Source of the DNA: Zhihengliuella sp.
GTDB lineage: Bacteria > Actinomycetota > Actinomycetes > Actinomycetales > Micrococcaceae
Length of the DNA: 64,000 bases
Assembly: GCF_031178195.1 (NCBI RefSeq)
Contig: NZ_JAPSJL010000002.1
Span: 309,593 to 373,592 of the forward strand
Direction of reading: 5' to 3'
The translations under genes were made by a program, and so were the position numbers. Every line of letters begins with the position of its first letter. Position 1 is the first letter of the stretch. Positions 1 through 64,000 of this stretch are shown here, in pieces. The notes beneath the pieces are model-generated. The model saw nothing but the letters and a program-made list of their open reading frames with translations. It ran no database searches and was not told the DNA's origin.

Positions 1-69
1 GACAAGTAGGGCGCATGGCGCGTTGGCCACAGAACGGCTTGACGCGCCCCGGGGTGACAGGATGGTTGC

Positions 70-732
70 ATGCAACGCCTCGATCGTCTCGCCCTCGCCG
101 ACCCCGACACCATCACCGACCTGCGCACCCTGCTGGGCCGGGCCCGGACCGTCCAGGACGGAGAGGTCGCCCTGGTCGCCCGCGGTCAGGCGCTGGCCGT
201 CTACGTGCCCGCGCTCGTGCCGGAGGGACTGGGCAGCGGCACGCCGACGGTCCTCGGCATGCGGGCCTTCCGGCTGGCGGAGTCCGCCGAGGGGACCTGG
301 GTGTTCCCGCTCGGCGCGGTGACCGATCGACTCGCGCGCATGAGCCCGCTCGACACGGTGCTGCAGCTGCCCCCTGCCGAGACCCCTGCCTCCTGGGCCG
401 GTGTCCTGCCCCCCATCGGCAGTTGGGAGGACCTGGGGGAGTACGATGCCGAGGCCCTCCGCGCCGTCGCCGAGTCCGGCATGCGCGCCGTCGCCGAGGC
501 GCTTCCCGCCAATTCGGGCCGCCCGGTGGTCGCCTCGGTGCGCTCCCGCGTCTGGGCGGCACCGTGCGAGCTCAAGCCCGTCCCGGAGTTGCCCGCCGGG
601 GCCGCGTTCGCCGCTCAGACCCTCGGATTCCTGCCGCCGGCCGGACCGGTGAAGGTTCTGCGCAGCGGCCTCTGGCACCGGCTCTCCACGGCGGCCGGGC
701 AGGTGCTGGTCCGCCAGGGCGCCGCGCTCTGA
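70..732 (+). CDS. Conserved actinobacterial protein of unknown function
   Basis: A 220-residue soluble protein with no signal peptide, membrane segment or motif that I recognise. The amino half is rich in small hydrophobic strand-like stretches (LVARGQALAVYVPALVP, residues about 35-51), the carboxyl end reads LWHRLSTAAGQVLVRQG. An ATG at 70 preceded by GGGGTGACAGG fits as start; an upstream ATG at 23 lies in another frame. It is convergent with the OsmC-globin gene downstream. Codon use is normal for the window (G/C at third positions), which supports it being real. I infer no function. Confidence 0.7.
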   Translation: MQRLDRLALADPDTITDLRTLLGRARTVQDGEVALVARGQALAVYVPALVPEGLGSGTPTVLGMRAFRLAESAEGTWVFPLGAVTDRLARMSPLDTVLQLPPAETPASWAGVLPPIGSWEDLGEYDAEALRAVAESGMRAVAEALPANSGRPVVASVRSRVWAAPCELKPVPELPAGAAFAAQTLGFLPPAGPVKVLRSGLWHRLSTAAGQVLVRQGAAL

Positions 733-764
733 GCCAGGCGCGTCGGGGACAGGCAACTCCGAAG

Positions 765-786
765 GAGGCGCCGAGGGGTGCGCCTC
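765..786. terminator. Weak convergent hairpin
   Basis: GAGGCGC (765-771) pairs with GCGCCTC (780-786) around an 8-nt loop between two convergent genes. No T-run follows, so termination is only an inference. Confidence 0.3.
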
Positions 787-822
787 GTCCGTACCGCCTC
801 CCCGGTCCGGGCGCGATGGGGC

Positions 823-1734
823 TCAGAGCAGCCGGAGCCCCTGGGAGTGGGGCTGGTCCGGCGTGTTGACCAGGGAGTGCGCGGCCCGCTCGAGGTAGTC
901 CCAGAGGACCTCGTGCTGCAGAGGGGGCAGCTCCAGCGAATCGACGGCCGTACGCATGTGCTCGAGCCACTTGTCGCGCGCCGCGGAATTGACCTTGTAG
1001 GGCATGTGCCGCATGCGCAGACGTGGGTGTCCGCGGTTCTCGGAATAGGTGGTCGGCCCGCCCCAGTACTGCTCCAGGAAGAGCTGCAGCCGCTCGGTCG
1101 CGGGCCCCAGGTCCTCCTCCGGGTACATCGCCCGGAACTCCGGGTCGGCGGCCACTCCCTCGTAGAACTTGGCGGCCAGGCGTCGGAAGGTCTCCTTGCC
1201 GCCCACCTGGGCGTAGAACGTCCCGGCGTACTCGTCGGCTCCGGCCGCGGCGTCGTCCGCTGCGGTCTCCGCGGCGACCGGCTCGTGCTCCACCGGGAAA
1301 TTCACGCTCCGGGCGATGAAGCAGACGCGGTTCGCCTCGGCGTGCAGAGAGTCGGCCAGCTCGCGCTGGCCCTCGTCCGCGAGCACGACGCGGGGCCGCA
1401 GCACCGCCCCTGTGAACTCGCCGCTGCCGTCCCGGTTCAGCCGCAGCGTCCCCGCGGCGTCGTCCGAGTAGCCGGTCACGACCACCTCGTGCTTCACCGC
1501 GATATGGAGGTAGGAGAGCATGTGGCACTGGCTCAGGGCGGCCAGCAGCAGCTGCTCCGGATTCCACCGGTCCTTGTCACCGTGGAAGGTCGGGTCGGCG
1601 GTGCCGGGGAGGTCGGGCAGGCCCGCCGCGCGGACCACGTGGTCCCGTCCGTACGAACGGTAGTCCCTGGTGCCTGCCTCGCGGGCGCCGGTCCATTCGA
1701 GGCTGATCTCGTAGGTGTGCTGGCTCAGATCCAT
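823..1734 (-). CDS. OsmC-family peroxidase domain fused to group II truncated haemoglobin
   Basis: A 303-residue, two-domain protein. Residues about 1-150 are an OsmC/Ohr-like thiol peroxidase domain: the two expected redox cysteines are Cys70 (in LAALSQCHML) and Cys138 (in NRVCFIARSVNFPV). An Ala/Asp-rich linker of about 20 residues leads to a complete truncated haemoglobin of the GlbO (trHbO) class at about 171-293. The globin has the expected haem-pocket residues: Tyr191 (B10), Tyr223 (CD1, in FLEQYWGGP), proximal His243 (F8, in RLRMRHMPY) and Trp256 (G8). The OsmC class reduces organic hydroperoxides and GlbO-type globins bind O2 and handle reactive oxygen or nitrogen species, so one chain may couple haem chemistry and peroxide removal; that coupling is inference. 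The protein should be cytosolic. It lies downstream of pepN on the same strand with a 112-nt gap and probably has its own promoter. Confidence 0.9.
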   Translation of the reverse strand: MDLSQHTYEISLEWTGAREAGTRDYRSYGRDHVVRAAGLPDLPGTADPTFHGDKDRWNPEQLLLAALSQCHMLSYLHIAVKHEVVVTGYSDDAAGTLRLNRDGSGEFTGAVLRPRVVLADEGQRELADSLHAEANRVCFIARSVNFPVEHEPVAAETAADDAAAGADEYAGTFYAQVGGKETFRRLAAKFYEGVAADPEFRAMYPEEDLGPATERLQLFLEQYWGGPTTYSENRGHPRLRMRHMPYKVNSAARDKWLEHMRTAVDSLELPPLQHEVLWDYLERAAHSLVNTPDQPHSQGLRLL

Positions 1735-1740
1735 GCCTTA

Positions 1741-1746
1741 AACCTA
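1741..1746 (-). promoter_or_regulatory. -10 hexamer of the OsmC-globin gene, possibly leaderless
   Basis: On the minus strand TAGGTT ends 6 nt before the ATG of the OsmC-globin gene. This places the predicted transcription start at or next to the start codon. No convincing -35 is visible. An AAGG just before the ATG could instead be a weak ribosome binding site. Confidence 0.35.
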
Positions 1747-1846
1747 CGCCGGATGGGCCCGCCTGGTCGCGGCGGCGCGTCACGGCGGTTCCGCGCGCGC
1801 CGCCGGTCCAGACGTCCGGTGGCAGTGGTCCCGGTGCCGGCCGCCG

Positions 1847-4396
1847 CTACTCGCCGCGGTCGGCGCGCCGTGCCCGCAGCGCCCGGGCCACGGCGTCGCG
1901 GTTCTCGAGCATCAGCCGGCGCAGTGCGGCCGAGTCGTCGTCGAGGCGGCCGAGGAACGCGTCCGTGGCCTCCAGGGTCGATTCGGAGACCTGCGCCGCC
2001 GGGTAGAGGCCCACCACGATCTGCTGGGCGATCTCGTAGCTGCGCTCCTCCCAGACCTTCCCGGCCGAAGCGAAGTACTCGTCGGCGAAACCGGCGATCA
2101 GGGCGGCGTCGTGCACCCGGTTGAAACCGGCGATCGCCTGCCGCTGGTGCGTGTTGGACAGCTCCCGGCCGTGCACGACGGCGTCGAACGCAGTGCGCTT
2201 GGCCTCCGGCGTCGGGACGGCGGCGCGGGCGAGCGCGGCGTTCAGGGCCCCATTTGCGGTGTCGTCCCGCTTCAGCTCGGCGTCGATCTCCGCCGTCCCG
2301 GCGCGGGCGCCGGCGACCAGTGCCGTGAGCAGCTCCCAGCGCAGGTCCGCATCGATCTCGAGACCCGCCAGGGGCGTCTCGCCCGAGAGCAGCGCCGCCA
2401 CGGCGTCGAGCTGGTCGGCCGAACGGGATCGCAGGGCGAAGGCCTTGGCGAGCTGGAGCTGGTGATCGGAGCCGGGGGCGGCCGCGCGCGCCAGCGCCCA
2501 CAGCCGATCCGCAGCCTCGACCGAGGCGGCCGGGGCGTGGTCAGGGTCGAGGTAGTAGTCGAGCACCGTGCCGAGCTGGCGCAGCAGGACCAGGACCACG
2601 GACGAGTCGGATTCCTCGGCGATGTTGTTCAGCACCAGCTCGACGAAGTCGCGTCCGCGGGTCTCCCCGTCGCGGGCCGCGTCCCAGGCGGCACCCCACA
2701 CCAACGTTCGCGGCAGCGACTCGCGGAAATCCTTCAGGTGCCTCAGCGCCGTGGCCTGGGAGACTTCGTCGAGCCGGATCTTGGCGTAGGCCAGGTCGTC
2801 GTCGTTGAGCAGGATGAGATCCGGGCGCCTCCGGCCGACCAGACCGGGCACCGGCGTGGACTCCCCGGCGACGTCCAGCTCCTCGCGGTGCGTCCGCACC
2901 AACTCGCCGTCCACGAGGTCGTAGAAGCCGACGGCGAGGCGGTGGGGGCGGATCGTGGGGTGCTCCGCGGGCGCGGACTGCTCGATCGAGAACGACGCGA
3001 GGACGCCGTCGTCGTCCGTCTCGAGACGGGGGACGAGCTTGTTCACGCCGGCCGTCTCGAGCCAGAGCCGGCTCCACTCAGTCAGCTCGCGCCCGGAGGC
3101 GTCCTCCAGCTCGGTCATCAGATCGGCCAGCTCCGTGTTGCCGAAGGCGTGCTTGCCGAAGTAGGCGCGCACGCCGGCCATGAACTGCTCCTGGCCCACC
3201 CAGGCGACGAGCTGGCGCAGGACCGAGGCTCCCTTGGCGTAGGTGATCCCGTCGAAATTGACCTGCACGTCCTCCAGGTCACGGATCTCCGCGACGATCG
3301 GGTGCGTGGTCGGCAGCTGGTCCTGGCGGTAGGCCCACGACTTCTCCATGGACGCGAAGGTGGTCCAGGAGTGCGTGAACTCGGTGTTCTCGGCCGCAGC
3401 GAGGGTGGACATGAACTCCGCGAAGGACTCGTTGAGCCAGAGGTCGTTCCACCAGCGCATGGTCACCAGGTCGCCGAACCACATGTGCGCCAGCTCGTGC
3501 AGGACCGTGATCGCGCGGCGCTCCACCATGGCGTCGGTGGGCCGGGAGCGGAAGACGTAGTTCTCCAGGAACGTGACGGCCCCGGCGTTCTCCATGGCCC
3601 CGGCGTTGAACTCCGGGACGAACAGCTGGTCGTACTTCGGGAACGGGTACGGCGTGCCGAACTGGGCCTCGAAGAACTCGAAGCCGCGCCGGGTGAGCTC
3701 GAAGATGTTCTCGGCGTCGAGGTGCTCCATGAGCGAGGCGCGGGCGAAGACCCCCAGGGGGATGGTGCGGCCGTCGGAGCTGGTCAGCTCGCTGCGGACT
3801 GCGCGGTAGGGGCCGGCGATCAGCGCTGTCACGTAGGAGGACATGCGCAGCGTGGGCTCGAACCGCCACGTGCTGGCGCCGTCTGCTGCGGCCTCGGGCT
3901 CCGGCGTGGGGGAGTTGGACACCACGTCCCAGTGCGACGGCGCGGTCACGGTGAACTGGAACGTGGCCTTCAGGTCCGGCTGCTCGAAGACGGCGAACAT
4001 GCGCCGGGAGTCCGGGACCTCGAACTGCGTGTAGAGGTAGACCTCGTCGTCGACCGGGTCGACGAAGCGGTGCAGGCCCTCGCCCGTGTTCGTGTAGAGT
4101 CCGTCGGCGACGATCCGCAGCTCGTTCTCCGCGGCGAGGGCGGGCAGCTGAATGCGGACGCCGTCGGAGAGCTCCGCGGGGTCCAGCTCCACGTCGTTGA
4201 GCGTGATCGAGTGGACCGCGTCGGTCACCGCGTCGATGAACGTCGAAGCGCCCTCGCGTGCGGCGAACCGCACCGTGGTGGTGGACCCGAAGACGCGGTC
4301 GCCGCGGGTCAGGTCCAGCTCGACGCTGTACGCGTCGACGGAGACGAGGCCGGCGCGCTCGCGCGCCTCCTCGCGGGTGAGATTCAATCCGGGCAC
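1847..4396 (-). CDS. pepN: Aminopeptidase N (M1 metallopeptidase)
   Basis: An 849-residue zinc aminopeptidase that removes N-terminal residues from peptides in the cytoplasm. The GAMEN substrate-recognition motif is at 266-270 and the zinc site HELAH is at 300-304, followed by Glu323 in LNESFAEF as third ligand (HEXXH-X18-E). The N-terminal beta-saddle domain (about 1-200), the thermolysin-like catalytic domain (about 200-450) and a helical ERAP1-type C-terminal domain (about 520-840) are all present, and the length is normal for the actinobacterial family. The ATG start is preceded by AGGAGG (minus strand, GACCAGGAGGCACCGTG region). It is divergent from the lactonase gene. No signal peptide is visible. 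Confidence 0.96.
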   Translation of the reverse strand: MPGLNLTREEARERAGLVSVDAYSVELDLTRGDRVFGSTTTVRFAAREGASTFIDAVTDAVHSITLNDVELDPAELSDGVRIQLPALAAENELRIVADGLYTNTGEGLHRFVDPVDDEVYLYTQFEVPDSRRMFAVFEQPDLKATFQFTVTAPSHWDVVSNSPTPEPEAAADGASTWRFEPTLRMSSYVTALIAGPYRAVRSELTSSDGRTIPLGVFARASLMEHLDAENIFELTRRGFEFFEAQFGTPYPFPKYDQLFVPEFNAGAMENAGAVTFLENYVFRSRPTDAMVERRAITVLHELAHMWFGDLVTMRWWNDLWLNESFAEFMSTLAAAENTEFTHSWTTFASMEKSWAYRQDQLPTTHPIVAEIRDLEDVQVNFDGITYAKGASVLRQLVAWVGQEQFMAGVRAYFGKHAFGNTELADLMTELEDASGRELTEWSRLWLETAGVNKLVPRLETDDDGVLASFSIEQSAPAEHPTIRPHRLAVGFYDLVDGELVRTHREELDVAGESTPVPGLVGRRRPDLILLNDDDLAYAKIRLDEVSQATALRHLKDFRESLPRTLVWGAAWDAARDGETRGRDFVELVLNNIAEESDSSVVLVLLRQLGTVLDYYLDPDHAPAASVEAADRLWALARAAAPGSDHQLQLAKAFALRSRSADQLDAVAALLSGETPLAGLEIDADLRWELLTALVAGARAGTAEIDAELKRDDTANGALNAALARAAVPTPEAKRTAFDAVVHGRELSNTHQRQAIAGFNRVHDAALIAGFADEYFASAGKVWEERSYEIAQQIVVGLYPAAQVSESTLEATDAFLGRLDDDSAALRRLMLENRDAVARALRARRADRGE

Positions 4397-4475
4397 GGTG
4401 CCTCCTGGTCGGCGGTGTCTAGCAGCAACGATCTGAAAGAGTCGTTGGATAACAGCCCTAGTCTGTCACCTGTGG

Positions 4476-4504
4476 AGTCTATTGGCCTAGGGTTGTCGTG
4501 AAAT
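4476..4504 (-). promoter_or_regulatory. Candidate pepN promoter
   Basis: On the minus strand TTTCAC (4504-4499), a 17-nt spacer and TAGACT (4481-4476) form a plausible sigma-A-type promoter, giving a leader of about 70 nt before pepN. TAGACT recurs as a -10 at several other genes in this window. Confidence 0.4.
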
Positions 4505-4528
4505 GGACGCCCCCGAACAGGAGCCCGG

Positions 4529-5596
4529 ATGAGCACCCCCTTCACAGCGACGCACGACCTCTACATCGCCGGTGCCGGTGCCGGCGCGGTCGATCGGTTC
4601 GAATTCGACGCCGCGACGGGCCGTTTCTCCGATCCGGGGGAGAGCTATCCGGCCGCCAAGGTCCGTGCCCTGGCCGCGACCGCGGACGGCCGCCTCCTCT
4701 ACGCGGGCCTGACCACCGACCCGCCCGTCGCGCAGGCGTTCACCCGGGGCCCCGACGGTGCGCTGAGCCCGCTCGCCACCGCGAGGCTCGGTGACAGCAC
4801 CGCGTACATCGCCCTCGCCGCCGACGACTCCGCGCTGTTCAGCGCGTCGTACCACGCGAGCTCGGTCCACCTGCTGGAGATCGACGACGACGGCGTTCCA
4901 GTCCCGCCGCCGGTCGAGGCGCCCGCAGTGGGGGAGAAGGCGCACTCTGCGCTGCCCTCGCCGGACGGCCGCCACGTCTACGCGGCCTCCCTCGGCTCGG
5001 ACGCCGTCGTCGTCTACCGGCGTGCCGCGCGGGGACTGGAGGAGGTCCAGCGCGTCGCGGCCCCGGCGGGGTCGGGGCCGCGGCACTCCCGGTTCGATCC
5101 GGCCGGCCGCCGCCTCTACGTCCTGCACGAGATGTCCGGCCTCGTCGCGGTCTACGACCGAGACGCCGAGTCCGGCGAGCTCACCGAGCGCCAGCAGATC
5201 TCCTCGATCCCGGACGAGCTCGGACTCACCCCCGGGTTCGCCCGGGAGCCCGGCGGGCCGACCCCGGGCCCCGATGCCATCTGGTGCGCCGACCTCCACT
5301 TCGGCTGCGCCGGACGGTTCCTCTACACCACCGAGCGGTCCAGCTCGACGGTGACCGGCTTCGCCGTCGATCTCGGGAGCGGCGAGCTGGCCTACGCCGG
5401 CACCTGGCCGACGCAGCAGCAGCCGCGCGGGGCCGCCGTGGTCTCCGCCGAGGACGGCGACTACCTCCTGGTCGCCGGAGAGGCCTCGGCGACGCTCGGC
5501 GCCTACCGGCTGGAGCCGTCGACCGGGGCCCCCGCCGAGACGGACGCGACCCGTACGAGCGAGGGGCCGCTCTGGGTCACGCCGGTCGCCCGATAG
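4529..5596 (+). CDS. Lactonase family beta-propeller protein (6-phosphogluconolactonase-like)
   Basis: A 355-residue protein of the seven-bladed propeller lactonase family (PF10282, Pgl/YbhE type). Blade-like repeats such as SPDGRHVYAASLGSDAVVVY (about 149-168) and DPAGRRLYVLHEMSGLVAVY (about 190-209) are clear, with the conserved GSGPRHSRFD loop between them. Members hydrolyse 6-phosphogluconolactone or related sugar lactones; the exact substrate is not settled by sequence. The next gene is rpiB and gnd lies 50 kb away, so a link to the pentose phosphate pathway is reasonable but inferred. The ATG has a good ribosome binding site (AGGAG). No signal peptide is visible, so it is probably cytosolic. 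Confidence 0.82.
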   Translation: MSTPFTATHDLYIAGAGAGAVDRFEFDAATGRFSDPGESYPAAKVRALAATADGRLLYAGLTTDPPVAQAFTRGPDGALSPLATARLGDSTAYIALAADDSALFSASYHASSVHLLEIDDDGVPVPPPVEAPAVGEKAHSALPSPDGRHVYAASLGSDAVVVYRRAARGLEEVQRVAAPAGSGPRHSRFDPAGRRLYVLHEMSGLVAVYDRDAESGELTERQQISSIPDELGLTPGFAREPGGPTPGPDAIWCADLHFGCAGRFLYTTERSSSTVTGFAVDLGSGELAYAGTWPTQQQPRGAAVVSAEDGDYLLVAGEASATLGAYRLEPSTGAPAETDATRTSEGPLWVTPVAR

Positions 5597-5619
5597 GCCC
5601 GGCCCGCGGGTCCACTCGG

Positions 5620-5625
5620 TAAGGT
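5620..5625 (+). promoter_or_regulatory. Possible -10 of rpiB
   Basis: TAAGGT lies 38 nt before the rpiB start codon in the short gap after the lactonase gene. No -35 match is evident. Confidence 0.3.
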
Positions 5626-5663
5626 GGTGGGGACCCGCCCACGCACCGAGAACGAAGAGGACT

Positions 5664-6137
5664 ATGCGCGTACACATCGCCACCGACCATGCCGGCATGG
5701 AGCTGAGCGCCCACCTGGTGGAGCATCTGGCCGCCCAGGGATACGAGATGGTGGACCACGGCCCCCGGGAGTACGACGCCGAGGACGACTACCCGGCGTT
5801 CTGCATCGACGCCGCGGAGGCCGTCGTCGCGGACCAGGCGGACGGTGTGCAGGCCCTCGGCATCGTGCTCGGCGGCTCCGGCAACGGCGAGCAGATCGCG
5901 GCGAACAAGGTCAAGGGCGTCCGCGCGGCGCTCGCCTGGAACCTCGAGACGGCCAGGCTCGCGCGCGACCACAACGACGCGAACGTCGTGGCGGTGGGGG
6001 GACGCCAGCACAGCCTGGAGGAGGCGACGGCGATCATCGAGGCCTTCCTGGCGGAGCCGTTCTCCGGTGCCGCGCGGCACGCACGGCGCATCGGCAAGAT
6101 CGCCACCTACGAGCAGACCGGCGAGATCGTCCGCTAG
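5664..6137 (+). CDS. rpiB: Ribose-5-phosphate isomerase B
   Basis: A 157-residue RpiB that interconverts ribose 5-phosphate and ribulose 5-phosphate in the pentose phosphate pathway. It has the N-terminal ATDHAG phosphate-binding motif and the active-site loop LGGSGNGEQIAANK, in which Glu76 sits where the E. coli enzyme has a catalytic Cys; this matches the mycobacterial subtype that uses Glu as base. The C-terminal HARRIGKIATYEQ segment is conserved. An AGAGGA precedes the ATG. The stop codon is one base before the GTG of the DNA glycosylase gene, so the two are translated as a pair. Confidence 0.95.
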   Translation: MRVHIATDHAGMELSAHLVEHLAAQGYEMVDHGPREYDAEDDYPAFCIDAAEAVVADQADGVQALGIVLGGSGNGEQIAANKVKGVRAALAWNLETARLARDHNDANVVAVGGRQHSLEEATAIIEAFLAEPFSGAARHARRIGKIATYEQTGEIVR

Positions 6138-6138
6138 C

Positions 6139-7026
6139 GTGCCCGAAGGACATTCGATCCACCGCCTGGCCCGCCAGTTCACCGACGTCTTCGGCGGCCG
6201 GCGCGTCGCCGTGACGAGCCCGCAGGGCCGGTTCGCCGACGGCGCGGCACGGTTGGACGGGCGCACCCTCCTGCGCGGCAGCGCACATGGCAAGCAGCTG
6301 TTCGTCGAGTTCGACGGCGGGCTCCACCTCCGCGTGCACCTCGGCCTCTACGGGGCCTTCAGCTTCGGTGGCGACGAGCAGTTCGCCGGCGCGTCGAGCA
6401 TCGGTGCCCCGCGCCGGATCGGCGAACGCGAGGACCTCCCGGCCGAGCCGGCGGTCTACCGCGGCCCGCCGGAGCCCGTCGGGCAGGTCCGGGTCCGGCT
6501 CGTGACCGAGCACGGATGGGCGGACCTGCGCGGTGCCTCCGTGTGCGAGGTGCTGACCCCTGCGGAGGTCGACGCCGTGCGCGCCCGGCTCGGGCCCGAC
6601 CCGCTGCGGACCGCCGACGAAGGCCGCGCCGCCGCGTTCCACCGCCGCCTGCGCACTCGGACGGGCATCGGCGTCGCACTGATGGATCAGTCGCGCGTGG
6701 CGGGGGTGGGCAACATCTACCGGGCGGAGAGCCTCTTCCGGTGCCGGATCGATCCCCTGCGGCCGTCCGCGGAACTGGATTCCGGGCAGCTGGACCGGCT
6801 CTGGGACGACCTCTGCGAGCTGATGGCCGCAGGCGTGCGGGAGGGCCGGATCGTCACGACCGACCCGGCGGACCGGCCAGACCCGCAGCTCCCGGTCTGG
6901 CCGGAGCAGGCCTACTACGTCTACCAGCGGGCCGGGCGGGAGTGCCGGCGCTGCGGGAGTGTCGTCCAGGTGGCCGAGGTCGCCGGCCGGAAGCTCTACT
7001 GGTGCCCCGGCTGCCAGGGCGACTGA
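6139..7026 (+). CDS. Fpg/Nei-family DNA glycosylase/AP lyase
   Basis: A 295-residue base-excision repair enzyme. The chosen GTG start gives the mature N-terminus Pro-Glu-Gly-His, in which Pro (after removal of Met) is the Schiff-base nucleophile and Glu the partner acid, so the start is fixed by chemistry. The beta-clover domain contains the AHGKQLF lysine motif. The helix-two-turn-helix domain (MDQSRVAGVGNIYRAESLF) and a C-terminal zinc finger with Cys269, Cys272, Cys289 and Cys292 follow. The PEGHSIHRLA start resembles the Nei subfamily (oxidised pyrimidines) rather than MutM, but substrate range is inferred. It is 1 nt after rpiB. Confidence 0.92.
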   Translation: MPEGHSIHRLARQFTDVFGGRRVAVTSPQGRFADGAARLDGRTLLRGSAHGKQLFVEFDGGLHLRVHLGLYGAFSFGGDEQFAGASSIGAPRRIGEREDLPAEPAVYRGPPEPVGQVRVRLVTEHGWADLRGASVCEVLTPAEVDAVRARLGPDPLRTADEGRAAAFHRRLRTRTGIGVALMDQSRVAGVGNIYRAESLFRCRIDPLRPSAELDSGQLDRLWDDLCELMAAGVREGRIVTTDPADRPDPQLPVWPEQAYYVYQRAGRECRRCGSVVQVAEVAGRKLYWCPGCQGD

Positions 7027-7063
7027 GCGGCGGGACCGCAGTTACGACGCGACGACCGGCGAT

Positions 7064-7093
7064 TTGGCGGCCATCTGCGGCGACTGCTAATCT
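7064..7093 (+). promoter_or_regulatory. Promoter of tRNA-Gly
   Basis: TTGGCG (7064-7069), an 18-nt spacer and TAATCT (7088-7093) lie 35 nt before the tRNA 5' end, giving a short precursor leader. Confidence 0.55.
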
Positions 7094-7128
7094 TCTGCAG
7101 TCGGAACCGGGAATCACCGGTTTCTCGC

Positions 7129-7199
7129 GGGGATGTAGCTTAATGGTAAAGCCTCAGTCTTCCAAACTGATGACGCGGGTTCGATTCCCGTCATCCCCT
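7129..7199 (+). tRNA. tRNA-Gly (anticodon TCC)
   Basis: A 71-nt cloverleaf. The acceptor stem GGGGATG pairs with CATCCCC and the discriminator is T. The anticodon stem TCAGT/ACTGA encloses CTTCCAA, with TCC at positions 34-36. The T arm is GCGGG-TTCGATT-CCCGT. CCA is not encoded (CGC follows). Confidence 0.96.
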
Positions 7200-7337
7200 C
7201 GCATTTCCTGACCACGCAGCACCAGAAGCGGGGCGCCCCCGCGGCCCGCAGCTGGCGGTTGAGGCCGGACCTCTCGACGGCCCCGCCCCCTGGGCTCGCG
7301 CGGCACCGATGATTCGCGGATGGCGCGAGTGTCTGCG

Positions 7338-7343
7338 TAGACT
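7338..7343 (+). promoter_or_regulatory. -10 hexamer for tRNA-Pro
   Basis: TAGACT lies 17 nt before the tRNA-Pro 5' end, the right distance for a short leader. The -35 region (around 7313-7319) is a poor match. Confidence 0.4.
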
Positions 7344-7360
7344 GGCTCTTGCACTAAATT

Positions 7361-7436
<76 letters not shown>

Positions 7437-7526
7437 TCTGTATATGGTCGTCCCCTCCGGTTCCGCGAGGGGCGGCCGTCGACCAGAGCCCCCACGACAC
7501 CGAATCCATTTCAGGAGAAATACGCT

Positions 7527-8891
7527 GTGAAGAGCGCCGTCGAAAATCTCAGCCCCACCCGGGTCAAGCTCAACGTCGAGGTTCCGCTGGCCGAGCTTCA
7601 GCCAAGCATCGACGCCGCCTACAAGTCGATCTCGCAGCAGATTCAGGTGCCGGGCTTCCGCAAGGGCAAGGTCCCCAACGCGCTCATCGATCAGCGCGTC
7701 GGCCGCGGCTATGTCATCGAGACCGCCGTCAACGAGTCGCTCAACGGGCTCTACCAGAAGGCCATGACCGAGAACGAGCTCGTGCCGCTCTCGCGCCCGG
7801 AGGTCGAGGTCAACGAGCTCCCCGGCCTCGAGAAGGACGCCGAGGGCCAGCTGACCTTCGCCGTCGAGGTCGACATCCGCCCGAGCATCGAGCTGCCGGA
7901 CTACGCCGGGCTCGAGGTCCAGGTCGACGCCGCCGAGGCGGGCGACGAGGACGTGCAGAAGGCCCTCGACGAGCTGCGCGGCCGCTTCGGCACGCTGAAG
8001 TCCGTCGATCGCCCGGCCGGCGACGACGATTTCCTGACGATCGACCTCACGGCGACCGTCGACGGCGAGGAGGTCGACTCCGCTGCCGACCTCTCCTACC
8101 AGGTGGGCTCCGGCACCATGCTGGATGGCATGGACGAGGCCGTGAAGGGTCTCTCCGCCGGCGAGGACGCCATCTTCGAGACCACCCTCGCCGGTGGCGA
8201 GCACTCCGGCGAGACCGCCGAGGTCAAGGTGGTTGTGAAGGCCGTCAAGGAGCGCGAGCTCCCCGAGGCGAACGACGACTTCGCGCAGCTGGCCTCCGAG
8301 TTCGACACCATCGACGAGCTGAAGGCCGACCTCGCCAAGCAGGCCGCCGAGGGCAAGATCACCGAGCAGGGCGTCCAGGCGCGCGACCTGGTCCTGGACA
8401 AGCTCCTCGACCTCGTCGAGGTCCCGGTCCCCGACTCCGTCGTCGACGACCAGGTCGAGCAGCACTTCTCCCAGGGCGAGCACAGCGAGGGCGACGAGCA
8501 CGACACCGAGGATCACCGCGCCGAGGTCCGCGAGAACACGGCCAAGGCCTTCAAGAACGAGCTCGTCCTCGACGCCGTCGCCGAGAAGGAGGAGGTCACG
8601 GTCGAGCAGTCGGAGCTGATCGACTACATCGTGCAGACCGCCTCCCAGTACGGCATGGACCCGAACCAGTTCGCGCAGATGCTCGACGGCGCCGGCCAGG
8701 TCCCGATGATCGTCGGCGAGGTCCGCCGCCGCAAGGCGCTGGCCAAGGTGCTCGAGCTGGCCAAGGTCACCGACACCAACGGCAACGAGGTCGACCTGAC
8801 CTCCTTCGTCCGCCCGCAGGGCGAGGACGCAGCCGAGTCCGCCTCGTCGTCGTCCTCCGCTTCGTCGGCGTCCGCCGAGAGCGCCGAGTAG
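7527..8891 (+). CDS. tig: Trigger factor (ribosome-bound chaperone, PPIase)
   Basis: A 454-residue trigger factor that binds the ribosomal exit tunnel and folds nascent chains. The ribosome-docking signature GFRKGK is at residues 43-48. The FKBP-like peptidyl-prolyl isomerase domain covers about 150-245 ([16 protein letters not shown] onward) and the helical C-terminal chaperone domain follows. The tail after about 430 is a Ser/Ala/Glu-rich extension, typical of actinobacterial forms. It starts at a GTG with CAGGAG 8-13 nt upstream. The tig-clpP-clpP-clpX order is the classical protein-quality cluster. Confidence 0.97.
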
Positions 8892-8924
8892 CACCCACCA
8901 CCACTGCGGCGACCGGCCGCAGCC

Positions 8925-8965
8925 CGGGCGGGCCCGGAACGCAGACCGCGTTCCGGGCCCGCCCG
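8925..8965 (+). terminator. Terminator after tig
   Basis: An 18-bp perfect stem (8925-8942 with 8948-8965) and a 5-nt loop lie 33 nt after the tig stop. There is no T-run, as is common in high-GC actinobacteria. Confidence 0.6.
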
Positions 8966-8996
8966 CGGCGTTTCCGGCGGCGCCCCCGCGCCGATG

Positions 8997-9010
8997 CGCC
9001 CACAGCGAAC
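8997..9010 (+). promoter_or_regulatory. Candidate ClgR operator upstream of clpP1
   Basis: CGCCCACAGCGAAC fits the core of the actinobacterial ClgR box (CGCYNANRGCGWWS) at every position; the AT-preferring flank before it does not match. It lies about 40 nt upstream of a -10-like TAATGT (9049-9054), an activator position. ClgR activates clp genes in corynebacteria and streptomycetes; clgR itself is not in this window. Confidence 0.45.
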
Positions 9011-9048
9011 TACCGGCCGGGCCGCCACCGGGCGCGTGCGCCAGGCAG

Positions 9049-9054
9049 TAATGT
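9049..9054 (+). promoter_or_regulatory. -10 hexamer of clpP1
   Basis: TAATGT lies 41 nt before the clpP1 ATG. The -35 region (about 9026-9031) is poor, which is typical of an activator-dependent promoter. Confidence 0.4.
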
Positions 9055-9094
9055 CGGAAACGAGTTCAAGCGATCCACGGAGAGGCATTCGAGC

Positions 9095-9715
9095 ATGACT
9101 GAGGAATCCCTGACCCCCGCAATGTCGTCGGTCGACCCGGCGAGCCGGGACGACTACATCTACAACCGGCTCCTCAAGGAGCGCATCATCTGGCTCGGCT
9201 CCGAGGTCCAGGACGAGAACGCGAATGCGATCTGCTCGCAGCTGCTCCTGCTCTCGGCCGAGGACCCGGACAAGGACATCTACCTCTACATCAACTCGCC
9301 GGGCGGCTCCATCACGGCGGGCATGGCGATCTACGACACGATGCAGTTCATCCCGAACGACGTCGTGACCGTCGCGACCGGCCTCGCCGCATCGATGGGC
9401 CAGTTCCTGCTCTCGTCGGGCACCAAGGGCAAGCGGTACGCCACGCCCAACGCCCGGATCCTCATGCACCAGCCCTCCGGCGGCATCGGCGGCACGGCCT
9501 CCGACATCCGGATCCAGGCGGAGCTGATCCTGCACATGAAGAAGGTCATGTCCGAGCTCACCGCGGAGCAGACCGGGCAGACCGTCGAGCAGATCCTCAA
9601 GGACAACGAGCGCGACAAGTGGTTCACGGCGAAGGACGGCCTCGAGTACGGCTTCTTCGACCACATCGCCGAGCACTCCTCCTCCGTCTCCGGCGGCGGC
9701 GGGATGACCAGCTGA
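9095..9715 (+). CDS. clpP1: ATP-dependent Clp protease proteolytic subunit, first paralogue
   Basis: A 206-residue serine peptidase subunit of the Clp complex. The catalytic triad is Ser100 ([10 protein letters not shown]), His125 (RILMHQPSG) and Asp174 (DNERDKWF). The oxyanion-loop motif YINSPGGS is at 65-72. Actinobacteria need two different ClpP rings, and the second paralogue follows 46 nt downstream. The ATG at 9095 is preceded by GGAGAGG; a later in-frame ATG at 9122 is possible, and the first residues are probably a removed propeptide. The C-terminus ends in a Ser/Gly-rich tail. Confidence 0.95.
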
Positions 9716-9761
9716 CCACCGCGCGCACTGCCCGTCTGACACAGATCCCCAGGAGATGAAT

Positions 9762-10421
9762 ATGAACTTCAATGGCTACGGCGGCGCCGGCGAGATGCCC
9801 TCCGCCCGTTACATCCTGCCGCAGTTCGAGGAGCGGACCCCCTACGGCTTCAAGCGCCAGGACCCGTACGCGAAGCTCTTCGAGGACCGCATCGTGTTCC
9901 TCGGCGCGCAGGTCGACGACGCGTCCGCGGACGACATCATGGCGCAGCTGCTCGTCCTGGAGTCCATGGACTCGGAGCGCGACATCACGCTCTACATCAA
10001 CTCGCCCGGCGGATCCTTCACGGCGATGACCGCCATCTACGACACGATGCAGTTCATCCGCCCCGAGGTGCAGACCGTGTGCCTGGGCCAGGCGGCCAGC
10101 GCCGCGGCGGTGCTCCTCGCCGCAGGCGCCCCCGGCAAGCGGCTGGCACTGCCCAATGCGCGCGTCCTGATTCACCAGCCCGCCCTCGGCGGCGGCGAGC
10201 GGGGGACGGCGAGCGACCTGCAGATCCAGGCCGAGGAGGTCATGCGCATGCGCACGTGGATGGAGCAGGTGCTGTCCCAGCACAGCCACAAGACGCCGGA
10301 GGAAGTGTCCCGGGACGTCGAACGGGACCTCTACATGACCGCGGCCGACGCCAAGACGTACGGACTCGTGGACGAGGTGCTGGACTCCCGCAAGATCAAG
10401 CCGCAGGCCATCCAGAGCTAG
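9762..10421 (+). CDS. clpP2: ATP-dependent Clp protease proteolytic subunit, second paralogue
   Basis: A 219-residue ClpP partner. The triad is Ser113 ([10 protein letters not shown]), His138 (VLIHQPA) and Asp189 (DVERDLYM). There are two nearby ATGs, at 9756 and 9762; I chose 9762 because AGGAG at 9751-9755 is then 6 nt away rather than touching the start codon. Compared with the first paralogue it has a longer N-terminus ([20 protein letters not shown]), as usual for the actinobacterial partner that docks the ATPase. It should form mixed ClpP1P2 rings with ClpX or ClpC; that is family knowledge. Confidence 0.95.
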
Positions 10422-10445
10422 CAGTCACCGCCGGCCGGGAGGCGA

Positions 10446-10497
10446 GGCAGGGGGCGGACCGTCACAATGCACCACGGTCCGCCCCTTGCCTCTTTCT
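10446..10497 (+). terminator. Rho-independent terminator after clpP2
   Basis: A 17-bp stem (10446-10462 with 10474-10490, one G-T pair) is followed by TCTTTCT. It separates clpP1P2 from clpX. Confidence 0.75.
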
Positions 10498-10584
10498 GTG
10501 GGGGCCAGGACTTACAGTTGAAGGAATGCAACGATGCGTCAGGCGGCGCACGGGCGAAGGACAAGAGCGAGGGAGTAGAGCTCC

Positions 10585-11880
10585 ATGGCACGTATGGGCG
10601 AGAGTTCCGAGCTGCTCAAATGCAACTTCTGCGGCAAGAGCCAGAAGCAGGTGCGCAAACTCATCGCCGGCCCCGGCGTCTACATCTGCACCGAGTGCAT
10701 CGAGCTGTGCAACGAGATCATCGAGGAAGAGCTCGTCGAGGTCAACGAGAGCGAGGAGCTCGATCTTCCGCGGCCCCGCGAGATCTTCGAGCACCTCAAC
10801 GAGTACGTCATCGGTCAGGAGGCGGCCAAGCGGGCGCTGTCCGTCGCCGTGTACAACCACTACAAGCGTATCCAGAACGGGACCTCGCACCGTCCTGGCA
10901 GTGCCCTGAACGAGGCCGGCCACCCGCTGGACGACATCGAGGTCTCGAAGTCGAACATCATGCTCCTCGGCCCCACGGGCTGCGGGAAGACCTACCTCGC
11001 CCAGACGCTCGCCAAGCGCCTGAACGTCCCGTTCGCCGTCGCCGACGCCACGTCGCTCACGGAGGCCGGCTACGTGGGCGAGGACGTGGAGAACATCCTC
11101 CTCAAGCTGATCCAGGCTGCGGACTACGACGTCAAGAAGGCCGAGCAGGGGATCATCTACATTGATGAGATCGACAAGATCTCACGCAAGAGCGAGAATC
11201 CCTCGATCACCCGCGACGTCTCCGGCGAAGGGGTGCAGCAGGCCCTCCTGAAGATCCTCGAGGGCACCGTCGCCCAGGTCCCGCCGCAGGGCGGCCGCAA
11301 GCACCCGCACCAGGAGTTCCTCCAGATCGACACGACGAACGTGCTGTTCATCGTGGCCGGCGCTTTCGCCGGACTCGAGGAGATCATCTCCTCGCGGGCC
11401 GGCCGCAAGGGGATCGGCTTCGGCGCGCCCCTGACGGCGCTGAAGTCGGAGGCCGCCTCCTACTCGGACGTCCGGCCGGAAGACCTGCTGAAATTCGGTT
11501 TGATCCCGGAGTTCATCGGTCGCCTGCCCGTCGTGACGACGGTGGAGAAGCTGGACCGAGGGGCACTGGTGTCCATTCTGACCGAGCCGAAGAACGCCCT
11601 GGTCAAGCAGTACCAGAAGATGTTCCACCTCGACGGCGTCGAGCTGCAGTTCGAGCGCGACGCGCTCGAGGCGGTGGCGGATCTCGCGATCGAGCGCGAA
11701 ACCGGGGCGCGGGGCCTGCGTGCCATCCTCGAGGAGACGCTCGGCCCGGTGATGTTCGAACTCCCGGGGCGGGACGACGTCGCGGAATGCGTCATTACGG
11801 CCGACGTGATCGCCGGTCGCGCCGAACCGACCCTCATCTCCCACCAGGTTGCGGCAAAGCGTCGCAACAAGTCGGCCTGA
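10585..11880 (+). CDS. clpX: ATP-dependent Clp protease ATP-binding subunit ClpX
   Basis: A 431-residue AAA+ unfoldase that feeds substrates to ClpP. The N-terminal zinc-binding domain uses Cys13, Cys16, Cys35 and Cys38. Walker A is GPTGCGKT (129-136), Walker B is IIYIDEID with Asp194 and Glu195, and the ClpP-binding loop IGFGAPL (about 272-278) is present. The pore loop region GYVGEDVE is at about 162-169. It has its own probable promoter in the gap after the clpP2 terminator (TACAGT at 10513-10518 is a weak -10). The ATG follows a GGGAG. Confidence 0.97.
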
Positions 11881-11948
11881 CCGGAACCGGCAGGCCCGCC
11901 CGCGGTCGGCGACCTGTCGGCTGCGCATCGATGACCGAAGGAGCACCT

Positions 11949-12557
11949 ATGAGCGAGACGACCACCGTCGACTTCTGGTTCGACCCGATCTGCCCTTTCG
12001 CCTGGGCGACTTCGCGATGGATCCTCGAAGTCGAGAAGGTCCGGCCGGTCCAGGTCAGCTGGCACGTCATGAGTCTCTCCGTCCTCAACGAGGGGCGGGA
12101 CCTCCCCGAGGACTACCGCCGCAGCATGGACGATGGCTGGGGTCCGGTGCGGGTCATCACGGCGGCGGCCGAGCAGCACGGGGCGGACGTCGTGCCGCGG
12201 CTGTACACCGCTATGGGGGAACTCCTGCACTTCGAGCAGCAGCGCGACCGCGCGGAGGTCATCCGGCTGGCTCTCGAGAAAGTCGGGCTGCCGGCGGACC
12301 TCGCCGCGGCCGCCGGCACCGACGCGTACGACGAGGCGCTGCGGGCCAGCCACCAGGACGGGATCGACAGGGTCGGTCAGGACGTCGGAACGCCGATTCT
12401 CTCGCTGAACGGCACCGCATTCTTCGGCCCCGTGATCACCCGCGTGCCCTCGGGCGAGGAGGCCGGGGAACTGTTCGACGCGTCGGTGAAGCTCGCCGGC
12501 TTCCCCTACTTCTTCGAGCTCAAGCGCACGCGGACCGAGAGTCCCACTTTCGACTGA
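11949..12557 (+). CDS. DsbA-family reductase of the Rv2466c (mycothiol-linked) type
   Basis: A 202-residue cytosolic thioredoxin-fold protein with an inserted helical domain. It closely resembles mycobacterial Rv2466c across its length: FWFDP at the start, SRWILEV after the active site, WHVMSLSVLNE, DVGTP (cis-Pro loop) and the ending FFELKRTRTE. Rv2466c is a mycothiol/mycoredoxin-dependent reductase. Here the active site is CPFA: Cys15 is present but the second cysteine position is Ala18, so a monothiol mechanism with mycothiol would be needed. The ATG has GAAGGAG 8 nt upstream; an ATG at 11929 lies in another frame. It follows clpX by 68 nt. Confidence 0.85.
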   Translation: MSETTTVDFWFDPICPFAWATSRWILEVEKVRPVQVSWHVMSLSVLNEGRDLPEDYRRSMDDGWGPVRVITAAAEQHGADVVPRLYTAMGELLHFEQQRDRAEVIRLALEKVGLPADLAAAAGTDAYDEALRASHQDGIDRVGQDVGTPILSLNGTAFFGPVITRVPSGEEAGELFDASVKLAGFPYFFELKRTRTESPTFD

Positions 12558-12574
12558 GCACCGCTCCGAGCGCC

Positions 12575-12612
12575 GAGAGGCCGGGCCAACCCTGCGGTTG
12601 GCCCGGCCTCTC
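12575..12612. terminator. Bidirectional terminator between the DsbA-like gene and valS
   Basis: A 17-bp perfect stem (12575-12591 with 12596-12612) with loop CTGC lies between convergent genes. The flank on the plus side is TCGCATT and no long T-run is present. Confidence 0.7.
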
Positions 12613-12670
12613 TCGCATTCGGCGGACGTGGCCCGCTCCGGCACCTCACGAGGCCGGGGCGGGCAATGCG

Positions 12671-15310
12671 TCACGCGTTCTGGGTGACCTCCTCGGGGGC
12701 GGCCAGCTCGACGTCGACCACGGACATCTCGCCCTCGCCGACGACGAGCTCGAGGTTCCGCGCGTTCGCTGCGGCGAGCAAGTCCGAGAGGCCCTGCCGC
12801 AGCTGCTCGAGCTGCGCCTCCGGAGCCGTCACCGTGCCGTTGAGGACCTCGGTGCGCTGCTTCACCTTCGCTTCCGACTTCGCCTTGCGGATGCCGCCGA
12901 GAGCCGCGCCGACGACCGGCAGAACGGCCGGGTCGGCGTCGGCCAGGACCCCCGAGAGGGCCTCGGAGGAGGGCCACTCCGCGCGGTGGACCGAACCGGC
13001 ACGCCACCATCCCCAGACCTCCTCCGTGGCGAAGGGGAGGAACGGCGCGAACAGGCGCAGCGCGGCGTCCAGCGTGGTCGCCAGGGCCGCCAGGACGGAC
13101 GCCTTCTCAGCGTCGCCCTGGCCGCCGTAGGCCCGGTCCTTGACCAGCTCCACGTAGTCGTCCGTGAAGGACCAGAAGAACGATTCCGTGATGTCCAGCG
13201 CCCGGGCGTAGTCGTAGGCCGCGAACGCGCGCGTCGCATCGTCGATGACCGTCTTCAGGCGGGCCAAGAGGGACCGGTCGAGGCCGTTGGTCACCACGGA
13301 GGCGTCCTCGCGGATGACGTCGTCCTGGGTGGCACCGAGGTTCAGGACGAACTTGGAGGCGTTGAGGATCTTGATCGCCAGACGGCGCCCGATCTTCATC
13401 TGCGCCACCTCGTAGGCGGTGTCCGCACCGAGCTTCGCCGACGCCGCCCAGTAGCGCACGGCGTCGGCCCCGAACTGCTCGAGGACATCCGTCGGCACGA
13501 CGACATTGCCCTTGGACTTGGACATCTTCTTGCGGTCCGGGTCGAGGATCCAACCCGAGATCGCCGCATTCCGCCAGGGCACCGACGACTCGAGGGCATC
13601 GGCGCGGACGACGGTGGAGAAGAGCCAGGTGCGGATGATGTCGTGGCCCTGCGGGCGGAGATCGAACGGGAAGACCTTCGAGAAGAACTCCTCGTTGCGT
13701 CCCCAGCGGCCGACGATCTGCGGGGTCAGCGAGCTCGTGGCCCACGTGTCGAGGACGTCCGCGTCGCCGGTGAACCCGCCGGGCTGGTCCCGCTGGGCCT
13801 CGTCGAAACCAGGAGCCGGCTCGGCCGCCGGATCGACCGGGAGCTGGTCCTCGCTCGGAACGAGCGGGTTCGCGTAGTCCGGCTCCCCGGCTTCGTCCAG
13901 GCGATACCACACCGGGATCGGCACCCCGAAGAAGCGCTGTCGGGAGACCAGCCAGTCGCCGTTGAGACCGGAGACCCAGTTCTCGAAACGGGAGCGCATG
14001 AACGACGGGTGGAAGTCGATCTCGCGTCCGCGGGAGATCATCCGCTCCCGCCGCTCCTCGTCGCGGCCGCCGTTGCGGATGTACCACTGGCGCGAGGAGA
14101 CGATCTCGAGGGGCTTGTCGCCCTTCTCGTAGAAGTTCACCGGGTGCTGGATCTTGCGCGGCTCGCCGTCCAGCAGGTCGGACTCGGCGAGCATCTTCAC
14201 GACAGCCTCCTTCGCGGAGAACACCGTCTTGCCGGCCAGCTCGGCGTAGGCGGCGACGCCGGCCTCCGAGGTGATCCACTCGGGGGTCTCGGCAGCGATC
14301 CGGCCGTCGCGGCCGATGATGGTCCGGGTCGGCAGCTCGAGCTCGCGCCACCAGGTGACGTCGGTGAGGTCGCCGAACGTGCAGACCATGGCGATCCCGG
14401 CACCCTTGTCGGGCTTGGCGAGCGGGTGCGCCTTGACCTCCACCTCGACGCCGAAGATCGGTGAGGTGACCTTCTTGCCGAACAGGGACTGGTAGCGCTC
14501 ATCCTCGGGGTGGGCCACCAGGGCCGCACAGGCCGGCAGGAGCTCCGGGCGCGTGGTCTCGATGTGGACGGCCGTGCCGTCCTCGGTGAAGAACGGGTAC
14601 CGGTAGTACGCGCCGGGGACCTCGCGGTCCTCGAGCTCGGCCTGGGCCACGGCCGTGCGGAACGTCACGTCCCAGAGGGTGGGCGCCTCGGAGAGGTATG
14701 CGTCGCCCGCCGTGAGGTTGCGCAGGAACGCGGCCTGCGACGTCGCACGGGAGGCGTCGTCGATGGTGCGGTAGGTCAGGTCCCAGTCGACGGAGAGCCC
14801 GAGGGTGGAGAACAGGTGCTCGAAGACCTTCTCATCCTCGACCGCGAGCTGCTCGCAGAGCTCGATGAAGTTGCGGCGGCTGACGGCGTCCCAGTCGCGC
14901 TGGTTCTTGGCCGGCTGCGCCGGGGGCTGGTAGCCCGGGTCGTACGGGATCTTCGGGTCGCAGCGGACCCCGTAGTAGTTCTGGACGCGCCGCTCGGTGG
15001 GCAGGCCGTTGTCGTCCCAGCCCATCGGGTAGAAGACATTCTTCCCGCTCATGCGCTGGAAGCGCGCGAGGACGTCGGTCTGCGTATAGGAGAACATGTG
15101 CCCGACGTGCAGCGAGCCGGAGGCCGTCGGCGGGGGAGTGTCGATCGAGTAGACCGCATCGCGCTCGGTGTCGTGGTCGAACGCGTAGGTCCCCTCGGCG
15201 CGCCAGCGCGCGCTGAGCCGGGCCTCGAGGCCCTCGAGGGCGGGTTTGTCCGGGACGGAAACGGAAACGGGCGTGTCTGTGCCCAAGGTGTCATCAGCCA
15301 TGTCGGCCAT
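12671..15310 (-). CDS. valS: Valine-tRNA ligase (archaeal-type ValS)
   Basis: An 879-residue class I synthetase that charges tRNA-Val. The HIGH box is HVGH (68-71) and the KMSKS motif is at 595-599. The CP1 editing domain lies between them. The sequence signatures GWDDNGLPTERRVQNYYGVR and SRQRFFGVPIPVWY differ from the E. coli type (LWWGHRIP) and there is no C-terminal coiled-coil tRNA arm, so it belongs to the shorter archaeal-like ValS class found in some actinobacteria. Two ATGs (15310 and 15301) fit; GGAAG lies just before the first and 10 nt before the second. It is divergent from the DUF488 gene. Confidence 0.95.
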   Translation of the reverse strand: MADMADDTLGTDTPVSVSVPDKPALEGLEARLSARWRAEGTYAFDHDTERDAVYSIDTPPPTASGSLHVGHMFSYTQTDVLARFQRMSGKNVFYPMGWDDNGLPTERRVQNYYGVRCDPKIPYDPGYQPPAQPAKNQRDWDAVSRRNFIELCEQLAVEDEKVFEHLFSTLGLSVDWDLTYRTIDDASRATSQAAFLRNLTAGDAYLSEAPTLWDVTFRTAVAQAELEDREVPGAYYRYPFFTEDGTAVHIETTRPELLPACAALVAHPEDERYQSLFGKKVTSPIFGVEVEVKAHPLAKPDKGAGIAMVCTFGDLTDVTWWRELELPTRTIIGRDGRIAAETPEWITSEAGVAAYAELAGKTVFSAKEAVVKMLAESDLLDGEPRKIQHPVNFYEKGDKPLEIVSSRQWYIRNGGRDEERRERMISRGREIDFHPSFMRSRFENWVSGLNGDWLVSRQRFFGVPIPVWYRLDEAGEPDYANPLVPSEDQLPVDPAAEPAPGFDEAQRDQPGGFTGDADVLDTWATSSLTPQIVGRWGRNEEFFSKVFPFDLRPQGHDIIRTWLFSTVVRADALESSVPWRNAAISGWILDPDRKKMSKSKGNVVVPTDVLEQFGADAVRYWAASAKLGADTAYEVAQMKIGRRLAIKILNASKFVLNLGATQDDVIREDASVVTNGLDRSLLARLKTVIDDATRAFAAYDYARALDITESFFWSFTDDYVELVKDRAYGGQGDAEKASVLAALATTLDAALRLFAPFLPFATEEVWGWWRAGSVHRAEWPSSEALSGVLADADPAVLPVVGAALGGIRKAKSEAKVKQRTEVLNGTVTAPEAQLEQLRQGLSDLLAAANARNLELVVGEGEMSVVDVELAAPEEVTQNA

Positions 15311-15394
15311 TCTTCCACGTCGGCGCCCCCGGGACGCGCCCGCCGGGACACTGCCGGCGGGCGCGGGCGGGACGAGCGCGGCCTCCGCAGGCCT

Positions 15395-15400
15395 TAGGAT
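15395..15400 (+). promoter_or_regulatory. -10 hexamer of the DUF488 gene, possibly leaderless
   Basis: TAGGAT ends 6 nt before the ATG at 15407 and no ribosome binding site is present, consistent with a leaderless mRNA. Confidence 0.4.
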
Positions 15401-15406
15401 CGCCGC

Positions 15407-15907
15407 ATGGGCGAGATCAGACTGAGACGCGCCTACGACCCGCCGGACGGTGGCTACCGGATCCTGGTCGACCGGCTCTGGCCGCGCGGCGTCTCGAAGG
15501 CCGACCTCGAGCTGGACGAGTGGGCGAGGGACGTGGCGCCGTCGAAGGAGCTGCGGGCCTGGTTCGACCATCGGGAGCACCGATTCGAGGAGTTCCGGGA
15601 GCGCTACTGGACCGAGCTCGAGGACGGTCCCGCGGCCGCGGCGCTCGAGCGCCTGCTGGACGCCATTGGCGGTCACGACGAAGTCGTGCTTGTCTACGCG
15701 ACGCGGGACCGGGAGCACAACAATGCCGTCGCGCTTCTGGACTTCCTCCGGGGGTCGTCGACCACGGGTGATCTGTGCGACGGGGCCGGGGATGGCGCAC
15801 ATCGCGGGGCCGGAACCGGTAGACTGAACCCACCAGCGTCGACCCGGCCATCACCGGCGAGCTTCCGGAAGAACAGCCCCCAGGGCCCAGTAGAACCGGA
15901 CGGGTAA
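15407..15907 (+). CDS. DUF488 family protein with an unusual C-terminal extension
   Basis: A 166-residue protein. Residues 1-117 match the DUF488/YeaO family, including [21 protein letters not shown], the WFDHR segment and [12 protein letters not shown] near the domain end. Family members are usually about 115-120 residues and have no settled function. The remaining 49 residues are Gly/Ser/Pro-rich, low in structure, and are encoded by DNA that also contains the -10 and stem I of the ileS T-box leader. The extension may be translated read-through of regulatory DNA rather than a functional domain. I saw no frameshift that would restore a conventional end. Confidence 0.75.
15820..15825 (+). promoter_or_regulatory. 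-10 hexamer of the ileS T-box transcript
   Basis: TAGACT lies just upstream of T-box stem I, inside the DUF488 reading frame. The predicted start is about 15832. Confidence 0.4.
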
Positions 15908-16094
15908 GCCCGTCACAGCAGCGAAACAAGCGGCCACGGCCGTCCGTCCCCGCGGAGCGCAGCTCCAGCGGCCACGGTCGAGCGTGTGCAAGCGGGGTGG
16001 TACCGCGAGCCTGGCGCCCATGCGCCCGGTGTCGTCCCCGCATCGAGACACCGCAGCCGCTCGGCTGCACCGACCGATGCCAGGACTGCCGCAG
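15832..16094 (+). promoter_or_regulatory. T-box leader of ileS (isoleucine, translational type)
   Basis: A short stem I presents the specifier ATC (15850-15852) in a loop closed by CCGG/CCGG, matching tRNA-Ile. AGTAGA followed by a GACGGG/CCCGTC hairpin is the stem II region. The tRNA-binding T-box sequence GGGGTGGTACCGCG is at 15994-16007, with TGGT able to pair the tRNA acceptor end. This is the ultrashort-stem-I architecture known for actinobacterial ileS, which controls translation. CCTGGC (16010-16015) can pair with GCCAGG (16079-16084), masking the AGGA ribosome binding site of ileS; two further hairpins fill the space between. The pairing model is my inference. Confidence 0.85.
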
Positions 16095-19000
16095 ATGACG
16101 ATTTATCCCAAGGCCTCCACCGATCCCGGTGCGAGCACGCCCGCGAGCCCCAGCTTCCCCGCCATCGAGAAGCGCATCCTCGATCTCTGGAGCCAGGACG
16201 GCACCTTCCAGGCCTCGATCGACCAGCGTCCGGCCGGCGCCAACGGCGAGGGCGAGTTCGTCTTCTACGACGGCCCCCCGTTCGCCAACGGCCTGCCGCA
16301 CTACGGCCACCTGCTCACCGGCTACGTCAAGGATCTCGTCGCCCGCTATCAGACCCAGCGCGGCAACCGGGTCGAGCGACGCTTCGGCTGGGACACCCAC
16401 GGCCTGCCCGCCGAGCTGGAGGCGATGAAGCAGCTCGGCATGACCGACAAGCGGCAGATCGAGTCGATGGGCATCGAGAAGTTCAACGATGCCTGCCGCA
16501 CCTCCGTCATGAAGTACGCCGGCGAATGGCAGGACTACGTCACCCGGCAGGCGCGGTGGGTCGATTTCGAGAACGACTACAAGACGCTCAACGTCGACTA
16601 CATGGAGTCGGTGATCTGGGCCTTCAAGCAGCTGCATCAGAAGGGCCTCACCTACCAGGGGTTCCGCGTGCTGCCGTACTGCTGGAAGGACGAGACGCCG
16701 CTCTCCAACCACGAGCTGCGCATGGACGACGACGTCTACAAATCCCGCCAGGATCCCTCCGTCACCGTCGCCTTCCCCGTGACCGGCGGCGGCCGGGTGG
16801 GCGACGAGCTGGCCGGCGTCAACCTCCTCGCCTGGACCACCACGCCCTGGACGCTGCCCACGAACTTCTCGATCGCCGTCGGACCCGAGATCGAGTACGT
16901 CGTCGTGGAGGCACCGGCCGACGGGCCCCACCCGGGTCGGCACCTCCTGGCCGCCGAGCTGGTCGGCGCCTACGCCAAGGATCTCGGCTTCGTCGATACC
17001 GACGACGTCCCGGCCGCCGAGGCAGCGCGCATGGCGGTCGTCGCCCGGTACCTCGGCGCCGACCTCGCCGACGTCGAGTATGCCCCGCTGTGGGACTACT
17101 ACGCCGACACGGAGAAGTGGGACACGCAGCACGCCTGGCGCATCCTCCCCGAGGACTACGTCACCACCACGGACGGAACCGGCCTGGTCCACCAGGCCTC
17201 CGCCTACGGTGAGGAGGACCAACGCTCCTCCGAGGAAGCCGACATCCCGGTGATCCTCTCCGTGGACGAGGGCGCCCGCTTCCTGCCGATGTTCGCCGAG
17301 CCGACGCCGACCGGCGCCGCGCCGCTGGCCGAGATCGCCGGCGTCCAGGTGTTCGAAGCGAACCGGACCATCATCAACACGCTCAAGACCGACGGGCGCC
17401 TCGTGCGCGAGCAGTCCTACGAGCACTCGTACCCGCACTGCTGGCGCTGCCGCACGCCCCTGATCTACAAGGCCGTGACCAGTTGGTACGTGGCCGTCAC
17501 CGAATTCAAGGCGCGCATGCTCGAGCTCAACGAGCAGATCAACTGGATCCCCGGGAACGTCAAGCACGGCCAGTTCGGCAAATGGCTCGAGAACGCCCGC
17601 GACTGGTCGATCTCCCGCAACCGCTACTGGGGCAGCCCCATCCCGGTCTGGGAGTGCGACGCGCCCGGCTGCGAGCACCGCGAGGTCCACGGCTCGCTCG
17701 CGGATCTCCAGGCCGCGTTCGGCCGACTGCCGCTGAATCACGACGGCGAACCGGACCTGCACCGCCCGTTCATCGATGATCTGACCCGCACCCACGAGGG
17801 CTGCGCCGGCGGCGGCACGATCCGCCGCGTCGAGGACGTCCTCGACGTGTGGTTCGACTCCGGATCGATGCAGTTCGCGCAGGTGCACTACCCGTTCGAG
17901 GCGGCGGAGTGGTTCGAGGACCACCACCCGGCCGACTTCATCGTGGAGTACATCGGGCAGACCCGCGGCTGGTTCTACACCATGCATATCCTCGCGACGG
18001 CGCTGTTCGACCGGCCGGCCTTCAAGAACGTCATCAGCCACGGCATCGTCCTGGGCTCCGACGGGCAGAAGATGTCCAAGTCGCTGCAGAACTACCCGGA
18101 CGTGACCGAGGTGCTGGACCGCGACGGCTCCGACGCGATGCGCTGGTTCCTCATGGCCAGCCCGATCCTGCGCGGCGGGAACCTGGTCGTCACCGAGCAG
18201 GGGATCCGCGACGGCGTCCGGCAGGTCCTCCTGCCCCTGTGGAACGCGTGGCACTTCTTCAGCCTCTACACGAACGCCGCCAACGACGGCGCGGGCTACG
18301 AGGCATCGCTCCGCCACTCGTCGTCGGACCCGCTGGACGAGTACATGCTCGCCGCGACCGGCGATCTGGTGCGCGAGGCCCAGGCCGCCCTGGACGCCTA
18401 CGAGATCTCCGACGCCTGCGACGCCGTGCGCCGCTACATGGACACGCTCACCAACTGGTACATCCGGCGCTCGCGCCAGCGGTTCTTCGACGAGGACGAG
18501 CAGGCCTTCGACGTCCTCTACACGTGCCTCGAGACGCTCACCCGGGTCGCGGCGCCGTTGCTGCCGCTGGCGGCGGACGAGATCTGGCGCGGGCTCACGG
18601 GCGGCCGCTCGGTGCATCTCACCGACTGGCCCGACGTCGAGCAGTTCCCGCACCGCCGGGAGCTCGTCGAGCGGATGGAGCTGACCCGCAGGGTCTGCTC
18701 GGTGGGCTCGTCCCTGCGCAAGGCCGCGAACCTGCGCGTGCGCCTGCCGCTGAACAAACTGACCGTCGTCGTCGACGGCGCGGCCGGCCTGGACGGGACC
18801 TTCGCCTCGATCATCGCGGACGAGCTGAACCTCCGCACGGTCGAGCTGCGCGACGCCGCCCAGACCCAGGCGAGCGACTACGGCATCAGCCAGCGGCTGG
18901 TCGTCAATGCGCGCGCCGCCGGACCACGTCTGGGCAAGGGCGTCCAGCAGGCCATCAAGGGCTCCAAGAGCGGGGACTGGTCCGTCGGACCGGACGGCAC

Positions 19001-19370
19001 CGTGACCGCCGGCGGACTCGTGCTCGAGCCCCACGAGTACACTCTGGAGACCGTCGTCGAACAGGGTGAGGACGACGCCGTCGCGGCGGCGGTCCTCTCC
19101 GGCGGGGGATTCGTGGTCCTGGACACCCGGGTGACGGATGAGCTGGCGGCCGAGGGTGCAGCGCGCGACATGATCCGGTCCATCCAGCAGGCCCGCAAGG
19201 ATGCCGATCTCGTGGTGCGCGATCGGGTGCGCACGACCGTCACCGGTGACCCAGCCACCCTGTACGCGCTGCGCGCCAACGCGGAGCTCGTCAAGGGCGA
19301 GACCCTCACGGTGGACCTGGTCCTCGTCGAGGGCGAGCCCAACGTCGTCGTCGAAGTAGTGGAGGCCTGA
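16095..19370 (+). CDS. ileS: Isoleucine-tRNA ligase (IleS2, eukaryotic-like type)
   Basis: A 1091-residue class I synthetase that charges tRNA-Ile. HIGH is HYGH (69-72), KMSKS is at 659-663, and the CP1 editing domain lies between. The signatures [11 protein letters not shown] and [18 protein letters not shown] mark the eukaryotic-like IleS2 type, a class known to be naturally less sensitive to mupirocin. The ATG at 16095 has AGGA nine nt upstream; in-frame alternatives at 16077 and 15984 lie inside the T-box leader. Expression should respond to uncharged tRNA-Ile through the leader. folC starts 2 nt after the stop. Confidence 0.96.
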
Positions 19371-19372
19371 AC

Positions 19373-20731
19373 GTGACCGACATCGATGCGTTCTCCGTGG
19401 AGAGCGTCTACGCGGAGCTGCTCGGGCGAGCGCCCGAGAACAAGATCGAGCCGCGCATGGAGCCCATGCTGCGCGCCATGGAGATCCTGGGGGAGCCGAA
19501 CAGGGCCTGCCCCGTCATCCACATCACCGGCACCAACGGCAAGACGTCGACGGCGCGCATGCTCGAGTCGCTCCTGCTGGCGCACGACCTGCGCGTCGGC
19601 CGCTACTCGAGTCCGCACCTGGCGAAGGTGACAGAGCGGATCTCGATCGACGGCGAACCCGTCGCGGACGACACGTTCGTGCGGATCTGGGACGAGATCC
19701 GGCCCTACGTCCTCATGGTCGACGAGGAGCTCGAGGCCCGCGGCGAGAACCGGATGACCTACTTCGAGGCCCTCACCGTCCTCGGGTTCGCCGTCTTCGC
19801 CGACGAGCCGGTCGACGTCGTGGTCCTCGAGGTGGGTCTCGGCGGCATCACGGACGCCACGAACGTCGCCGACGGGCAGGTCTCGGTCGTGACCCCCATC
19901 TCCCTGGACCACACCGACCTCCTGGGCGACCGCGTGGAGGACATCGCCGCCGAGAAGGCGGGCATCATCAAGCCCGGCGGCTTCCTCGTCTCCGCCGTCC
20001 AGCCGGCCGAGGCCGCACAGGTCCTGCTCGAGGCCGCCCGGGCGATGGACGTCCCGTTCCGCTTCGAGGGCGTCGAGTTCGGCGTCGAGCAGCGCGCGTT
20101 GGCCGTGGGCGGGCAGCAGCTGACCATCCGATCCCTCGCCGGCCGCTACGAGGACCTGCTGCTGCCGCTCCACGGCGAGCACCAGGCCCAGAATCTCGCG
20201 GTCGCCATCGCGGCGCTGGAGGCCTTCCTCGGCGGGGGCGAGAAGGAGCTCGATCTGGAGACGCTCCAGCGCGGGCTGGAGAAGGTCTCGAGCCCCGGGC
20301 GGCTCGAGACGGTGCGCACGTCGCCGACCATCATCGTCGACGCGGGCCACAACCCGGACGGCCTGCGGGCCAGCGCGGACGCGGTGAAGGAGTCCTTCGG
20401 GTTCTCGAAGCTGGTCCTCGTGGTCGGCATCCTGCGCGAGAAGGACGCCGAGGCCATGCTCGTGGAACTCCGCGAGCAGTACGGCGACCTGGTCGATGAC
20501 ATCTGCCTGACCCAGTCCACCTCGCCGCGCTCCATCCCGGCCGGGGAGCTCGGCCAGCTGGCGCTCGACGCCGGCTACGCCGAGGAGGACGTGTACGTCA
20601 CGGAGAAGCTCGACGAGGCGCTGGACTGGGCCGTCGGCCGGGCGGACTCGACGGACGACTTCGGCGGCGGCGTCCTGGTCACGGGGTCCATCACGCTGGT
20701 CGCCGAGGCCCGCACGCTGCTGGGGAAGTAG
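19373..20731 (+). CDS. folC: Dihydrofolate synthase / folylpolyglutamate synthase
   Basis: A 452-residue Mur-ligase-like enzyme that adds glutamate to dihydropteroate and extends folate tails. The ATP loop ITGTNGKTST is at 51-60, and SSPHL with TERI (folate-binding loop region) and DHTDLLGD follow. The C-terminal domain contains DAGHNPDG. The GTG start lies 2 nt after the ileS stop, giving translational coupling. The order ileS-folC-DUF4233-ndk is common in Actinobacteria. Confidence 0.96.
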   Translation: MTDIDAFSVESVYAELLGRAPENKIEPRMEPMLRAMEILGEPNRACPVIHITGTNGKTSTARMLESLLLAHDLRVGRYSSPHLAKVTERISIDGEPVADDTFVRIWDEIRPYVLMVDEELEARGENRMTYFEALTVLGFAVFADEPVDVVVLEVGLGGITDATNVADGQVSVVTPISLDHTDLLGDRVEDIAAEKAGIIKPGGFLVSAVQPAEAAQVLLEAARAMDVPFRFEGVEFGVEQRALAVGGQQLTIRSLAGRYEDLLLPLHGEHQAQNLAVAIAALEAFLGGGEKELDLETLQRGLEKVSSPGRLETVRTSPTIIVDAGHNPDGLRASADAVKESFGFSKLVLVVGILREKDAEAMLVELREQYGDLVDDICLTQSTSPRSIPAGELGQLALDAGYAEEDVYVTEKLDEALDWAVGRADSTDDFGGGVLVTGSITLVAEARTLLGK

Positions 20732-20740
20732 GGGACCGCG

Positions 20741-21175
20741 ATGGCACGACTCACCAAGGCCCAGCGCGAGTGGCGCCCGGGGATGAAGAAGCAGCGGCGC
20801 TCCGTGCGGATCATGTTCGCCTCCACGGTGCTGACGCTCGAGGCCTTCGTCTTCCTCTTCGCCACGATGTCGATCGCCGGCCTGCACGGCGACCAGTACG
20901 GCAAGCCTGTCGTGTGGACCGTCGGGCTGGCGCTGGCCGCCGTGGCGGTCCTGACCTGTGCTCTGCTCCGGAAGCCGCTCGGCTTCTGGATCGGCTGGGC
21001 GCTCCAGGCGGTCCTGGTGCTCGCCGGCTTCCTGGACTACTACATGTTCGTCATCGGTGCGCTCTTCGCCGTCGCCTGGTGGTACGCCGTCACCAAGGGC
21101 GGCGAGCTGGACGCGGAGAACCGTCGGCGTGATGCCGCCCAGGAGGAATGGGAGCGCCAGCACGGCGCCGACTAG
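20741..21175 (+). CDS. DUF4233 membrane protein
   Basis: A 144-residue integral membrane protein with about four hydrophobic segments (about 25-47, 57-77, 80-97 and 98-115). The N-terminus is basic (RLTKAQREWRPGMKKQRRSVR) and the C-terminus is a charged helix. It belongs to DUF4233, a family almost always found between folC and ndk in Actinobacteria; its role is unknown. The stop codon TAG doubles as the first three bases of a putative -10 for ndk. Confidence 0.85.
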   Translation: MARLTKAQREWRPGMKKQRRSVRIMFASTVLTLEAFVFLFATMSIAGLHGDQYGKPVVWTVGLALAAVAVLTCALLRKPLGFWIGWALQAVLVLAGFLDYYMFVIGALFAVAWWYAVTKGGELDAENRRRDAAQEEWERQHGAD

Positions 21176-21178
21176 ACT
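21173..21178 (+). promoter_or_regulatory. -10 hexamer of ndk overlapping a stop codon
   Basis: TAGACT begins with the stop codon of the DUF4233 gene and lies 36 nt before the ndk ATG, giving a leader of about 30 nt. Confidence 0.35.
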
Positions 21179-21214
21179 CGATCCGGAACCGAACAACCAC
21201 CCGAAGGGGAATCA

Positions 21215-21631
21215 ATGTCTGTGGAACGCAGCCTCGTCCTGGTCAAGCCGGACGGCGTGCAGCGCCAGCTGACCGGAACGATCCTGGCCCGCATCGAGGC
21301 CAAGGGGTACCGGATCGTGGAACTCAAGCTCGTCGAAGCGACGCGCGAGATTCTCGAGAAGCACTACGAGGAGCATGTAGGGAAGCCGTTCTACGAGCCG
21401 CTCGTGGAGTTCATGCTCTCCGGCCCGAGCGTGGCGGTGGTCCTCGAGGGCGACCGCGTCATCGAGGGCTTCCGCTCGCTGGCGGGGACCACCGATCCGA
21501 CGACGGCCGCGCCCGGCACCATCCGCGGCGACTTCGGCCGCGACTGGGGCGAGAAGGTCCAGAAGAACCTCGTGCACGGTTCCGACTCCGTGGAGTCGGC
21601 CGAGCGCGAGATCGGCATCTGGTTCGGCTAG
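21215..21631 (+). CDS. ndk: Nucleoside-diphosphate kinase
   Basis: A 138-residue NDK that balances nucleoside triphosphate pools by a phospho-His intermediate. The catalytic His121 lies in NLVHGSDS, and the motif for nucleotide binding (GTTDPTTAAPGTIRGDF, 91-107) is intact. Length is normal. The ATG is preceded by AAGGGG. It ends before a strong hairpin shared with the convergent VKOR gene. Confidence 0.97.
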   Translation: MSVERSLVLVKPDGVQRQLTGTILARIEAKGYRIVELKLVEATREILEKHYEEHVGKPFYEPLVEFMLSGPSVAVVLEGDRVIEGFRSLAGTTDPTTAAPGTIRGDFGRDWGEKVQKNLVHGSDSVESAEREIGIWFG

Positions 21632-21650
21632 AGCCGCCGGTCCTGAGGCA

Positions 21651-21687
21651 CGAGTGCCGCCGCCCCGGCAGGGGTCGGCGGCACTCG
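21651..21687. terminator. Convergent terminator between ndk and VKOR
   Basis: CGAGTGCCGCCG-CCCC pairs with GGGG-CGGCGGCACTCG with one bulged base and a GGCA loop, 20 nt after the ndk stop. Confidence 0.65.
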
Positions 21688-21756
21688 CTCCTTCGGGGTG
21701 GCGCGGTCCCGGGCCGGGGACGACGGCGGAGGACTCGGCGGCCGCCCCGGCGTCGC

Positions 21757-22356
21757 CTAGCCGAAGAAGACGCCGGAGAAGCTAATCACGACCGAGGCGG
21801 CGCACAGGACGAGCAGCCCGGCCGCGACCACCCAGCCCCACTCCGCGGCGGCGGCGCGGACGCGCCCGCTCCCGCCGAAGACGCCGGCGGCGATGTTCCG
21901 CGCCGTCGTCATGACGAAGAGGGGGATCATCATGGCCCACACGACCATGCAGTAGAGGCAGAGGATGTGGATGCTGTACAGCGCCTGCGACCACAGCCAG
22001 ACGATGAAGGCGAAGGCCAGGGTCAGGCCGATCTGCAGCCCGACCCAGAACCAGCGGGGCAGCCGGGCGCCCGCGACCAGCGTGACGCCGATGGTCATCA
22101 CCACGGCGAAGCCGACCACGCCGATGAACGGGTTGGGAAAGCCGAACAGCGCTGCCTGCCACTCCTGCATCACCGCGCCGCAGGAGACCCACGGATTGAT
22201 GTCGCAACTGGTGGTGTGGTCCGGGTCCTTGTAGATGGCCAGCCGTTCGAGCGTCAGCGTGACCGAGGCCAACCAAGCGACGGTGCCGGCGATGGCGAGG
22301 AACCAGCCGAAACGGACGGGACGCGTCAGGCTCGACGCAGACTGCGTGTCAGACAT
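21757..22356 (-). CDS. Vitamin K epoxide reductase (VKOR) family membrane protein
   Basis: A 199-residue integral membrane oxidoreductase with about five membrane segments. The two redox cysteine pairs are present: Cys51 and Cys59 (in CDINPWVSCG, the periplasmic-side loop) and the quinone-linked CXXC Cys133/Cys136 (CLYC). Bacterial VKORs replace DsbB and re-oxidise an extracytoplasmic DsbA, passing electrons to quinone. No fused thioredoxin domain is present, so a separate partner must exist; the DsbA-like protein in this window is cytosolic and is not a good candidate. It is divergent from rne. Confidence 0.92.
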   Translation of the reverse strand: MSDTQSASSLTRPVRFGWFLAIAGTVAWLASVTLTLERLAIYKDPDHTTSCDINPWVSCGAVMQEWQAALFGFPNPFIGVVGFAVVMTIGVTLVAGARLPRWFWVGLQIGLTLAFAFIVWLWSQALYSIHILCLYCMVVWAMMIPLFVMTTARNIAAGVFGGSGRVRAAAAEWGWVVAAGLLVLCAASVVISFSGVFFG

Positions 22357-22761
22357 AGGGGCCAGTCTACGGGCCGGACCCGACCGTGCCCGCTGGGTCC
22401 GCCGCGTGGTGTGAGACAATGGCAACGGCCGCACATGGATCCACAGTCCCTGCGCGGCCCAGCGACAGGCTTCCCGGCCCGCTGGCGATGTTTCCTCCGG
22501 ACGTCCGGAAGTGGTGCGTAAGACGGCACCCTCACGTGACGCCGCGAATTCCGCCACCGGCCGCCGCAACAGAAAGCGGCATGCCAGGAAAAGCGCCGCT
22601 GGTCCGTCGAATCGGACACGCCCGGCAGCACGAGCGGGCGGACTCGGCGGATACCCACTGACTTCCGGTCCGCGGGACGCGCCGAGAACGGCAGCGACGG
22701 CGGATCGACCGAGCGCCCGGCGGCGTCGCTGTGGAGAACCGTCGGCGAGGAGCATGACGCC
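22357..22761. other. VKOR-rne intergenic region (405 nt)
   Basis: The stretch holds the VKOR -10 near its left end and a long probable rne leader. A possible rne -10 (GACAAT, 22415-22420) is weak. I found only short local hairpins, for example CCAGCG...CGCTGG around 22458-22487, and no gene. Long leaders are typical of rne genes and can serve autoregulation, but nothing here proves that. Confidence 0.4.
22364..22369 (-). promoter_or_regulatory. -10 hexamer of VKOR, leaderless candidate
   Basis: On the minus strand TAGACT ends 7 nt before the ATG, and no ribosome binding site is present. The predicted mRNA starts at or next to the start codon. Confidence 0.5.
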
Positions 22762-25614
22762 ATGAGCGAGAACAACGAGAATACCGGCGGGAACACTGCC
22801 GAGGTCTCGGTCGACACGACCGACGAGAACACCAGCGGGAAGGGCGCGGAAGGGGCCGCCGGGAGCGAGCAGGGCACCACGTCGCCGGAGAGCCCCCAGG
22901 CCTCGGCCGACAGCGACGCGGCGGGAGCCGCGGGCATCGGTGAGACCGAGGAGGATGCCGCCGCGGAGTCCTCCGTCCCGGCCTCCGGCACCGACCCCTT
23001 CGCGGTCCCGCCGTCGCCCACCTCCGTCCTGTTCCACGCCCCGGACTTCAGTGCCGTCGTCGCGCCGACCGCCGACGCCGAGGACGACGACAGGGACGAG
23101 GACGAGGAGTCCGAGGGCACCCGGGGCCGGCGCTCCCGGCGTCGTCGCCGCCAGCGGGGAGGCGAGGAGGCGGGCGCCGACAATGCCGGGTCCGACGAGG
23201 AGACCGAGGAGGCCGTCAGCTCCCGCAGGCGCCGCCGCCGCCGTCGCGGCGAGGCAGACCTGGAACTCGCCGGCGGCTCGGACGAGGATCCGCCCGGCAC
23301 GGTCACGCGCGTCCGCGCGCCGCGGGCGGCCGAGGCACCGCCGAGCAACAAGGTCACCAGCGTCAAGGGGTCCACCAGGCTCGAGGCCAAGCGCCAGCGC
23401 CGCCGTGAGTCCCGTGACTCCGGGCGCCGCCGCCAGGGCATCACCGAGGCGGAGTTCCTGGCCCGCCGCGAGTCGGTGGACCGCAAGATGATCGTCCGCC
23501 AGGGCGAAGGCCGGATTCAGATCGCCGTCCTCGAGGACGGCATCCTCGCTGAGCACTTCGTCTCCAAGACGCAGCAGGACTCGCTGATCGGCAACGTTTA
23601 CGTCGGCAAGGTCCAGAACGTGCTGCCCTCGATGGAGGCTGCCTTCGTCGACATCGGCCGCGGGCGCAACGCCGTGCTCTACGCCGGGGAGGTCAACTGG
23701 GACGCCGCGAACCTGGACGGCAAGCCGCGGCGGATCGAGAACGCGCTGAAGTCCGGCGACTCCGTGGTCGTCCAGGTCACCAAGGACCCGGTCGGGCACA
23801 AGGGCGCCCGGCTGACCAGTCAGGTCTCCCTGCCGGGCCGCTACCTGGTCTACGTCCCGGGCGGCTCCATGACGGGCATCTCCCGCAAGCTCCCCGACGT
23901 CGAGCGCAACCGCCTCAAGAAGATTCTCAAGGACCACCTGCCGGAGAATGCCGGAGTGATCGTCCGCACCGCCGCCGAGGGGGCGAGCGAGGAGGAGTTG
24001 ATGAACGACATCAACCGCCTCCGCGCGCAGTGGGAGGACATCGAGGGCAAGTCGAAGTCCACGAAGACACTGCCGCCGGAGCTCCTGTACAGCGAGCCCG
24101 ATCTGACCATCAAGGTGGTCCGCGACGTCTTCAACGAGGACTTCACCGAGTTGATCGTCCAGGGCGACGAGGCATGGGACACGATCGAGGCGTACGTGAC
24201 CTATGTTGCGCCGGACCTGCTGGAGCGACTCCAGAAGTGGACGAAGGACGAGGACATCTTCAGCGCGCACCGGATCGACGAGCAAATCACCAAGGCCCTC
24301 GACCGCAAGGTCTTCCTCCCGTCGGGTGGCTCGCTCGTCATCGACCGCACCGAGGCCATGACCGTCGTCGACGTGAACACCGGCAAGTTCACCGGCTCCG
24401 GAGGCAACCTCGAGGAGACGGTGACGAAGAACAACCTGGAGGCGGCCGAGGAGATCGTCCGCCAGCTGCGGCTGCGCGACATCGGCGGCATCATCGTCAT
24501 CGACTTCATCGACATGGTGCTGGAGTCCAACCGCGATCTGGTGCTCCGCCGCCTGATCGAGTGCCTGGGACGCGACCGGACCAAGCACCAGGTCGCCGAG
24601 GTCACCTCCCTGGGCCTGGTCCAGATGACCCGCAAGCGCATGGGCACGGGCCTGCTCGAGGTCTTCAGCGAGCCGTGCGAGCACTGCGCCGGCCGCGGCG
24701 TCATCACGCACGAGGAGCCCGTCGACCAGCGACGGGCGCACAACGCCCAGGGTGAGCCGCTGCAGGAGCGGCCCGGCCGCCGTCGCAAGGGCAAGCAGGA
24801 CAAGCCAGCGGAGAAGCAGGAGCAGCACGCGGCCCCGGCGGCGACGGAGAGCGACGCCGAGCGCGAGGCGAAGGCCAGCGCGGCCCGGGAGGCGCTCGCG
24901 AAGGTGGCCGCCGCGGCCCACGCCGCGCACGAGCACGAGCACGAGAACCCGGAGCCCGGGAAGGGCGGGACGGAGCCGGCCTCCGGGCAGTCGGCCGCCG
25001 AGGCCGACTCGGAGGCAGTGCTGGATATCGCGGGAGAGAAGGTCAAGCTCCCGCGCGGGCGCAAGGCGCGTCGACGCGCCAGCACTCCGGCACCGGACCT
25101 CACGCTCGAATCCCTGACCGCCGCCTTCGGGGTGGACGGCGAGCCCGAGGCGTCGGCGGACTCCGCTCAGGTGCCCGAGCCCGCACGGCGGGAAGCGAAC
25201 CCGTCCACTGCGGAGAAGTCCGAGCCCGCACGGCCCTCCCGCCGCGGTGGCAGGAGGGCTACCTCGGCACAGGGGGCGCCGGAGAAGGCGGCGGCCGGAG
25301 CGAGCACGCCGACGAAGCCGACGACCGGGGGCGGGGCGTCCGTCGAAGAGGAGCAGGCTCAGCAGCCGACCCAGGCGCCGGCCGCATCCGCGTCCCCTGC
25401 GCCGGCACCGCGAGGGCGGCGCAGGGGTGGCCGCGTCGCCACCAGTGCGCAGGGATCGGGGGAGACCCCGATCGAGCGCGGCGGACCCGTGGAGGCCACC
25501 GGCACGGCGTACCGGGCGGAGGCTCCTGCCGGCCGTCCGGACTCCTCCCGCGAGGCCGGCGCCGGCCCCGGGCCGACCATTCTGGGCGTGGGCGTCCCGG
25601 CGTCCGAGCTGTAG
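22762..25614 (+). CDS. rne: Ribonuclease E/G
   Basis: A 950-residue endoribonuclease for rRNA processing and mRNA decay. The catalytic core is flanked by long low-complexity arms, as in other actinobacterial RNase E. The N-terminal arm (1 to about 235) is acidic then Arg-rich ([13 protein letters not shown]). The S1 domain is at about 275-345 (GNVYVGKVQNVLPSMEAAFV). Catalytic Asp537 (VVDVNTGK) and Asp581 (VIDFIDM) have the spacing of the E. coli pair, and the zinc-link cysteines are Cys639 and Cys642 (CEHCAGRG). The C-terminal arm (about 660-950) is rich in Ala, Glu and Pro with RRGGR patches, probably a scaffold or RNA-binding region. Confidence 0.95.
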   Translation: MSENNENTGGNTAEVSVDTTDENTSGKGAEGAAGSEQGTTSPESPQASADSDAAGAAGIGETEEDAAAESSVPASGTDPFAVPPSPTSVLFHAPDFSAVVAPTADAEDDDRDEDEESEGTRGRRSRRRRRQRGGEEAGADNAGSDEETEEAVSSRRRRRRRRGEADLELAGGSDEDPPGTVTRVRAPRAAEAPPSNKVTSVKGSTRLEAKRQRRRESRDSGRRRQGITEAEFLARRESVDRKMIVRQGEGRIQIAVLEDGILAEHFVSKTQQDSLIGNVYVGKVQNVLPSMEAAFVDIGRGRNAVLYAGEVNWDAANLDGKPRRIENALKSGDSVVVQVTKDPVGHKGARLTSQVSLPGRYLVYVPGGSMTGISRKLPDVERNRLKKILKDHLPENAGVIVRTAAEGASEEELMNDINRLRAQWEDIEGKSKSTKTLPPELLYSEPDLTIKVVRDVFNEDFTELIVQGDEAWDTIEAYVTYVAPDLLERLQKWTKDEDIFSAHRIDEQITKALDRKVFLPSGGSLVIDRTEAMTVVDVNTGKFTGSGGNLEETVTKNNLEAAEEIVRQLRLRDIGGIIVIDFIDMVLESNRDLVLRRLIECLGRDRTKHQVAEVTSLGLVQMTRKRMGTGLLEVFSEPCEHCAGRGVITHEEPVDQRRAHNAQGEPLQERPGRRRKGKQDKPAEKQEQHAAPAATESDAEREAKASAAREALAKVAAAAHAAHEHEHENPEPGKGGTEPASGQSAAEADSEAVLDIAGEKVKLPRGRKARRRASTPAPDLTLESLTAAFGVDGEPEASADSAQVPEPARREANPSTAEKSEPARPSRRGGRRATSAQGAPEKAAAGASTPTKPTTGGGASVEEEQAQQPTQAPAASASPAPAPRGRRRGGRVATSAQGSGETPIERGGPVEATGTAYRAEAPAGRPDSSREAGAGPGPTILGVGVPASEL

Positions 25615-25667
25615 GCGTGTGACCCGCGTTGCAGGGCCCCTTGACGACTCGCCGGGGAGGGCTGTAT

Positions 25668-25697
25668 TTGCCCCGGCGGGGCGGACTAGCGTAATCT
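25668..25697 (+). promoter_or_regulatory. Candidate rplU-rpmA promoter
   Basis: TTGCCC (25668-25673), an 18-nt spacer and TAATCT (25692-25697) give a leader of about 155 nt. A second option overlaps it: TTGACG (25641-25646) with TATTTG 18 nt later. Confidence 0.45.
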
Positions 25698-25856
25698 AGT
25701 TCTTCGGTGCGAACGCCGCTCATCGGATCTTGTCCAATCGGCGTGAGAAGCACAGCGCATTCCCCGGGGCTGTTAAGAGGTCACATTCGTGAACCTCTGG
25801 GGTCACCTGCAGCGCAGTAATTGAGATAAGAACTGTCGAGAGAAGTGAGTACCAAA

Positions 25857-26165
25857 GTGGTGTACGCAATTGTCCGCGCTGGCGGCCATCAGGAGAAGGT
25901 CTCCGTCGGAGACTTCGTGAACCTTGACCGCGTTCCGGTAGCTGCTGGCGGCACCATTGAGCTTCCGGCCCTGCTGCTGGTCGACGGCGACAAGGTGACC
26001 TCGGATGCCAACGAGCTGGCCAAGGTAAAGGTGACGGCCGAGGTCGTCGAGTCCTTCCGCGGTCCGAAGATCGTCATCCAGAAGTACAAGAACAAGACCG
26101 GTTACAAGAAGCGCCAGGGCTTCCGCTCCGCTCTGACCAAGGTCAAGGTCACCTCGATCGCCTAA
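25857..26165 (+). CDS. rplU: 50S ribosomal protein L21
   Basis: A 102-residue L21 that binds 23S rRNA. I chose the GTG at 25857 because it gives the family N-terminus [20 protein letters not shown]; an in-frame GTG at 25845 would add four unconserved residues. The C-terminal RNA-binding motif [13 protein letters not shown] is intact. It is cotranscribed with rpmA 47 nt downstream. Confidence 0.96.
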
Positions 26166-26212
26166 GGCGTCGAGCGACCAGCAACCCCCTGATCTGAAGG
26201 TAGGCATATTCA

Positions 26213-26467
26213 ATGGCACATAAGAAGGGCGCGAGCTCCACTCGCAACGGCCGCGACTCCAACGCTCAGTACCTGGGCGTGAAGCGCTTCGGCGGCCAGG
26301 TCGTCTCCGCTGGTGAGATCCTGGTCCGCCAGCGCGGAACGCACTTCCACCCGGGCGCCAACGTCGGCCGCGGTGGCGACGACACCCTGTTCGCCCTCGC
26401 AGCCGGTTCGGTCGAGTTCGGTACTCGCCGCGGCCGTCGCGTGGTGAACATCGTCTCGGCCGACTAG
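26213..26467 (+). CDS. rpmA: 50S ribosomal protein L27
   Basis: An 84-residue L27 located near the peptidyl transferase centre. It starts [19 protein letters not shown], the uncleaved short N-terminus of most bacteria, and has the conserved [20 protein letters not shown]. The ribosome binding site is weak (AAGGTAGG). A strong terminator follows. Confidence 0.97.
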
Positions 26468-26506
26468 GCATCGGCAGACGGTCCTCGTCAACGAAGACCT
26501 TTATTA

Positions 26507-26546
26507 GACTGGAGGGTGGGCTGCGGCCCGCCCTCCAGTCGTTTTT
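26507..26546 (+). terminator. Rho-independent terminator after rpmA
   Basis: A 15-bp stem (26507-26521 with 26526-26540, one T-G pair) with loop TGCG is followed by GTTTTT. It is the cleanest terminator in the window. Confidence 0.92.
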
Positions 26547-26631
26547 CCGGACCCCGCCGGGCCGGCCGCTTGCGGCCTCCCGTCGAGGGCCCGACCAGCA
26601 ACACCGATCCCACCGAATAAGGAGCCCACTC

Positions 26632-28203
26632 GTGGCAGCTTTCATTGACCGAGTCGTCCTGCATGTGTCAGGGGGCACGGGCGGGCACGGGTGCGTCTCC
26701 ATCCACCGGGAGAAGTTCAAGCCCCTCGGCGGCCCGGACGGCGGCAACGGCGGCAACGGCGGCGACGTCGTCCTCCGTGTCGACCACCAGACCACCACGC
26801 TCCTGAGCTACCACCACCTCCCGCACCGCAGCGCCGGCAACGGCGAGGGCGGCAAGGGCGGCCTGCGGCCCGGCAAGCACGGCGAGACGCTCGTGCTCCC
26901 GGTCCCCGAGGGGACGGTCGTGAAGGACCGGCAGGGCAACATCCTGGCCGACCTCATCCACGAGGGCGCCGAGTACGTGGCCGCCGCAGGCGGTCTGGGC
27001 GGTCTGGGCAATGCCGCCCTCGCCAGCCGCAAGCGCAAGGCGCCCGGCTTCGCCCTGCTCGGGATCGAGGGCGACAAGCGGGACATCGTCCTCGAGCTCA
27101 AGACCGTCGCGGACGTGGCCCTCGTCGGATACCCGTCGGCCGGCAAGTCCTCGCTGATCGCCGCCGTCTCCGCGGCGCGCCCGAAGATCGCCGAGTACCC
27201 GTTCACCACCCTGGTTCCCAATCTGGGCGTCGTGGAGGCGGGGGAGACCCGTTTCACCGTGGCCGACGTGCCGGGTCTGATCCCCGGTGCCAGCGAGGGC
27301 AAGGGGCTCGGGCACGAGTTCCTGCGCCATGTCGAGCGCTGCGCGGCACTCGTTCACGTCCTCGACTGCGGGACGCTGGAGCCGGACCGGGATCCGATCA
27401 GCGACCTCGAGGTCATCGAGCGCGAGCTCGAGCAGTACCAGGTCGACTCCTCCTATGCGGGAACCGACGGGCAGATCATCCCGCTCAATGAGCGGCCGCG
27501 ACTGGTCGCGCTGAACAAGGTCGACATGCCGGACGGCGAGGAGATGGCCGCCTTTGTTCGCCCGGAGCTGGAAAAACGGGGCTACCGAGTCTTCGAGATC
27601 TCGGCCCTCGCGCGCACTGGGCTCCGTGACCTGACCTTCGCCATGGCCGCATTGGTCGCGGAAGCACGGGCCAGAATCGAAGAGGCCCCCCCGGTCGTCC
27701 AGGCGCCCGTTATCAAACCTCGCGCCGTGAATCAACGACCATTCACAATCCGGCGGGAAGAGCGGAATCTCGAGCCGCTCTTCCGTATTATCGGTGAGAA
27801 GCCGGTTCGCTGGGTCAAGCAGACGGACTTCCGCAATGATGAAGCGGTCGGGTACCTTGCCGACCGCCTCGCCAAGCTCGGTGTCGAGGACGGGCTGTTC
27901 AAGGCCGGCGCGAAGCCGGGCGATGCAGTGGTCATCGGCGACGAGGACGACTCGGTCGTCTTCGACTGGGAGCCCACCATGGCCGCTGGCGCAGAACTCC
28001 TGGGTTCGCGCCGCGGCAAGGATGTGCGGCTGAACGAGTTCGACCGCCCGACGCGTCAGCAGAAGCGCGACGACCACCTGGCTCGCAGGGAGGCCAAGCA
28101 GGCCGCTCGCGACGAGCTCGAGTTCGAGCGCAAAGCTGGGATCTGGACGGAATCGGCCAACTACAAGATGCCGGACCCCGAAGGAGACAGCGACAGAGGA
28201 TGA
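26632..28203 (+). CDS. obgE: GTPase ObgE/CgtA
   Basis: A 523-residue Obg GTPase involved in 50S assembly and growth control. The glycine-rich Obg fold covers about 1-160 ([16 protein letters not shown] and [13 protein letters not shown]). The G domain begins with the G1 loop GYPSAGKSS (166-174), with DVPG (G3) and NKVD (G4) after it. The OCT domain lies at about 345-430. A charged C-terminal tail ([16 protein letters not shown]) extends about 60 residues. The start is a GTG preceded by AAGGAG. Its stop overlaps the proB start (ATGA). Confidence 0.97.
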
Positions 28204-29357
28204 AGCAACGGCTGAGGATGAAACAGACCCGAAAACCATCGGCGGTGAACGAGCGGTCCCAGATCGCGCGGGCCGGCCGGATCGTCGTCAAGGTCGGATC
28301 GTCCTCCCTGACGACCGTTGACGGCGGGATCAGCGAGGACGCGCTCCTCGCCCTGGTCGACACCCTGGGCCGTGCCCGCGCCGCAGGCACGGAGATCATC
28401 CTCGTCTCCTCCGGCGCTATCGCAGCCGGCATCTCGCCGCTGGGCCTGAAGCGTCGTCCCAAGGACCTCGCCACGCAGCAGGCCGCGGCCAGCGTCGGGC
28501 AGGGCCGACTCATGGCCCAGTACACGGACGAGTTCGCCAAGTTCGACGTCACCGTCGGCCAGGTGCTGCTGACGGCGGAGGACCTGATCCGGCGCGAGCA
28601 GTACGGCAATGCGTTCCGGACGCTGAATCGCCTGCTGGACCTGGGCGTCCTGCCCATCGTCAACGAGCACGACACCGTGGCCACCCATGAGATCCGCTTC
28701 GGCGACAACGACCGACTGGCGGCGCTGGTCGCCGACCTGACCAAGGCCGACGCGCTGGTCCTGCTCTCCGACGTCGACGCCGTCTACGACGGGCCGCCCT
28801 CCAAGGGGGCCAAGCGCATCCCGCGCGTCGACACCCCCGCCGACCTCGACGGAGTGGAGATCGGCGGCTCGGGCGCGGCCGGCGTCGGGACCGGCGGCAT
28901 GGCCACGAAGGTCCAGGCCGCCACGATGGCCTCCGAATCCGGGATCCCCGCCCTCGTCACCTCTGCCGCCAACGTCGCCCGGGTGCTCCGCGGCGAGGAC
29001 GTCGGCACCTGGTTCTCGGCCCGCGGCCTGCGCCGCTCGGCCCGCATGCTCTGGCTCGCCCACCTCGCCTCGGCGAACGGCCGCCTGGTGATGGACCCAG
29101 GCGCCGTCCGCGCCGTCGCCGGTGGCAAGAAGTCGCTGCTGCCGGCGGGCATCGTCGAGATCAGCGGCGAGTTCGAGGCGGGCGACGTCGTCGACCTCAC
29201 CGACCGCAAGGGCCGGATCGTGGCCCGCGGCATCGTCAACTTCGCCAGCGACGAACTGCCGGCCATGCTCGGCCGGAGCACCCGCGAACTGTCCAAGAAG
29301 CTCGGAAAGCGCTACGCACGCTCGGTGGTGCACGTCGATGATCTCGTGGTGATCTAG
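28200..29357 (+). CDS. proB: Glutamate 5-kinase
   Basis: A 385-residue enzyme that phosphorylates glutamate in the first step of proline synthesis. It has the amino acid kinase fold ([10 protein letters not shown] at about 29-38, [10 protein letters not shown], and [11 protein letters not shown]) and a C-terminal PUA domain (about 290-385), as in E. coli. The ATG overlaps the obgE stop by 4 nt, so translation is coupled. A later in-frame ATG at 28218 would remove six residues without touching the domain. Confidence 0.96.
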
Positions 29358-29409
29358 CGCCGCACGGAGTCCACGCACCGCTGAGCGAACATCCCACGAA
29401 GGGGGAGTC

Positions 29410-30708
29410 ATGACTGAGACCACCGAGACCACCGCAGGAATTTCCCAGAACGACGACGTCGCCGCCGCCATCGCGGCCAAGGCCGACCGCGCGCGGAGGG
29501 CGGCCCGCGTCCTGGCTCAGGCCGACCGCGACTGGAAGGACCGCGCGATCACCGCGATCGCCGAGAAGCTCGACGCGAACCGGCCCTCCATCGTCGCCGG
29601 GAACGGCCGCGACCTGGAGCGGGGCCGAGCGAACGGCACCACCGAGGCGCTGCTGGACCGGCTGCGGCTCGACGACCAGCGCATCGACGGCCTGATCTCT
29701 TCTCTCGAGGACTTGCGCGGCCTGCCCGACCCGGTGGGTGAGGTGATGCGTGGCGAGACCCTGCCGAACGGACTCCGGCTGCGTCAGATCCATGTCCCGA
29801 TCGGCGTCGTCGGCGCCATCTACGAGGCTCGGCCGAACGTAACCGTGGACATCGCGGGCCTGGCGCTCAAGAGCGGCAACGCCGTGCTATTGCGCGGCGG
29901 TTCCGCCGCCGAGGAGAGCAACAAGGTGCTCATCGGCCTCATCCGGGAGGCACTGGACAGCGTCGGACTGCCCGCGGACACCGTCCAGGGGATCGACGAG
30001 CTCGGTCGCCCGGGCGCCACGGCGCTGATGGGCGCGCGGGGCAAGGTCGACCTGCTGATCCCGCGCGGCGGCCGCAACCTCATCCAGGCGGTCGTCAACA
30101 ACGCGACCGTGCCGGTCATCGAGACCGGTGAGGGCAATGTGCACCTCTTCCTCGACGCGTCGGCGCCGGACGAACTGGCCGTGCCGATCATCGTCAACGC
30201 GAAGACCCACCGCACCTCCGTCTGCAATGCGGCGGAGACCCTGCTCATCCACAAGGACGCCATCGCGGCGCGCAGCGTACTCGAGGGCCTGTCCGGGGCC
30301 GGGGTGCGACTCCACGTCGACGAGCGTGCAGCCGAACTCGCACGAGGCCTGAACACGGTCCCCGCGACGGACGAGGACTGGAGCACGGAGTACCTCGACC
30401 TGGACATCGCGGTGGGCGTCGTCGACTCGCTCGACGAGGCCGTCGAGCACATCCGCCGTTACTCGACCGGGCACACCGAGGCCATCATCACCAACGACCT
30501 CGCGAACTCGGAGCGCTTCATTCGTGAGATCGATTCGGCAGCCGTCATCGTCAACGCCTCGACGCGCTTCACGGACGGGGGACAGCTCGGTCTCGGCGCC
30601 GAGGTCGGCATCTCCACCCAGAAGATGCACGCCCGCGGTCCGATGGGACTTCGCGAGCTGACCACCACGAAGTGGATCGTCCAGGGCGACGGGCACATCC
30701 GGGGCTAG
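29410..30708 (+). CDS. proA: Gamma-glutamyl phosphate reductase (glutamate-5-semialdehyde dehydrogenase)
   Basis: A 432-residue NADPH-dependent enzyme for the second step of proline synthesis. It has the aldehyde-dehydrogenase fold. Catalytic Cys275 lies in THRTSVCNAAETLL, and VIETGEGNVHLF is the preceding conserved segment. HARGPMGLRELTTTKW near the end is a family signature. It follows proB by 52 nt with GAAGGGGGAG before the ATG. A hairpin terminator lies right after the stop. Confidence 0.97.
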   Translation: MTETTETTAGISQNDDVAAAIAAKADRARRAARVLAQADRDWKDRAITAIAEKLDANRPSIVAGNGRDLERGRANGTTEALLDRLRLDDQRIDGLISSLEDLRGLPDPVGEVMRGETLPNGLRLRQIHVPIGVVGAIYEARPNVTVDIAGLALKSGNAVLLRGGSAAEESNKVLIGLIREALDSVGLPADTVQGIDELGRPGATALMGARGKVDLLIPRGGRNLIQAVVNNATVPVIETGEGNVHLFLDASAPDELAVPIIVNAKTHRTSVCNAAETLLIHKDAIAARSVLEGLSGAGVRLHVDERAAELARGLNTVPATDEDWSTEYLDLDIAVGVVDSLDEAVEHIRRYSTGHTEAIITNDLANSERFIREIDSAAVIVNASTRFTDGGQLGLGAEVGISTQKMHARGPMGLRELTTTKWIVQGDGHIRG

Positions 30709-30718
30709 CGCCGTCGAT

Positions 30719-30751
30719 CCGCGCGGCTGTCGCCGAGCGACAGCCGCGCGG
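30719..30751 (+). terminator. Terminator after proA
   Basis: A 14-bp perfect stem (30719-30732 with 30738-30751) and loop CCGAG are followed by GGTTCG, without a T-run. Confidence 0.65.
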
Positions 30752-30864
30752 GGTTCGTGGCTCGGGCCCGCCCACGGGTAACATGGGGTGCAAACCTCAG
30801 GCCCCCGGCTCTGCCAGCGTCCGCGCGTGGTGCCGGTTCCTTTCTCGAAGACCAAGGGAGACCC

Positions 30865-31083
30865 ATGCTCAACCAGCTCATCGCAACCGGTACCGTCGCT
30901 GCGGCGGCGGAGGAGAGCGGCTCGGCCGATCTCGCGCTGATCATCGGCGGCGCCATCATGGCACTGTTCCTCGTCATGCTGCTGATCACGGTCTCCTTCT
31001 CGAACCGCGGGCTCGGCCACGCACCGCACTCCGAGGTCGCCGACCCGCACCGCCAGCACCCGAACAAGCACGGCCATCACTAG
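30865..31083 (+). CDS. Small single-pass membrane protein with His-rich tail
   Basis: A 72-residue protein with one hydrophobic helix (about residues 24-44, [21 protein letters not shown]) after a short Ala-rich N-terminus, then a polar tail rich in His ([15 protein letters not shown] and a final HGHH). The ATG at 30865 has AAGGGAGA 5 nt upstream; the longer in-frame option at 30757 lacks one. A -10-like TAACAT (30779-30784) lies upstream. It sits between proA and nadD, a place where related bacteria also have a small membrane protein. The function is unknown; metal binding by the tail is a guess. Confidence 0.75.
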
Positions 31084-31117
31084 GCTGGAGCAGGGCCGTC
31101 CGCTCCGGCTCGGAGTC

Positions 31118-31675
31118 ATGGGCGGCACGTTCGACCCGATCCACCACGGGCACCTGGTCGCGGCCAGCGAGGTCGCCGCAGAGTTCGACCTCGACGAGGT
31201 CGTGTTCGTGCCGACGGGCGAACCCTGGCAGAAGCAGCACCGCAAGGTCTCGCCGACGGAGGACCGCTACCTGATGACGGTTGTGGCGACCGCCTCGAAC
31301 CCCCGCTTCACGGTCAGTCGAGTCGATATCGAGCGCGGCGGCCCCACCTACACGATCGACACCCTCCGGGACCTGCGCCGGGACCGCCCGGATGCGGAAC
31401 TGTTCTTCATCACCGGTGCCGACGCCCTGGCCCAGATCATGTCCTGGAAGGACGTGGGAGAGCTGTGGAGCCTCGCCCACTTCGTCGGGGTGACCCGGCC
31501 CGGGCACGATCTCCCGGATCTCGGACGCAACGACGTTAGTCTTTTGGAAGTACCCGCCCTCGCGATCTCCTCGACCGACTGCAGGGAGCGGGTACGGACC
31601 CGGCACCCGGTCTGGTATCTGGTGCCGGACGGCGTGGTGCAGTACATCGCCAAGCACGGGCTGTATCTGGACTGA
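31118..31675 (+). CDS. nadD: Nicotinate-nucleotide adenylyltransferase
   Basis: At least 185 residues. NadD adenylates nicotinate mononucleotide in NAD synthesis. The nucleotidyltransferase signature [12 protein letters not shown] and the late [11 protein letters not shown] motif are intact. Starting at this ATG gives Met-Gly-Gly-Thr directly and removes the first beta-strand that precedes the motif in other NadD proteins. The same frame encodes RPLRLGV just upstream and reaches a CTG at 31085 with no ATG, GTG or TTG, so the true start is probably that CTG, one base after the previous stop. The gene precedes the disordered protein and rsfS, a usual actinobacterial neighbourhood. Confidence 0.92.
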
Positions 31676-31743
31676 AGCCGACCGGACTGCGGACGTGGTC
31701 CACAACGGCACAACGAATGGTTCACGACTGGGGAATGGATAGC

Positions 31744-33327
31744 ATGAGCAACGATGGAGAGCCTGTACTCACCAGGCGGGCTCTGCGCGAATTGAGGCGA
31801 GCGCAGGAGGAGGCCCGTCGGGCGTCGGGTGAGGGCTCGCCCGCGGCGTCCACTGCCGGTGCCGACGGCGATGCCTCCACGCCGGTGCGCAAGCCGGAGG
31901 AGCAGACGCCGACGGGCCCGACGGACGCCGTCCAGCCTGCTTCCCGCCCCGCCGACCCGCCGGCCCCGGACCCGGCCGGCGGCTCGTCGCGCCCGGCCGC
32001 TCGTGCCCCCGAAGCCACTCGGACACCCGCAGCTCGGCCGGCGCCAGAGCCAGCGGGGCAGCGAGCCGCAGCCAACCACGGCAAGCGCGCGGCGTCCACC
32101 CGCCCGGCCGACGCCGGAATTTCGGGCACGGAGCCCACAGAGGCGACCCCTGCAGACGGCGAGACGACTACCGAGCGTGTCCAACGGGCGAACCGGAGCC
32201 GACGTGCCGCCGAGGCTCCCGTCGACGCCGTGCCCCAGCGATCCGAACGCTCGTCGCTTCAGCGTGCCCGCGACCGTGAGGCCCTGCGCCGGCGTCGTGC
32301 CGCCGAGGAGGCAGCCGCCCAGCCCAAGTCCGCCGGCGAGGAGGCTGCGCCCTTGACGCGCCGGCAGCTCCGCCTCCAGGCGCTGGCCGCCGCGAAGGCA
32401 GCCTCAGGTCGCGATGCGGCCTCCGAGGCGGCCGAGGTCCCCACCGCGGCCTCGGCCGAGGAAGCGGCGCATCTGGACACGGCGCCCAAGCCCGTCGTCC
32501 CCGGCGGTCCCCGGCCGCGCACCGGCGGACTGGGCGCGTCGTCGGCCCGCTCGGACCAGGCGGGTCCGGCGAAGACCGACGCGGAGATGAGCGTCGAGGA
32601 GGCGCTCCGGGCCCGACAGGCTGCGCGGCCGCCTCAGGCTCCGGCAGGGGAGCGCTCCCGGCCGCGGACTGCGCCGGCTACTGCTCCCGCGCACGGTGCT
32701 GCCTCCGCTACGCCGAGCGAGGACACCGGGCTGGTCGATCTCGAGACGCTGGCCACTCAGCGCGAGCGCGCCGCCCGTGCGGCCATCATCAACCGACGCA
32801 TCGCGGAGCGGCGCCGGCTCGAGGCGGAGAACGCGCAGCGACTCAACCAGGTGAGCGCCGACCCGTTCACCGGCGCCATGAACCAGTTCGTCGATCCCGA
32901 AGCCGAGAAGCGTCTGGTCAACACCGGCATCTCGGGCCCGCCGACGAGCGGCGTCGAACTCGACCTGACCGCGGCCGGCGGCCCGGGGACGGGTGCGCGG
33001 ACCGCCCGTCGGAGCACCAAGTCCGTCCCTCACGGCAGTGCCTCCGCCGATCAGCTGCGCCAGACCGCCGCACGGCACGATGCCCTGGCCGCTGCCGGGG
33101 CGCCCGGCGAGATGCCCGCCGCCGCTCCGGGCCCGGCCGCGGCGTCCGACGACGCGGCACAGCGGTCGCCCCTGGCGGCGACCAGCGCCCAGGGGCTCGA
33201 CCCGCTGGACTCGGTCACGGCCGGTATCCGCCGCGCCAACCAGTGGTTCTACATCTCATTCGGTGCTCTCGGCGTCGGCGTGGGGACCTTCGTCGCCGGG
33301 CTCATCATGATCGTCAACAGCAACTAG
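31744..33327 (+). CDS. Long disordered protein with C-terminal membrane anchor, unknown function
   Basis: A 527-residue protein dominated by Ala, Pro, Glu, Arg and Thr and without a recognisable globular domain. Near the start is VLTRRALRELRRAQEEARR, and shorter Arg-rich helical motifs recur (LQRARDREALRRRRAAEEA; LTRRQLRLQALAAAKA; AAIINRRIAERRRLEAENA). The last 25 residues form a single hydrophobic helix (WFYISFGALGVGVGTFVAGL), so it is probably tail-anchored with a large cytoplasmic arm. Start candidates are 31744 (GGGGA 9 nt upstream, chosen), 31735 and 31717. It lies between nadD and rsfS. Codon bias is like its neighbours. Confidence 0.75.
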   Translation: MSNDGEPVLTRRALRELRRAQEEARRASGEGSPAASTAGADGDASTPVRKPEEQTPTGPTDAVQPASRPADPPAPDPAGGSSRPAARAPEATRTPAARPAPEPAGQRAAANHGKRAASTRPADAGISGTEPTEATPADGETTTERVQRANRSRRAAEAPVDAVPQRSERSSLQRARDREALRRRRAAEEAAAQPKSAGEEAAPLTRRQLRLQALAAAKAASGRDAASEAAEVPTAASAEEAAHLDTAPKPVVPGGPRPRTGGLGASSARSDQAGPAKTDAEMSVEEALRARQAARPPQAPAGERSRPRTAPATAPAHGAASATPSEDTGLVDLETLATQRERAARAAIINRRIAERRRLEAENAQRLNQVSADPFTGAMNQFVDPEAEKRLVNTGISGPPTSGVELDLTAAGGPGTGARTARRSTKSVPHGSASADQLRQTAARHDALAAAGAPGEMPAAAPGPAAASDDAAQRSPLAATSAQGLDPLDSVTAGIRRANQWFYISFGALGVGVGTFVAGLIMIVNSN

Positions 33328-33377
33328 ACTGGCCTGCGGGGGCGTCCGCTCCCGTCCGCTCACGCTAAGGGAGACAC

Positions 33378-33761
33378 GTGGCGCTCAACGAGCACACTCG
33401 CAGCATCATCGAGGTGGCCGCCCGCGCGGCCGACGACAAACTCGCCGAGAACATCTCAGCCGTCGACGTCGGTGACCGGCTCGGCATCACCGATGCCTTC
33501 CTCATGGCCTCCGCCGAGACGGAGCGCCAGGTCAACGCCGTCGTCGACGCCATCGAGAAGGCGCTCTCCGAGGAGTTGGGACTCAAGCCTGCACGCCGGG
33601 AAGGCCAGGGCGAGGGCCGCTGGGTTCTTCTGGACTACCTCGACGTCGTCATCCACGTCCAGCATCAGGAGGACCGCGAGTTCTACGCGCTGGACCGCCT
33701 CTGGAGCGATTGCCCCGCTGTGGAACTGCCGGATCTCGGCTCCAAGGATGGCGCCGCCTAG
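33378..33761 (+). CDS. rsfS: Ribosomal silencing factor RsfS (Iojap family)
   Basis: A 127-residue protein that binds L14 and blocks subunit joining when nutrients are low. The family core is intact: KLAENISAVDVGDRLGITDAF, then EGRWVLLDYLDVVIHV and EDREFYALDRLW. The start is a GTG preceded by AAGGGAG. A TAGACT (33325-33330) that begins with the stop codon of the preceding gene may be its -10. Confidence 0.96.
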   Translation: MALNEHTRSIIEVAARAADDKLAENISAVDVGDRLGITDAFLMASAETERQVNAVVDAIEKALSEELGLKPARREGQGEGRWVLLDYLDVVIHVQHQEDREFYALDRLWSDCPAVELPDLGSKDGAA

Positions 33762-33786
33762 CCCCGGTCGGGGGGACAGGCGGATT

Positions 33787-33815
33787 TTGCTCCGCTGCCG
33801 GCCCTCCCGTATGAT
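33787..33815 (+). promoter_or_regulatory. Promoter of tRNA-Ala
   Basis: TTGCTC (33787-33792), a 17-nt spacer and TATGAT (33810-33815) form the best sigma-A-type promoter in this stretch, about 38 nt before the tRNA with transcription starting near 33822. A second candidate, TTGCTT (33823-33828) and GATAAC (33845-33850), is closer to the tRNA. Confidence 0.6.
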
Positions 33816-33859
33816 TGACGAGTTGCTTCGGCCCCGGTCATCCGGATAACGAAGCCCAC

Positions 33860-33932
33860 GGGGGTATGGCGCAGTTGGTAGCGCGTCTGCATGGCATGCA
33901 GAAGGTCAGGGGTTCGAATCCCCTTACCTCCA
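33860..33932 (+). tRNA. tRNA-Ala (anticodon GGC)
   Basis: A 73-nt cloverleaf. The acceptor stem GGGGGTA pairs with TACCTCC (one G-T pair) and the discriminator is A. The anticodon stem TCTGC/GCAGA encloses ATGGCAT, anticodon GGC. The T arm is AGGGG-TTCGAAT-CCCCT. CCA is not encoded. Confidence 0.96.
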
Positions 33933-33938
33933 CCGCTG

Positions 33939-33973
33939 GAGAAGGCTCGGGACCGACGGTCCCGGGCCTTCTC
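33939..33973 (+). terminator. Hairpin terminator after tRNA-Ala
   Basis: GAGAAGGC and CGGGACC pair with GGTCCCG and GCCTTCTC around loop GAC, starting 6 nt after the tRNA. No T-run follows. Confidence 0.6.
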
Positions 33974-34116
33974 TGCGTCCGCCCGGCTGCGTTCCCCACA
34001 TCGGCGCGGTCGCGGCCCGGGGACGCGCCGCGGCGTCGTGACGGACATCGTTAGGTAGGGTTGGGTACCGGCGCCGCGACCCGCGGCGGCCGAACACGTC
34101 GAATGAGGAGCTCAAC

Positions 34117-34485
34117 ATGACCGGGGCCGATATCGCCGGGCTGATCGCAGCCGGAGTCTTCGCCATTCTGGTAGCACTGCTGGCCGTTCCGATCCTCAAG
34201 CTGGGCAGGGTCTTCGACGAGCTGCGTGCCGCGGTTCGCGAGATCTCGGACGGTACCAGCCCCCTGCTGCAGGAAGTCACCACCACGGTGACCACGACGA
34301 ACGAGCAGCTCCGCAAGGTCGACGGCATTACCACCAACGTCTCCGACGCGTCCGCCAACGTCACCGCGGTCAGCTCGCTCTTCGCCGCCGTCGTCGGGCG
34401 CCCCCTCATCAAGGTCGCCGCGTTCAGTGAGGGCGTCCGCGCGGCCGTGAACCGCCCCGCCAAGCCCGCCCGCCGCAGCCGCTGA
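34117..34485 (+). CDS. DUF948 membrane-anchored protein
   Basis: A 122-residue protein with one N-terminal membrane helix (about 6-28, AGLIAAGVFAILVALLAVPIL) followed by a helical, Thr/Val-rich region of the DUF948 family (VREISDGTSPLLQEVTTTV onward) and a basic tail. The family has no established function. It is regularly found upstream of alaS in Actinobacteria together with a second small membrane protein. The ATG has GAGGAG upstream. Confidence 0.82.
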   Translation: MTGADIAGLIAAGVFAILVALLAVPILKLGRVFDELRAAVREISDGTSPLLQEVTTTVTTTNEQLRKVDGITTNVSDASANVTAVSSLFAAVVGRPLIKVAAFSEGVRAAVNRPAKPARRSR

Positions 34486-34509
34486 CCCCTAGGGAAGAGG
34501 ACACACGTG

Positions 34510-34761
34510 ATGAAGAAGATCTTCTGGGTCGGCATCGGCATCGCCGTCGGATCGCTGGCCTACCACAAGCTCACCCAGGCCCGCGCGCAGGCCACCACCG
34601 CGGAGGGCTGGAACCGCACCATCGGCCGGGTCGGCGATTCGATCGCGGACACGCTGGACGCCTTCCGCGAGGGCATGAGCGCCAAGGAGTCCGAGCTCCG
34701 CGACGCCCTCGGCCTCGATCAGCCGCAGCGCGGCCGCCACGCCGGCGGCCAGAACCACTAA
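34510..34761 (+). CDS. Small membrane-associated protein upstream of alaS (DUF6167-like)
   Basis: An 83-residue protein with a short N-terminal hydrophobic segment (KIFWVGIGIAVGSLAYHKL) and a charged amphipathic helix. Position and composition resemble the DUF6167 proteins found between DUF948 and alaS in streptomycetes, but I am not sure of the family. The start may be ATG 34510 or GTG 34507; GAAGAGGA fits either. alaS follows 26 nt downstream. Confidence 0.7.
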   Translation: MKKIFWVGIGIAVGSLAYHKLTQARAQATTAEGWNRTIGRVGDSIADTLDAFREGMSAKESELRDALGLDQPQRGRHAGGQNH

Positions 34762-34787
34762 TCCACCCGAAGGATCGAAGAAGCACC

Positions 34788-37481
34788 ATGAAATCGCAGG
34801 ACATCGCCCGGACCTGGGTCGAATTCTTCTCCAAGCGCGGCCACACGCCCGTCCCGAGTGCATCCCTCGTCTCCGCGGACCCGTCCCTGCTGTTCACGGT
34901 GGCCGGCATGGTGCCCTTCATCCCGTACTTCACCGCCCAGCAGGAACCCCCGTACAGCCGCGCCGTCAGCATCCAGAAGTGCATCCGCACCGCGGACATC
35001 GAGGAGGTCGGGCAGACGTCCCGGCACGGGACCTTCTTCCAGATGGCCGGCAACTTCTCCTTCGGCGACTACTTCAAGGCCGAGGTCATCCCCTGGGCCT
35101 GGGAACTGCTGACCACGCTGCAGGACGCGGGCGGCTTCGGCCTGGACCCGGACCGGCTGTGGGTCACCGTGTACGAGGAGGGCGACGAGCGCGACGACGA
35201 GGCCCGCCGCATCTGGGAGGACGTCGTCGGCGTCCCGCACGAGCGCGTCGTCGGCACCGGCAAGGCGGACAACTACTGGAACACCGGCCAGCCCGGACCG
35301 GGCGGTCCGTGCTCCGAGATCTATTACGATCGCGGCGCCGAGTACGGCCAGGAGGGCGGCCCCGCCGTCGACGAGACGCGGTACATCGAGATCTGGAACC
35401 TCGTGTTCATGCAGTACCGGCTCTCCGCAGTGCGCTCCAAGACCGACTTCGACGTCGCCGGCGAGCTGCCGAAGAAGAACATCGACACCGGGCTCGGCCT
35501 CGAACGCCTTGCGATGATCCTGCAGGGCGTCGAGAACATGTACGAGACGGACCAGGTGCGCCCGGTGCTCGACAAGGCCTCCGAGCTCTCCGGCAAGGAG
35601 TACACCTCCACCGAGGACCCGAGCGACCCGAACCACGCCAACGACGTGCGTCTGCGCATGATCGCCGACCACGTGCGCAGCTCGCTCATGCTCATCTCCG
35701 ACGGCGTGGTCCCCGGCAACGAGGGCCGCGGCTACGTCCTGCGCCGCCTCATCCGCCGCGCCGTGCGCGCGATGCGCCTCATGGGCGTCGAGACGGCCGT
35801 CCTCCCCGAGCTCCTGCCCGCGTCGCGCGACGCGATGAAGGGCGTCTACCCGGAGGTGGAGGCCGACTTCGAACGGATCTCCCGCGTCGCCTACGCCGAG
35901 GAGCGTGCGTTCCTGCGCACGATCGCCTCCGGCACGGCACGCCTCGAGGAGGCCATCGGCGAGGCCCGGCAGGGCACCGGCGCGCTCTCGGGCGACGTCG
36001 CGTTCAGCCTGCACGACACCTACGGCTTCCCGATCGATCTGACGCTCGAGATCGCCGCCGAGGCCGGCCTGTCCGTGGACGAGGGGCAGTTCCGCTCGCT
36101 GATGGCGGAGCAGCGCGAGCGCGCCCAGCAGGACGCCCGCGCCAAGAAGGCCGGCCACACGGACCTGACCGTCTACTCCAAGCTCCACGGCGGCCGCGAC
36201 GTGCGGTTCACCGGCTACGAGACGCTCAGCGGGGAGTCGCCCGTGCGCGGCATCGTCCGCGACGGGGAGCTCCTCGACGTCGCCGAGCAGGGCCAGGAGA
36301 TCGACCTCGTCCTGGACGAGACGCCGTTCTACGCGGAGGCGGGTGGCCAGGCAGGCGACGTCGGCCTCATCACGGGCGACGGCTTCGTCGTCGAGGTCCT
36401 CGACGTGCAGGCGCCCATCCGCGGCCTGAACGTCCACAAGGCCATAGTGCGCGAGGGCGAGCTGCCGGCATCCGCCCGGGTCCTCGCTAACGTGGATCGG
36501 CAGCGTCGCCTCGCCGGCGAGCAAGCGCACTCGGCGACGCACCTCGTCCATGCCGCGCTGCACGAGATCCTCGGGCCGGAGGCCATCCAGTCGGGTTCCT
36601 TCAACAAGGCCGGCTACCTCCGCTTCGACTTCGCCTGGTCCGATTCCCTCTCGGGCGCCGCCAGGGCCGAGGTCGAGGAACTCGCCAATCTGAAGATCCG
36701 CGACAACCACGACGTCGTCACGAGGATCATGTCGCTGGACGAGGCCAAGGCGATGGGCGCGATGAGCCTCTTCGGCGAGAAGTACGGCAGCACCGTCCGC
36801 ATGGTGGAGATGGATGGCGCCTGGTCGCGCGAGCTCTGCGGCGGCACGCACGTCGGTGCCACCAGCCAGATCGGCACCCTCACGCTCCTGGGCGAGCAGT
36901 CGGTCGGCTCCGGCAACCGGCGCGTCGAGGCCCTCGTGGGCATGGAGGCCTTCCGGCACGGGGCCGCCGAGCGCGCCCTGGTCTCCGACCTCGCCGAGAT
37001 GTTCCGCGTTCCGGCGGCCCAGGTCGGCGAGCGCGTCCAGGCCACCGTCGCGAAGCTCCGCGCCGCGGAGAAGGAGATCGAGCGTCTGCGCCGGGAGCAG
37101 CTGGCCGCCCAGGCCGCTGGTCTCGTGGCGAGCGCCCGCGACATCGCCGGCGTCCGGGTCATCGCCCACGACGCCGGCGACGTGGCCGCCGCTGACGACC
37201 TGCGCTCGCTCGCGCTGGACCTGCGTGGTCGGCTCGGCGCCGACGCCGCGGTCGTCGCCCTCACGGGCGTGGCCAACGGTCGCCCGCTGGTGCTGGTCGC
37301 CACGAACGAGGCGGCCCGCGGGAAGGGCATCAAGGCCGGCGCGCTCGTGCGCGTGGCGGCCGGCATCCTCGGCGGCGGTGGCGGAGGCAAGGACGACGTC
37401 GCACAGGGCGGAGGCCAGGACTCCTCCAAGCGTCCCGAGGCGCTCGCGGCCGTCGAACGCGAGATCGGCGACGTCGCCTGA
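34788..37481 (+). CDS. alaS: Alanine-tRNA ligase
   Basis: An 897-residue class II synthetase. The aminoacylation domain is at about 1-240, the tRNA-recognition domain follows, and the editing domain carries the zinc-binding set His581, His585, Cys684 and His688 (HSATH and CGGTH). The C-Ala DHHA1 domain closes the protein, with the Gly-rich GILGGGGGGKDD near the end. It has the standard architecture and length. The ATG follows GAAGGAT. ruvX starts 2 nt after the stop. Confidence 0.97.
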   Translation: MKSQDIARTWVEFFSKRGHTPVPSASLVSADPSLLFTVAGMVPFIPYFTAQQEPPYSRAVSIQKCIRTADIEEVGQTSRHGTFFQMAGNFSFGDYFKAEVIPWAWELLTTLQDAGGFGLDPDRLWVTVYEEGDERDDEARRIWEDVVGVPHERVVGTGKADNYWNTGQPGPGGPCSEIYYDRGAEYGQEGGPAVDETRYIEIWNLVFMQYRLSAVRSKTDFDVAGELPKKNIDTGLGLERLAMILQGVENMYETDQVRPVLDKASELSGKEYTSTEDPSDPNHANDVRLRMIADHVRSSLMLISDGVVPGNEGRGYVLRRLIRRAVRAMRLMGVETAVLPELLPASRDAMKGVYPEVEADFERISRVAYAEERAFLRTIASGTARLEEAIGEARQGTGALSGDVAFSLHDTYGFPIDLTLEIAAEAGLSVDEGQFRSLMAEQRERAQQDARAKKAGHTDLTVYSKLHGGRDVRFTGYETLSGESPVRGIVRDGELLDVAEQGQEIDLVLDETPFYAEAGGQAGDVGLITGDGFVVEVLDVQAPIRGLNVHKAIVREGELPASARVLANVDRQRRLAGEQAHSATHLVHAALHEILGPEAIQSGSFNKAGYLRFDFAWSDSLSGAARAEVEELANLKIRDNHDVVTRIMSLDEAKAMGAMSLFGEKYGSTVRMVEMDGAWSRELCGGTHVGATSQIGTLTLLGEQSVGSGNRRVEALVGMEAFRHGAAERALVSDLAEMFRVPAAQVGERVQATVAKLRAAEKEIERLRREQLAAQAAGLVASARDIAGVRVIAHDAGDVAAADDLRSLALDLRGRLGADAAVVALTGVANGRPLVLVATNEAARGKGIKAGALVRVAAGILGGGGGGKDDVAQGGGQDSSKRPEALAAVEREIGDVA

Positions 37482-37483
37482 CC

Positions 37484-37996
37484 ATGGCGGAACGCGGCAC
37501 ACGGCTCGGCGTGGACGTCGGGCAGGCTCGCGTCGGCGTCGCCTCGAGCGACCCCGACGGCCTGCTGGCGACCCCGTGGCGGACCCTCACGCGCGACGAG
37601 AAGAAGGACTCCGACATCCGGGTCCTCGTCCGCCACGCGTGCGAGACGGGGGCCACGGTCGTCTACGTCGGCCTGCCCCGCAATCTCAAGGGCCACGACA
37701 CGGCCTCGACCCGCATGGCGCGCGACTACGCTGTTCTTGTTGCGGACGGGCTCGCCGCAGCCGGGAGCCGCGCCGTCGTGCGGCTGGTGGACGAGCGGCT
37801 GAGCACGGTCACGGCGCACCGGAGCCTCCACGAGGCAGGCGTCGGTAGCCGCCAGCACCGCGCCGTCGTCGACCAGGCGGCGGCGACCGCTATTCTGCAA
37901 CATGCGCTCGATATGGAAAGATCGCTCCGACGCGACGTCGGAGACGCCGTGGAGCCGAGAACCGGCATGGACGGTTCCCCAGGACAAAAGGACTAG
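37484..37996 (+). CDS. ruvX: Putative pre-16S rRNA nuclease / Holliday junction resolvase YqgF
   Basis: A 170-residue RNase H-fold protein. LGVDVGQARVGVASSD (about 7-22) holds the first catalytic Asp, VYVGLPRNLKG the central strand, and LVDERLSTVTA with the late DQAAATAILQ Asp complete the site. E. coli YqgF trims 16S rRNA precursors. The alaS-ruvX-mltG-aroE order is conserved in Actinobacteria. The ATG is 2 nt after alaS, so expression is coupled. Confidence 0.94.
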   Translation: MAERGTRLGVDVGQARVGVASSDPDGLLATPWRTLTRDEKKDSDIRVLVRHACETGATVVYVGLPRNLKGHDTASTRMARDYAVLVADGLAAAGSRAVVRLVDERLSTVTAHRSLHEAGVGSRQHRAVVDQAAATAILQHALDMERSLRRDVGDAVEPRTGMDGSPGQKD

Positions 37997-38002
37997 CCGC
38001 AG

Positions 38003-39466
38003 GTGAACGAGACACACGACACCCGGGGCGGCGAGAAAGACGAGGACCTCCTCCACGACGACGCCGGGGCGCCGTACCGACATCTACCCTCCGGACGGCG
38101 CCGCCGGGAGCCCTCGGCTCCGCTCGATCTGCACGACGCGGGCGGTCCCCGCCTGCCCGACCCCACGCGGTCCGACATCCGCCGGGGCGCCGTTCCCGCG
38201 CCCGCACCGGCCCCGGCCGTGCCGGTTCCCCCCGTCGAGGTGCCGGCGACGGAGCCCGTCGCGCCCGAGGAGGAGTCCCGCGCCTCCGCCGCCGCCGTCG
38301 CCGGGGCGCACGCCGCCCGCACGGAACCCCGCGTCAGGACGTTCGAGGAGGTGGTCATCCCGCCGCGGGACGACAAGCTCGAGGCCGCCCTGCAGGCCCG
38401 CCGCCGCCGGCGGCGCCGCCGCAACATCGTCATGGCGTCGGTCTTCGGCGTCTTCGTCGTCCTCCTGACCGTGGGCGCGCTGTTCCTGAACTCGCTCTTC
38501 AACCTCGAGCCGGAGGACTACGAGGGCCCCGGCGAGGGCGAGGTCACCTTCGCCGTCGAGTCCGGCTGGGGCGCCAACCGGGTCGCCAGCGAACTCGTGC
38601 GGCAGGAGATCGTCGCCTCGGAGGAGGCCTTCCTCCAGGCGCTGGCCGAGTCCGACGTCGAGAACAAGGAGATCCACCCCGGCGAGTTCCCCCTGCAGCG
38701 GCGCATCCCCGCGGTCGAGGCCGTGGAGGCTCTCGTCGGCAGTTCCGAGGCGCCCGTGCACTACGTGGCGATCCGGCAGAACATGCGCCTCGGGGCCGCG
38801 CTCGAGGCCATCGGCGAGGGCACCGGCGCCTCGGTCCAGGAGCTCACCGAGCTCTCGACCCAGCCGGCGGCATTCGGCCTGCCCGACTCCTACCCGAACA
38901 TCGAGGGGTTCCTCCACCCGGGCGAGTACCGCTTCCCGGTCGGGACGGAGCCGAAGGAGGTGCTCCAGCAGCTCGTCGATGCGACGGTCGCGACGCTCGA
39001 CGGGTTGGGCGTGGAGGATCCCCAGCAGCGCTACCGCGCGCTCACGATCGCGAGCATCCTCCAGGGCGAGTCCCGCCCCGGGGACTACGAGGCCGTGGCG
39101 GGAGCCATCGAGAACCGCCTCAACCCCGCCAACACGGAGACCGGCGGGTTCCTCCAGGTCGACTCCGCCGTTATCTACGGCCTGGACCGCTACTCGCTCG
39201 AGTTCACCGCGGAGGAGAAGGCCGATGCCTCGAATCCGTACAACACCTACCAGCACCCCGGCCTGCCGCCGACCCCGATCGGCTCCCCGGGCGATGCCGC
39301 GATCGAAGCCGCGGTGAACCCGCAGGAGAACGACTACTACTACTGGGTCACCGTCAATATCGAGACCGGCGAGACGAAGTTCGCGACCACGTACGAGGAG
39401 CACCAGCGCAACCAGCAGGAGTACCGCGACTACTGCTCTGCGAATCCGGAGGCCTGCGGACGATGA
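38003..39466 (+). CDS. mltG: Endolytic murein transglycosylase MltG (YceG-like)
   Basis: A 487-residue single-pass membrane enzyme that cuts nascent glycan strands and ends their growth. A disordered cytoplasmic arm of about 138 residues rich in Pro/Ala/Arg leads to the membrane helix at about 140-162 (VMASVFGVFVVLLTVGALFL). The extracytoplasmic YceG domain follows. Glu356 in IASILQGESRPGDY matches the catalytic glutamate, and LQVDSAVIYGL is the conserved partner segment. The long cytoplasmic arm is common in Actinobacteria. The start is GTG. The stop overlaps the aroE start (ATGA). Confidence 0.95.
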   Translation: MNETHDTRGGEKDEDLLHDDAGAPYRHLPSGRRRREPSAPLDLHDAGGPRLPDPTRSDIRRGAVPAPAPAPAVPVPPVEVPATEPVAPEEESRASAAAVAGAHAARTEPRVRTFEEVVIPPRDDKLEAALQARRRRRRRRNIVMASVFGVFVVLLTVGALFLNSLFNLEPEDYEGPGEGEVTFAVESGWGANRVASELVRQEIVASEEAFLQALAESDVENKEIHPGEFPLQRRIPAVEAVEALVGSSEAPVHYVAIRQNMRLGAALEAIGEGTGASVQELTELSTQPAAFGLPDSYPNIEGFLHPGEYRFPVGTEPKEVLQQLVDATVATLDGLGVEDPQQRYRALTIASILQGESRPGDYEAVAGAIENRLNPANTETGGFLQVDSAVIYGLDRYSLEFTAEEKADASNPYNTYQHPGLPPTPIGSPGDAAIEAAVNPQENDYYYWVTVNIETGETKFATTYEEHQRNQQEYRDYCSANPEACGR

Positions 39467-40359
39467 CGGACGAGACCCAGCAGCCTCGGGGGCGCGCCGC
39501 CGTCATCGGGAACCCGATCGGGCACTCGAAGTCCCCACGTCTGCACGCCGCCGCCTACCGCGCCCTCGGTGCCCGGATCGACTACGACGCCATCGAGGCC
39601 GACCCGCAGGACGCGAGGACGCTGGCCGGGCGGCTGCGCACCGAGCCCGGCTGGCGGGGGCTGTCCTGCACCATGCCGATGAAGGCCGCCATGGTGCCGT
39701 ACATGGACGACGTCTCCGACCGGGTCCGTCGCCTCGGAGTGCTCAATACCGTGGTCGTCGACGACTCGGGCGACCGCCCCCGTCTGCTCGGCGAGAACAC
39801 CGATGTCGACGGGATCATCCGGGCGCTCGCGGCCGGCGCGCCCGGCGGCCGGGACTCCTTCGCGGGCGGGCGACTGGCCGTCCTCGGGGCGGGCGGGACG
39901 GCCTCTGCAGCGATGGAGGCCGCCGCCTTGCTGGAGATCGCGACGGTCGACCTCGTCGTCCGTCACGCCGGCCGGGCCGCCGGCACCGTCGCGCTCGCCC
40001 GGGAGCTGGGGCTCGCCGTGCGGGTGCTGGACGCACCGGCCGCCGGTGCGGCGCTGGGGGAGTACGACGTCGTGGTCTCCACCCTGCCGCCGCGGGCGGC
40101 GGACCCGATCGTCGAGACGCTGCTCGCCTCGGACCCCCGAGCCGGTGCCCCGCTGCTCGATGTGGCGTACGACCCCTGGCCGAGTCGCCTCGTCGAGGCC
40201 TGGGGGAGCGCAGGTGGGCGGATCGTCGACGGGCTGGACATGCTGGTGCACCAGGCGGTCGAGCAGGCCCTCCGGTTCGCCCGGGCGGACCCGGAGGCCC
40301 GGGCCCTCGTCACAAACGTGATGTGTGACGCAGTGGGCACCCCGCGTCGTCGGGGTTGA
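39463..40359 (+). CDS. aroE: Shikimate dehydrogenase
   Basis: A 298-residue NADP-dependent enzyme that reduces 3-dehydroshikimate. The shikimate site [13 protein letters not shown] is at about 16-28, the catalytic lysine is in [14 protein letters not shown] follows, and the nucleotide loop [12 protein letters not shown] is at about 144-155. The end holds [13 protein letters not shown]. Overlap with mltG indicates translational coupling. It opens the aroE-aroC-aroK-aroB cluster. Confidence 0.94.
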
Positions 40360-40385
40360 TCCGGAAGCGTGGCAGTATTGAGTCC

Positions 40386-41585
40386 ATGTTGCGTTGGTTG
40401 ACTGCGGGCGAATCCCATGGCCCGTCCCTCGTCGGAATTCTGGAAGGACTGCCCGCCGGGGTGTCGCTGACCACCGAGGAGGTGCAGGCCGCACTCGCCC
40501 GCCGGCGGCTCGGCTACGGTCGTGGCGCGCGGATGAAGTTCGAGCAGGACCAGGTCACCTTCGTGGGCGGCGTGCGCCATGGAGCCACTCAGGGCGGTCC
40601 CGTGGCGATCGAGGTCGGCAACACCGAGTGGCCGAAGTGGGAGAAGGTCATGAGCGCCGATCCCGTGGAGCAGGAAGTGCTCGACGGTCTGGCGCGCAAC
40701 GCGCCGCTGACCCGCCCGCGCCCCGGCCACGCCGACTTCGCGGGCATGCAGAAGTACGGGTTCGACGACGCCCGTCCGGTCCTCGAGCGCGCCAGCGCAC
40801 GCGAGACGGCCGCCCGCGTCGCCCTCGGCACGGCCGCGGCGAAGTTCCTGCAGCACCTGGGCATCCGGCTCGTCAGCCACACGGTCGCGGTCGGCACCGT
40901 CGCGGTCCCGCAGGGGACCGAGGTGCCGCGCCCGCAGGACGTCGTGGCCCTGGACAGCGACCCGTTGCGCTGCTTCGACCGGGAGACCTCGGAGGCCATG
41001 GTCGCGGAGGTGGACGCGGCGCACAAGGAGGGGGAGACCCTCGGCGGCGTCGTCGAGGTCCTCGCCTACAACCTGCCCCCGGGCGTCGGGTCCTACGTGC
41101 ACTGGGACCGGCGGCTCGACGCCCGGCTGGCCTCCGCGCTCATGGGGATCCAGGCCATCAAGGGTGTCGAGGTCGGAGACGGCTTCCTGACTGCCGCCCG
41201 GCGCGGATCCCAGGCCCACGACGAGATCCTGCGCGACGAGGAGGGGCGGATCATCCGCACCACGAATCGCGCCGGGGGCGTCGAGGGCGGCATGAGCATC
41301 GGCACGCCCCTGCGGGTGCGCGCCGCCATGAAGCCGATCGCCACCGTGCCGCGCGCCCTGCGGACGGTCGACGTCGCGAGCGGCGAGGACGCCAAGGCGC
41401 ACCACCAGCGCTCCGACGTCTGCGCGGTCCCGGCCGCCGGCGTCGTGGCCGAGGCCATGGTCGCCCTCGTGATCGCGCAGGGCATGCTCGAGAAGTTCGG
41501 CGGCGACTCCGTCGCCGAGACGCGCCGCAACCTGGACGCCTACCTGGACGCCATCCCGGCGGCTCTGGCGACGCCGCGGGCCTGA
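40386..41585 (+). CDS. aroC: Chorismate synthase
   Basis: A 399-residue FMN-dependent enzyme that makes chorismate from EPSP. The N-terminus [20 protein letters not shown] is the family signature and fixes the start at 40386 rather than the upstream 40356. The conserved [26 protein letters not shown] and [20 protein letters not shown] segments are intact. No ribosome binding site is visible before the ATG, so the message could be leaderless or rely on coupling to aroE 26 nt upstream. Confidence 0.96.
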
Positions 41586-41607
41586 CCGCCACCGGAGCCG
41601 CATCGAC

Positions 41608-43345
<1,738 letters not shown>

Positions 43346-43346
<1 letters not shown>

Positions 43347-43846
43347 TGCAGGAGACTCACTGGATCGAAACCGGCATGCCGGGGATCAAGCGAGATCCCG
43401 AGACGCTGCTGCCGGTCATCGTCGATGAGGAGGAGGCGGAAGGGCTCCTCCGAGGGGAGGACCCGTGCGACGCCGTGGTCGTCCTCATCGCCCGCGGCCA
43501 GCTCCGGCAGGCGGCCGAGCTCGTGGCGGACGTGCGGCTGAACGAGCCGCAGAACATCCGGATGCGGCTGCTGGACACCGATCTCCAGCGGGCCATGGGC
43601 AACACCGAGGCCGCGATCCAGCGGCTCCGGGCCCTGCTGGAGGAGTTCTCCGGCACATCCCACGAGGCCACCATGCACCAGTACCTCGGCATCCTCTACT
43701 ACAACGCGGGCGATCTCACGGCTGCCCGCCACCGCTTCGAGAAGGCCCTCGAGCTCCACACCCGCGCCAACGCCCTCGAGCGTCGGACCGAGCTGGCCCG
43801 CCGCTCGCTGGAGGCCGTCGAACGACACGAGCACCTCGTACGCTAA
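43346..43846 (+). CDS. TPR-like helical protein of unknown function
   Basis: A 166-residue soluble protein. Residues about 45-160 look like two or three tetratricopeptide-type helix pairs, the clearest being YLGILYYNAGDLTAARHRFEKALELH (in two parts around residues 112-138). TPR folds mediate protein contacts. The ATG shares a base with the aroB stop, so it is the end of the aro unit. I know of no assigned role. The stop codon TAA begins the putative efp -10 TAAAAT. Confidence 0.78.
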
Positions 43847-43849
43847 AAT
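43844..43849 (+). promoter_or_regulatory. -10 hexamer of efp overlapping a stop codon
   Basis: TAAAAT begins with the TAA of the TPR gene, 92 nt before efp. The -35 is poor. Confidence 0.3.
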
Positions 43850-43935
43850 TGCTGAGGATCTTTGACAAGAGCCGGAGCTCGCCCGCGCCATCGGCGCACC
43901 GACGGGCACCGGCGCCCATACAGGAAGAGTAGTTC

Positions 43936-44499
43936 GTGGCAGATACCACCGATATCAAGAACGGCGTCGTCATCAAGATCGACGGCCAGCTGTGGCAGAT
44001 CGTCGAATTCCAGCACGTCAAGCCGGGCAAGGGTGGTGCATTCGTGCGCACCAAGATGCGCAACATCATGTCGGGCAAGGTCGTCGACAAGACTTACAAC
44101 GCCGGCGCCAAGATCGAGACCGCGACGGTCGACCGCCGCGACTACCAGTACCTGTACCAGGACGGCGAGGACTACGTCTTCATGAACCTGTCCGACTACG
44201 ACCAGATCACCGTCCCCGGTGCCCTGGTCGGCGACGCCGCCGGGTTCATGCTGGAGAACCAGGAGCTCGTCATCGCGATGCACGACGGCTCGCCGCTCTA
44301 CGTGGAGCTGCCGCCGTCGGTGGTGCTGGAGATCACCTACACCGAGCCGGGCCTGCAGGGCGACCGCTCCTCCGCTGGCACGAAGCCGGCGACGCTGGAG
44401 ACCGGCAAGGAGATCCAGGTGCCGCTGTTCGTCGAGCAGAACACCCGTGTGAAGGTCGACACCCGCACCGGCGACTACCTGGGGCGTGTCACCGAGTGA
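43936..44499 (+). CDS. efp: Elongation factor P
   Basis: A 187-residue EF-P that rescues ribosomes stalled at polyproline. Three beta-barrel domains are present. The loop that reaches the peptidyl-tRNA is [11 protein letters not shown], with Lys32 at the tip. The C-terminal signature ([12 protein letters not shown]) is intact. The start is GTG preceded by AGGAAGAG. The stop overlaps the nusB start, a usual efp-nusB arrangement. Confidence 0.97.
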
Positions 44500-44909
44500 G
44501 TGCCCGCAGCAAGGCCCGGCTCCGGGCTCTCGAGGTGCTCTTCGAGGCCGACCAGCGCGGCGTCACCGCGCTGTCGGCCCTGCAGCAGCGCCGCGAGGCC
44601 AACGCGGACTGGACCGTCAATCCCTACACGATGACTCTCGTGGAGGGCGTGGTGTCGCAGCAGGAGCGGATCGACGAGATCCTGAGCACCTACGCGCGCG
44701 GCTGGACGCTGGACCGCATGCCGGCCGTCGACCGCGCCGCCCTGCGCCTGGGCACGTGGGAGATCCTGTTCAACGACGAGGTTCCCGACGGCGTCGCCGT
44801 CGCCGAGGCGATGTCGCTCGCCAAGGAACTCTCCACCGACGAGTCGCCGGAGTTCATCAACGGCCTGCTCGGCCGCATCCAGCAGATGAAGCCGACGCTC
44901 CTGGCCTAG
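44496..44909 (+). CDS. nusB: Transcription antitermination factor NusB
   Basis: A 137-residue all-helical RNA-binding protein needed for rRNA antitermination. It begins [21 protein letters not shown], and has [28 protein letters not shown] in the core and [12 protein letters not shown] near the end. The GTG start (44496) overlaps the efp stop by 4 nt. A strong hairpin follows. Confidence 0.95.
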
Positions 44910-44964
44910 CGCCGCGGCTCCGGCCCAGACGCTCGGCGTCGGACTGTGGACCGGTCGGCGCCTC

Positions 44965-45007
44965 GAGGGCGCCATCCCCGCCGAATACCGGCGGGGATGG
45001 CGCCCTC
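44965..45007 (+). terminator. Terminator after nusB
   Basis: A 19-bp perfect stem (44965-44983 with 44989-45007) with loop AATAC. The plus-side flank is TGTCGTCC. It most likely ends the efp-nusB transcript. Confidence 0.75.
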
Positions 45008-45090
45008 TGTCGTCCAGGGGAGATCCTCGCCGGGTGCGGACCTGCGCAGGACCGATGTCGCTCTCCCGGAACGACAGGAGAGCCGACAGG

Positions 45091-45141
45091 AAGGGGCCGT
45101 GCTCGCGCCATCCCCGGAGGGTGGCGCGAGCACGGCCCCTT
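45091..45141 (-). terminator. Terminator after fabF
   Basis: A 20-bp perfect stem (45091-45110 with 45122-45141) with an 11-nt loop lies 46 nt past the fabF stop. It shares the 12-mer GCGCCATCCCCG with the nusB hairpin. Confidence 0.7.
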
Positions 45142-45186
45142 CGAGGGCGCGTCGCCGCGGCCGGCGTCGCGGTGCTGATGCTCCGG

Positions 45187-46425
45187 CTAGACGCTGCGGA
45201 TGGCGACGACGGCATTGTGGCCGCCGAAGCCGAACGAGTTGTTCAGCGCCACGATGGAGCCGCCGGGCAGCTCGCGCGGGGTACCGGTGACGACGTCGAG
45301 CGGGATATCGGGGTCCTGGTTCTCGAGGTTGATGGTCACCGGGGTCTTGCGGTGGTACACGGCCAGGACGCTCAGCACCGACTCCACGGCGCCGGAGGCG
45401 CCGAGCAGGTGCCCCATCTGCGACTTGGTGGCGGAGACCGCCACGTTGTCGACGTGCTGGCCGAGAGCGGCCTTGAGCGCGGTGTACTCCGGCTTGTCGC
45501 CGACGGGGGTGGACGTCGCGTGGGCGTTGACGTGGACCACGTCCTCCGGCTGGATCAGACCGTCGAACATGGCCGCCTTCAGGGCGCGCGTCGCGCCCAG
45601 GCCCTCCGGATCCGGTGCGGTGATGTGGTGCGCGTCGGCGGTCACGGCCGTGCCGGCGAGCTCGGCGTAGATCCGGGCGCCGCGGGCGAGCGCGTGCTCC
45701 TCCGCCTCGAGGACCAGCGCGCCGGCGCCCTCGCCCATGACGAATCCGTCGCGGTCGAGGTCGTAGGGCCGGGAGGCGTGCTCCGGGTCGTCGTTCCGGC
45801 GCGAGAGCGCCTGCATGGAGGCGAACGCGGCGAGCGGCATCGGGTGGATGGCTGCCTCGGCGCCGCCGACCACTACGACGTCGGCGCGGCCCGACCGGAT
45901 GATCTCCAGGCCGACGTCGACGGCCTCCGTGCCGGAGGCGCACGCGGACACCGGGGTGTGGGCCCCGGCGCGTGCGCCCAGGTCGAGGCTGACGGCCGCT
46001 GCGGGGCCGTTCGGCATGAGCATGGGGACCGTCATCGGCAGAACGCGGCGCGGTCCCTTCTCGCGCAGGGTGTCCCAGGCGTCGAGGAGTGTCCAGACGC
46101 CGCCGATGCCCGTGGCGAAGGCGACGCCGAGACGGTCCTGGTCCATCTCCGTGAGTCCGGAGTCGTTCCAGGCCTCGCGGGCCGCCACGACCGCGTACTG
46201 GGTGGAGGGATCCATCCGCTTCATCTCGACGCGGGAGAGCGTCTCGCTCGGGGGCGTGGTGACCCGGGCGGCGAAGGTGACCGGGAGGTTGAACTCCTCG
46301 ACCCAGTCGTCGGTCAGCGTGTGCGCACCGGAGACGCCCTTGAGGGCGTTCTCCCACAGGGTGGGCACGTCGCCACCGATGGGGGTTGTGGCACCTAGAC
46401 CGGTGATTACGACTTTGCGGGCCAT
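45187..46425 (-). CDS. fabF: Beta-ketoacyl-ACP synthase II
   Basis: A 412-residue elongating condensing enzyme of type II fatty acid synthesis. The active site is Cys162 (SACASGTEA), His302 (VNAHATSTP) and His403 (NSFGFGGHN), with Lys334. I chose the ATG at 46425 because AAAGAGAG is then 8 nt upstream; the GTG at 46431 would leave 2 nt. It is last in the fabD-fabH-acpP-fabF operon. Confidence 0.96.
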   Translation of the reverse strand: MARKVVITGLGATTPIGGDVPTLWENALKGVSGAHTLTDDWVEEFNLPVTFAARVTTPPSETLSRVEMKRMDPSTQYAVVAAREAWNDSGLTEMDQDRLGVAFATGIGGVWTLLDAWDTLREKGPRRVLPMTVPMLMPNGPAAAVSLDLGARAGAHTPVSACASGTEAVDVGLEIIRSGRADVVVVGGAEAAIHPMPLAAFASMQALSRRNDDPEHASRPYDLDRDGFVMGEGAGALVLEAEEHALARGARIYAELAGTAVTADAHHITAPDPEGLGATRALKAAMFDGLIQPEDVVHVNAHATSTPVGDKPEYTALKAALGQHVDNVAVSATKSQMGHLLGASGAVESVLSVLAVYHRKTPVTINLENQDPDIPLDVVTGTPRELPGGSIVALNNSFGFGGHNAVVAIRSV

Positions 46426-46508
46426 CAGCACATCTCTCTTTACACGAGGAAGACTACGTAGTGGGAGGCAGGTACCCGGCCGGGGAGGGATCCCCGCGGC
46501 CGGGTGGT

Positions 46509-46541
46509 AACGCGCCGCCGCCTGCCCGACGGCGGCGCGTT
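46509..46541 (-). terminator. Hairpin between acpP and fabF
   Basis: AACGCGCCGCCG (46509-46520) pairs with CGGCGGCGCGTT (46530-46541). A second GC hairpin (CCCGGCC/GGCCGGG, about 46476-46503) is close by. These could attenuate transcription or protect the acpP mRNA end, giving more acpP than fabF. Confidence 0.55.
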
Positions 46542-46550
46542 GGCAGGCGC

Positions 46551-46796
46551 TTAGGCCTGGGCGTTCGCGATGTAGCTGACTGCGTCGCCGACCGTCTTGA
46601 GGTTCTTGACTTCCTCGTCCGGAATCTTCACGTCGAACTTCTCCTCGGCGTTGACCACGATGGTCATCATCGAGATGGAGTCGATGTCCAGGTCATCGGT
46701 GAAGGACTTGTCCAGCTGAACGGCGTCGGTGTCCAGTCCGGTCTCTTCGTTAACAATCTCCGCCAGACCGGCCAGGATCTCTTCGTTGCTCGCCAT
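46551..46796 (-). CDS. acpP: Acyl carrier protein
   Basis: An 81-residue acidic carrier. The phosphopantetheine attachment Ser40 is in DLDIDSISMM, where DSIS replaces the common DSLD/DSLS. Helix II and the TVGDAVSYI end are conserved. AAAGGAAAG precedes the ATG. It sits between fabH and fabF. Confidence 0.97.
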   Translation of the reverse strand: MASNEEILAGLAEIVNEETGLDTDAVQLDKSFTDDLDIDSISMMTIVVNAEEKFDVKIPDEEVKNLKTVGDAVSYIANAQA

Positions 46797-46890
46797 GAGG
46801 GCTTTCCTTTCTCGTTGTGCCGGGTGGTCCCGACGTTGTGTCCCGTCCGCAGTGGACGGGTAACCATTGGAACGTTCGTCCTAGGCAAGC

Positions 46891-47946
46891 CTAGGGCAGA
46901 ACGACGACCTGGGCGCCGAACACCAGTCCGGCACCGAAACCGATCTCGAGGGCAAGCCCACCGGACAGGCCGGGGTTCTCCTGCAGGAGCCGGTGCATGG
47001 CCAGGGGAATCGACGCCGCGGAGGTGTTGCCCATGTCGGCGATGTCTCGCCCGACGGCGACGGACTCGGGGAGCTTGAGCTGCTTGACCATCTCGTCGAT
47101 GATCCGCATGTTCGCTTGGTGCGGGATGAAGGCGGCCAGATCCTCGGGGCCGACGCCGGCGGCATCCATGGCCTGCTGGGCGACCTTCGCCATCTCCCAG
47201 ACGGCCCAGCGGAACACGGTCTGCCCGTCCTGGCGGAGAGTGGGCCAGAGCTTGGCCTCGGTCTCCGCGACGAGCGCGCTGCCCTCGGGGTCGGCCTCGG
47301 CCGCCAGGGCGATCTCGCGCAGGTCGAGCATCGAGTGGGTCATGCCGATCGTGGACCACTTGGAGCCGTCTGAGCCCCAGATCGACGGCGCGATGCCGGC
47401 CGTCTCCGAGGGGCCGATCACGACGGCGCCGGCGCCGTCGCCGAGCAGGAAGGAGATCGTGCGCTCGTGGTTGTCGATCACGTCGGAGAGCTTCTCCGCA
47501 CCGACGACGAGGACGTAGTCGGCGGCTCCCGAACGGACCAGCGCATCCGCCTGGGCGACGCCGTAGCAGTAGCCCGCGCAAGCCGCCGAGATGTCGAACG
47601 CGGGCGCGGGAGTGGCGCCCAGCCGGTCGGCCAGCGCGGCCGCCGCCGACGGCGTCGCGTACGGGAACGTGACCGTGGAGACGATCACGGCGCCGAGCTG
47701 CGCGCCCTCGATGCCGGCGGCCTCCAGGGCCTCGCGGCCGGCCGTCTCGGCCATGTCCAGGAGCGAGACGTCGGCGGACGCGCGGCGGCGCGTGACGATC
47801 CCTGTGCGCTGGCGGATCCACTCGTCCGAGGAGTCGATCCACTGGCAGACGTCGTCGTTGGTCACCACGACGTCGCCGCGATATGCGCCGAGGCCGAGGA
47901 ACCGGCTGCCGGCGTTCGTCGGCGCGAGCTTGAGTTCGGTGGGCAT
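46891..47946 (-). CDS. fabH: Beta-ketoacyl-ACP synthase III
   Basis: A 351-residue initiating condensing enzyme that joins acetyl- or branched acyl-CoA to malonyl-ACP. The triad is Cys123 (ISAACAGYCYG), His276 (IPHQANMR) and Asn307 (GNTSAAS). Actinobacterial FabH enzymes often prefer branched primers; that is family knowledge. The ATG lies 8 nt after the fabD stop. Confidence 0.96.
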   Translation of the reverse strand: MPTELKLAPTNAGSRFLGLGAYRGDVVVTNDDVCQWIDSSDEWIRQRTGIVTRRRASADVSLLDMAETAGREALEAAGIEGAQLGAVIVSTVTFPYATPSAAAALADRLGATPAPAFDISAACAGYCYGVAQADALVRSGAADYVLVVGAEKLSDVIDNHERTISFLLGDGAGAVVIGPSETAGIAPSIWGSDGSKWSTIGMTHSMLDLREIALAAEADPEGSALVAETEAKLWPTLRQDGQTVFRWAVWEMAKVAQQAMDAAGVGPEDLAAFIPHQANMRIIDEMVKQLKLPESVAVGRDIADMGNTSAASIPLAMHRLLQENPGLSGGLALEIGFGAGLVFGAQVVVLP

Positions 47947-47954
47947 GGTGCTCC

Positions 47955-48878
47955 TTAGGCGGTGTGCTCGGCGACGAACGCGCGGGCGGAGTCGAGGTCT
48001 TCGGGGCTCTTCAGCGCGAGGGTGGCGACGCCCTTGAGGCCGCGCTTGGCGAGCCCGGCGAGGGTTCCGGCCGGGGCGAGCTCGAGCAGGCCCGTGACGC
48101 CGAGGTCGGCGAGCCGCTCCATGCACAGGTCCCAGCGGACGGGGCGGGAGACCTGCGCGACCAGGCTGGCGAGGTTGGCCCGCCCGTCGACGACGACTCC
48201 GCCGTCGTAGTTGCTCAGGAGGGTCAGTCGCGGGTCGTCGGGGGAGAGCTCGGGAGCGAGCCGCTCCAGGACCGAGACCGCCGGTGCCATGTGCCGGGTG
48301 TGGAAGGCGCCGGCGACCTTCAGCGGGATCACGCGCGCCTTCGCGGGCGGAGCCGCGGCGAAGGCGTCGATCTCCTCGAGCGTGCCCGCGGCGACGGTCT
48401 GACCGCCTCCGTTGGCGTTCGCGGCGGCGAGGCCTGCGGCGTCGATGGCGGCGCGGACCTCGTCCGGGTCCCCGCCGAGCACGGCGGCCATGCCCGTGGG
48501 CGTGGCCGCTGCCGCCTCCGCCATCGCGTTGGCGCGCTCGCGGACGAAGACCATCGCATCCTGCTCGGTCAGGGCGCCGGCGATCGCGGAGGCCGTGATC
48601 TCGCCGACGGAGTGCCCGGCGACCACGGTGCGGTCCGGGACGGCGCCGTCGGAGAAGAGGGCTCGAGCCGTGACGAGTCCAGCCGCCACGATCAGCGGCT
48701 GGGCGACGGCGGTGTCCTTGATCGTCTCCTCGTCGGCGGCTGTCCCGAAGTGCGTCAGATCGCGCCCGGTCAGCTCCGAGAGCTGGGCGAGATGGTCGGC
48801 GACGCCGGGCAGCTCGAGCCAGGGCGTCAGGAAACCGGGGGTCTGGGAGCCCTGTCCGGGGCACACAATTGCAAGCAC
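47955..48878 (-). CDS. fabD: Malonyl-CoA:ACP transacylase
   Basis: A 307-residue acyltransferase that loads malonate onto ACP. The nucleophile Ser90 is in AGHSVGE, the partner His193 is in VAGAFHTRHM, and the N-terminal PGQGSQ motif is present. The start is GTG with a GGAAA upstream. It is the first gene of the fab operon after fasR. Confidence 0.96.
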   Translation of the reverse strand: MLAIVCPGQGSQTPGFLTPWLELPGVADHLAQLSELTGRDLTHFGTAADEETIKDTAVAQPLIVAAGLVTARALFSDGAVPDRTVVAGHSVGEITASAIAGALTEQDAMVFVRERANAMAEAAAATPTGMAAVLGGDPDEVRAAIDAAGLAAANANGGGQTVAAGTLEEIDAFAAAPPAKARVIPLKVAGAFHTRHMAPAVSVLERLAPELSPDDPRLTLLSNYDGGVVVDGRANLASLVAQVSRPVRWDLCMERLADLGVTGLLELAPAGTLAGLAKRGLKGVATLALKSPEDLDSARAFVAEHTA

Positions 48879-48943
48879 GTTTCCAGCTTTCCAATAATCG
48901 AGGGCCGACCCCGGTGTTCCGGTGCACCAAGCTCACCGAGGCG

Positions 48944-48964
48944 TCTTGTAGGGATCCTACAAGA
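48944..48964 (-). promoter_or_regulatory. Palindrome overlapping the putative fabD -10
   Basis: TCTTGTAGG (48944-48952), a 3-nt centre and CCTACAAGA (48956-48964) form a perfect 9-bp inverted repeat. On the minus strand it contains TAGGAT, a -10-like hexamer that would start the fabD mRNA about 70 nt before its GTG. No T-run follows, so an operator is likelier than a terminator. FasR is the obvious candidate binder, by inference. Confidence 0.5.
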
Positions 48965-48967
48965 GGA

Positions 48968-50179
48968 TCAGAGCGGAGGGCTGTCCTCGAGGCGTCCGAC
49001 CACCAGGGCGGTCTGCAGGACGAATGCCTCGCGGGGGATCAGCGGATCCCACCCGGTGAGCTCGCTGACGCGCTTGAGGCGGTAGCGGACGGTATTGGCG
49101 TGGACGAAGAGCTGGCGGGCCGTCCCCTCGAGCGAGTGGCCGAGCGCCAGATAGCTGGTGAGGGTCTGCACGAGTCCGTTGCCGGCCTTCTCCAGGGGGC
49201 GGTAGATGTGCTCGACCAGCGCGCGGCGGGCCAGCGAGTCACCGTTGATGACGCGCTCGGGCCACAGGTCGTCGGCGGCGGCCGGGCGGGGGGCCTGCGT
49301 CCAGGCGTCCGCGGAGGCCAGACCTGCGAAGGCCGCCTGGGCGGAGTCGGTCGTGGCGCGCAGGGAGTCGGCACGCGGGCCGTAGACTACCGGGCCCTCG
49401 CCGAAGAGCTCCGCCAGCCGGTCGAATCCGGCGGCACCGTTCTCGCGGATGCCGCCGAGCATCACGATCAGGCGTTCGCCCTGGATGCCCACGAGGCAGT
49501 CATGGGCGTAGCGCAGGGCGGTGCGGCGCAGTTCGGCGACGAAGTGGGCGCTCGCGACGTCCGGGGCCCGCCCCGCCATGACGTGGATGCCGGACTGGGA
49601 CTTCCAGCCCACGGCGGCGAACCGCGAGCGCAGCGAGTCCGTGTCCTCGCCGCGCAGCACGGCGTCGACGACGAGCGCCTCGAGCCGGCTGTCCCAGGCG
49701 CCGCGGGACTCGGCGGCGCGCGCGTAGACATCGGCCGCGGCGAAGGCGACCTCTCGCGAGTAGCGCAGGACCGCCTCCCGCAGCTGTATCTGCTCGGACT
49801 CCGCAGCTAGCTCGGGGACTCGGTTCTCGACGACCTCGACGATGGTCCTGATGAGCTGCAGGGCCCGCTGGAGACTGATCGACCGGGTCAACTCGGTAGG
49901 AGCCGCCCCGAAGACGTCGTTGAGGACCCATTGCGGGCTCGTCGGCCGTTCGTACCAGCCGACGAACGAGGCGATGCCTTTCTGGGCGACCAGACCGAGT
50001 GCGGCGCGTTCGTCGGGGTTCAGAGCGCGGTACCAGGGGAGGGACTGCTCCAGATGCTTCAGCGCCGCGGTGTAGAGGACGCCCTGGTGCGACTTCAGGC
50101 GGGCCAGGGTCTCCGAGCCTCCGGGCGGCTGCTTGGAGAGCAGCGGACTCGGATCGTGCGCCGGGGCCGTGTCAGTCAT
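48968..50179 (-). CDS. fasR: PucR-type regulator of fatty acid synthesis (FasR-like)
   Basis: A 403-residue transcription factor. The C-terminal helix-turn-helix of the PucR/CdaR class is at about 340-395 (LEGTARQLFVHANTVRYRLKRVSELTG). The remainder is the regulatory GGDEF-like region and an N-terminal segment conserved in this group. In Streptomyces coelicolor the PucR-like FasR sits directly upstream of fabD-fabH-acpP-fabF and activates it; gene order here is the same. Name and role rest on this synteny and similarity. It starts at the ATG for MTDTAP, at which a promoter suggests leaderless translation. Confidence 0.88.
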   Translation of the reverse strand: MTDTAPAHDPSPLLSKQPPGGSETLARLKSHQGVLYTAALKHLEQSLPWYRALNPDERAALGLVAQKGIASFVGWYERPTSPQWVLNDVFGAAPTELTRSISLQRALQLIRTIVEVVENRVPELAAESEQIQLREAVLRYSREVAFAAADVYARAAESRGAWDSRLEALVVDAVLRGEDTDSLRSRFAAVGWKSQSGIHVMAGRAPDVASAHFVAELRRTALRYAHDCLVGIQGERLIVMLGGIRENGAAGFDRLAELFGEGPVVYGPRADSLRATTDSAQAAFAGLASADAWTQAPRPAAADDLWPERVINGDSLARRALVEHIYRPLEKAGNGLVQTLTSYLALGHSLEGTARQLFVHANTVRYRLKRVSELTGWDPLIPREAFVLQTALVVGRLEDSPPL

Positions 50180-50186
50180 GGGCGCA

Positions 50187-50216
50187 ACACTACTCGGATG
50201 GTGCCCCTGGGGCACC
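50187..50216 (-). promoter_or_regulatory. fasR promoter with palindromic operator
   Basis: On the minus strand TAGTGT (50192-50187) ends 7 nt before the fasR ATG, so the transcript is probably leaderless. The palindrome GGTGCCCC-T-GGGGCACC (50200-50216) covers the expected -35 position. A regulator bound there would block or replace the -35 contacts; autoregulation is inferred. Confidence 0.5.
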
Positions 50217-50251
50217 TTACCCATGAGTACCCGTTTGTCGACTTCATACAA

Positions 50252-50286
50252 AGGAGCGGCCCCCGAGATGCTCGGGGGCCGCTCCT
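50252..50286 (-). terminator. Terminator after aceE
   Basis: A 16-bp perfect stem (50252-50267 with 50271-50286) with a 3-nt loop; on the minus strand TTTGT follows. It lies just past the aceE stop. Confidence 0.82.
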
Positions 50287-50303
50287 CTGTCATGCGCTGT
50301 CGG

Positions 50304-53042
50304 TCAGCTGTCGCCGCCGGCGTTGCCGCTGGTGCCGGCGTTGACGTCGTCGAGGCGGTAGCGCTCGAATGCCTGGGCCGGCGCCTCGGCGGGGACCTCG
50401 CCGCGGCGGGCGAGCAGCTGCAGGGCCCGGACCACGATGCTGTGCGCGTCGATCTTGAAGAACCGGCGCGCCGCGGCACGGGTGTCCGAGAAGCCGAAGC
50501 CGTCGGCCCCGAGCGTGGCCCACTCGTTGGGCACGTACTGCCGGATCTGATCCGGCACCGCCTTCATGTAGTCGCTGACGGCGACGACCGGGCCCGTGGC
50601 TCCGGCCAGCTGCTGCGTGACGAACGGCGTGCGGGCCTCGGCGCCGGGGTTGAGGAAGGCCTCCTCCTCGGCTTCGATGGCGTCACGGCGCAGCTCGTTC
50701 CAGCTGGTCACGGACCAGACGTCCGCTGAGACGCCCCACTCCTCGGCCAGGATCTGCTGGGCCTCGATAGCCCACGGCAGGGCCACACCCGAGGCCAGCA
50801 GTTGCGTCCGCGGACCGTCGACCTTGGCCGGCGCGGCGAGGTAGATGCCCTTGAGCAGGCCGTCGACGTCCAGCTCCTCCGGCTCGGCCGGCTGGAAGAT
50901 CGGCTCGTTGTAGACGGTGAGGTAGTACATGACGTTCGGGTCCGGGTGGTTCCCGCCGTACATGCGCTCGAGGCCGGCCCGGATGATGTGCCCGATCTCG
51001 TAGCCGTAGGCCGGGTCGTATGTGATCACGGCCGGGTTGGTCGCGGCGAGGATCGGCGAGTGCCCGTCGGCGTGCTGGAGGCCCTCGCCGGTGAGCGTGG
51101 TGCGTCCGGCGGTCGCGCCGATGACGAAGCCGCGCGTCATCTGGTCCGCGGCGGCCCAGAAGGAGTCTCCCGTGCGCTGGAACCCGAACATCGAGTAGAA
51201 GACGTAGACCGGGATCAACGGCTCGCCGTGCGTCGCGTAGGACGTGCCCGTCGCCGTGAAGGCTGCGACGGCTCCGGCCTCGTTGATGCCCGGGTGCAGG
51301 ATCTGGCCCGCCGGGGACTCCTTGTAGGCCAGGACCAGGTCCCGGTCCACGGACAGGTAGTTCTGGCCCTTGGGGTTGTAGATCTTCGCCGTCGGGAAGA
51401 ACGAGTCCATGCCGAAGGTGCGTGCCTCGTCCGGGACGATCGGCACGATCCGGTGGCCCAGCCCCTTGTCCCGCATGATGTCCTTGAGCAGGCGGACGAA
51501 GGCCATGGTGGTGGCGGCCTGCTGCTTGCCGGAGCCGCGCTTGGCGATCGCGTACGTCTTCTCGTCCGGCAGCGCCAGCTCGGTGTGCTTCGTCCGGCGC
51601 TCGGGCAGCGAGCCGCCGAGCTTCTTCCGGCGGTCCAGCATGTACTGGATCTCCGGGGCGTCGGGTCCCGGATGGAAGTACGGGGGACGGTACGGGTCGG
51701 CCTCGATCTGCTCGTCCGTGATCGGGATCCGCAGGTGGTCGCGGAAGGCCTTCAGGTCATCCTGCGTCAGCTTCTTCATCTGGTGCGTCGCGTTCCGAGC
51801 CTCGAAGTGCGGGCCCAGGCCGTAGCCCTTGACGGTCTTGGCCAGGATGACGGTCGGCTTGCCCTTGAACTCGGTGGCGGCTTTGTAGGCGGCGTAGACC
51901 TTGTGGTAGTCGTGGCCGCCGCGCTTGAGGTTCCAGATCTCGTCGTCGCTCATGTCGGCGACGAGCTCCTTCGTCTCGGGCGACTTGCCGAAGAAGTGCT
52001 CGCGGACGAAGGCTCCCGACTCGGCCTTGTAGGTCTGGTAGTCACCATCCGGAGTCTGGTTCATGATGTCGACCAGGGCACCCGTCTGGTCCTTCTCGAG
52101 CAGTGAGTCCCACTCGCGGCCCCAGACGACCTTGATGACGTTCCAGCCGGCGCCGCGGAAGAAGGCCTCCAGCTCCTGCATGATCTTGCCGTTGCCGCGG
52201 ACCGGGCCGTCGAGGCGCTGCAGGTTGCAGTTGATGACGAACGTCAGGTTGTCGAGCTTCTCGTTCGCCGCCAGCTGCAGGAAGCCGCGCGACTCGGGCT
52301 CGTCCATCTCGCCGTCGCCGAGGAAGGCCCACACGTGCTGGTCGGAGGTGTCCTTGATCCCGCGGTTGTGCAGGTAGCGGTTCGTCTGCGCCTGGTAGAT
52401 CGCGTTGGCCGGACCGATGCCCATCGAGACCGTTGGGAACTCCCAGAACTCGGGCATGTTCCGCGGGTGCGGGTAGGACGGGATGCCGTTCTCGCCCTTG
52501 GACTTCTCCTGGCGGAACCCGTCGAGGTCCTCCTCGCTCAGGCGTCCCTCGAGGAACGCCCGGGCGTACATGCCCGGGGAGGCGTGGCCCTGGAAGAAGA
52601 TCTGGTCGCCGCCCCCGGGGTGGTCCTTGGCCCGGAAGAAGTGGTTGAAGCCCACTTCGTAGAGGGTGGCCGCACCGGCGAAGGTGGAGATGTGGCCGCC
52701 GACGCCGATGTCCGGGTGCTGTCCGCGGTGCACCATGACCGCGGCGTTCCAGCGCATCCACGCCCGGTAGCGGCGCTCGACCTCCTCGTCGCCCGGGAAC
52801 TCGGGCTCCTGGTCGACCGGGATGGTGTTCACGTAGTCGGTGGTCGTCACCATGGGGACGCCGACGCTCTTGGCGCCCGCACGCTGCAGCAGGGAGCGGA
52901 CGATGAACTGGGCGCGCTCGGTGCCCTGACTGGCGACCAGGTCGTCGAAGGATTCGATCCACTCGGCGGTTTCTTCCGGATCGCGGTCCGGCAACTGACT
53001 GGTCAAGCCAGAGCGGATGTGTGAAATGTGATCGTCAGCCAC
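50304..53042 (-). CDS. aceE: Pyruvate dehydrogenase E1 component (homodimeric)
   Basis: A 912-residue thiamine-diphosphate enzyme that decarboxylates pyruvate for acetyl-CoA formation. The ThDP/metal motif runs from GDGEMDEPE to [11 protein letters not shown] with the expected spacing. The single-chain AceE type is standard in Actinobacteria. The start is GTG at 53042, with AAGGAG 9 nt upstream. E2/E3 genes are not nearby. It is divergent from the DUF3052 gene, as commonly seen in this group. Confidence 0.96.
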
Positions 53043-53365
53043 GTCCAAATTCTCCTTGTAGCGGGTTACAGCGTGGTGCAGGCGGCGGGAGAGGACGATG
53101 TCGTAGTGGATCGTGCTCACCAGGCCGTGGCAGGTCGGCCGCCGTGCTCGGTTAGGTTCCCGCCGTGATGCAGCGGAAGCTATCCACGCCACTCTAATGC
53201 GCGTGGCTTGCGAATGCGTAGCTCGTGGCCGCCGGGTGCCGGAGGTCGGGCCGCTGGCCCGGCGGGCCCGTGCGAAAAGCGGCGTGTCAGGGGTCTCACG
53301 CTTGATACCGGGGGAGGAAACGTGTTGTCTTAGTGAGAGTAAGACCACCATAGAGGAGGAAGATT
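53043..53365. other. Divergent aceE/DUF3052 intergenic region (323 nt)
   Basis: The region must hold promoters in both directions. I see weak candidates only: TTGATA (53302-53307) for the plus strand with a poor -10 near 53326, and TAGCTT near 53180 on the minus strand. I found no gene, hairpin or repeat in it. Confidence 0.35.
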
Positions 53366-53782
53366 GTGAGCGAGGCCGCAGCAGCCACCGAATCGGCTGC
53401 CGCCAAGATGGGATTCAAAGAAGGGGATCTCATCCAGGAACTGGGTTATGACGACGACGTCGACTTCGATCTGCGCGACGCGCTCGAAGACGGCATCGGC
53501 TCAGAATTGCTCACCGAGGAAGACCAGGACGTCGTCGACGGCGTCATTCTGTGGTGGCGCGAAGGCGATGGCGATCTTGTCGACGCCCTCGTGGACTCGC
53601 TCACGCAGTTGGACGACGGCGGCGTCGTCTGGCTGCTGACCCCCAAGAACGGCCGCGACGGGCACGTCAAGCCGGCCGAGATCCTGGAGGCCGCCCCGAC
53701 GGCCGGTCTGCACATGACGACCAGCGAGGGCGTGTCCGCGGAGTGGTCGGCGTCCCGGCTGGCTCCGCGGCGCAAGAACTGA
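53366..53782 (+). CDS. DUF3052 family protein
   Basis: A 138-residue soluble, acidic protein. The core matches DUF3052: [19 protein letters not shown] near the start, [19 protein letters not shown] in the middle and [14 protein letters not shown]. Family members sit next to aceE in many actinobacteria and their function is not established. The start is GTG with GAGGAGGA upstream. The C-terminus is basic (RLAPRRKN). Confidence 0.88.
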
Positions 53783-53825
53783 ACGGCCGCCCGAACTGAA
53801 AGACCACGAGGGGTCCCGCTGCGTC

Positions 53826-54326
53826 ATGCCGTCTCCACGGCCGGGCGCGGCGGTGCCCGAGTTCGACCTCGTCAACCAGCACGGTGAGCCGGTCACGAGC
53901 CGGTCGCTCGGCGACCGCGCCTACTGCCTGGTCTTCTACCCGTTCGCCTTCTCCCGCGTCTGCACCGCCGAGCTGCGGGAGCTGGCGTCCGAGCACGCCC
54001 GCTTCGCGGCGGCCGGGGTGCGTCTCTTCGGGGTCTCGGTGGACCACAAGTACGCGCTGCGCGCCTACGCCGATCAGGAACGGCTGCCCTTCGAGCTGCT
54101 CGCTGACTTCTGGCCGCACGGGGCCGCCGCCCAGGCGTTCGGGTGCTTCGATCCGCAGGCCGGCAGGGCCGGGCGCTCGACGTACCTCGTCGCCGGGGGC
54201 CGGATCATCACGGCTTTCTCCTCCGAGGCCGGTCAAGCGCGGTCCCTCGGTGAGTACCGCCGGGCCCTGCTCGAGTTGGACGGTGACGAAGGTGTCGGTA
54301 GGCTTGTCCGGCGCAAGGGTCTTTAG
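53826..54326 (+). CDS. Peroxiredoxin of the AhpE (1-Cys) type
   Basis: A 166-residue peroxidase. The peroxidatic Cys46 lies in FYPFAFSRVCTAEL, and LLADFWPHGAAAQAFG with the later STYLV segment matches mycobacterial AhpE. No resolving cysteine is apparent in the usual C-terminal place, so an external thiol such as mycothiol would be needed; that is inference. The stop codon lies inside the 5' part of tRNA-Val, an unusual overlap of 10 nt. The start is an ATG 43 nt after the DUF3052 stop. Confidence 0.9.
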   Translation: MPSPRPGAAVPEFDLVNQHGEPVTSRSLGDRAYCLVFYPFAFSRVCTAELRELASEHARFAAAGVRLFGVSVDHKYALRAYADQERLPFELLADFWPHGAAAQAFGCFDPQAGRAGRSTYLVAGGRIITAFSSEAGQARSLGEYRRALLELDGDEGVGRLVRRKGL

Positions 54327-54392
54327 CTCAGCTGGTAGAGCGCCACGTTTACACCGTGGATGTCATCGGTTCGATCCCGGTAGGACCCACCA
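54317..54392 (+). tRNA. tRNA-Val (anticodon TAC) with encoded CCA
   Basis: A 76-nt cloverleaf. The acceptor stem GGGTCTT pairs with AGGACCC (one T-G) and the discriminator is A. The anticodon stem CCACG/CGTGG encloses TTTACAC, anticodon TAC. CCA is encoded, unlike in the three other tRNAs here. The first 10 nt are also the last codons of the peroxiredoxin gene. Confidence 0.95.
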
Positions 54393-54397
54393 TCTGC

Positions 54398-54441
54398 AAA
54401 CCCCGTCATCCCACGACTTCCGAGTCGGGCTGGCGGGGTTT
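54398..54441 (+). terminator. Compound hairpin after tRNA-Val
   Basis: AAACCCCG (54398-54405) pairs with CGGGGTTT (54434-54441), with a nested CGACT/AGTCG hairpin inside. It starts 6 nt after the tRNA, as expected for a terminator. Confidence 0.6.
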
Positions 54442-54615
54442 CCGTGGTTCTCGGGGCAGTGCCGGAGCGCCGCCGGTTCCCACGTATTCCGGGAGTCCCC
54501 GGCCTGCACCTGCGGACAGAAGGCGCACGGAGGCTCCTCGATGGCCGCACGAAGGACCTGGAAACATGGCCGCGCAAAGGTATTACTTTTTGGCCTTCTG
54601 CGGGGCAGTGTGGGC

Positions 54616-54621
54616 TAGGCT
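54616..54621 (+). promoter_or_regulatory. -10 hexamer of gnd
   Basis: TAGGCT lies 64 nt before the gnd ATG. A -35-like TTGGCC (54590-54595) is 20 nt upstream, which is a long spacer. Confidence 0.35.
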
Positions 54622-54684
54622 ACTGAGCAGCGTCTGGCGACCAGGCGCCCCGCACACATCAACCGTTCCGGAGGATCCTTCCGT

Positions 54685-56121
54685 ATGCCTGCACAGATTG
54701 GCGTGACCGGCCTGGCCGTCATGGGCGCAAACCTGGCCCGCAACTTCGCGCGTAACGGGTACACCGTCGCCGTCCACAACCGGTCGGCCGGCAAGACCGA
54801 CGCCCTCCTCGAGGCCCACGGCGGCGAGGGTGACTTCGTCCGGACGGAGTCCCTCGAAGAGCTGGTGCAGAGCCTCGAGACCCCGCGGCGGGTCATGCTC
54901 ATGGTCAAGGCCGGCAAGCCGGTCGACGCCGTGATCGAGCAGCTCGTGCCGCTGCTGGAGCCGGGTGACATCGTCATCGACGGGGGCAACTCGCACTACG
55001 AGGACACGCGCCGCCGCGAGGCCGCGCTGGCCGAGAAGGGCCTGCATTTCGTGGGCGTCGGCGTCTCGGGCGGCGAGGAGGGGGCCCTCCTCGGCCCGTC
55101 GATCATGCCGGGCGGCTCGAAGGAGTCCTACCAGGCGCTCGGCCCGATGCTCGAGAAGATCTCCGCGAAGTACGACGGCGAGCCGTGCTGCGCCTGGATC
55201 TCGACCGACGGTGCCGGCCACTTCGTCAAGATGGTCCACAACGGCATCGAGTACGCGGACATGCAGGTCATCGGCGAGGCCTACGATCTCCTCCGTTCCG
55301 CTGCCGGCCTGGAGCCGTCCGCGCAGGCGGAGGTCTTCGCCGAGTGGAACAAGACCAACCTCTCCTCCTTCCTCATCGAGATCACCGCAGAGGTCCTCGG
55401 CCACGTCGACGCAGACACCGGCAAGCCGCTGGTGGACGTCGTCGTCGACTCCGCGGGCCAGAAGGGCACCGGCCGCTGGACCGTCATCTCGGCCCTGGAG
55501 CTGGGCACTCCGACGTCCGGCATCGCCGAGTCCGTGTTCGCGCGAGGCCTCTCCTCCCAGCGCTCGCAGCGCGCCATCGGCCAGGAGGTCCTGGAGGGGC
55601 GCGAGGGGCAGGTCGAGTTGCCGGAGGACTTCGTCGAGGATGTCCGGCAGGCGCTGTTCGCCTCCAAGCTGGTCTCCTACGCGCAGGGCCTGGACATGCT
55701 CGACAATGCCGCAGCCGAGTACGGCTGGGAGCTGAAGCTGGACGAGATCGCCTCGCTGTGGCGGGCCGGCTGCATCATCCGCGCCGAGCTGCTCGACGAC
55801 ATCATGAAGGCGTACTCCGGCGCGGAGAAGCCGGAGAACCTCCTGTTCGCCCCGGCCTTCTCCAAGGCCATCGCCGAGGCCGTGCCGGCCTGGCGCCGTG
55901 TCGTGGCCACGGCCGTCCAGCTCGGCATCCCGGTGCCGGTCTTCTCCTCCTCCCTCGCGTACTACGACGGCCTGCGCCGCAAGCGCCTGCCGGCCGCCCT
56001 GATCCAGGGCCAGCGCGACCTGTTCGGTGCGCACACCTACCAGCGCATCGACCGCGAGGGCACGTTCCATACGCAGTGGAGCGGCGACCGCACGGAGATC
56101 AGCGCGGTCGACACCCACTGA
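54685..56121 (+). CDS. gnd: 6-phosphogluconate dehydrogenase, decarboxylating
   Basis: A 478-residue enzyme that makes ribulose 5-phosphate and NADPH. The nucleotide fold starts IGVTGLAVMGANLARN with an NRS motif at 32-34 for NADP phosphate. IDGGNSHYEDTRRR is the substrate signature. Lys182 and Glu189 (HFVKMVHNGIEYAD) are the catalytic residues. The C-terminal helical domain ends with TQWSGDRTE. It complements rpiB at the other end of the window. A perfect hairpin follows after 71 nt. Confidence 0.97.
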   Translation: MPAQIGVTGLAVMGANLARNFARNGYTVAVHNRSAGKTDALLEAHGGEGDFVRTESLEELVQSLETPRRVMLMVKAGKPVDAVIEQLVPLLEPGDIVIDGGNSHYEDTRRREAALAEKGLHFVGVGVSGGEEGALLGPSIMPGGSKESYQALGPMLEKISAKYDGEPCCAWISTDGAGHFVKMVHNGIEYADMQVIGEAYDLLRSAAGLEPSAQAEVFAEWNKTNLSSFLIEITAEVLGHVDADTGKPLVDVVVDSAGQKGTGRWTVISALELGTPTSGIAESVFARGLSSQRSQRAIGQEVLEGREGQVELPEDFVEDVRQALFASKLVSYAQGLDMLDNAAAEYGWELKLDEIASLWRAGCIIRAELLDDIMKAYSGAEKPENLLFAPAFSKAIAEAVPAWRRVVATAVQLGIPVPVFSSSLAYYDGLRRKRLPAALIQGQRDLFGAHTYQRIDREGTFHTQWSGDRTEISAVDTH

Positions 56122-56192
56122 CGCCTCCCCGTCCCGGGCGGTGCGGGCCCTCGGGCTGCGCAAGGAGCGGAGGGCACGGCGGCAGCTGAGCG

Positions 56193-56236
56193 CAGCGGCG
56201 GCATCCACCAGCAGGTGGATGCCGCCGCTGCCGTTT
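56193..56236 (+). terminator. Terminator after gnd
   Basis: A 17-bp perfect stem (56193-56209 with 56214-56230) with loop AGCA is followed by CCGTTT. The rest of this 378-nt gap up to the LexA box has no gene that I can see. Confidence 0.8.
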
Positions 56237-56377
56237 AATGCGCCGCCGGTTCGGGCCCACCCCCGATGAGCGGGGACGGTGGTCACGGACGGTTCCGAGC
56301 CGTCGTCCCCGGTCAGTGGGCGGTCGGGTGCTCGGGCGCCATTCTGAGGGCGGCAGACGCTAACGTCGCGTAGGCAT

Positions 56378-56400
56378 TCGAACACATCTTCGAATACACT
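56378..56400 (+). promoter_or_regulatory. LexA (SOS) box within the DUF6504-dnaE2 promoter
   Basis: TCGAAC-ACAT-CTTCGA (56378-56393) matches the actinobacterial LexA box TCGAAC-N4-GTTCGA with one mismatch. TACACT (56395-56400) directly after it is a good -10, so the box fills the promoter spacer and LexA would block polymerase. The leader to the DUF6504 ATG is about 93 nt. Confidence 0.75.
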
Positions 56401-56499
56401 GGAGGTGTCGTCTTCCCCGCTTCCCGGAAGGCACCAGCTCCCCGTATCCACTCGCTGCGCGGGCACTCACACCGCGTAGCCGCTGGGCATGGAGGTCTC

Positions 56500-56814
56500 A
56501 TGGGTCTGTTCACACAATCGCTCGACGTCGTCCTGACGGAGGGCGGCGTTCTCTCCGCACTGACCTGGCGCGGGCAGCGGTACGACGTGCTGGAGGAGCC
56601 GCTGCAATGGTACGAGCGCCGCAAATGGTGGGAGGAGGAGCAGCGCGCCGAGCGCGGACGCGGACGCGGTCTCGTTGACCACGAGATCTGGCGCGTGCAG
56701 GCCCGCGGCGCCCGTGACGGTGACCTGCGCACCTTCGATCTCTCCCACCATGTCTCCTCCGGCCGCTGGCGGATGATCCGTCTGCACGACGCCGTGCGCG
56801 AGGAGGCTGCATGA
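56500..56814 (+). CDS. DUF6504 family protein, dnaE2 partner gene
   Basis: A 104-residue small protein. WRGQRYDVLEEPLQWYERRKWW followed by an Arg/Glu-rich helix, DHEIWRVQARG and FDLSHHVSSGRWRMIRLHD is the pattern of DUF6504 proteins, which lie between a Y-family polymerase gene (imuB type) and dnaE2 in many actinobacteria. The ATG overlaps no upstream gene; the stop overlaps the dnaE2 start (ATGA). Probable role in damage-induced DNA synthesis is inferred from neighbourhood and the LexA box. No imuA or imuB gene lies beside it. Confidence 0.82.
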   Translation: MGLFTQSLDVVLTEGGVLSALTWRGQRYDVLEEPLQWYERRKWWEEEQRAERGRGRGLVDHEIWRVQARGARDGDLRTFDLSHHVSSGRWRMIRLHDAVREEAA

Positions 56815-59800
56815 AGGGTGGATTCGTGCATCTGGACGTTGCCACCGCCTACAGCGCGCACTACGGCGTGTCCCGCCCGGCCGATCTGGCCGCCGCAGCG
56901 GGCGCCGACGGCCAGGACGCCCTCGCCTGCACCGACCGGGACGGCCTCTACGGGGCCGTGAAGCATCTGGGCGCCTGCATCGAGCAGGGCATCGACCCCA
57001 TCCTCGGAGTGAATCTGGCCATCCTGTCCGGAGTCGGCTCTCCGCGGCGCGCGGGAAGCCCGCCCCGCCGCCACGTGATCGGCCGCGTCGTCGTCCTGGC
57101 CCGCGGGCACCGCCGGGGCGCGGGCTACGCCGCACTGTGCCGCCTGGTCTCCGCCGCGCACGGGATGGACGGGGTCGGTGACGCGGGGAAGGCCGGGGCC
57201 AGGATCGTCGGCGTGACCAGAGACGTGCTGGCCGACTATGCCTCCGGGCGGAGACTGCGCCCGGAACTGCGTCTGGCTGCGGGGGAGGAGCCCCTGCTCA
57301 CCGTCCTGCTGGGACCGGAATCGGACGTCGGACAGGCGGCCGTCGGCCACGACCACCGCCTGCTGCGCCGACGCCTGTCCGCCTGGCGCCGGGCGCTCCC
57401 CGAGGGGGCACTGGCCCTGGCGGCCGTCACCCACCTCAACGTGCCCGGATCACGGCTGAGCACCTCGCACGCCGTCAGGATCACCCGGGCGGGGCGCGAG
57501 AGCGGCCTCCCCGTGGTCCTGACCAACGCCGTCCGCTACGCGGACCCCGACGGTGCCGCCACGGCAGATGTGCTCGATGCGGTGCGCGCCGCACAGCCCC
57601 TGCAGCAACTGGCCGAGGAGCAGGAGGCCTGGCAGCCCAACGGACAGGGCTGGCTGAAGAGCACGGCCAGCATGATCCGCGTGGCGCAGAGCGTCGGGCA
57701 GGCGGCCGGGGGAGTGGAGGTCGCCGTCGACCTCCTCGAGCAGACCCGACGGATCGCAGACCTGAGCAGACTCGACCCCGTGGCCGATGTCGGATGGGGC
57801 CTGCCCGTGGTGCCCGAGGCGCGCATCATCGGCATCGACGGTGACCCGGACCGGGAACTGAAGCAGCGGTGCGAGGCAGGCATCACGCGTCTCTACAACG
57901 GCCCGGCCCTGCCCCGCCTCGGCCGAGCGGACGAGGCGGCCCTCCGGGACCGTCTGGAGGACGAGCTCTCCGTGATCGCCGAGCTGGGCTTCGCCGCCTA
58001 CTTCCTCACCGTCGCGGAGGTCGCCCAACTCATCAGCGACCTCGGGATCCGCAACGCCGCCCGCGGATCCGGCGCCTCCAGCCTCGTCAACTACCTGCTC
58101 GGCATCAGCCACGTGGACCCCCTGAAGCACGACCTCATCTTCGAACGGTTCCTCTCTCGGCGCAGGACCACGCTCCCGGACATCGACATCGACGTGGAGA
58201 GCGCCGAACGCCACCGCGTCTACCGGGAGATCTTCGACCGCTTCGGGGCGGAGCGCGTGACGCTCATGAGCATGCAGAACGCGTACCGCGCCCGCGGCGC
58301 CGTACGCGACGCCGGGCTGGCCCTGGGACTGGAGCCCGAGCGGATCGATGACATCGCCAAACAGCTGTGGCGCTTCTCGGCGGGGAGCTTCCGCGAGGCC
58401 CTCGAGGAGAAGCCCGAGCTGGCCCGGTTCGCCGAGCAGGTCAGCTCCCACCGGCAGCTCGACCTGCTCGTGGACCTCACGGAACGGCTCGACCGGCTGC
58501 CGCGCCATATCTCCATGCACCCCTGCGGCGTGATCCTCTCCGACGCCTCGCTGCTGGACCGCACCCCCGTGCAGGCCAGCGGGCTCGGCCTCCCGATGAG
58601 CCAGTTCGACAAGCACGACATGGACCCGATGGGCATGATCAAGCTCGACGTGCTGGGCGTGCGGATGCAGAGCGCCATGGCCTACGCGGTCGCGGAGATC
58701 CGCCGCCTCCACGGCAGCGCCGGGGAGGTCGCCGCCGCCGGGGCGCACGGAACCGACTACGTCCACTCTGATGGGACCATCATGCTCGAGCACATCCCGC
58801 AGGACGACGAGGCGACGTTCGAGCTGATCCGCAGCACGCACACTCTCGGCTGCTTCCAGATCGAATCGCCGGGCCAGCGCGAACTGGTGGGCAAGCTCGC
58901 GCCCCAGCGGTTCAACGATCTCATCATCGACATCTCCCTCTTCCGACCCGGGCCCATGAAATCCAACATGGTCAAGCCCTATCTCGAGAACCGGCACGGC
59001 TTCGCCCCGGAGGTCTACCCGCACCCCGATCTGAGGCCCGCGCTCGCCGAGACCCACGGAGTCACCGTCTTCCACGAGCAGATCCTGCGGATCCTCAATG
59101 TCATGACCGGCTGCGCCTACGACGAGGCGGACGTCCTGCGCCGCTACCTCGGCAACCCGGACCGCGAACCCGAGGTGGAGGAGTTCTTTCGCACCGAGGC
59201 GACCCGGAAGAACTACGACCGGGCGGTCGTCGACGAGGTCTGGGAGACGCTCCGGGCCTTCGGCAGCTTCGGTTTCTGCAAAGCACACGGGGCGGCCTTC
59301 GCCGTCCCCACCTACCAGAGCGCCTGGCTCAAGACACACCATCCGGAGGCGTTCCTCGCCGGACTCTGGGAGCACGATCCCGGCATGTACCCCAAGCGCC
59401 TGCTGGTCGCCGAGGCGCGCCGGCTCGGGATCCCCATCCTGCCCCTCGACGTCAACGAGTCCGACGTCTCCTACCGGGTGCAGCGGTGCGACGACGGTCG
59501 ACTGGGGATCCGGCTCGCGCTCAGCGGTGTCTACGGGGTCTCGGCGACCGAGGTGCGCCGCCTGCGGGCGGGACAGCCCTACGGTTCCCTGAGCGACGTC
59601 CGCGAGCGCTCCGGGCTGCGCCGGGTGTCCCTGGAGCGATACGCCGCCCTCGGTGCCTTCGACTCGCTGCAGCGCGGACGCGGCAACCGCGCCGATCTGG
59701 TCCGGCACTGGGGGCGGAACGCCGCAGCGAGCGTGCCGGCACGGTACCAGCCGATCGCCGGGCAGCTCCCGCTCCCGCTGCCCGACCTCGAGCTCGCGAC

Positions 59801-60362
59801 GCTCCAGCTCGGCGCCCCCGCCCCGACGGCGGAGGAGACGGTCGGCACCGAGCTCGACCTGCTCTCGCTGGACGTCAGCGCGCACCTCATGGACTCGCAT
59901 GCTGGGACCCTGCGACGCCTGGGCACCACGACGGCCGCCGATCTGCTCGGTCTGCGCAACGGCTCCGAGGTCCTCGTGGCAGGAATCCGCGTCGCGACAC
60001 AGACGCCGCCGATGCGCGGCGGACGACGCGTGGTCTTCATCAGCATCGACGACGGGACCGGCTGCGTGGACTGCACGTTCTTCCACGAGGCACAGCAGGC
60101 CTCGGCGCCCTTCCTGTTCGGGACGCGCCTGCTCCTCATCCACGGGATCACCCGGCGCACCGGACCACGCGGCATCAGCGTCCAGGCCGTACAGGCATGG
60201 GACCTCGCCGACGCCGCCTCGTTGCCTGATCGCGAGGAACTGCCCGACGCACGCCAGCTGGCGCGGCACCGGGCCAGCCCGGTCCCGCAGCTGCGGGCCG
60301 CGGAACGCCTCGACACCCTCATGGAGGCCGAGGGGCTCGACAACCGGGTGGCCGCCTCGTGA
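56811..60362 (+). CDS. dnaE2: Error-prone DNA polymerase III alpha subunit (DnaE2)
   Basis: A 1183-residue C-family DNA polymerase for translesion synthesis. The catalytic PDIDID motif has Asp457 and Asp459, and the helical thumb, fingers (FNDLIIDISLFRPGP) and HhH regions follow. An OB fold is at about 1040-1130. The N-terminal PHP domain has altered metal motifs: the usual HxH is HLDVATAYS and LTDHD is CTDRDG, so the PHP exonuclease site is probably dead. Similar degenerate forms exist in other actinobacteria. It is preceded by the SOS-controlled DUF6504 gene and followed by pyrR. Confidence 0.93.
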   Translation: MKGGFVHLDVATAYSAHYGVSRPADLAAAAGADGQDALACTDRDGLYGAVKHLGACIEQGIDPILGVNLAILSGVGSPRRAGSPPRRHVIGRVVVLARGHRRGAGYAALCRLVSAAHGMDGVGDAGKAGARIVGVTRDVLADYASGRRLRPELRLAAGEEPLLTVLLGPESDVGQAAVGHDHRLLRRRLSAWRRALPEGALALAAVTHLNVPGSRLSTSHAVRITRAGRESGLPVVLTNAVRYADPDGAATADVLDAVRAAQPLQQLAEEQEAWQPNGQGWLKSTASMIRVAQSVGQAAGGVEVAVDLLEQTRRIADLSRLDPVADVGWGLPVVPEARIIGIDGDPDRELKQRCEAGITRLYNGPALPRLGRADEAALRDRLEDELSVIAELGFAAYFLTVAEVAQLISDLGIRNAARGSGASSLVNYLLGISHVDPLKHDLIFERFLSRRRTTLPDIDIDVESAERHRVYREIFDRFGAERVTLMSMQNAYRARGAVRDAGLALGLEPERIDDIAKQLWRFSAGSFREALEEKPELARFAEQVSSHRQLDLLVDLTERLDRLPRHISMHPCGVILSDASLLDRTPVQASGLGLPMSQFDKHDMDPMGMIKLDVLGVRMQSAMAYAVAEIRRLHGSAGEVAAAGAHGTDYVHSDGTIMLEHIPQDDEATFELIRSTHTLGCFQIESPGQRELVGKLAPQRFNDLIIDISLFRPGPMKSNMVKPYLENRHGFAPEVYPHPDLRPALAETHGVTVFHEQILRILNVMTGCAYDEADVLRRYLGNPDREPEVEEFFRTEATRKNYDRAVVDEVWETLRAFGSFGFCKAHGAAFAVPTYQSAWLKTHHPEAFLAGLWEHDPGMYPKRLLVAEARRLGIPILPLDVNESDVSYRVQRCDDGRLGIRLALSGVYGVSATEVRRLRAGQPYGSLSDVRERSGLRRVSLERYAALGAFDSLQRGRGNRADLVRHWGRNAAASVPARYQPIAGQLPLPLPDLELATLQLGAPAPTAEETVGTELDLLSLDVSAHLMDSHAGTLRRLGTTTAADLLGLRNGSEVLVAGIRVATQTPPMRGGRRVVFISIDDGTGCVDCTFFHEAQQASAPFLFGTRLLLIHGITRRTGPRGISVQAVQAWDLADAASLPDREELPDARQLARHRASPVPQLRAAERLDTLMEAEGLDNRVAAS

Positions 60363-60366
60363 TAAC
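60337..60366 (+). promoter_or_regulatory. Candidate pyrR-pyrB promoter
   Basis: TCGACA (60337-60342), an 18-nt spacer and GATAAC (60361-60366) overlap the end of dnaE2 and its stop codon. The predicted start is near 60372, giving a short leader with the PyrR site. Confidence 0.45.
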
Positions 60367-60385
60367 TTGGGAACCGCAAGTCCAC

Positions 60386-60419
60386 CCTTTAAGTCCGTCC
60401 AGTGAGGCGGGGAAGGAGG
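60386..60419 (+). promoter_or_regulatory. PyrR-binding leader overlapping the pyrR ribosome binding site
   Basis: CCCTTTAAG, TCCGTCCAGTGAGG and GGGGAAGG resemble the conserved PyrR hairpin (loop CCAGNGAGG between paired arms). AAGGAGG (60413-60419), the pyrR ribosome binding site, is the 3' arm, so PyrR with UMP would hide it. This is the translational repression known for mycobacterial pyr leaders. Confidence 0.7.
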
Positions 60420-60426
60420 CGGCACC

Positions 60427-61035
60427 ATGAGCTCTGCGGACTCCAACGAGAAGCCCAGCGGCACCAGTGTGTCCACGACGTCGCGCACGGTCCTGACCGG
60501 CAGCGACATCGAGCGCGTCCTCACGCGCATCGCCTACGAGATCATCGAGGCCAACAAGGGAACCCAGGATCTCATCCTGCTCGGCATCCCCACCCGCGGC
60601 TACCCGCTGGCGCGTCGCATCGCCCAGCGCATCGCCGCGACCGACCCGCAGCTCGACGCCGACGCCCTCGTCGGCCAGCTCGACGTCACCATGTACCGGG
60701 ACGACCTGCGCCACGGCACCTCCCGCACCCCCTCGCCGACCCGCATCCCCGGGGCCAGCATCGACGGCAAGGTGGTCGTCCTCGTCGACGACGTCCTCTA
60801 CTCCGGGCGCACCATCCGCGCGGCCCTCGACGCGCTCGCCGACCTGGGGCGTCCCCGCATCGTGCGACTGGCCGTCCTCGTGGACCGGGGACACCGCGAG
60901 CTCCCGATCCGCGCCGACCACGTCGGCAAGAACCTCCCCACCGCCACCAGCGAGAAGGTCCGGGTCCACCTCCAGGAGACCGACGCCGTCGACGGCGAGC
61001 GGGTCAACGAGGTCGTCATCGAGGGGGCCGCATGA
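60427..61035 (+). CDS. pyrR: PyrR bifunctional regulator / uracil phosphoribosyltransferase
   Basis: A 202-residue RNA-binding attenuation-type regulator. The PRPP motif [13 protein letters not shown] is at about 118-130, and MYRDDLRHG and RGYPLARRI match PyrR. An N-terminal extension of about 20 residues (Ser/Thr-rich) is not conserved. PyrR senses UMP and represses the operon. The stop overlaps the pyrB start (ATGA). Confidence 0.95.
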
Positions 61036-61994
61036 AGCACCTGCTCTCCACCCACGACCTGAGCCGTGAGGACGCCGTGCGCATCCTCGACACCGCGGAG
61101 CAGATGGCGGCCGTCGGCACACGCGAGATCAAGAAGCTCCCCGCCCTGCGCGGCCGGACCGTGGTCAACCTCTTCTACGAGGACTCCACCCGGACCCGGA
61201 TCTCCTTCGAGGCCGCCGCCAAGCGGCTCAGCGCCGACGTGATCAACTTCGCGGCCAAGGGCTCCTCCGTCTCCAAGGGTGAGTCGCTCAAGGACACCGC
61301 CCAGACCCTCGAGGCCATCGGCGCGGACGCTGTCGTGCTCCGCCACTGGGCCTCCGGCGCCCCGGCGCGACTGGCCGCCACCGATTGGATCAACGCCGCC
61401 GTCGTCAACGCCGGCGACGGCACCCACGAGCACCCCACCCAGGCCCTGCTCGACGCGTTCACGCTGCGCCGGCACTGGTCCCGAGTCCGCGGGATCGAGT
61501 CCACCGGCGCCGACCTGGACGGCATGCGCGTCGTGATCGTCGGCGACGTCCTGCACTCCAGGGTCGCGCGCTCCAACCTCTGGCTGCTGCGCACCCTCGG
61601 CGCCGAGGTGACCCTCGTCGCCCCGCCGACGCTGCTGCCCGTCGGGGCCGACGCCTGGCCGTGCGCCATCAGCTTCGACCTCGACGAGACACTCAGCACC
61701 GGCCCCGACGCCGTCATGATGCTCCGTGTCCAGGCCGAACGGATGAACGCCGCCTTCTTCCCGAGCGTCGCCGAGTACTCCCGGCGCTGGGGCTTCGACG
61801 ACGTCCGCCTCGCCGCCCTCGACGAGCACGGCTTCGAGCACACGGCGATCCTGCACCCCGGGCCGATGAACCGCGGATTCGAGATCTCCTCGGGGGCCGC
61901 CGACTCGAAGCGTGCCCTGGTCCTCGAGCAGGTCGCCAACGGCGTCTCCGTGCGCATGGCCGTGCTCTACCTCCTGCTCTCCGGCGACAACTGA
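61032..61994 (+). CDS. pyrB: Aspartate carbamoyltransferase catalytic subunit
   Basis: A 320-residue transcarbamylase for the second step of pyrimidine synthesis. The carbamoyl phosphate motif STRTR is at 52-56, and [15 protein letters not shown] and the HPGPMNRG segment are intact. No regulatory PyrI gene is present, as usual in Gram-positive bacteria. The start is an ATG overlapping the pyrR stop. Confidence 0.97.
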
Positions 61995-62124
61995 CCCGAC
62001 CGGCCGGGCCAGCGCCTGAACCGGCAGAGACGAACTGAATCCGGGCCGCCGACGGCGTGCCCGACCCGCACCTCGCCCGCGCCCCGCGCGCCGTAACAGC
62101 GACCGGCGCGACGCGTGCGAGAAC

Positions 62125-62130
62125 TAGACT
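62125..62130 (+). promoter_or_regulatory. -10 hexamer of pyrC
   Basis: TAGACT ends 11 nt before the pyrC ATG, giving a leader of about 5 nt; GGGAG in front of the ATG would then be mostly upstream of the transcript. A secondary promoter inside the pyr operon is plausible. Confidence 0.35.
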
Positions 62131-62141
62131 TGGGAGTCACC

Positions 62142-63488
62142 ATGACCAGCACCGAAAACCACCCCGAGGCCTTCCTGATCCGCGGGGCCTCCCTGCTCGG
62201 GGGCGACCCCGAGGACTTCCTCCTCGCCGACGGCGAGATCGCCGCAGTCGGCCCCGACGCGGCCGCCCACCCCCGCGCCGCCGGCGCCCGCGAGATCGAC
62301 GCGGCCGGTCTGATCGCCCTCCCCGGCATGGTGGACCTCCACACCCACCTGCGCGAGCCGGGCCGCGAGGACGCCGAGACCGTCGAGACCGGCACCCGGG
62401 CCGCCGCCCGCGGCGGGTTCACCGCCGTGCACGCCATGGCCAACTCGAACCCGGTCGCCGACACCGCGGGGGTCGTCGAGCAGGTCTGGAGCCTGGGCCG
62501 CCGCAGCGGCTGGGTCGACGTCCGCCCGGTCGGCGCGGTCACCGTCGGCCTCGCGGGGGAGCGGCTCTCCGAACTCGGGGCGATGGCCGAGTCCCGCGCC
62601 GGTGTCCGCGTCTTCTCCGACGACGGCATCTGTGTCTCCGACCCCGTCCTGATGCGCCGGGCCCTCGAGTACGTCAAGGCGTTCGACGGCGTCATCGCCC
62701 AGCACGCGCAGGAGCCCCGCCTGACCGAGGGGGCGCAGATGAACGAGGGCGAGGTCTCCGCCGTGCTCGGCCTGCCCGGCTGGCCGGCGGTCGCCGAGGA
62801 GTCGATCATCGCCCGCGACGTGCTGCTGGCCGAGCACGTCGGATCACGTCTGCACGTCTGCCATGTCTCCACCGCCGGAAGCGTCGACATCATCCGCTGG
62901 GCCAAGGCGCGCGGCATCGCCGTCACCGCCGAGGTCACGCCGCACCACCTGCTCCTCACCGAGGAGCAGGTCCGCACCTACGATCCCGTGTACAAGGTCA
63001 ACCCGCCGCTGCGCCGGGAGGCCGACGTCCTGGCGCTCCGCGAGGCCCTCGCCGACGGAACGATCGACATCGTCGGCACCGACCACGCACCGCACCCGGA
63101 CGAGGCCAAGGAGTGCGAGTGGGCCCAGGCCGCCATGGGCATGACCGGCCTGGAGACGGCCCTCTCGGTGGTCCAGCACACGATGATCGAGACGGGCATG
63201 ATGACCTGGGCGGACTTCGCCCGCGTCACGTCGACGATCCCGGCGGCCATCGGCCGACTCGCCGACCAGGGCCGCCCGCTGGCCGTCGGCGAGCCGGCCA
63301 ACGTCGTCCTCGTCGACCCGGCGCACCGCTGGACGGTCGACCCCGGCACGATGGCTACGATGGGGCGGAACTCACCGTTCGCCGGCATGGAGCTCCCCGG
63401 CCGCGTCGAGGCGACGTTCTACCGCGGCACCCCCACGGTGCTCGACGCCGAGCTGAACACCCCGCGTGCCCTCGGGGAGCAGGCGTGA
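62142..63488 (+). CDS. pyrC: Dihydroorotase
   Basis: A 448-residue metal-dependent amidohydrolase that closes the dihydroorotate ring. The metal site HTH is at 67-69 (MVDLHTHLREPG), and HAMANSNP, VFSDDGI, LHVCHVSTAGS, AEVTPHHLLL and GTDHAPH follow. The class I (bacterial, multi-metal) type fits. I chose the ATG at 62142, preceded by GGGAG; the in-frame ATG at 62115 lacks one. It is 147 nt after pyrB with no coding capacity between. Confidence 0.96.
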   Translation: MTSTENHPEAFLIRGASLLGGDPEDFLLADGEIAAVGPDAAAHPRAAGAREIDAAGLIALPGMVDLHTHLREPGREDAETVETGTRAAARGGFTAVHAMANSNPVADTAGVVEQVWSLGRRSGWVDVRPVGAVTVGLAGERLSELGAMAESRAGVRVFSDDGICVSDPVLMRRALEYVKAFDGVIAQHAQEPRLTEGAQMNEGEVSAVLGLPGWPAVAEESIIARDVLLAEHVGSRLHVCHVSTAGSVDIIRWAKARGIAVTAEVTPHHLLLTEEQVRTYDPVYKVNPPLRREADVLALREALADGTIDIVGTDHAPHPDEAKECEWAQAAMGMTGLETALSVVQHTMIETGMMTWADFARVTSTIPAAIGRLADQGRPLAVGEPANVVLVDPAHRWTVDPGTMATMGRNSPFAGMELPGRVEATFYRGTPTVLDAELNTPRALGEQA

Positions 63489-64000
63489 GCGACTACGGCC
63501 TCGCACTCGCAGCGACCCTCGGCGTCGCCGCAGTGCTCGTTCTGCTGATCGTGCGCGGCTGGCGGGGGCGCCTCAAGCGCCAGTCCGACGTCGCGGAGCC
63601 ACGGCCGGCCCCGCGAGGCCTCGGCGAGCCGCTGGCCTCCGCCGATGGGCAGTATGTCAGCACGACGACGGCGGGGGACTGGCTGGACCGCATCGCCGTG
63701 CACACGCTCGGCTACAAGGCCAACGCCACGCTCACCGTCCATCCCGAGGGTGTCCTCTACGCCCGCTCCGGCGCCCGGGACGTCTTCGTCCCGGCACGGG
63801 ACGCGATCGGCGTGCGCCGCGAGTCCGGAATGGCCGGGAAGTTCGTCGAGCGCGACGGACTGATCGTGCTCGAATGGCGCCTCGGCGGACGCCCGGTGGA
63901 CACCGGGTTCCGCGCCCGACGACCGGAGGCGGTCGCCGCCGTCCTCTCCGCCCTCGAAGAACTCACCGCGCCCGCTGCCGGCGGGCCCACGACCACACCT
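63485..64000 (+). CDS. Membrane-anchored protein downstream of pyrC (PH-like domain), partial
   Basis: A GTG at 63485 overlaps the pyrC stop and opens a frame that runs off the window (172 codons visible, no stop). An N-terminal membrane helix (about 5-23, GLALAATLGVAAVLVLLIV) is followed by a basic linker and a beta-rich region with ATLTVHPEGVLYARSG, RDAIGVRRESG and LIVLEWRLGG, resembling the PH-like YqeB-type proteins often placed between pyrC and carA. The family assignment is tentative. The 3' end is outside the window. Confidence 0.7.
   Translation, partial: MSDYGLALAATLGVAAVLVLLIVRGWRGRLKRQSDVAEPRPAPRGLGEPLASADGQYVSTTTAGDWLDRIAVHTLGYKANATLTVHPEGVLYARSGARDVFVPARDAIGVRRESGMAGKFVERDGLIVLEWRLGGRPVDTGFRARRPEAVAAVLSALEELTAPAAGGPTTTP

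Follow-up and report, generated by a model that had tools for sequence, protein, structure and literature searches.

An OsmC/Ohr-type thiol peroxidase joined to a group II truncated haemoglobin in Zhihengliuella, and a probable repeated origin of this fusion in Micrococcaceae

The physiological job of bacterial group II truncated haemoglobins is debated, with O2, NO and peroxide all under discussion. Passages of a 2006 census of globins describe two chimeric groups, the flavohaemoglobins and the globin-coupled sensors, both of the 3/3 type, and mention a single 2/2 globin of 260 residues from Streptomyces avermitilis (PMC1457004). In these chimeras, as in the protein described here, the globin shares its chain with a redox or output domain. 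However, according to the same passages their globin is generally an N-terminal 3/3 globin (PMC1457004), whereas in the present protein a C-terminal 2/2 globin follows an N-terminal thiol peroxidase. Among single-domain proteins, GlbO/HbO (PDB 2bmm and 1ngk) have the same fold, proximal His and distal Tyr/Tyr/Trp as this globin, which differs from them in being the C-terminal half of a chain headed by OsmC. Parts of a report on the truncated haemoglobin of R. denitrificans describe peroxidase activity and, as cited there, the same activity in the trHbO proteins of M. tuberculosis and T. fusca (PMC4319818). OsmC/Ohr thiol peroxidases (2d7v, 3eer, 1zb8) share with the N-terminal half the Pfam OsmC domain, both cysteines, the Arg and the Glu, but the nearest solved one is ~30% identical (Foldseek), and the present protein bears a globin. 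Ohr is described, in passages of one source, as acting on fatty acid and organic hydroperoxides and on peroxynitrite, with a conserved Arg and Glu (PMC5962072). In C. glutamicum, Ohr is reduced by the Lpd/SucB (lipoylated-protein) systems, while Trx and Mrx1/MSH were also tried, as sections of another source report (PMC4486171).

Both families are already known; their union in one chain makes a 2/2 haemoglobin chimera that is headed by a thiol peroxidase. No OsmC-truncated haemoglobin fusion was found in the literature searched, which leaves most subscription papers outside; such a fusion may well be recorded elsewhere, and this silence is weak evidence of absence. The fusion would add a chimeric 2/2 globin to the chimeric globins that are known.

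The window, that is, the whole stretch of 64,000 nucleotides of Zhihengliuella DNA that was analysed, carries an intact minus-strand ORF with an ATG start, in which OsmC and GlbO are found in this order on one chain. The features of the locus are as follows.

823..1734, minus strand: fused osmC-glbO ORF, 303 aa plus stop
1279..1734, minus strand: OsmC domain, residues 1-152, Pfam core 52-149, with Arg30, Glu60, Cys70 and Cys138
1231..1278, minus strand: linker of 16 residues (153-168), rich in Ala, Asp and Glu
826..1230, minus strand: group II truncated haemoglobin domain, residues 169-303, Pfam core 172-288, with Tyr191, Tyr204, His243 and Trp256
1847..4396, minus strand: pepN-type M1 aminopeptidase, on the same strand as the fusion and 112 nt upstream of it
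70..732, plus strand: 220-aa ORF, convergent with the fusion, without Pfam match

The original prediction placed a complete OsmC domain, a short acidic linker and a complete GlbO-type haemoglobin on a single 303-residue chain, and all of these points hold: both Pfam profiles score over their cut-offs in the one ORF, the key residues are present, and the linker has the composition listed above. The OsmC profile (PF02566) matches residues 52-149 with 52.7 bits against a cut-off of 27.5 (E 5.9e-14), and the Bac_globin profile matches residues 172-288 with 112.9 bits against a cut-off of 21 (E 1.3e-32). The fusion is the only globin match in the genome, while OsmC matches number two, the second of them on another contig.

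In sequence searches of the PDB, the OsmC part matches 2d7v (VCA0330; E 3.4e-15). The two predicted cysteines, Cys70 and Cys138, align with those of solved relatives. Glu60 lies within an NPEQL stretch that aligns with NPEQL of V. cholerae Ohr (3eer, E 0.002), and Arg30 within a GRD stretch that aligns with GRS of Ohr chain 9jx6, the latter being a weak match (E 0.09). These four residues, like the globin residues discussed below, are invariant in eight aligned fusions from five genus groups. The protein scores 25.7 bits, against a cut-off of 166.15, on the NCBIfam profile of the SACOL1771 peroxiredoxin subfamily (TIGR03563) and so falls outside it.

The globin part belongs to the group II truncated haemoglobins (GlbO) on its profile and its closest solved relatives, since its best PDB sequence matches are the T. 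fusca truncated haemoglobin 2bmm (E 7.2e-53) and M. tuberculosis HbO 1ngk (E 3.4e-40). Foldseek also finds the T. fusca protein, with a TM score on the target of 0.96 and 67% identity, and M. tuberculosis HbO with 55% identity. By alignment to 1ngk, His243 is the proximal His at F8, and Tyr191, Tyr204 and Trp256 are the residues at B10, CD1 and G8. Three of the four pocket residues originally named (Tyr191, His243 and Trp256) are thus found in place, but the fourth was mis-assigned: Tyr223 sits in LEQYWGG, and it is Tyr204 that stands opposite the CD1 tyrosine, Tyr36, of M. tuberculosis HbO (MYPEED vs VYPEDD).

A model of the chain, built as a monomer without haem, has a mean pLDDT of 88.6 and a pTM of 0.56, and both domains are mostly confident. 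The linker is modelled with low confidence (pLDDT 73 at residues 151-160 and 56 at 161-170, below 50 at 159-165), and pLDDT also drops below 50 at 240-243, a stretch made up of the proximal His243 and the residues beside it. Proteins of the OsmC family form intertwined dimers. The OsmC part of the model matches OsmC proteins in Foldseek, with rmsd of 14-16 A to E. coli OsmC chains, and these high values may come from strands swapped between the subunits of such a dimer.

In four sampled genomes of the same genus (G048, which is the nearest relative, G072, G020 and G092) osmC and glbO are separate genes (0/4 fused): they overlap by 4 nt in G048 and by 8 nt in G072, lie within ~0.1 kb of each other in G020, and are ~5.7 kb apart in G092. 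From the His-Glu-Pro codons at the end of the OsmC core to the Phe-Tyr codons at the beginning of the globin there are 68 bases in G048 and 60 in the window, and alignment of the two places an 8-base gap over the overlapping ATGA stop/start. Loss of these 8 bases would bring the osmC and glbO frames together and leave the globin without a start codon of its own; indeed, no in-frame ATG, GTG or TTG is found between codons 148 and 177 of the fused ORF. Third-position GC in the linker (0.90) is close to that of the two domains (0.93 and 0.92). Amino-acid-changing differences are far fewer than silent ones in both domains in comparisons with G048, G072 and G020 (for example, 0.12/0.47 for OsmC and 0.08/0.41 for the globin against G048), a pattern that indicates purifying selection on both.

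The original prediction allowed for a sequencing error joining two genes, which a break in close relatives would reveal. Such a break is present in 4/4 same-genus genomes, but an origin by a one-base error does not agree with a junction 8 nt shorter, with the absence of ATG, or with 31 other fusions. The missing start codon, the shorter junction, the normal codon usage of the linker and the other fusions make a sequencing error unlikely, and the fusion in the window is very probably real.

The 31 other fusions come from a survey of Micrococcaceae, as had been proposed originally. DNA-verified fused ORFs are found in 32 of 295 genomes of the family, spread over seven genus groups, the window's genome included. 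For this count, 291 of the 295 genomes (again with the window's) were re-searched with the M. lylae fusion protein and an alignment of eight fusions, the remaining four being the same-genus relatives judged from their DNA, and the fused counts were taken from DNA alone. All 11 Micrococcus genomes (group g15) and all eight of group g4 are fused, together with 8/9 in g21, 1/1 in g2, 1/1 in g17 and 2/22 in g13. The ninth g21 genome, which is 71% complete, has no match; one g13 genome (G137) is counted among the 32 with only 107 OsmC residues matched in frame. The 263 other family genomes have no stop-free match spanning both domains, their split pairs being only partly checked base by base; these include g1 (the window aside), g5, g12, g22, g23, g25 and other sampled genera. 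In group g3 a globin match is present in 21/24 genomes and an OsmC match in one (G286), 250 kb away, and in g6 the globin is matched in 24/24 genomes, OsmC being limited to three weak rows at other positions.

When the window protein was used as query against the family and the class, the window's genome alone gave one stop-free match across both domains, and the fusion appeared unique to it; this view was refuted by a fused ORF of Micrococcus lylae (L058), in which OsmC and globin share one frame with a linker of ~106 residues. With the window protein as query, a fusion with a long linker is aligned in two separate pieces and so was missed. The g12 genomes and some of g23, taken as fused at one stage, have stops between osmC and glbO in their DNA. 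Loci L070-L073 of Kineosphaera and Propionibacteriaceae, where the match begins before the globin, contain globin only. Beyond the family, no spanning match was seen among the matches listed, either in a class survey of 394 genomes (six of the family) with the window protein, a query that could miss long-linker fusions, or in an order survey of 297 genomes (24 of the family) with a fusion profile, which could miss short-linker fusions and shows the window's own fusion as two pieces. Both surveys scored only some candidates per genome.

The fusions are of two kinds. Those of Micrococcus and its relatives (L131-L155, L160-L168) have the same domains in the same order, and the key residues are invariant in the eight aligned, but their linkers are 47-106 residues long, nearly all with an RLGAP motif, whereas the window linker has 16 residues without RLGAP. 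An RLGAP(I/L)A..(K/R)P-type motif also occurs in the N-terminal extension of stand-alone glbO in g13, and a related SRFG.P.A.L.P in the extension of Arthrobacter glbO; the window linker resembles instead an OsmC tail and a glbO start lacking the motif, as in its genus mates. The short-linker fusion of the window's type is found in one genome only.

A quick tree was built from 97 OsmC plus globin rows (32 fused, 65 split), drawn from the loci at hand rather than from all 295 genomes, after four of 101 rows were dropped (two copies of G-numbered strains and two thinned). By parsimony, the fused state requires three changes. The window protein lies within a set of 27 rows (support 100) whose other members are all split. 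The four genus mates are closest to it, although the branch joining it to these four has a support of 82 only. A tree constrained to keep all 32 fused rows in one group is worse by 44.5 log-likelihood units, with a p-AU of 0.039, a borderline rejection. Because the window's fusion is nested in a split-gene clade and has a different linker, it is probably a second, recent event, separate from the long-linker fusions. The OsmC-GlbO fusion has, on these comparisons, probably arisen at least twice.

The linker motif itself deserves mention. RLGAP(I/L)A..(K/R)P, in many cases with P(S/A).V(S/T)G after it, is conserved in an otherwise variable glbO linker or N-terminal extension (L134 1498-2595, L171 and L040 5302-5883, among others). 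When 183 distinct glbO sequences were scanned with a loose RLGAP pattern, 65 matched; at least one of these matches is false (L055), and M. lylae was missed.

In some relatives the two genes, though split, are neighbours. Of 40 loci, 34 (among them the M. lylae fusion) have osmC first and glbO second on the same strand, within ~2.2 kb or fused; these loci were chosen for their similarity to the query, and almost all come from Micrococcaceae. In genomes of other families with both matches among those listed, osmC and glbO are on different contigs or >0.7 Mb apart (9/9), and since these genomes keep the two genes far from each other, the pairing looks like a Micrococcaceae trait. As in the window, an ORF recognised by eye as pepN-like is directly upstream of osmC in L040, L058 and L060. 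Other genes stand between osmC and glbO in two of these loci: a DNA alkylation repair gene in L040, and epimerase and mechanosensitive channel genes in L060.

Taken together, we consider it probable that the ORF encodes a genuine and recent two-domain protein, in which a short, flexible linker tethers a group II truncated haemoglobin to a two-cysteine thiol peroxidase of the OsmC/Ohr type, and which would combine two defences against linked oxidants. The best reading of the sequence is a peroxide (perhaps also peroxynitrite or NO) defence protein made from joined, cooperating neighbours. Thiol and haem chemistries would then be placed in one enzyme, as was originally proposed. Pairing through the OsmC part would give two thiol sites and two haems per molecule. 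The thiol site would reduce organic hydroperoxides, possibly peroxynitrite, and may be re-reduced by lipoylated proteins or by mycothiol/mycoredoxin. The haem site would destroy H2O2 by peroxidase chemistry or oxidise NO. The benefit of joining would be a fixed 1:1 production and the co-location of two defences against linked oxidants, and electron transfer between the thiol and haem sites is not assumed.

Adjacency and fusion of osmC and glbO in relatives suggest that the two proteins share one job. A broader proposal, that stand-alone GlbO and this OsmC subfamily are a functional pair across much of Micrococcaceae, repeatedly joined into a dual thiol/haem peroxidase, is put forward only tentatively and is rather doubtful. 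Here the haem domain would supply or consume H2O2, NO and O2, the thiol domain would remove the products of these small oxidants, organic hydroperoxides and peroxynitrite, and the two sites could exchange with each other. Counting against a joint function are the presence of GlbO without this osmC across whole genera (g3 and g6), the 20 of 22 g13 genomes without fusion, and the second OsmC protein elsewhere in the window's genome. The conserved order of the two genes could also be an inherited neighbourhood rather than a sign of cooperation, as other genes intervene in some genera. If the functional pair is real, group II truncated haemoglobins gain a defined partner; the repeated fusion to a thiol peroxidase, with the adjacency, would link them to peroxide defence on genomic grounds, and the fused protein would be a compact system for testing their role.

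A serious, though on balance unlikely, alternative to a defence protein of cooperating domains is that loss of the overlapping stop and start fused translationally coupled neighbours by accident, giving two independent proteins on one chain with no added function. The overlap of the genes in two of the four same-genus genomes, the several split genomes that are one in-frame stop, hence one mutation, from fusion, and a window linker that is short, featureless and unlike the long ones elsewhere speak for such an accident; however, the fused state has been kept in 11/11 Micrococcus and 8/8 g4 genomes, and the probable separate origin in the window's genome together with purifying selection on both domains also argues against it. 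It is quite improbable that OsmC acts as a thiol redox partner rather than a peroxidase, passing electrons from thiols through its cysteine pair to ferric haem and so making the globin an NO dioxygenase or O2 scavenger that is self-sufficient. The four catalytic positions of Ohr are all intact, suggesting peroxide chemistry, and we know of no OsmC protein that reduces haem. The fusion and the neighbourhood of the genes would suit such a partnership, as would the reductase domain that flavohaemoglobins carry according to passages of the globin census (PMC1457004); truncated haemoglobins have no such domain. Most improbable of all is a sequencing or assembly error that joined two separate genes, as the state of the four sampled same-genus genomes might suggest, because a simple base-call indel would keep the ATG that is gone here from a shortened junction of normal codon usage, and six further genus groups of Micrococcaceae also contain fused ORFs.

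Some minor observations can be added. In eight split loci (L212, L213, L233, L234, L005, L006, L169 and L217), osmC and glbO share a frame that is interrupted between them by just one stop codon, so that one mutation would fuse them. ORFs resembling by eye the 220-aa ORF of the window follow glbO in L040 (5880-6539, minus strand), L058 and L060 (6716-7387, minus strand), and this ORF may be a conserved neighbour of glbO. Furthermore, the globin of one g3 genome (G241; L124/L127) is matched in two pieces with ~19 unmatched residues between them, after a MYPDF stretch, which points to an insertion within or close to the region of the haem pocket. In three other g3 genomes (L108, L110 and L113 of G279, G257 and G172, respectively), a second globin-like ORF of ~60 codons is found ~0.8 kb from the full glbO; these short ORFs match the last 33 residues of GlbO and are possibly a duplicated gene end.
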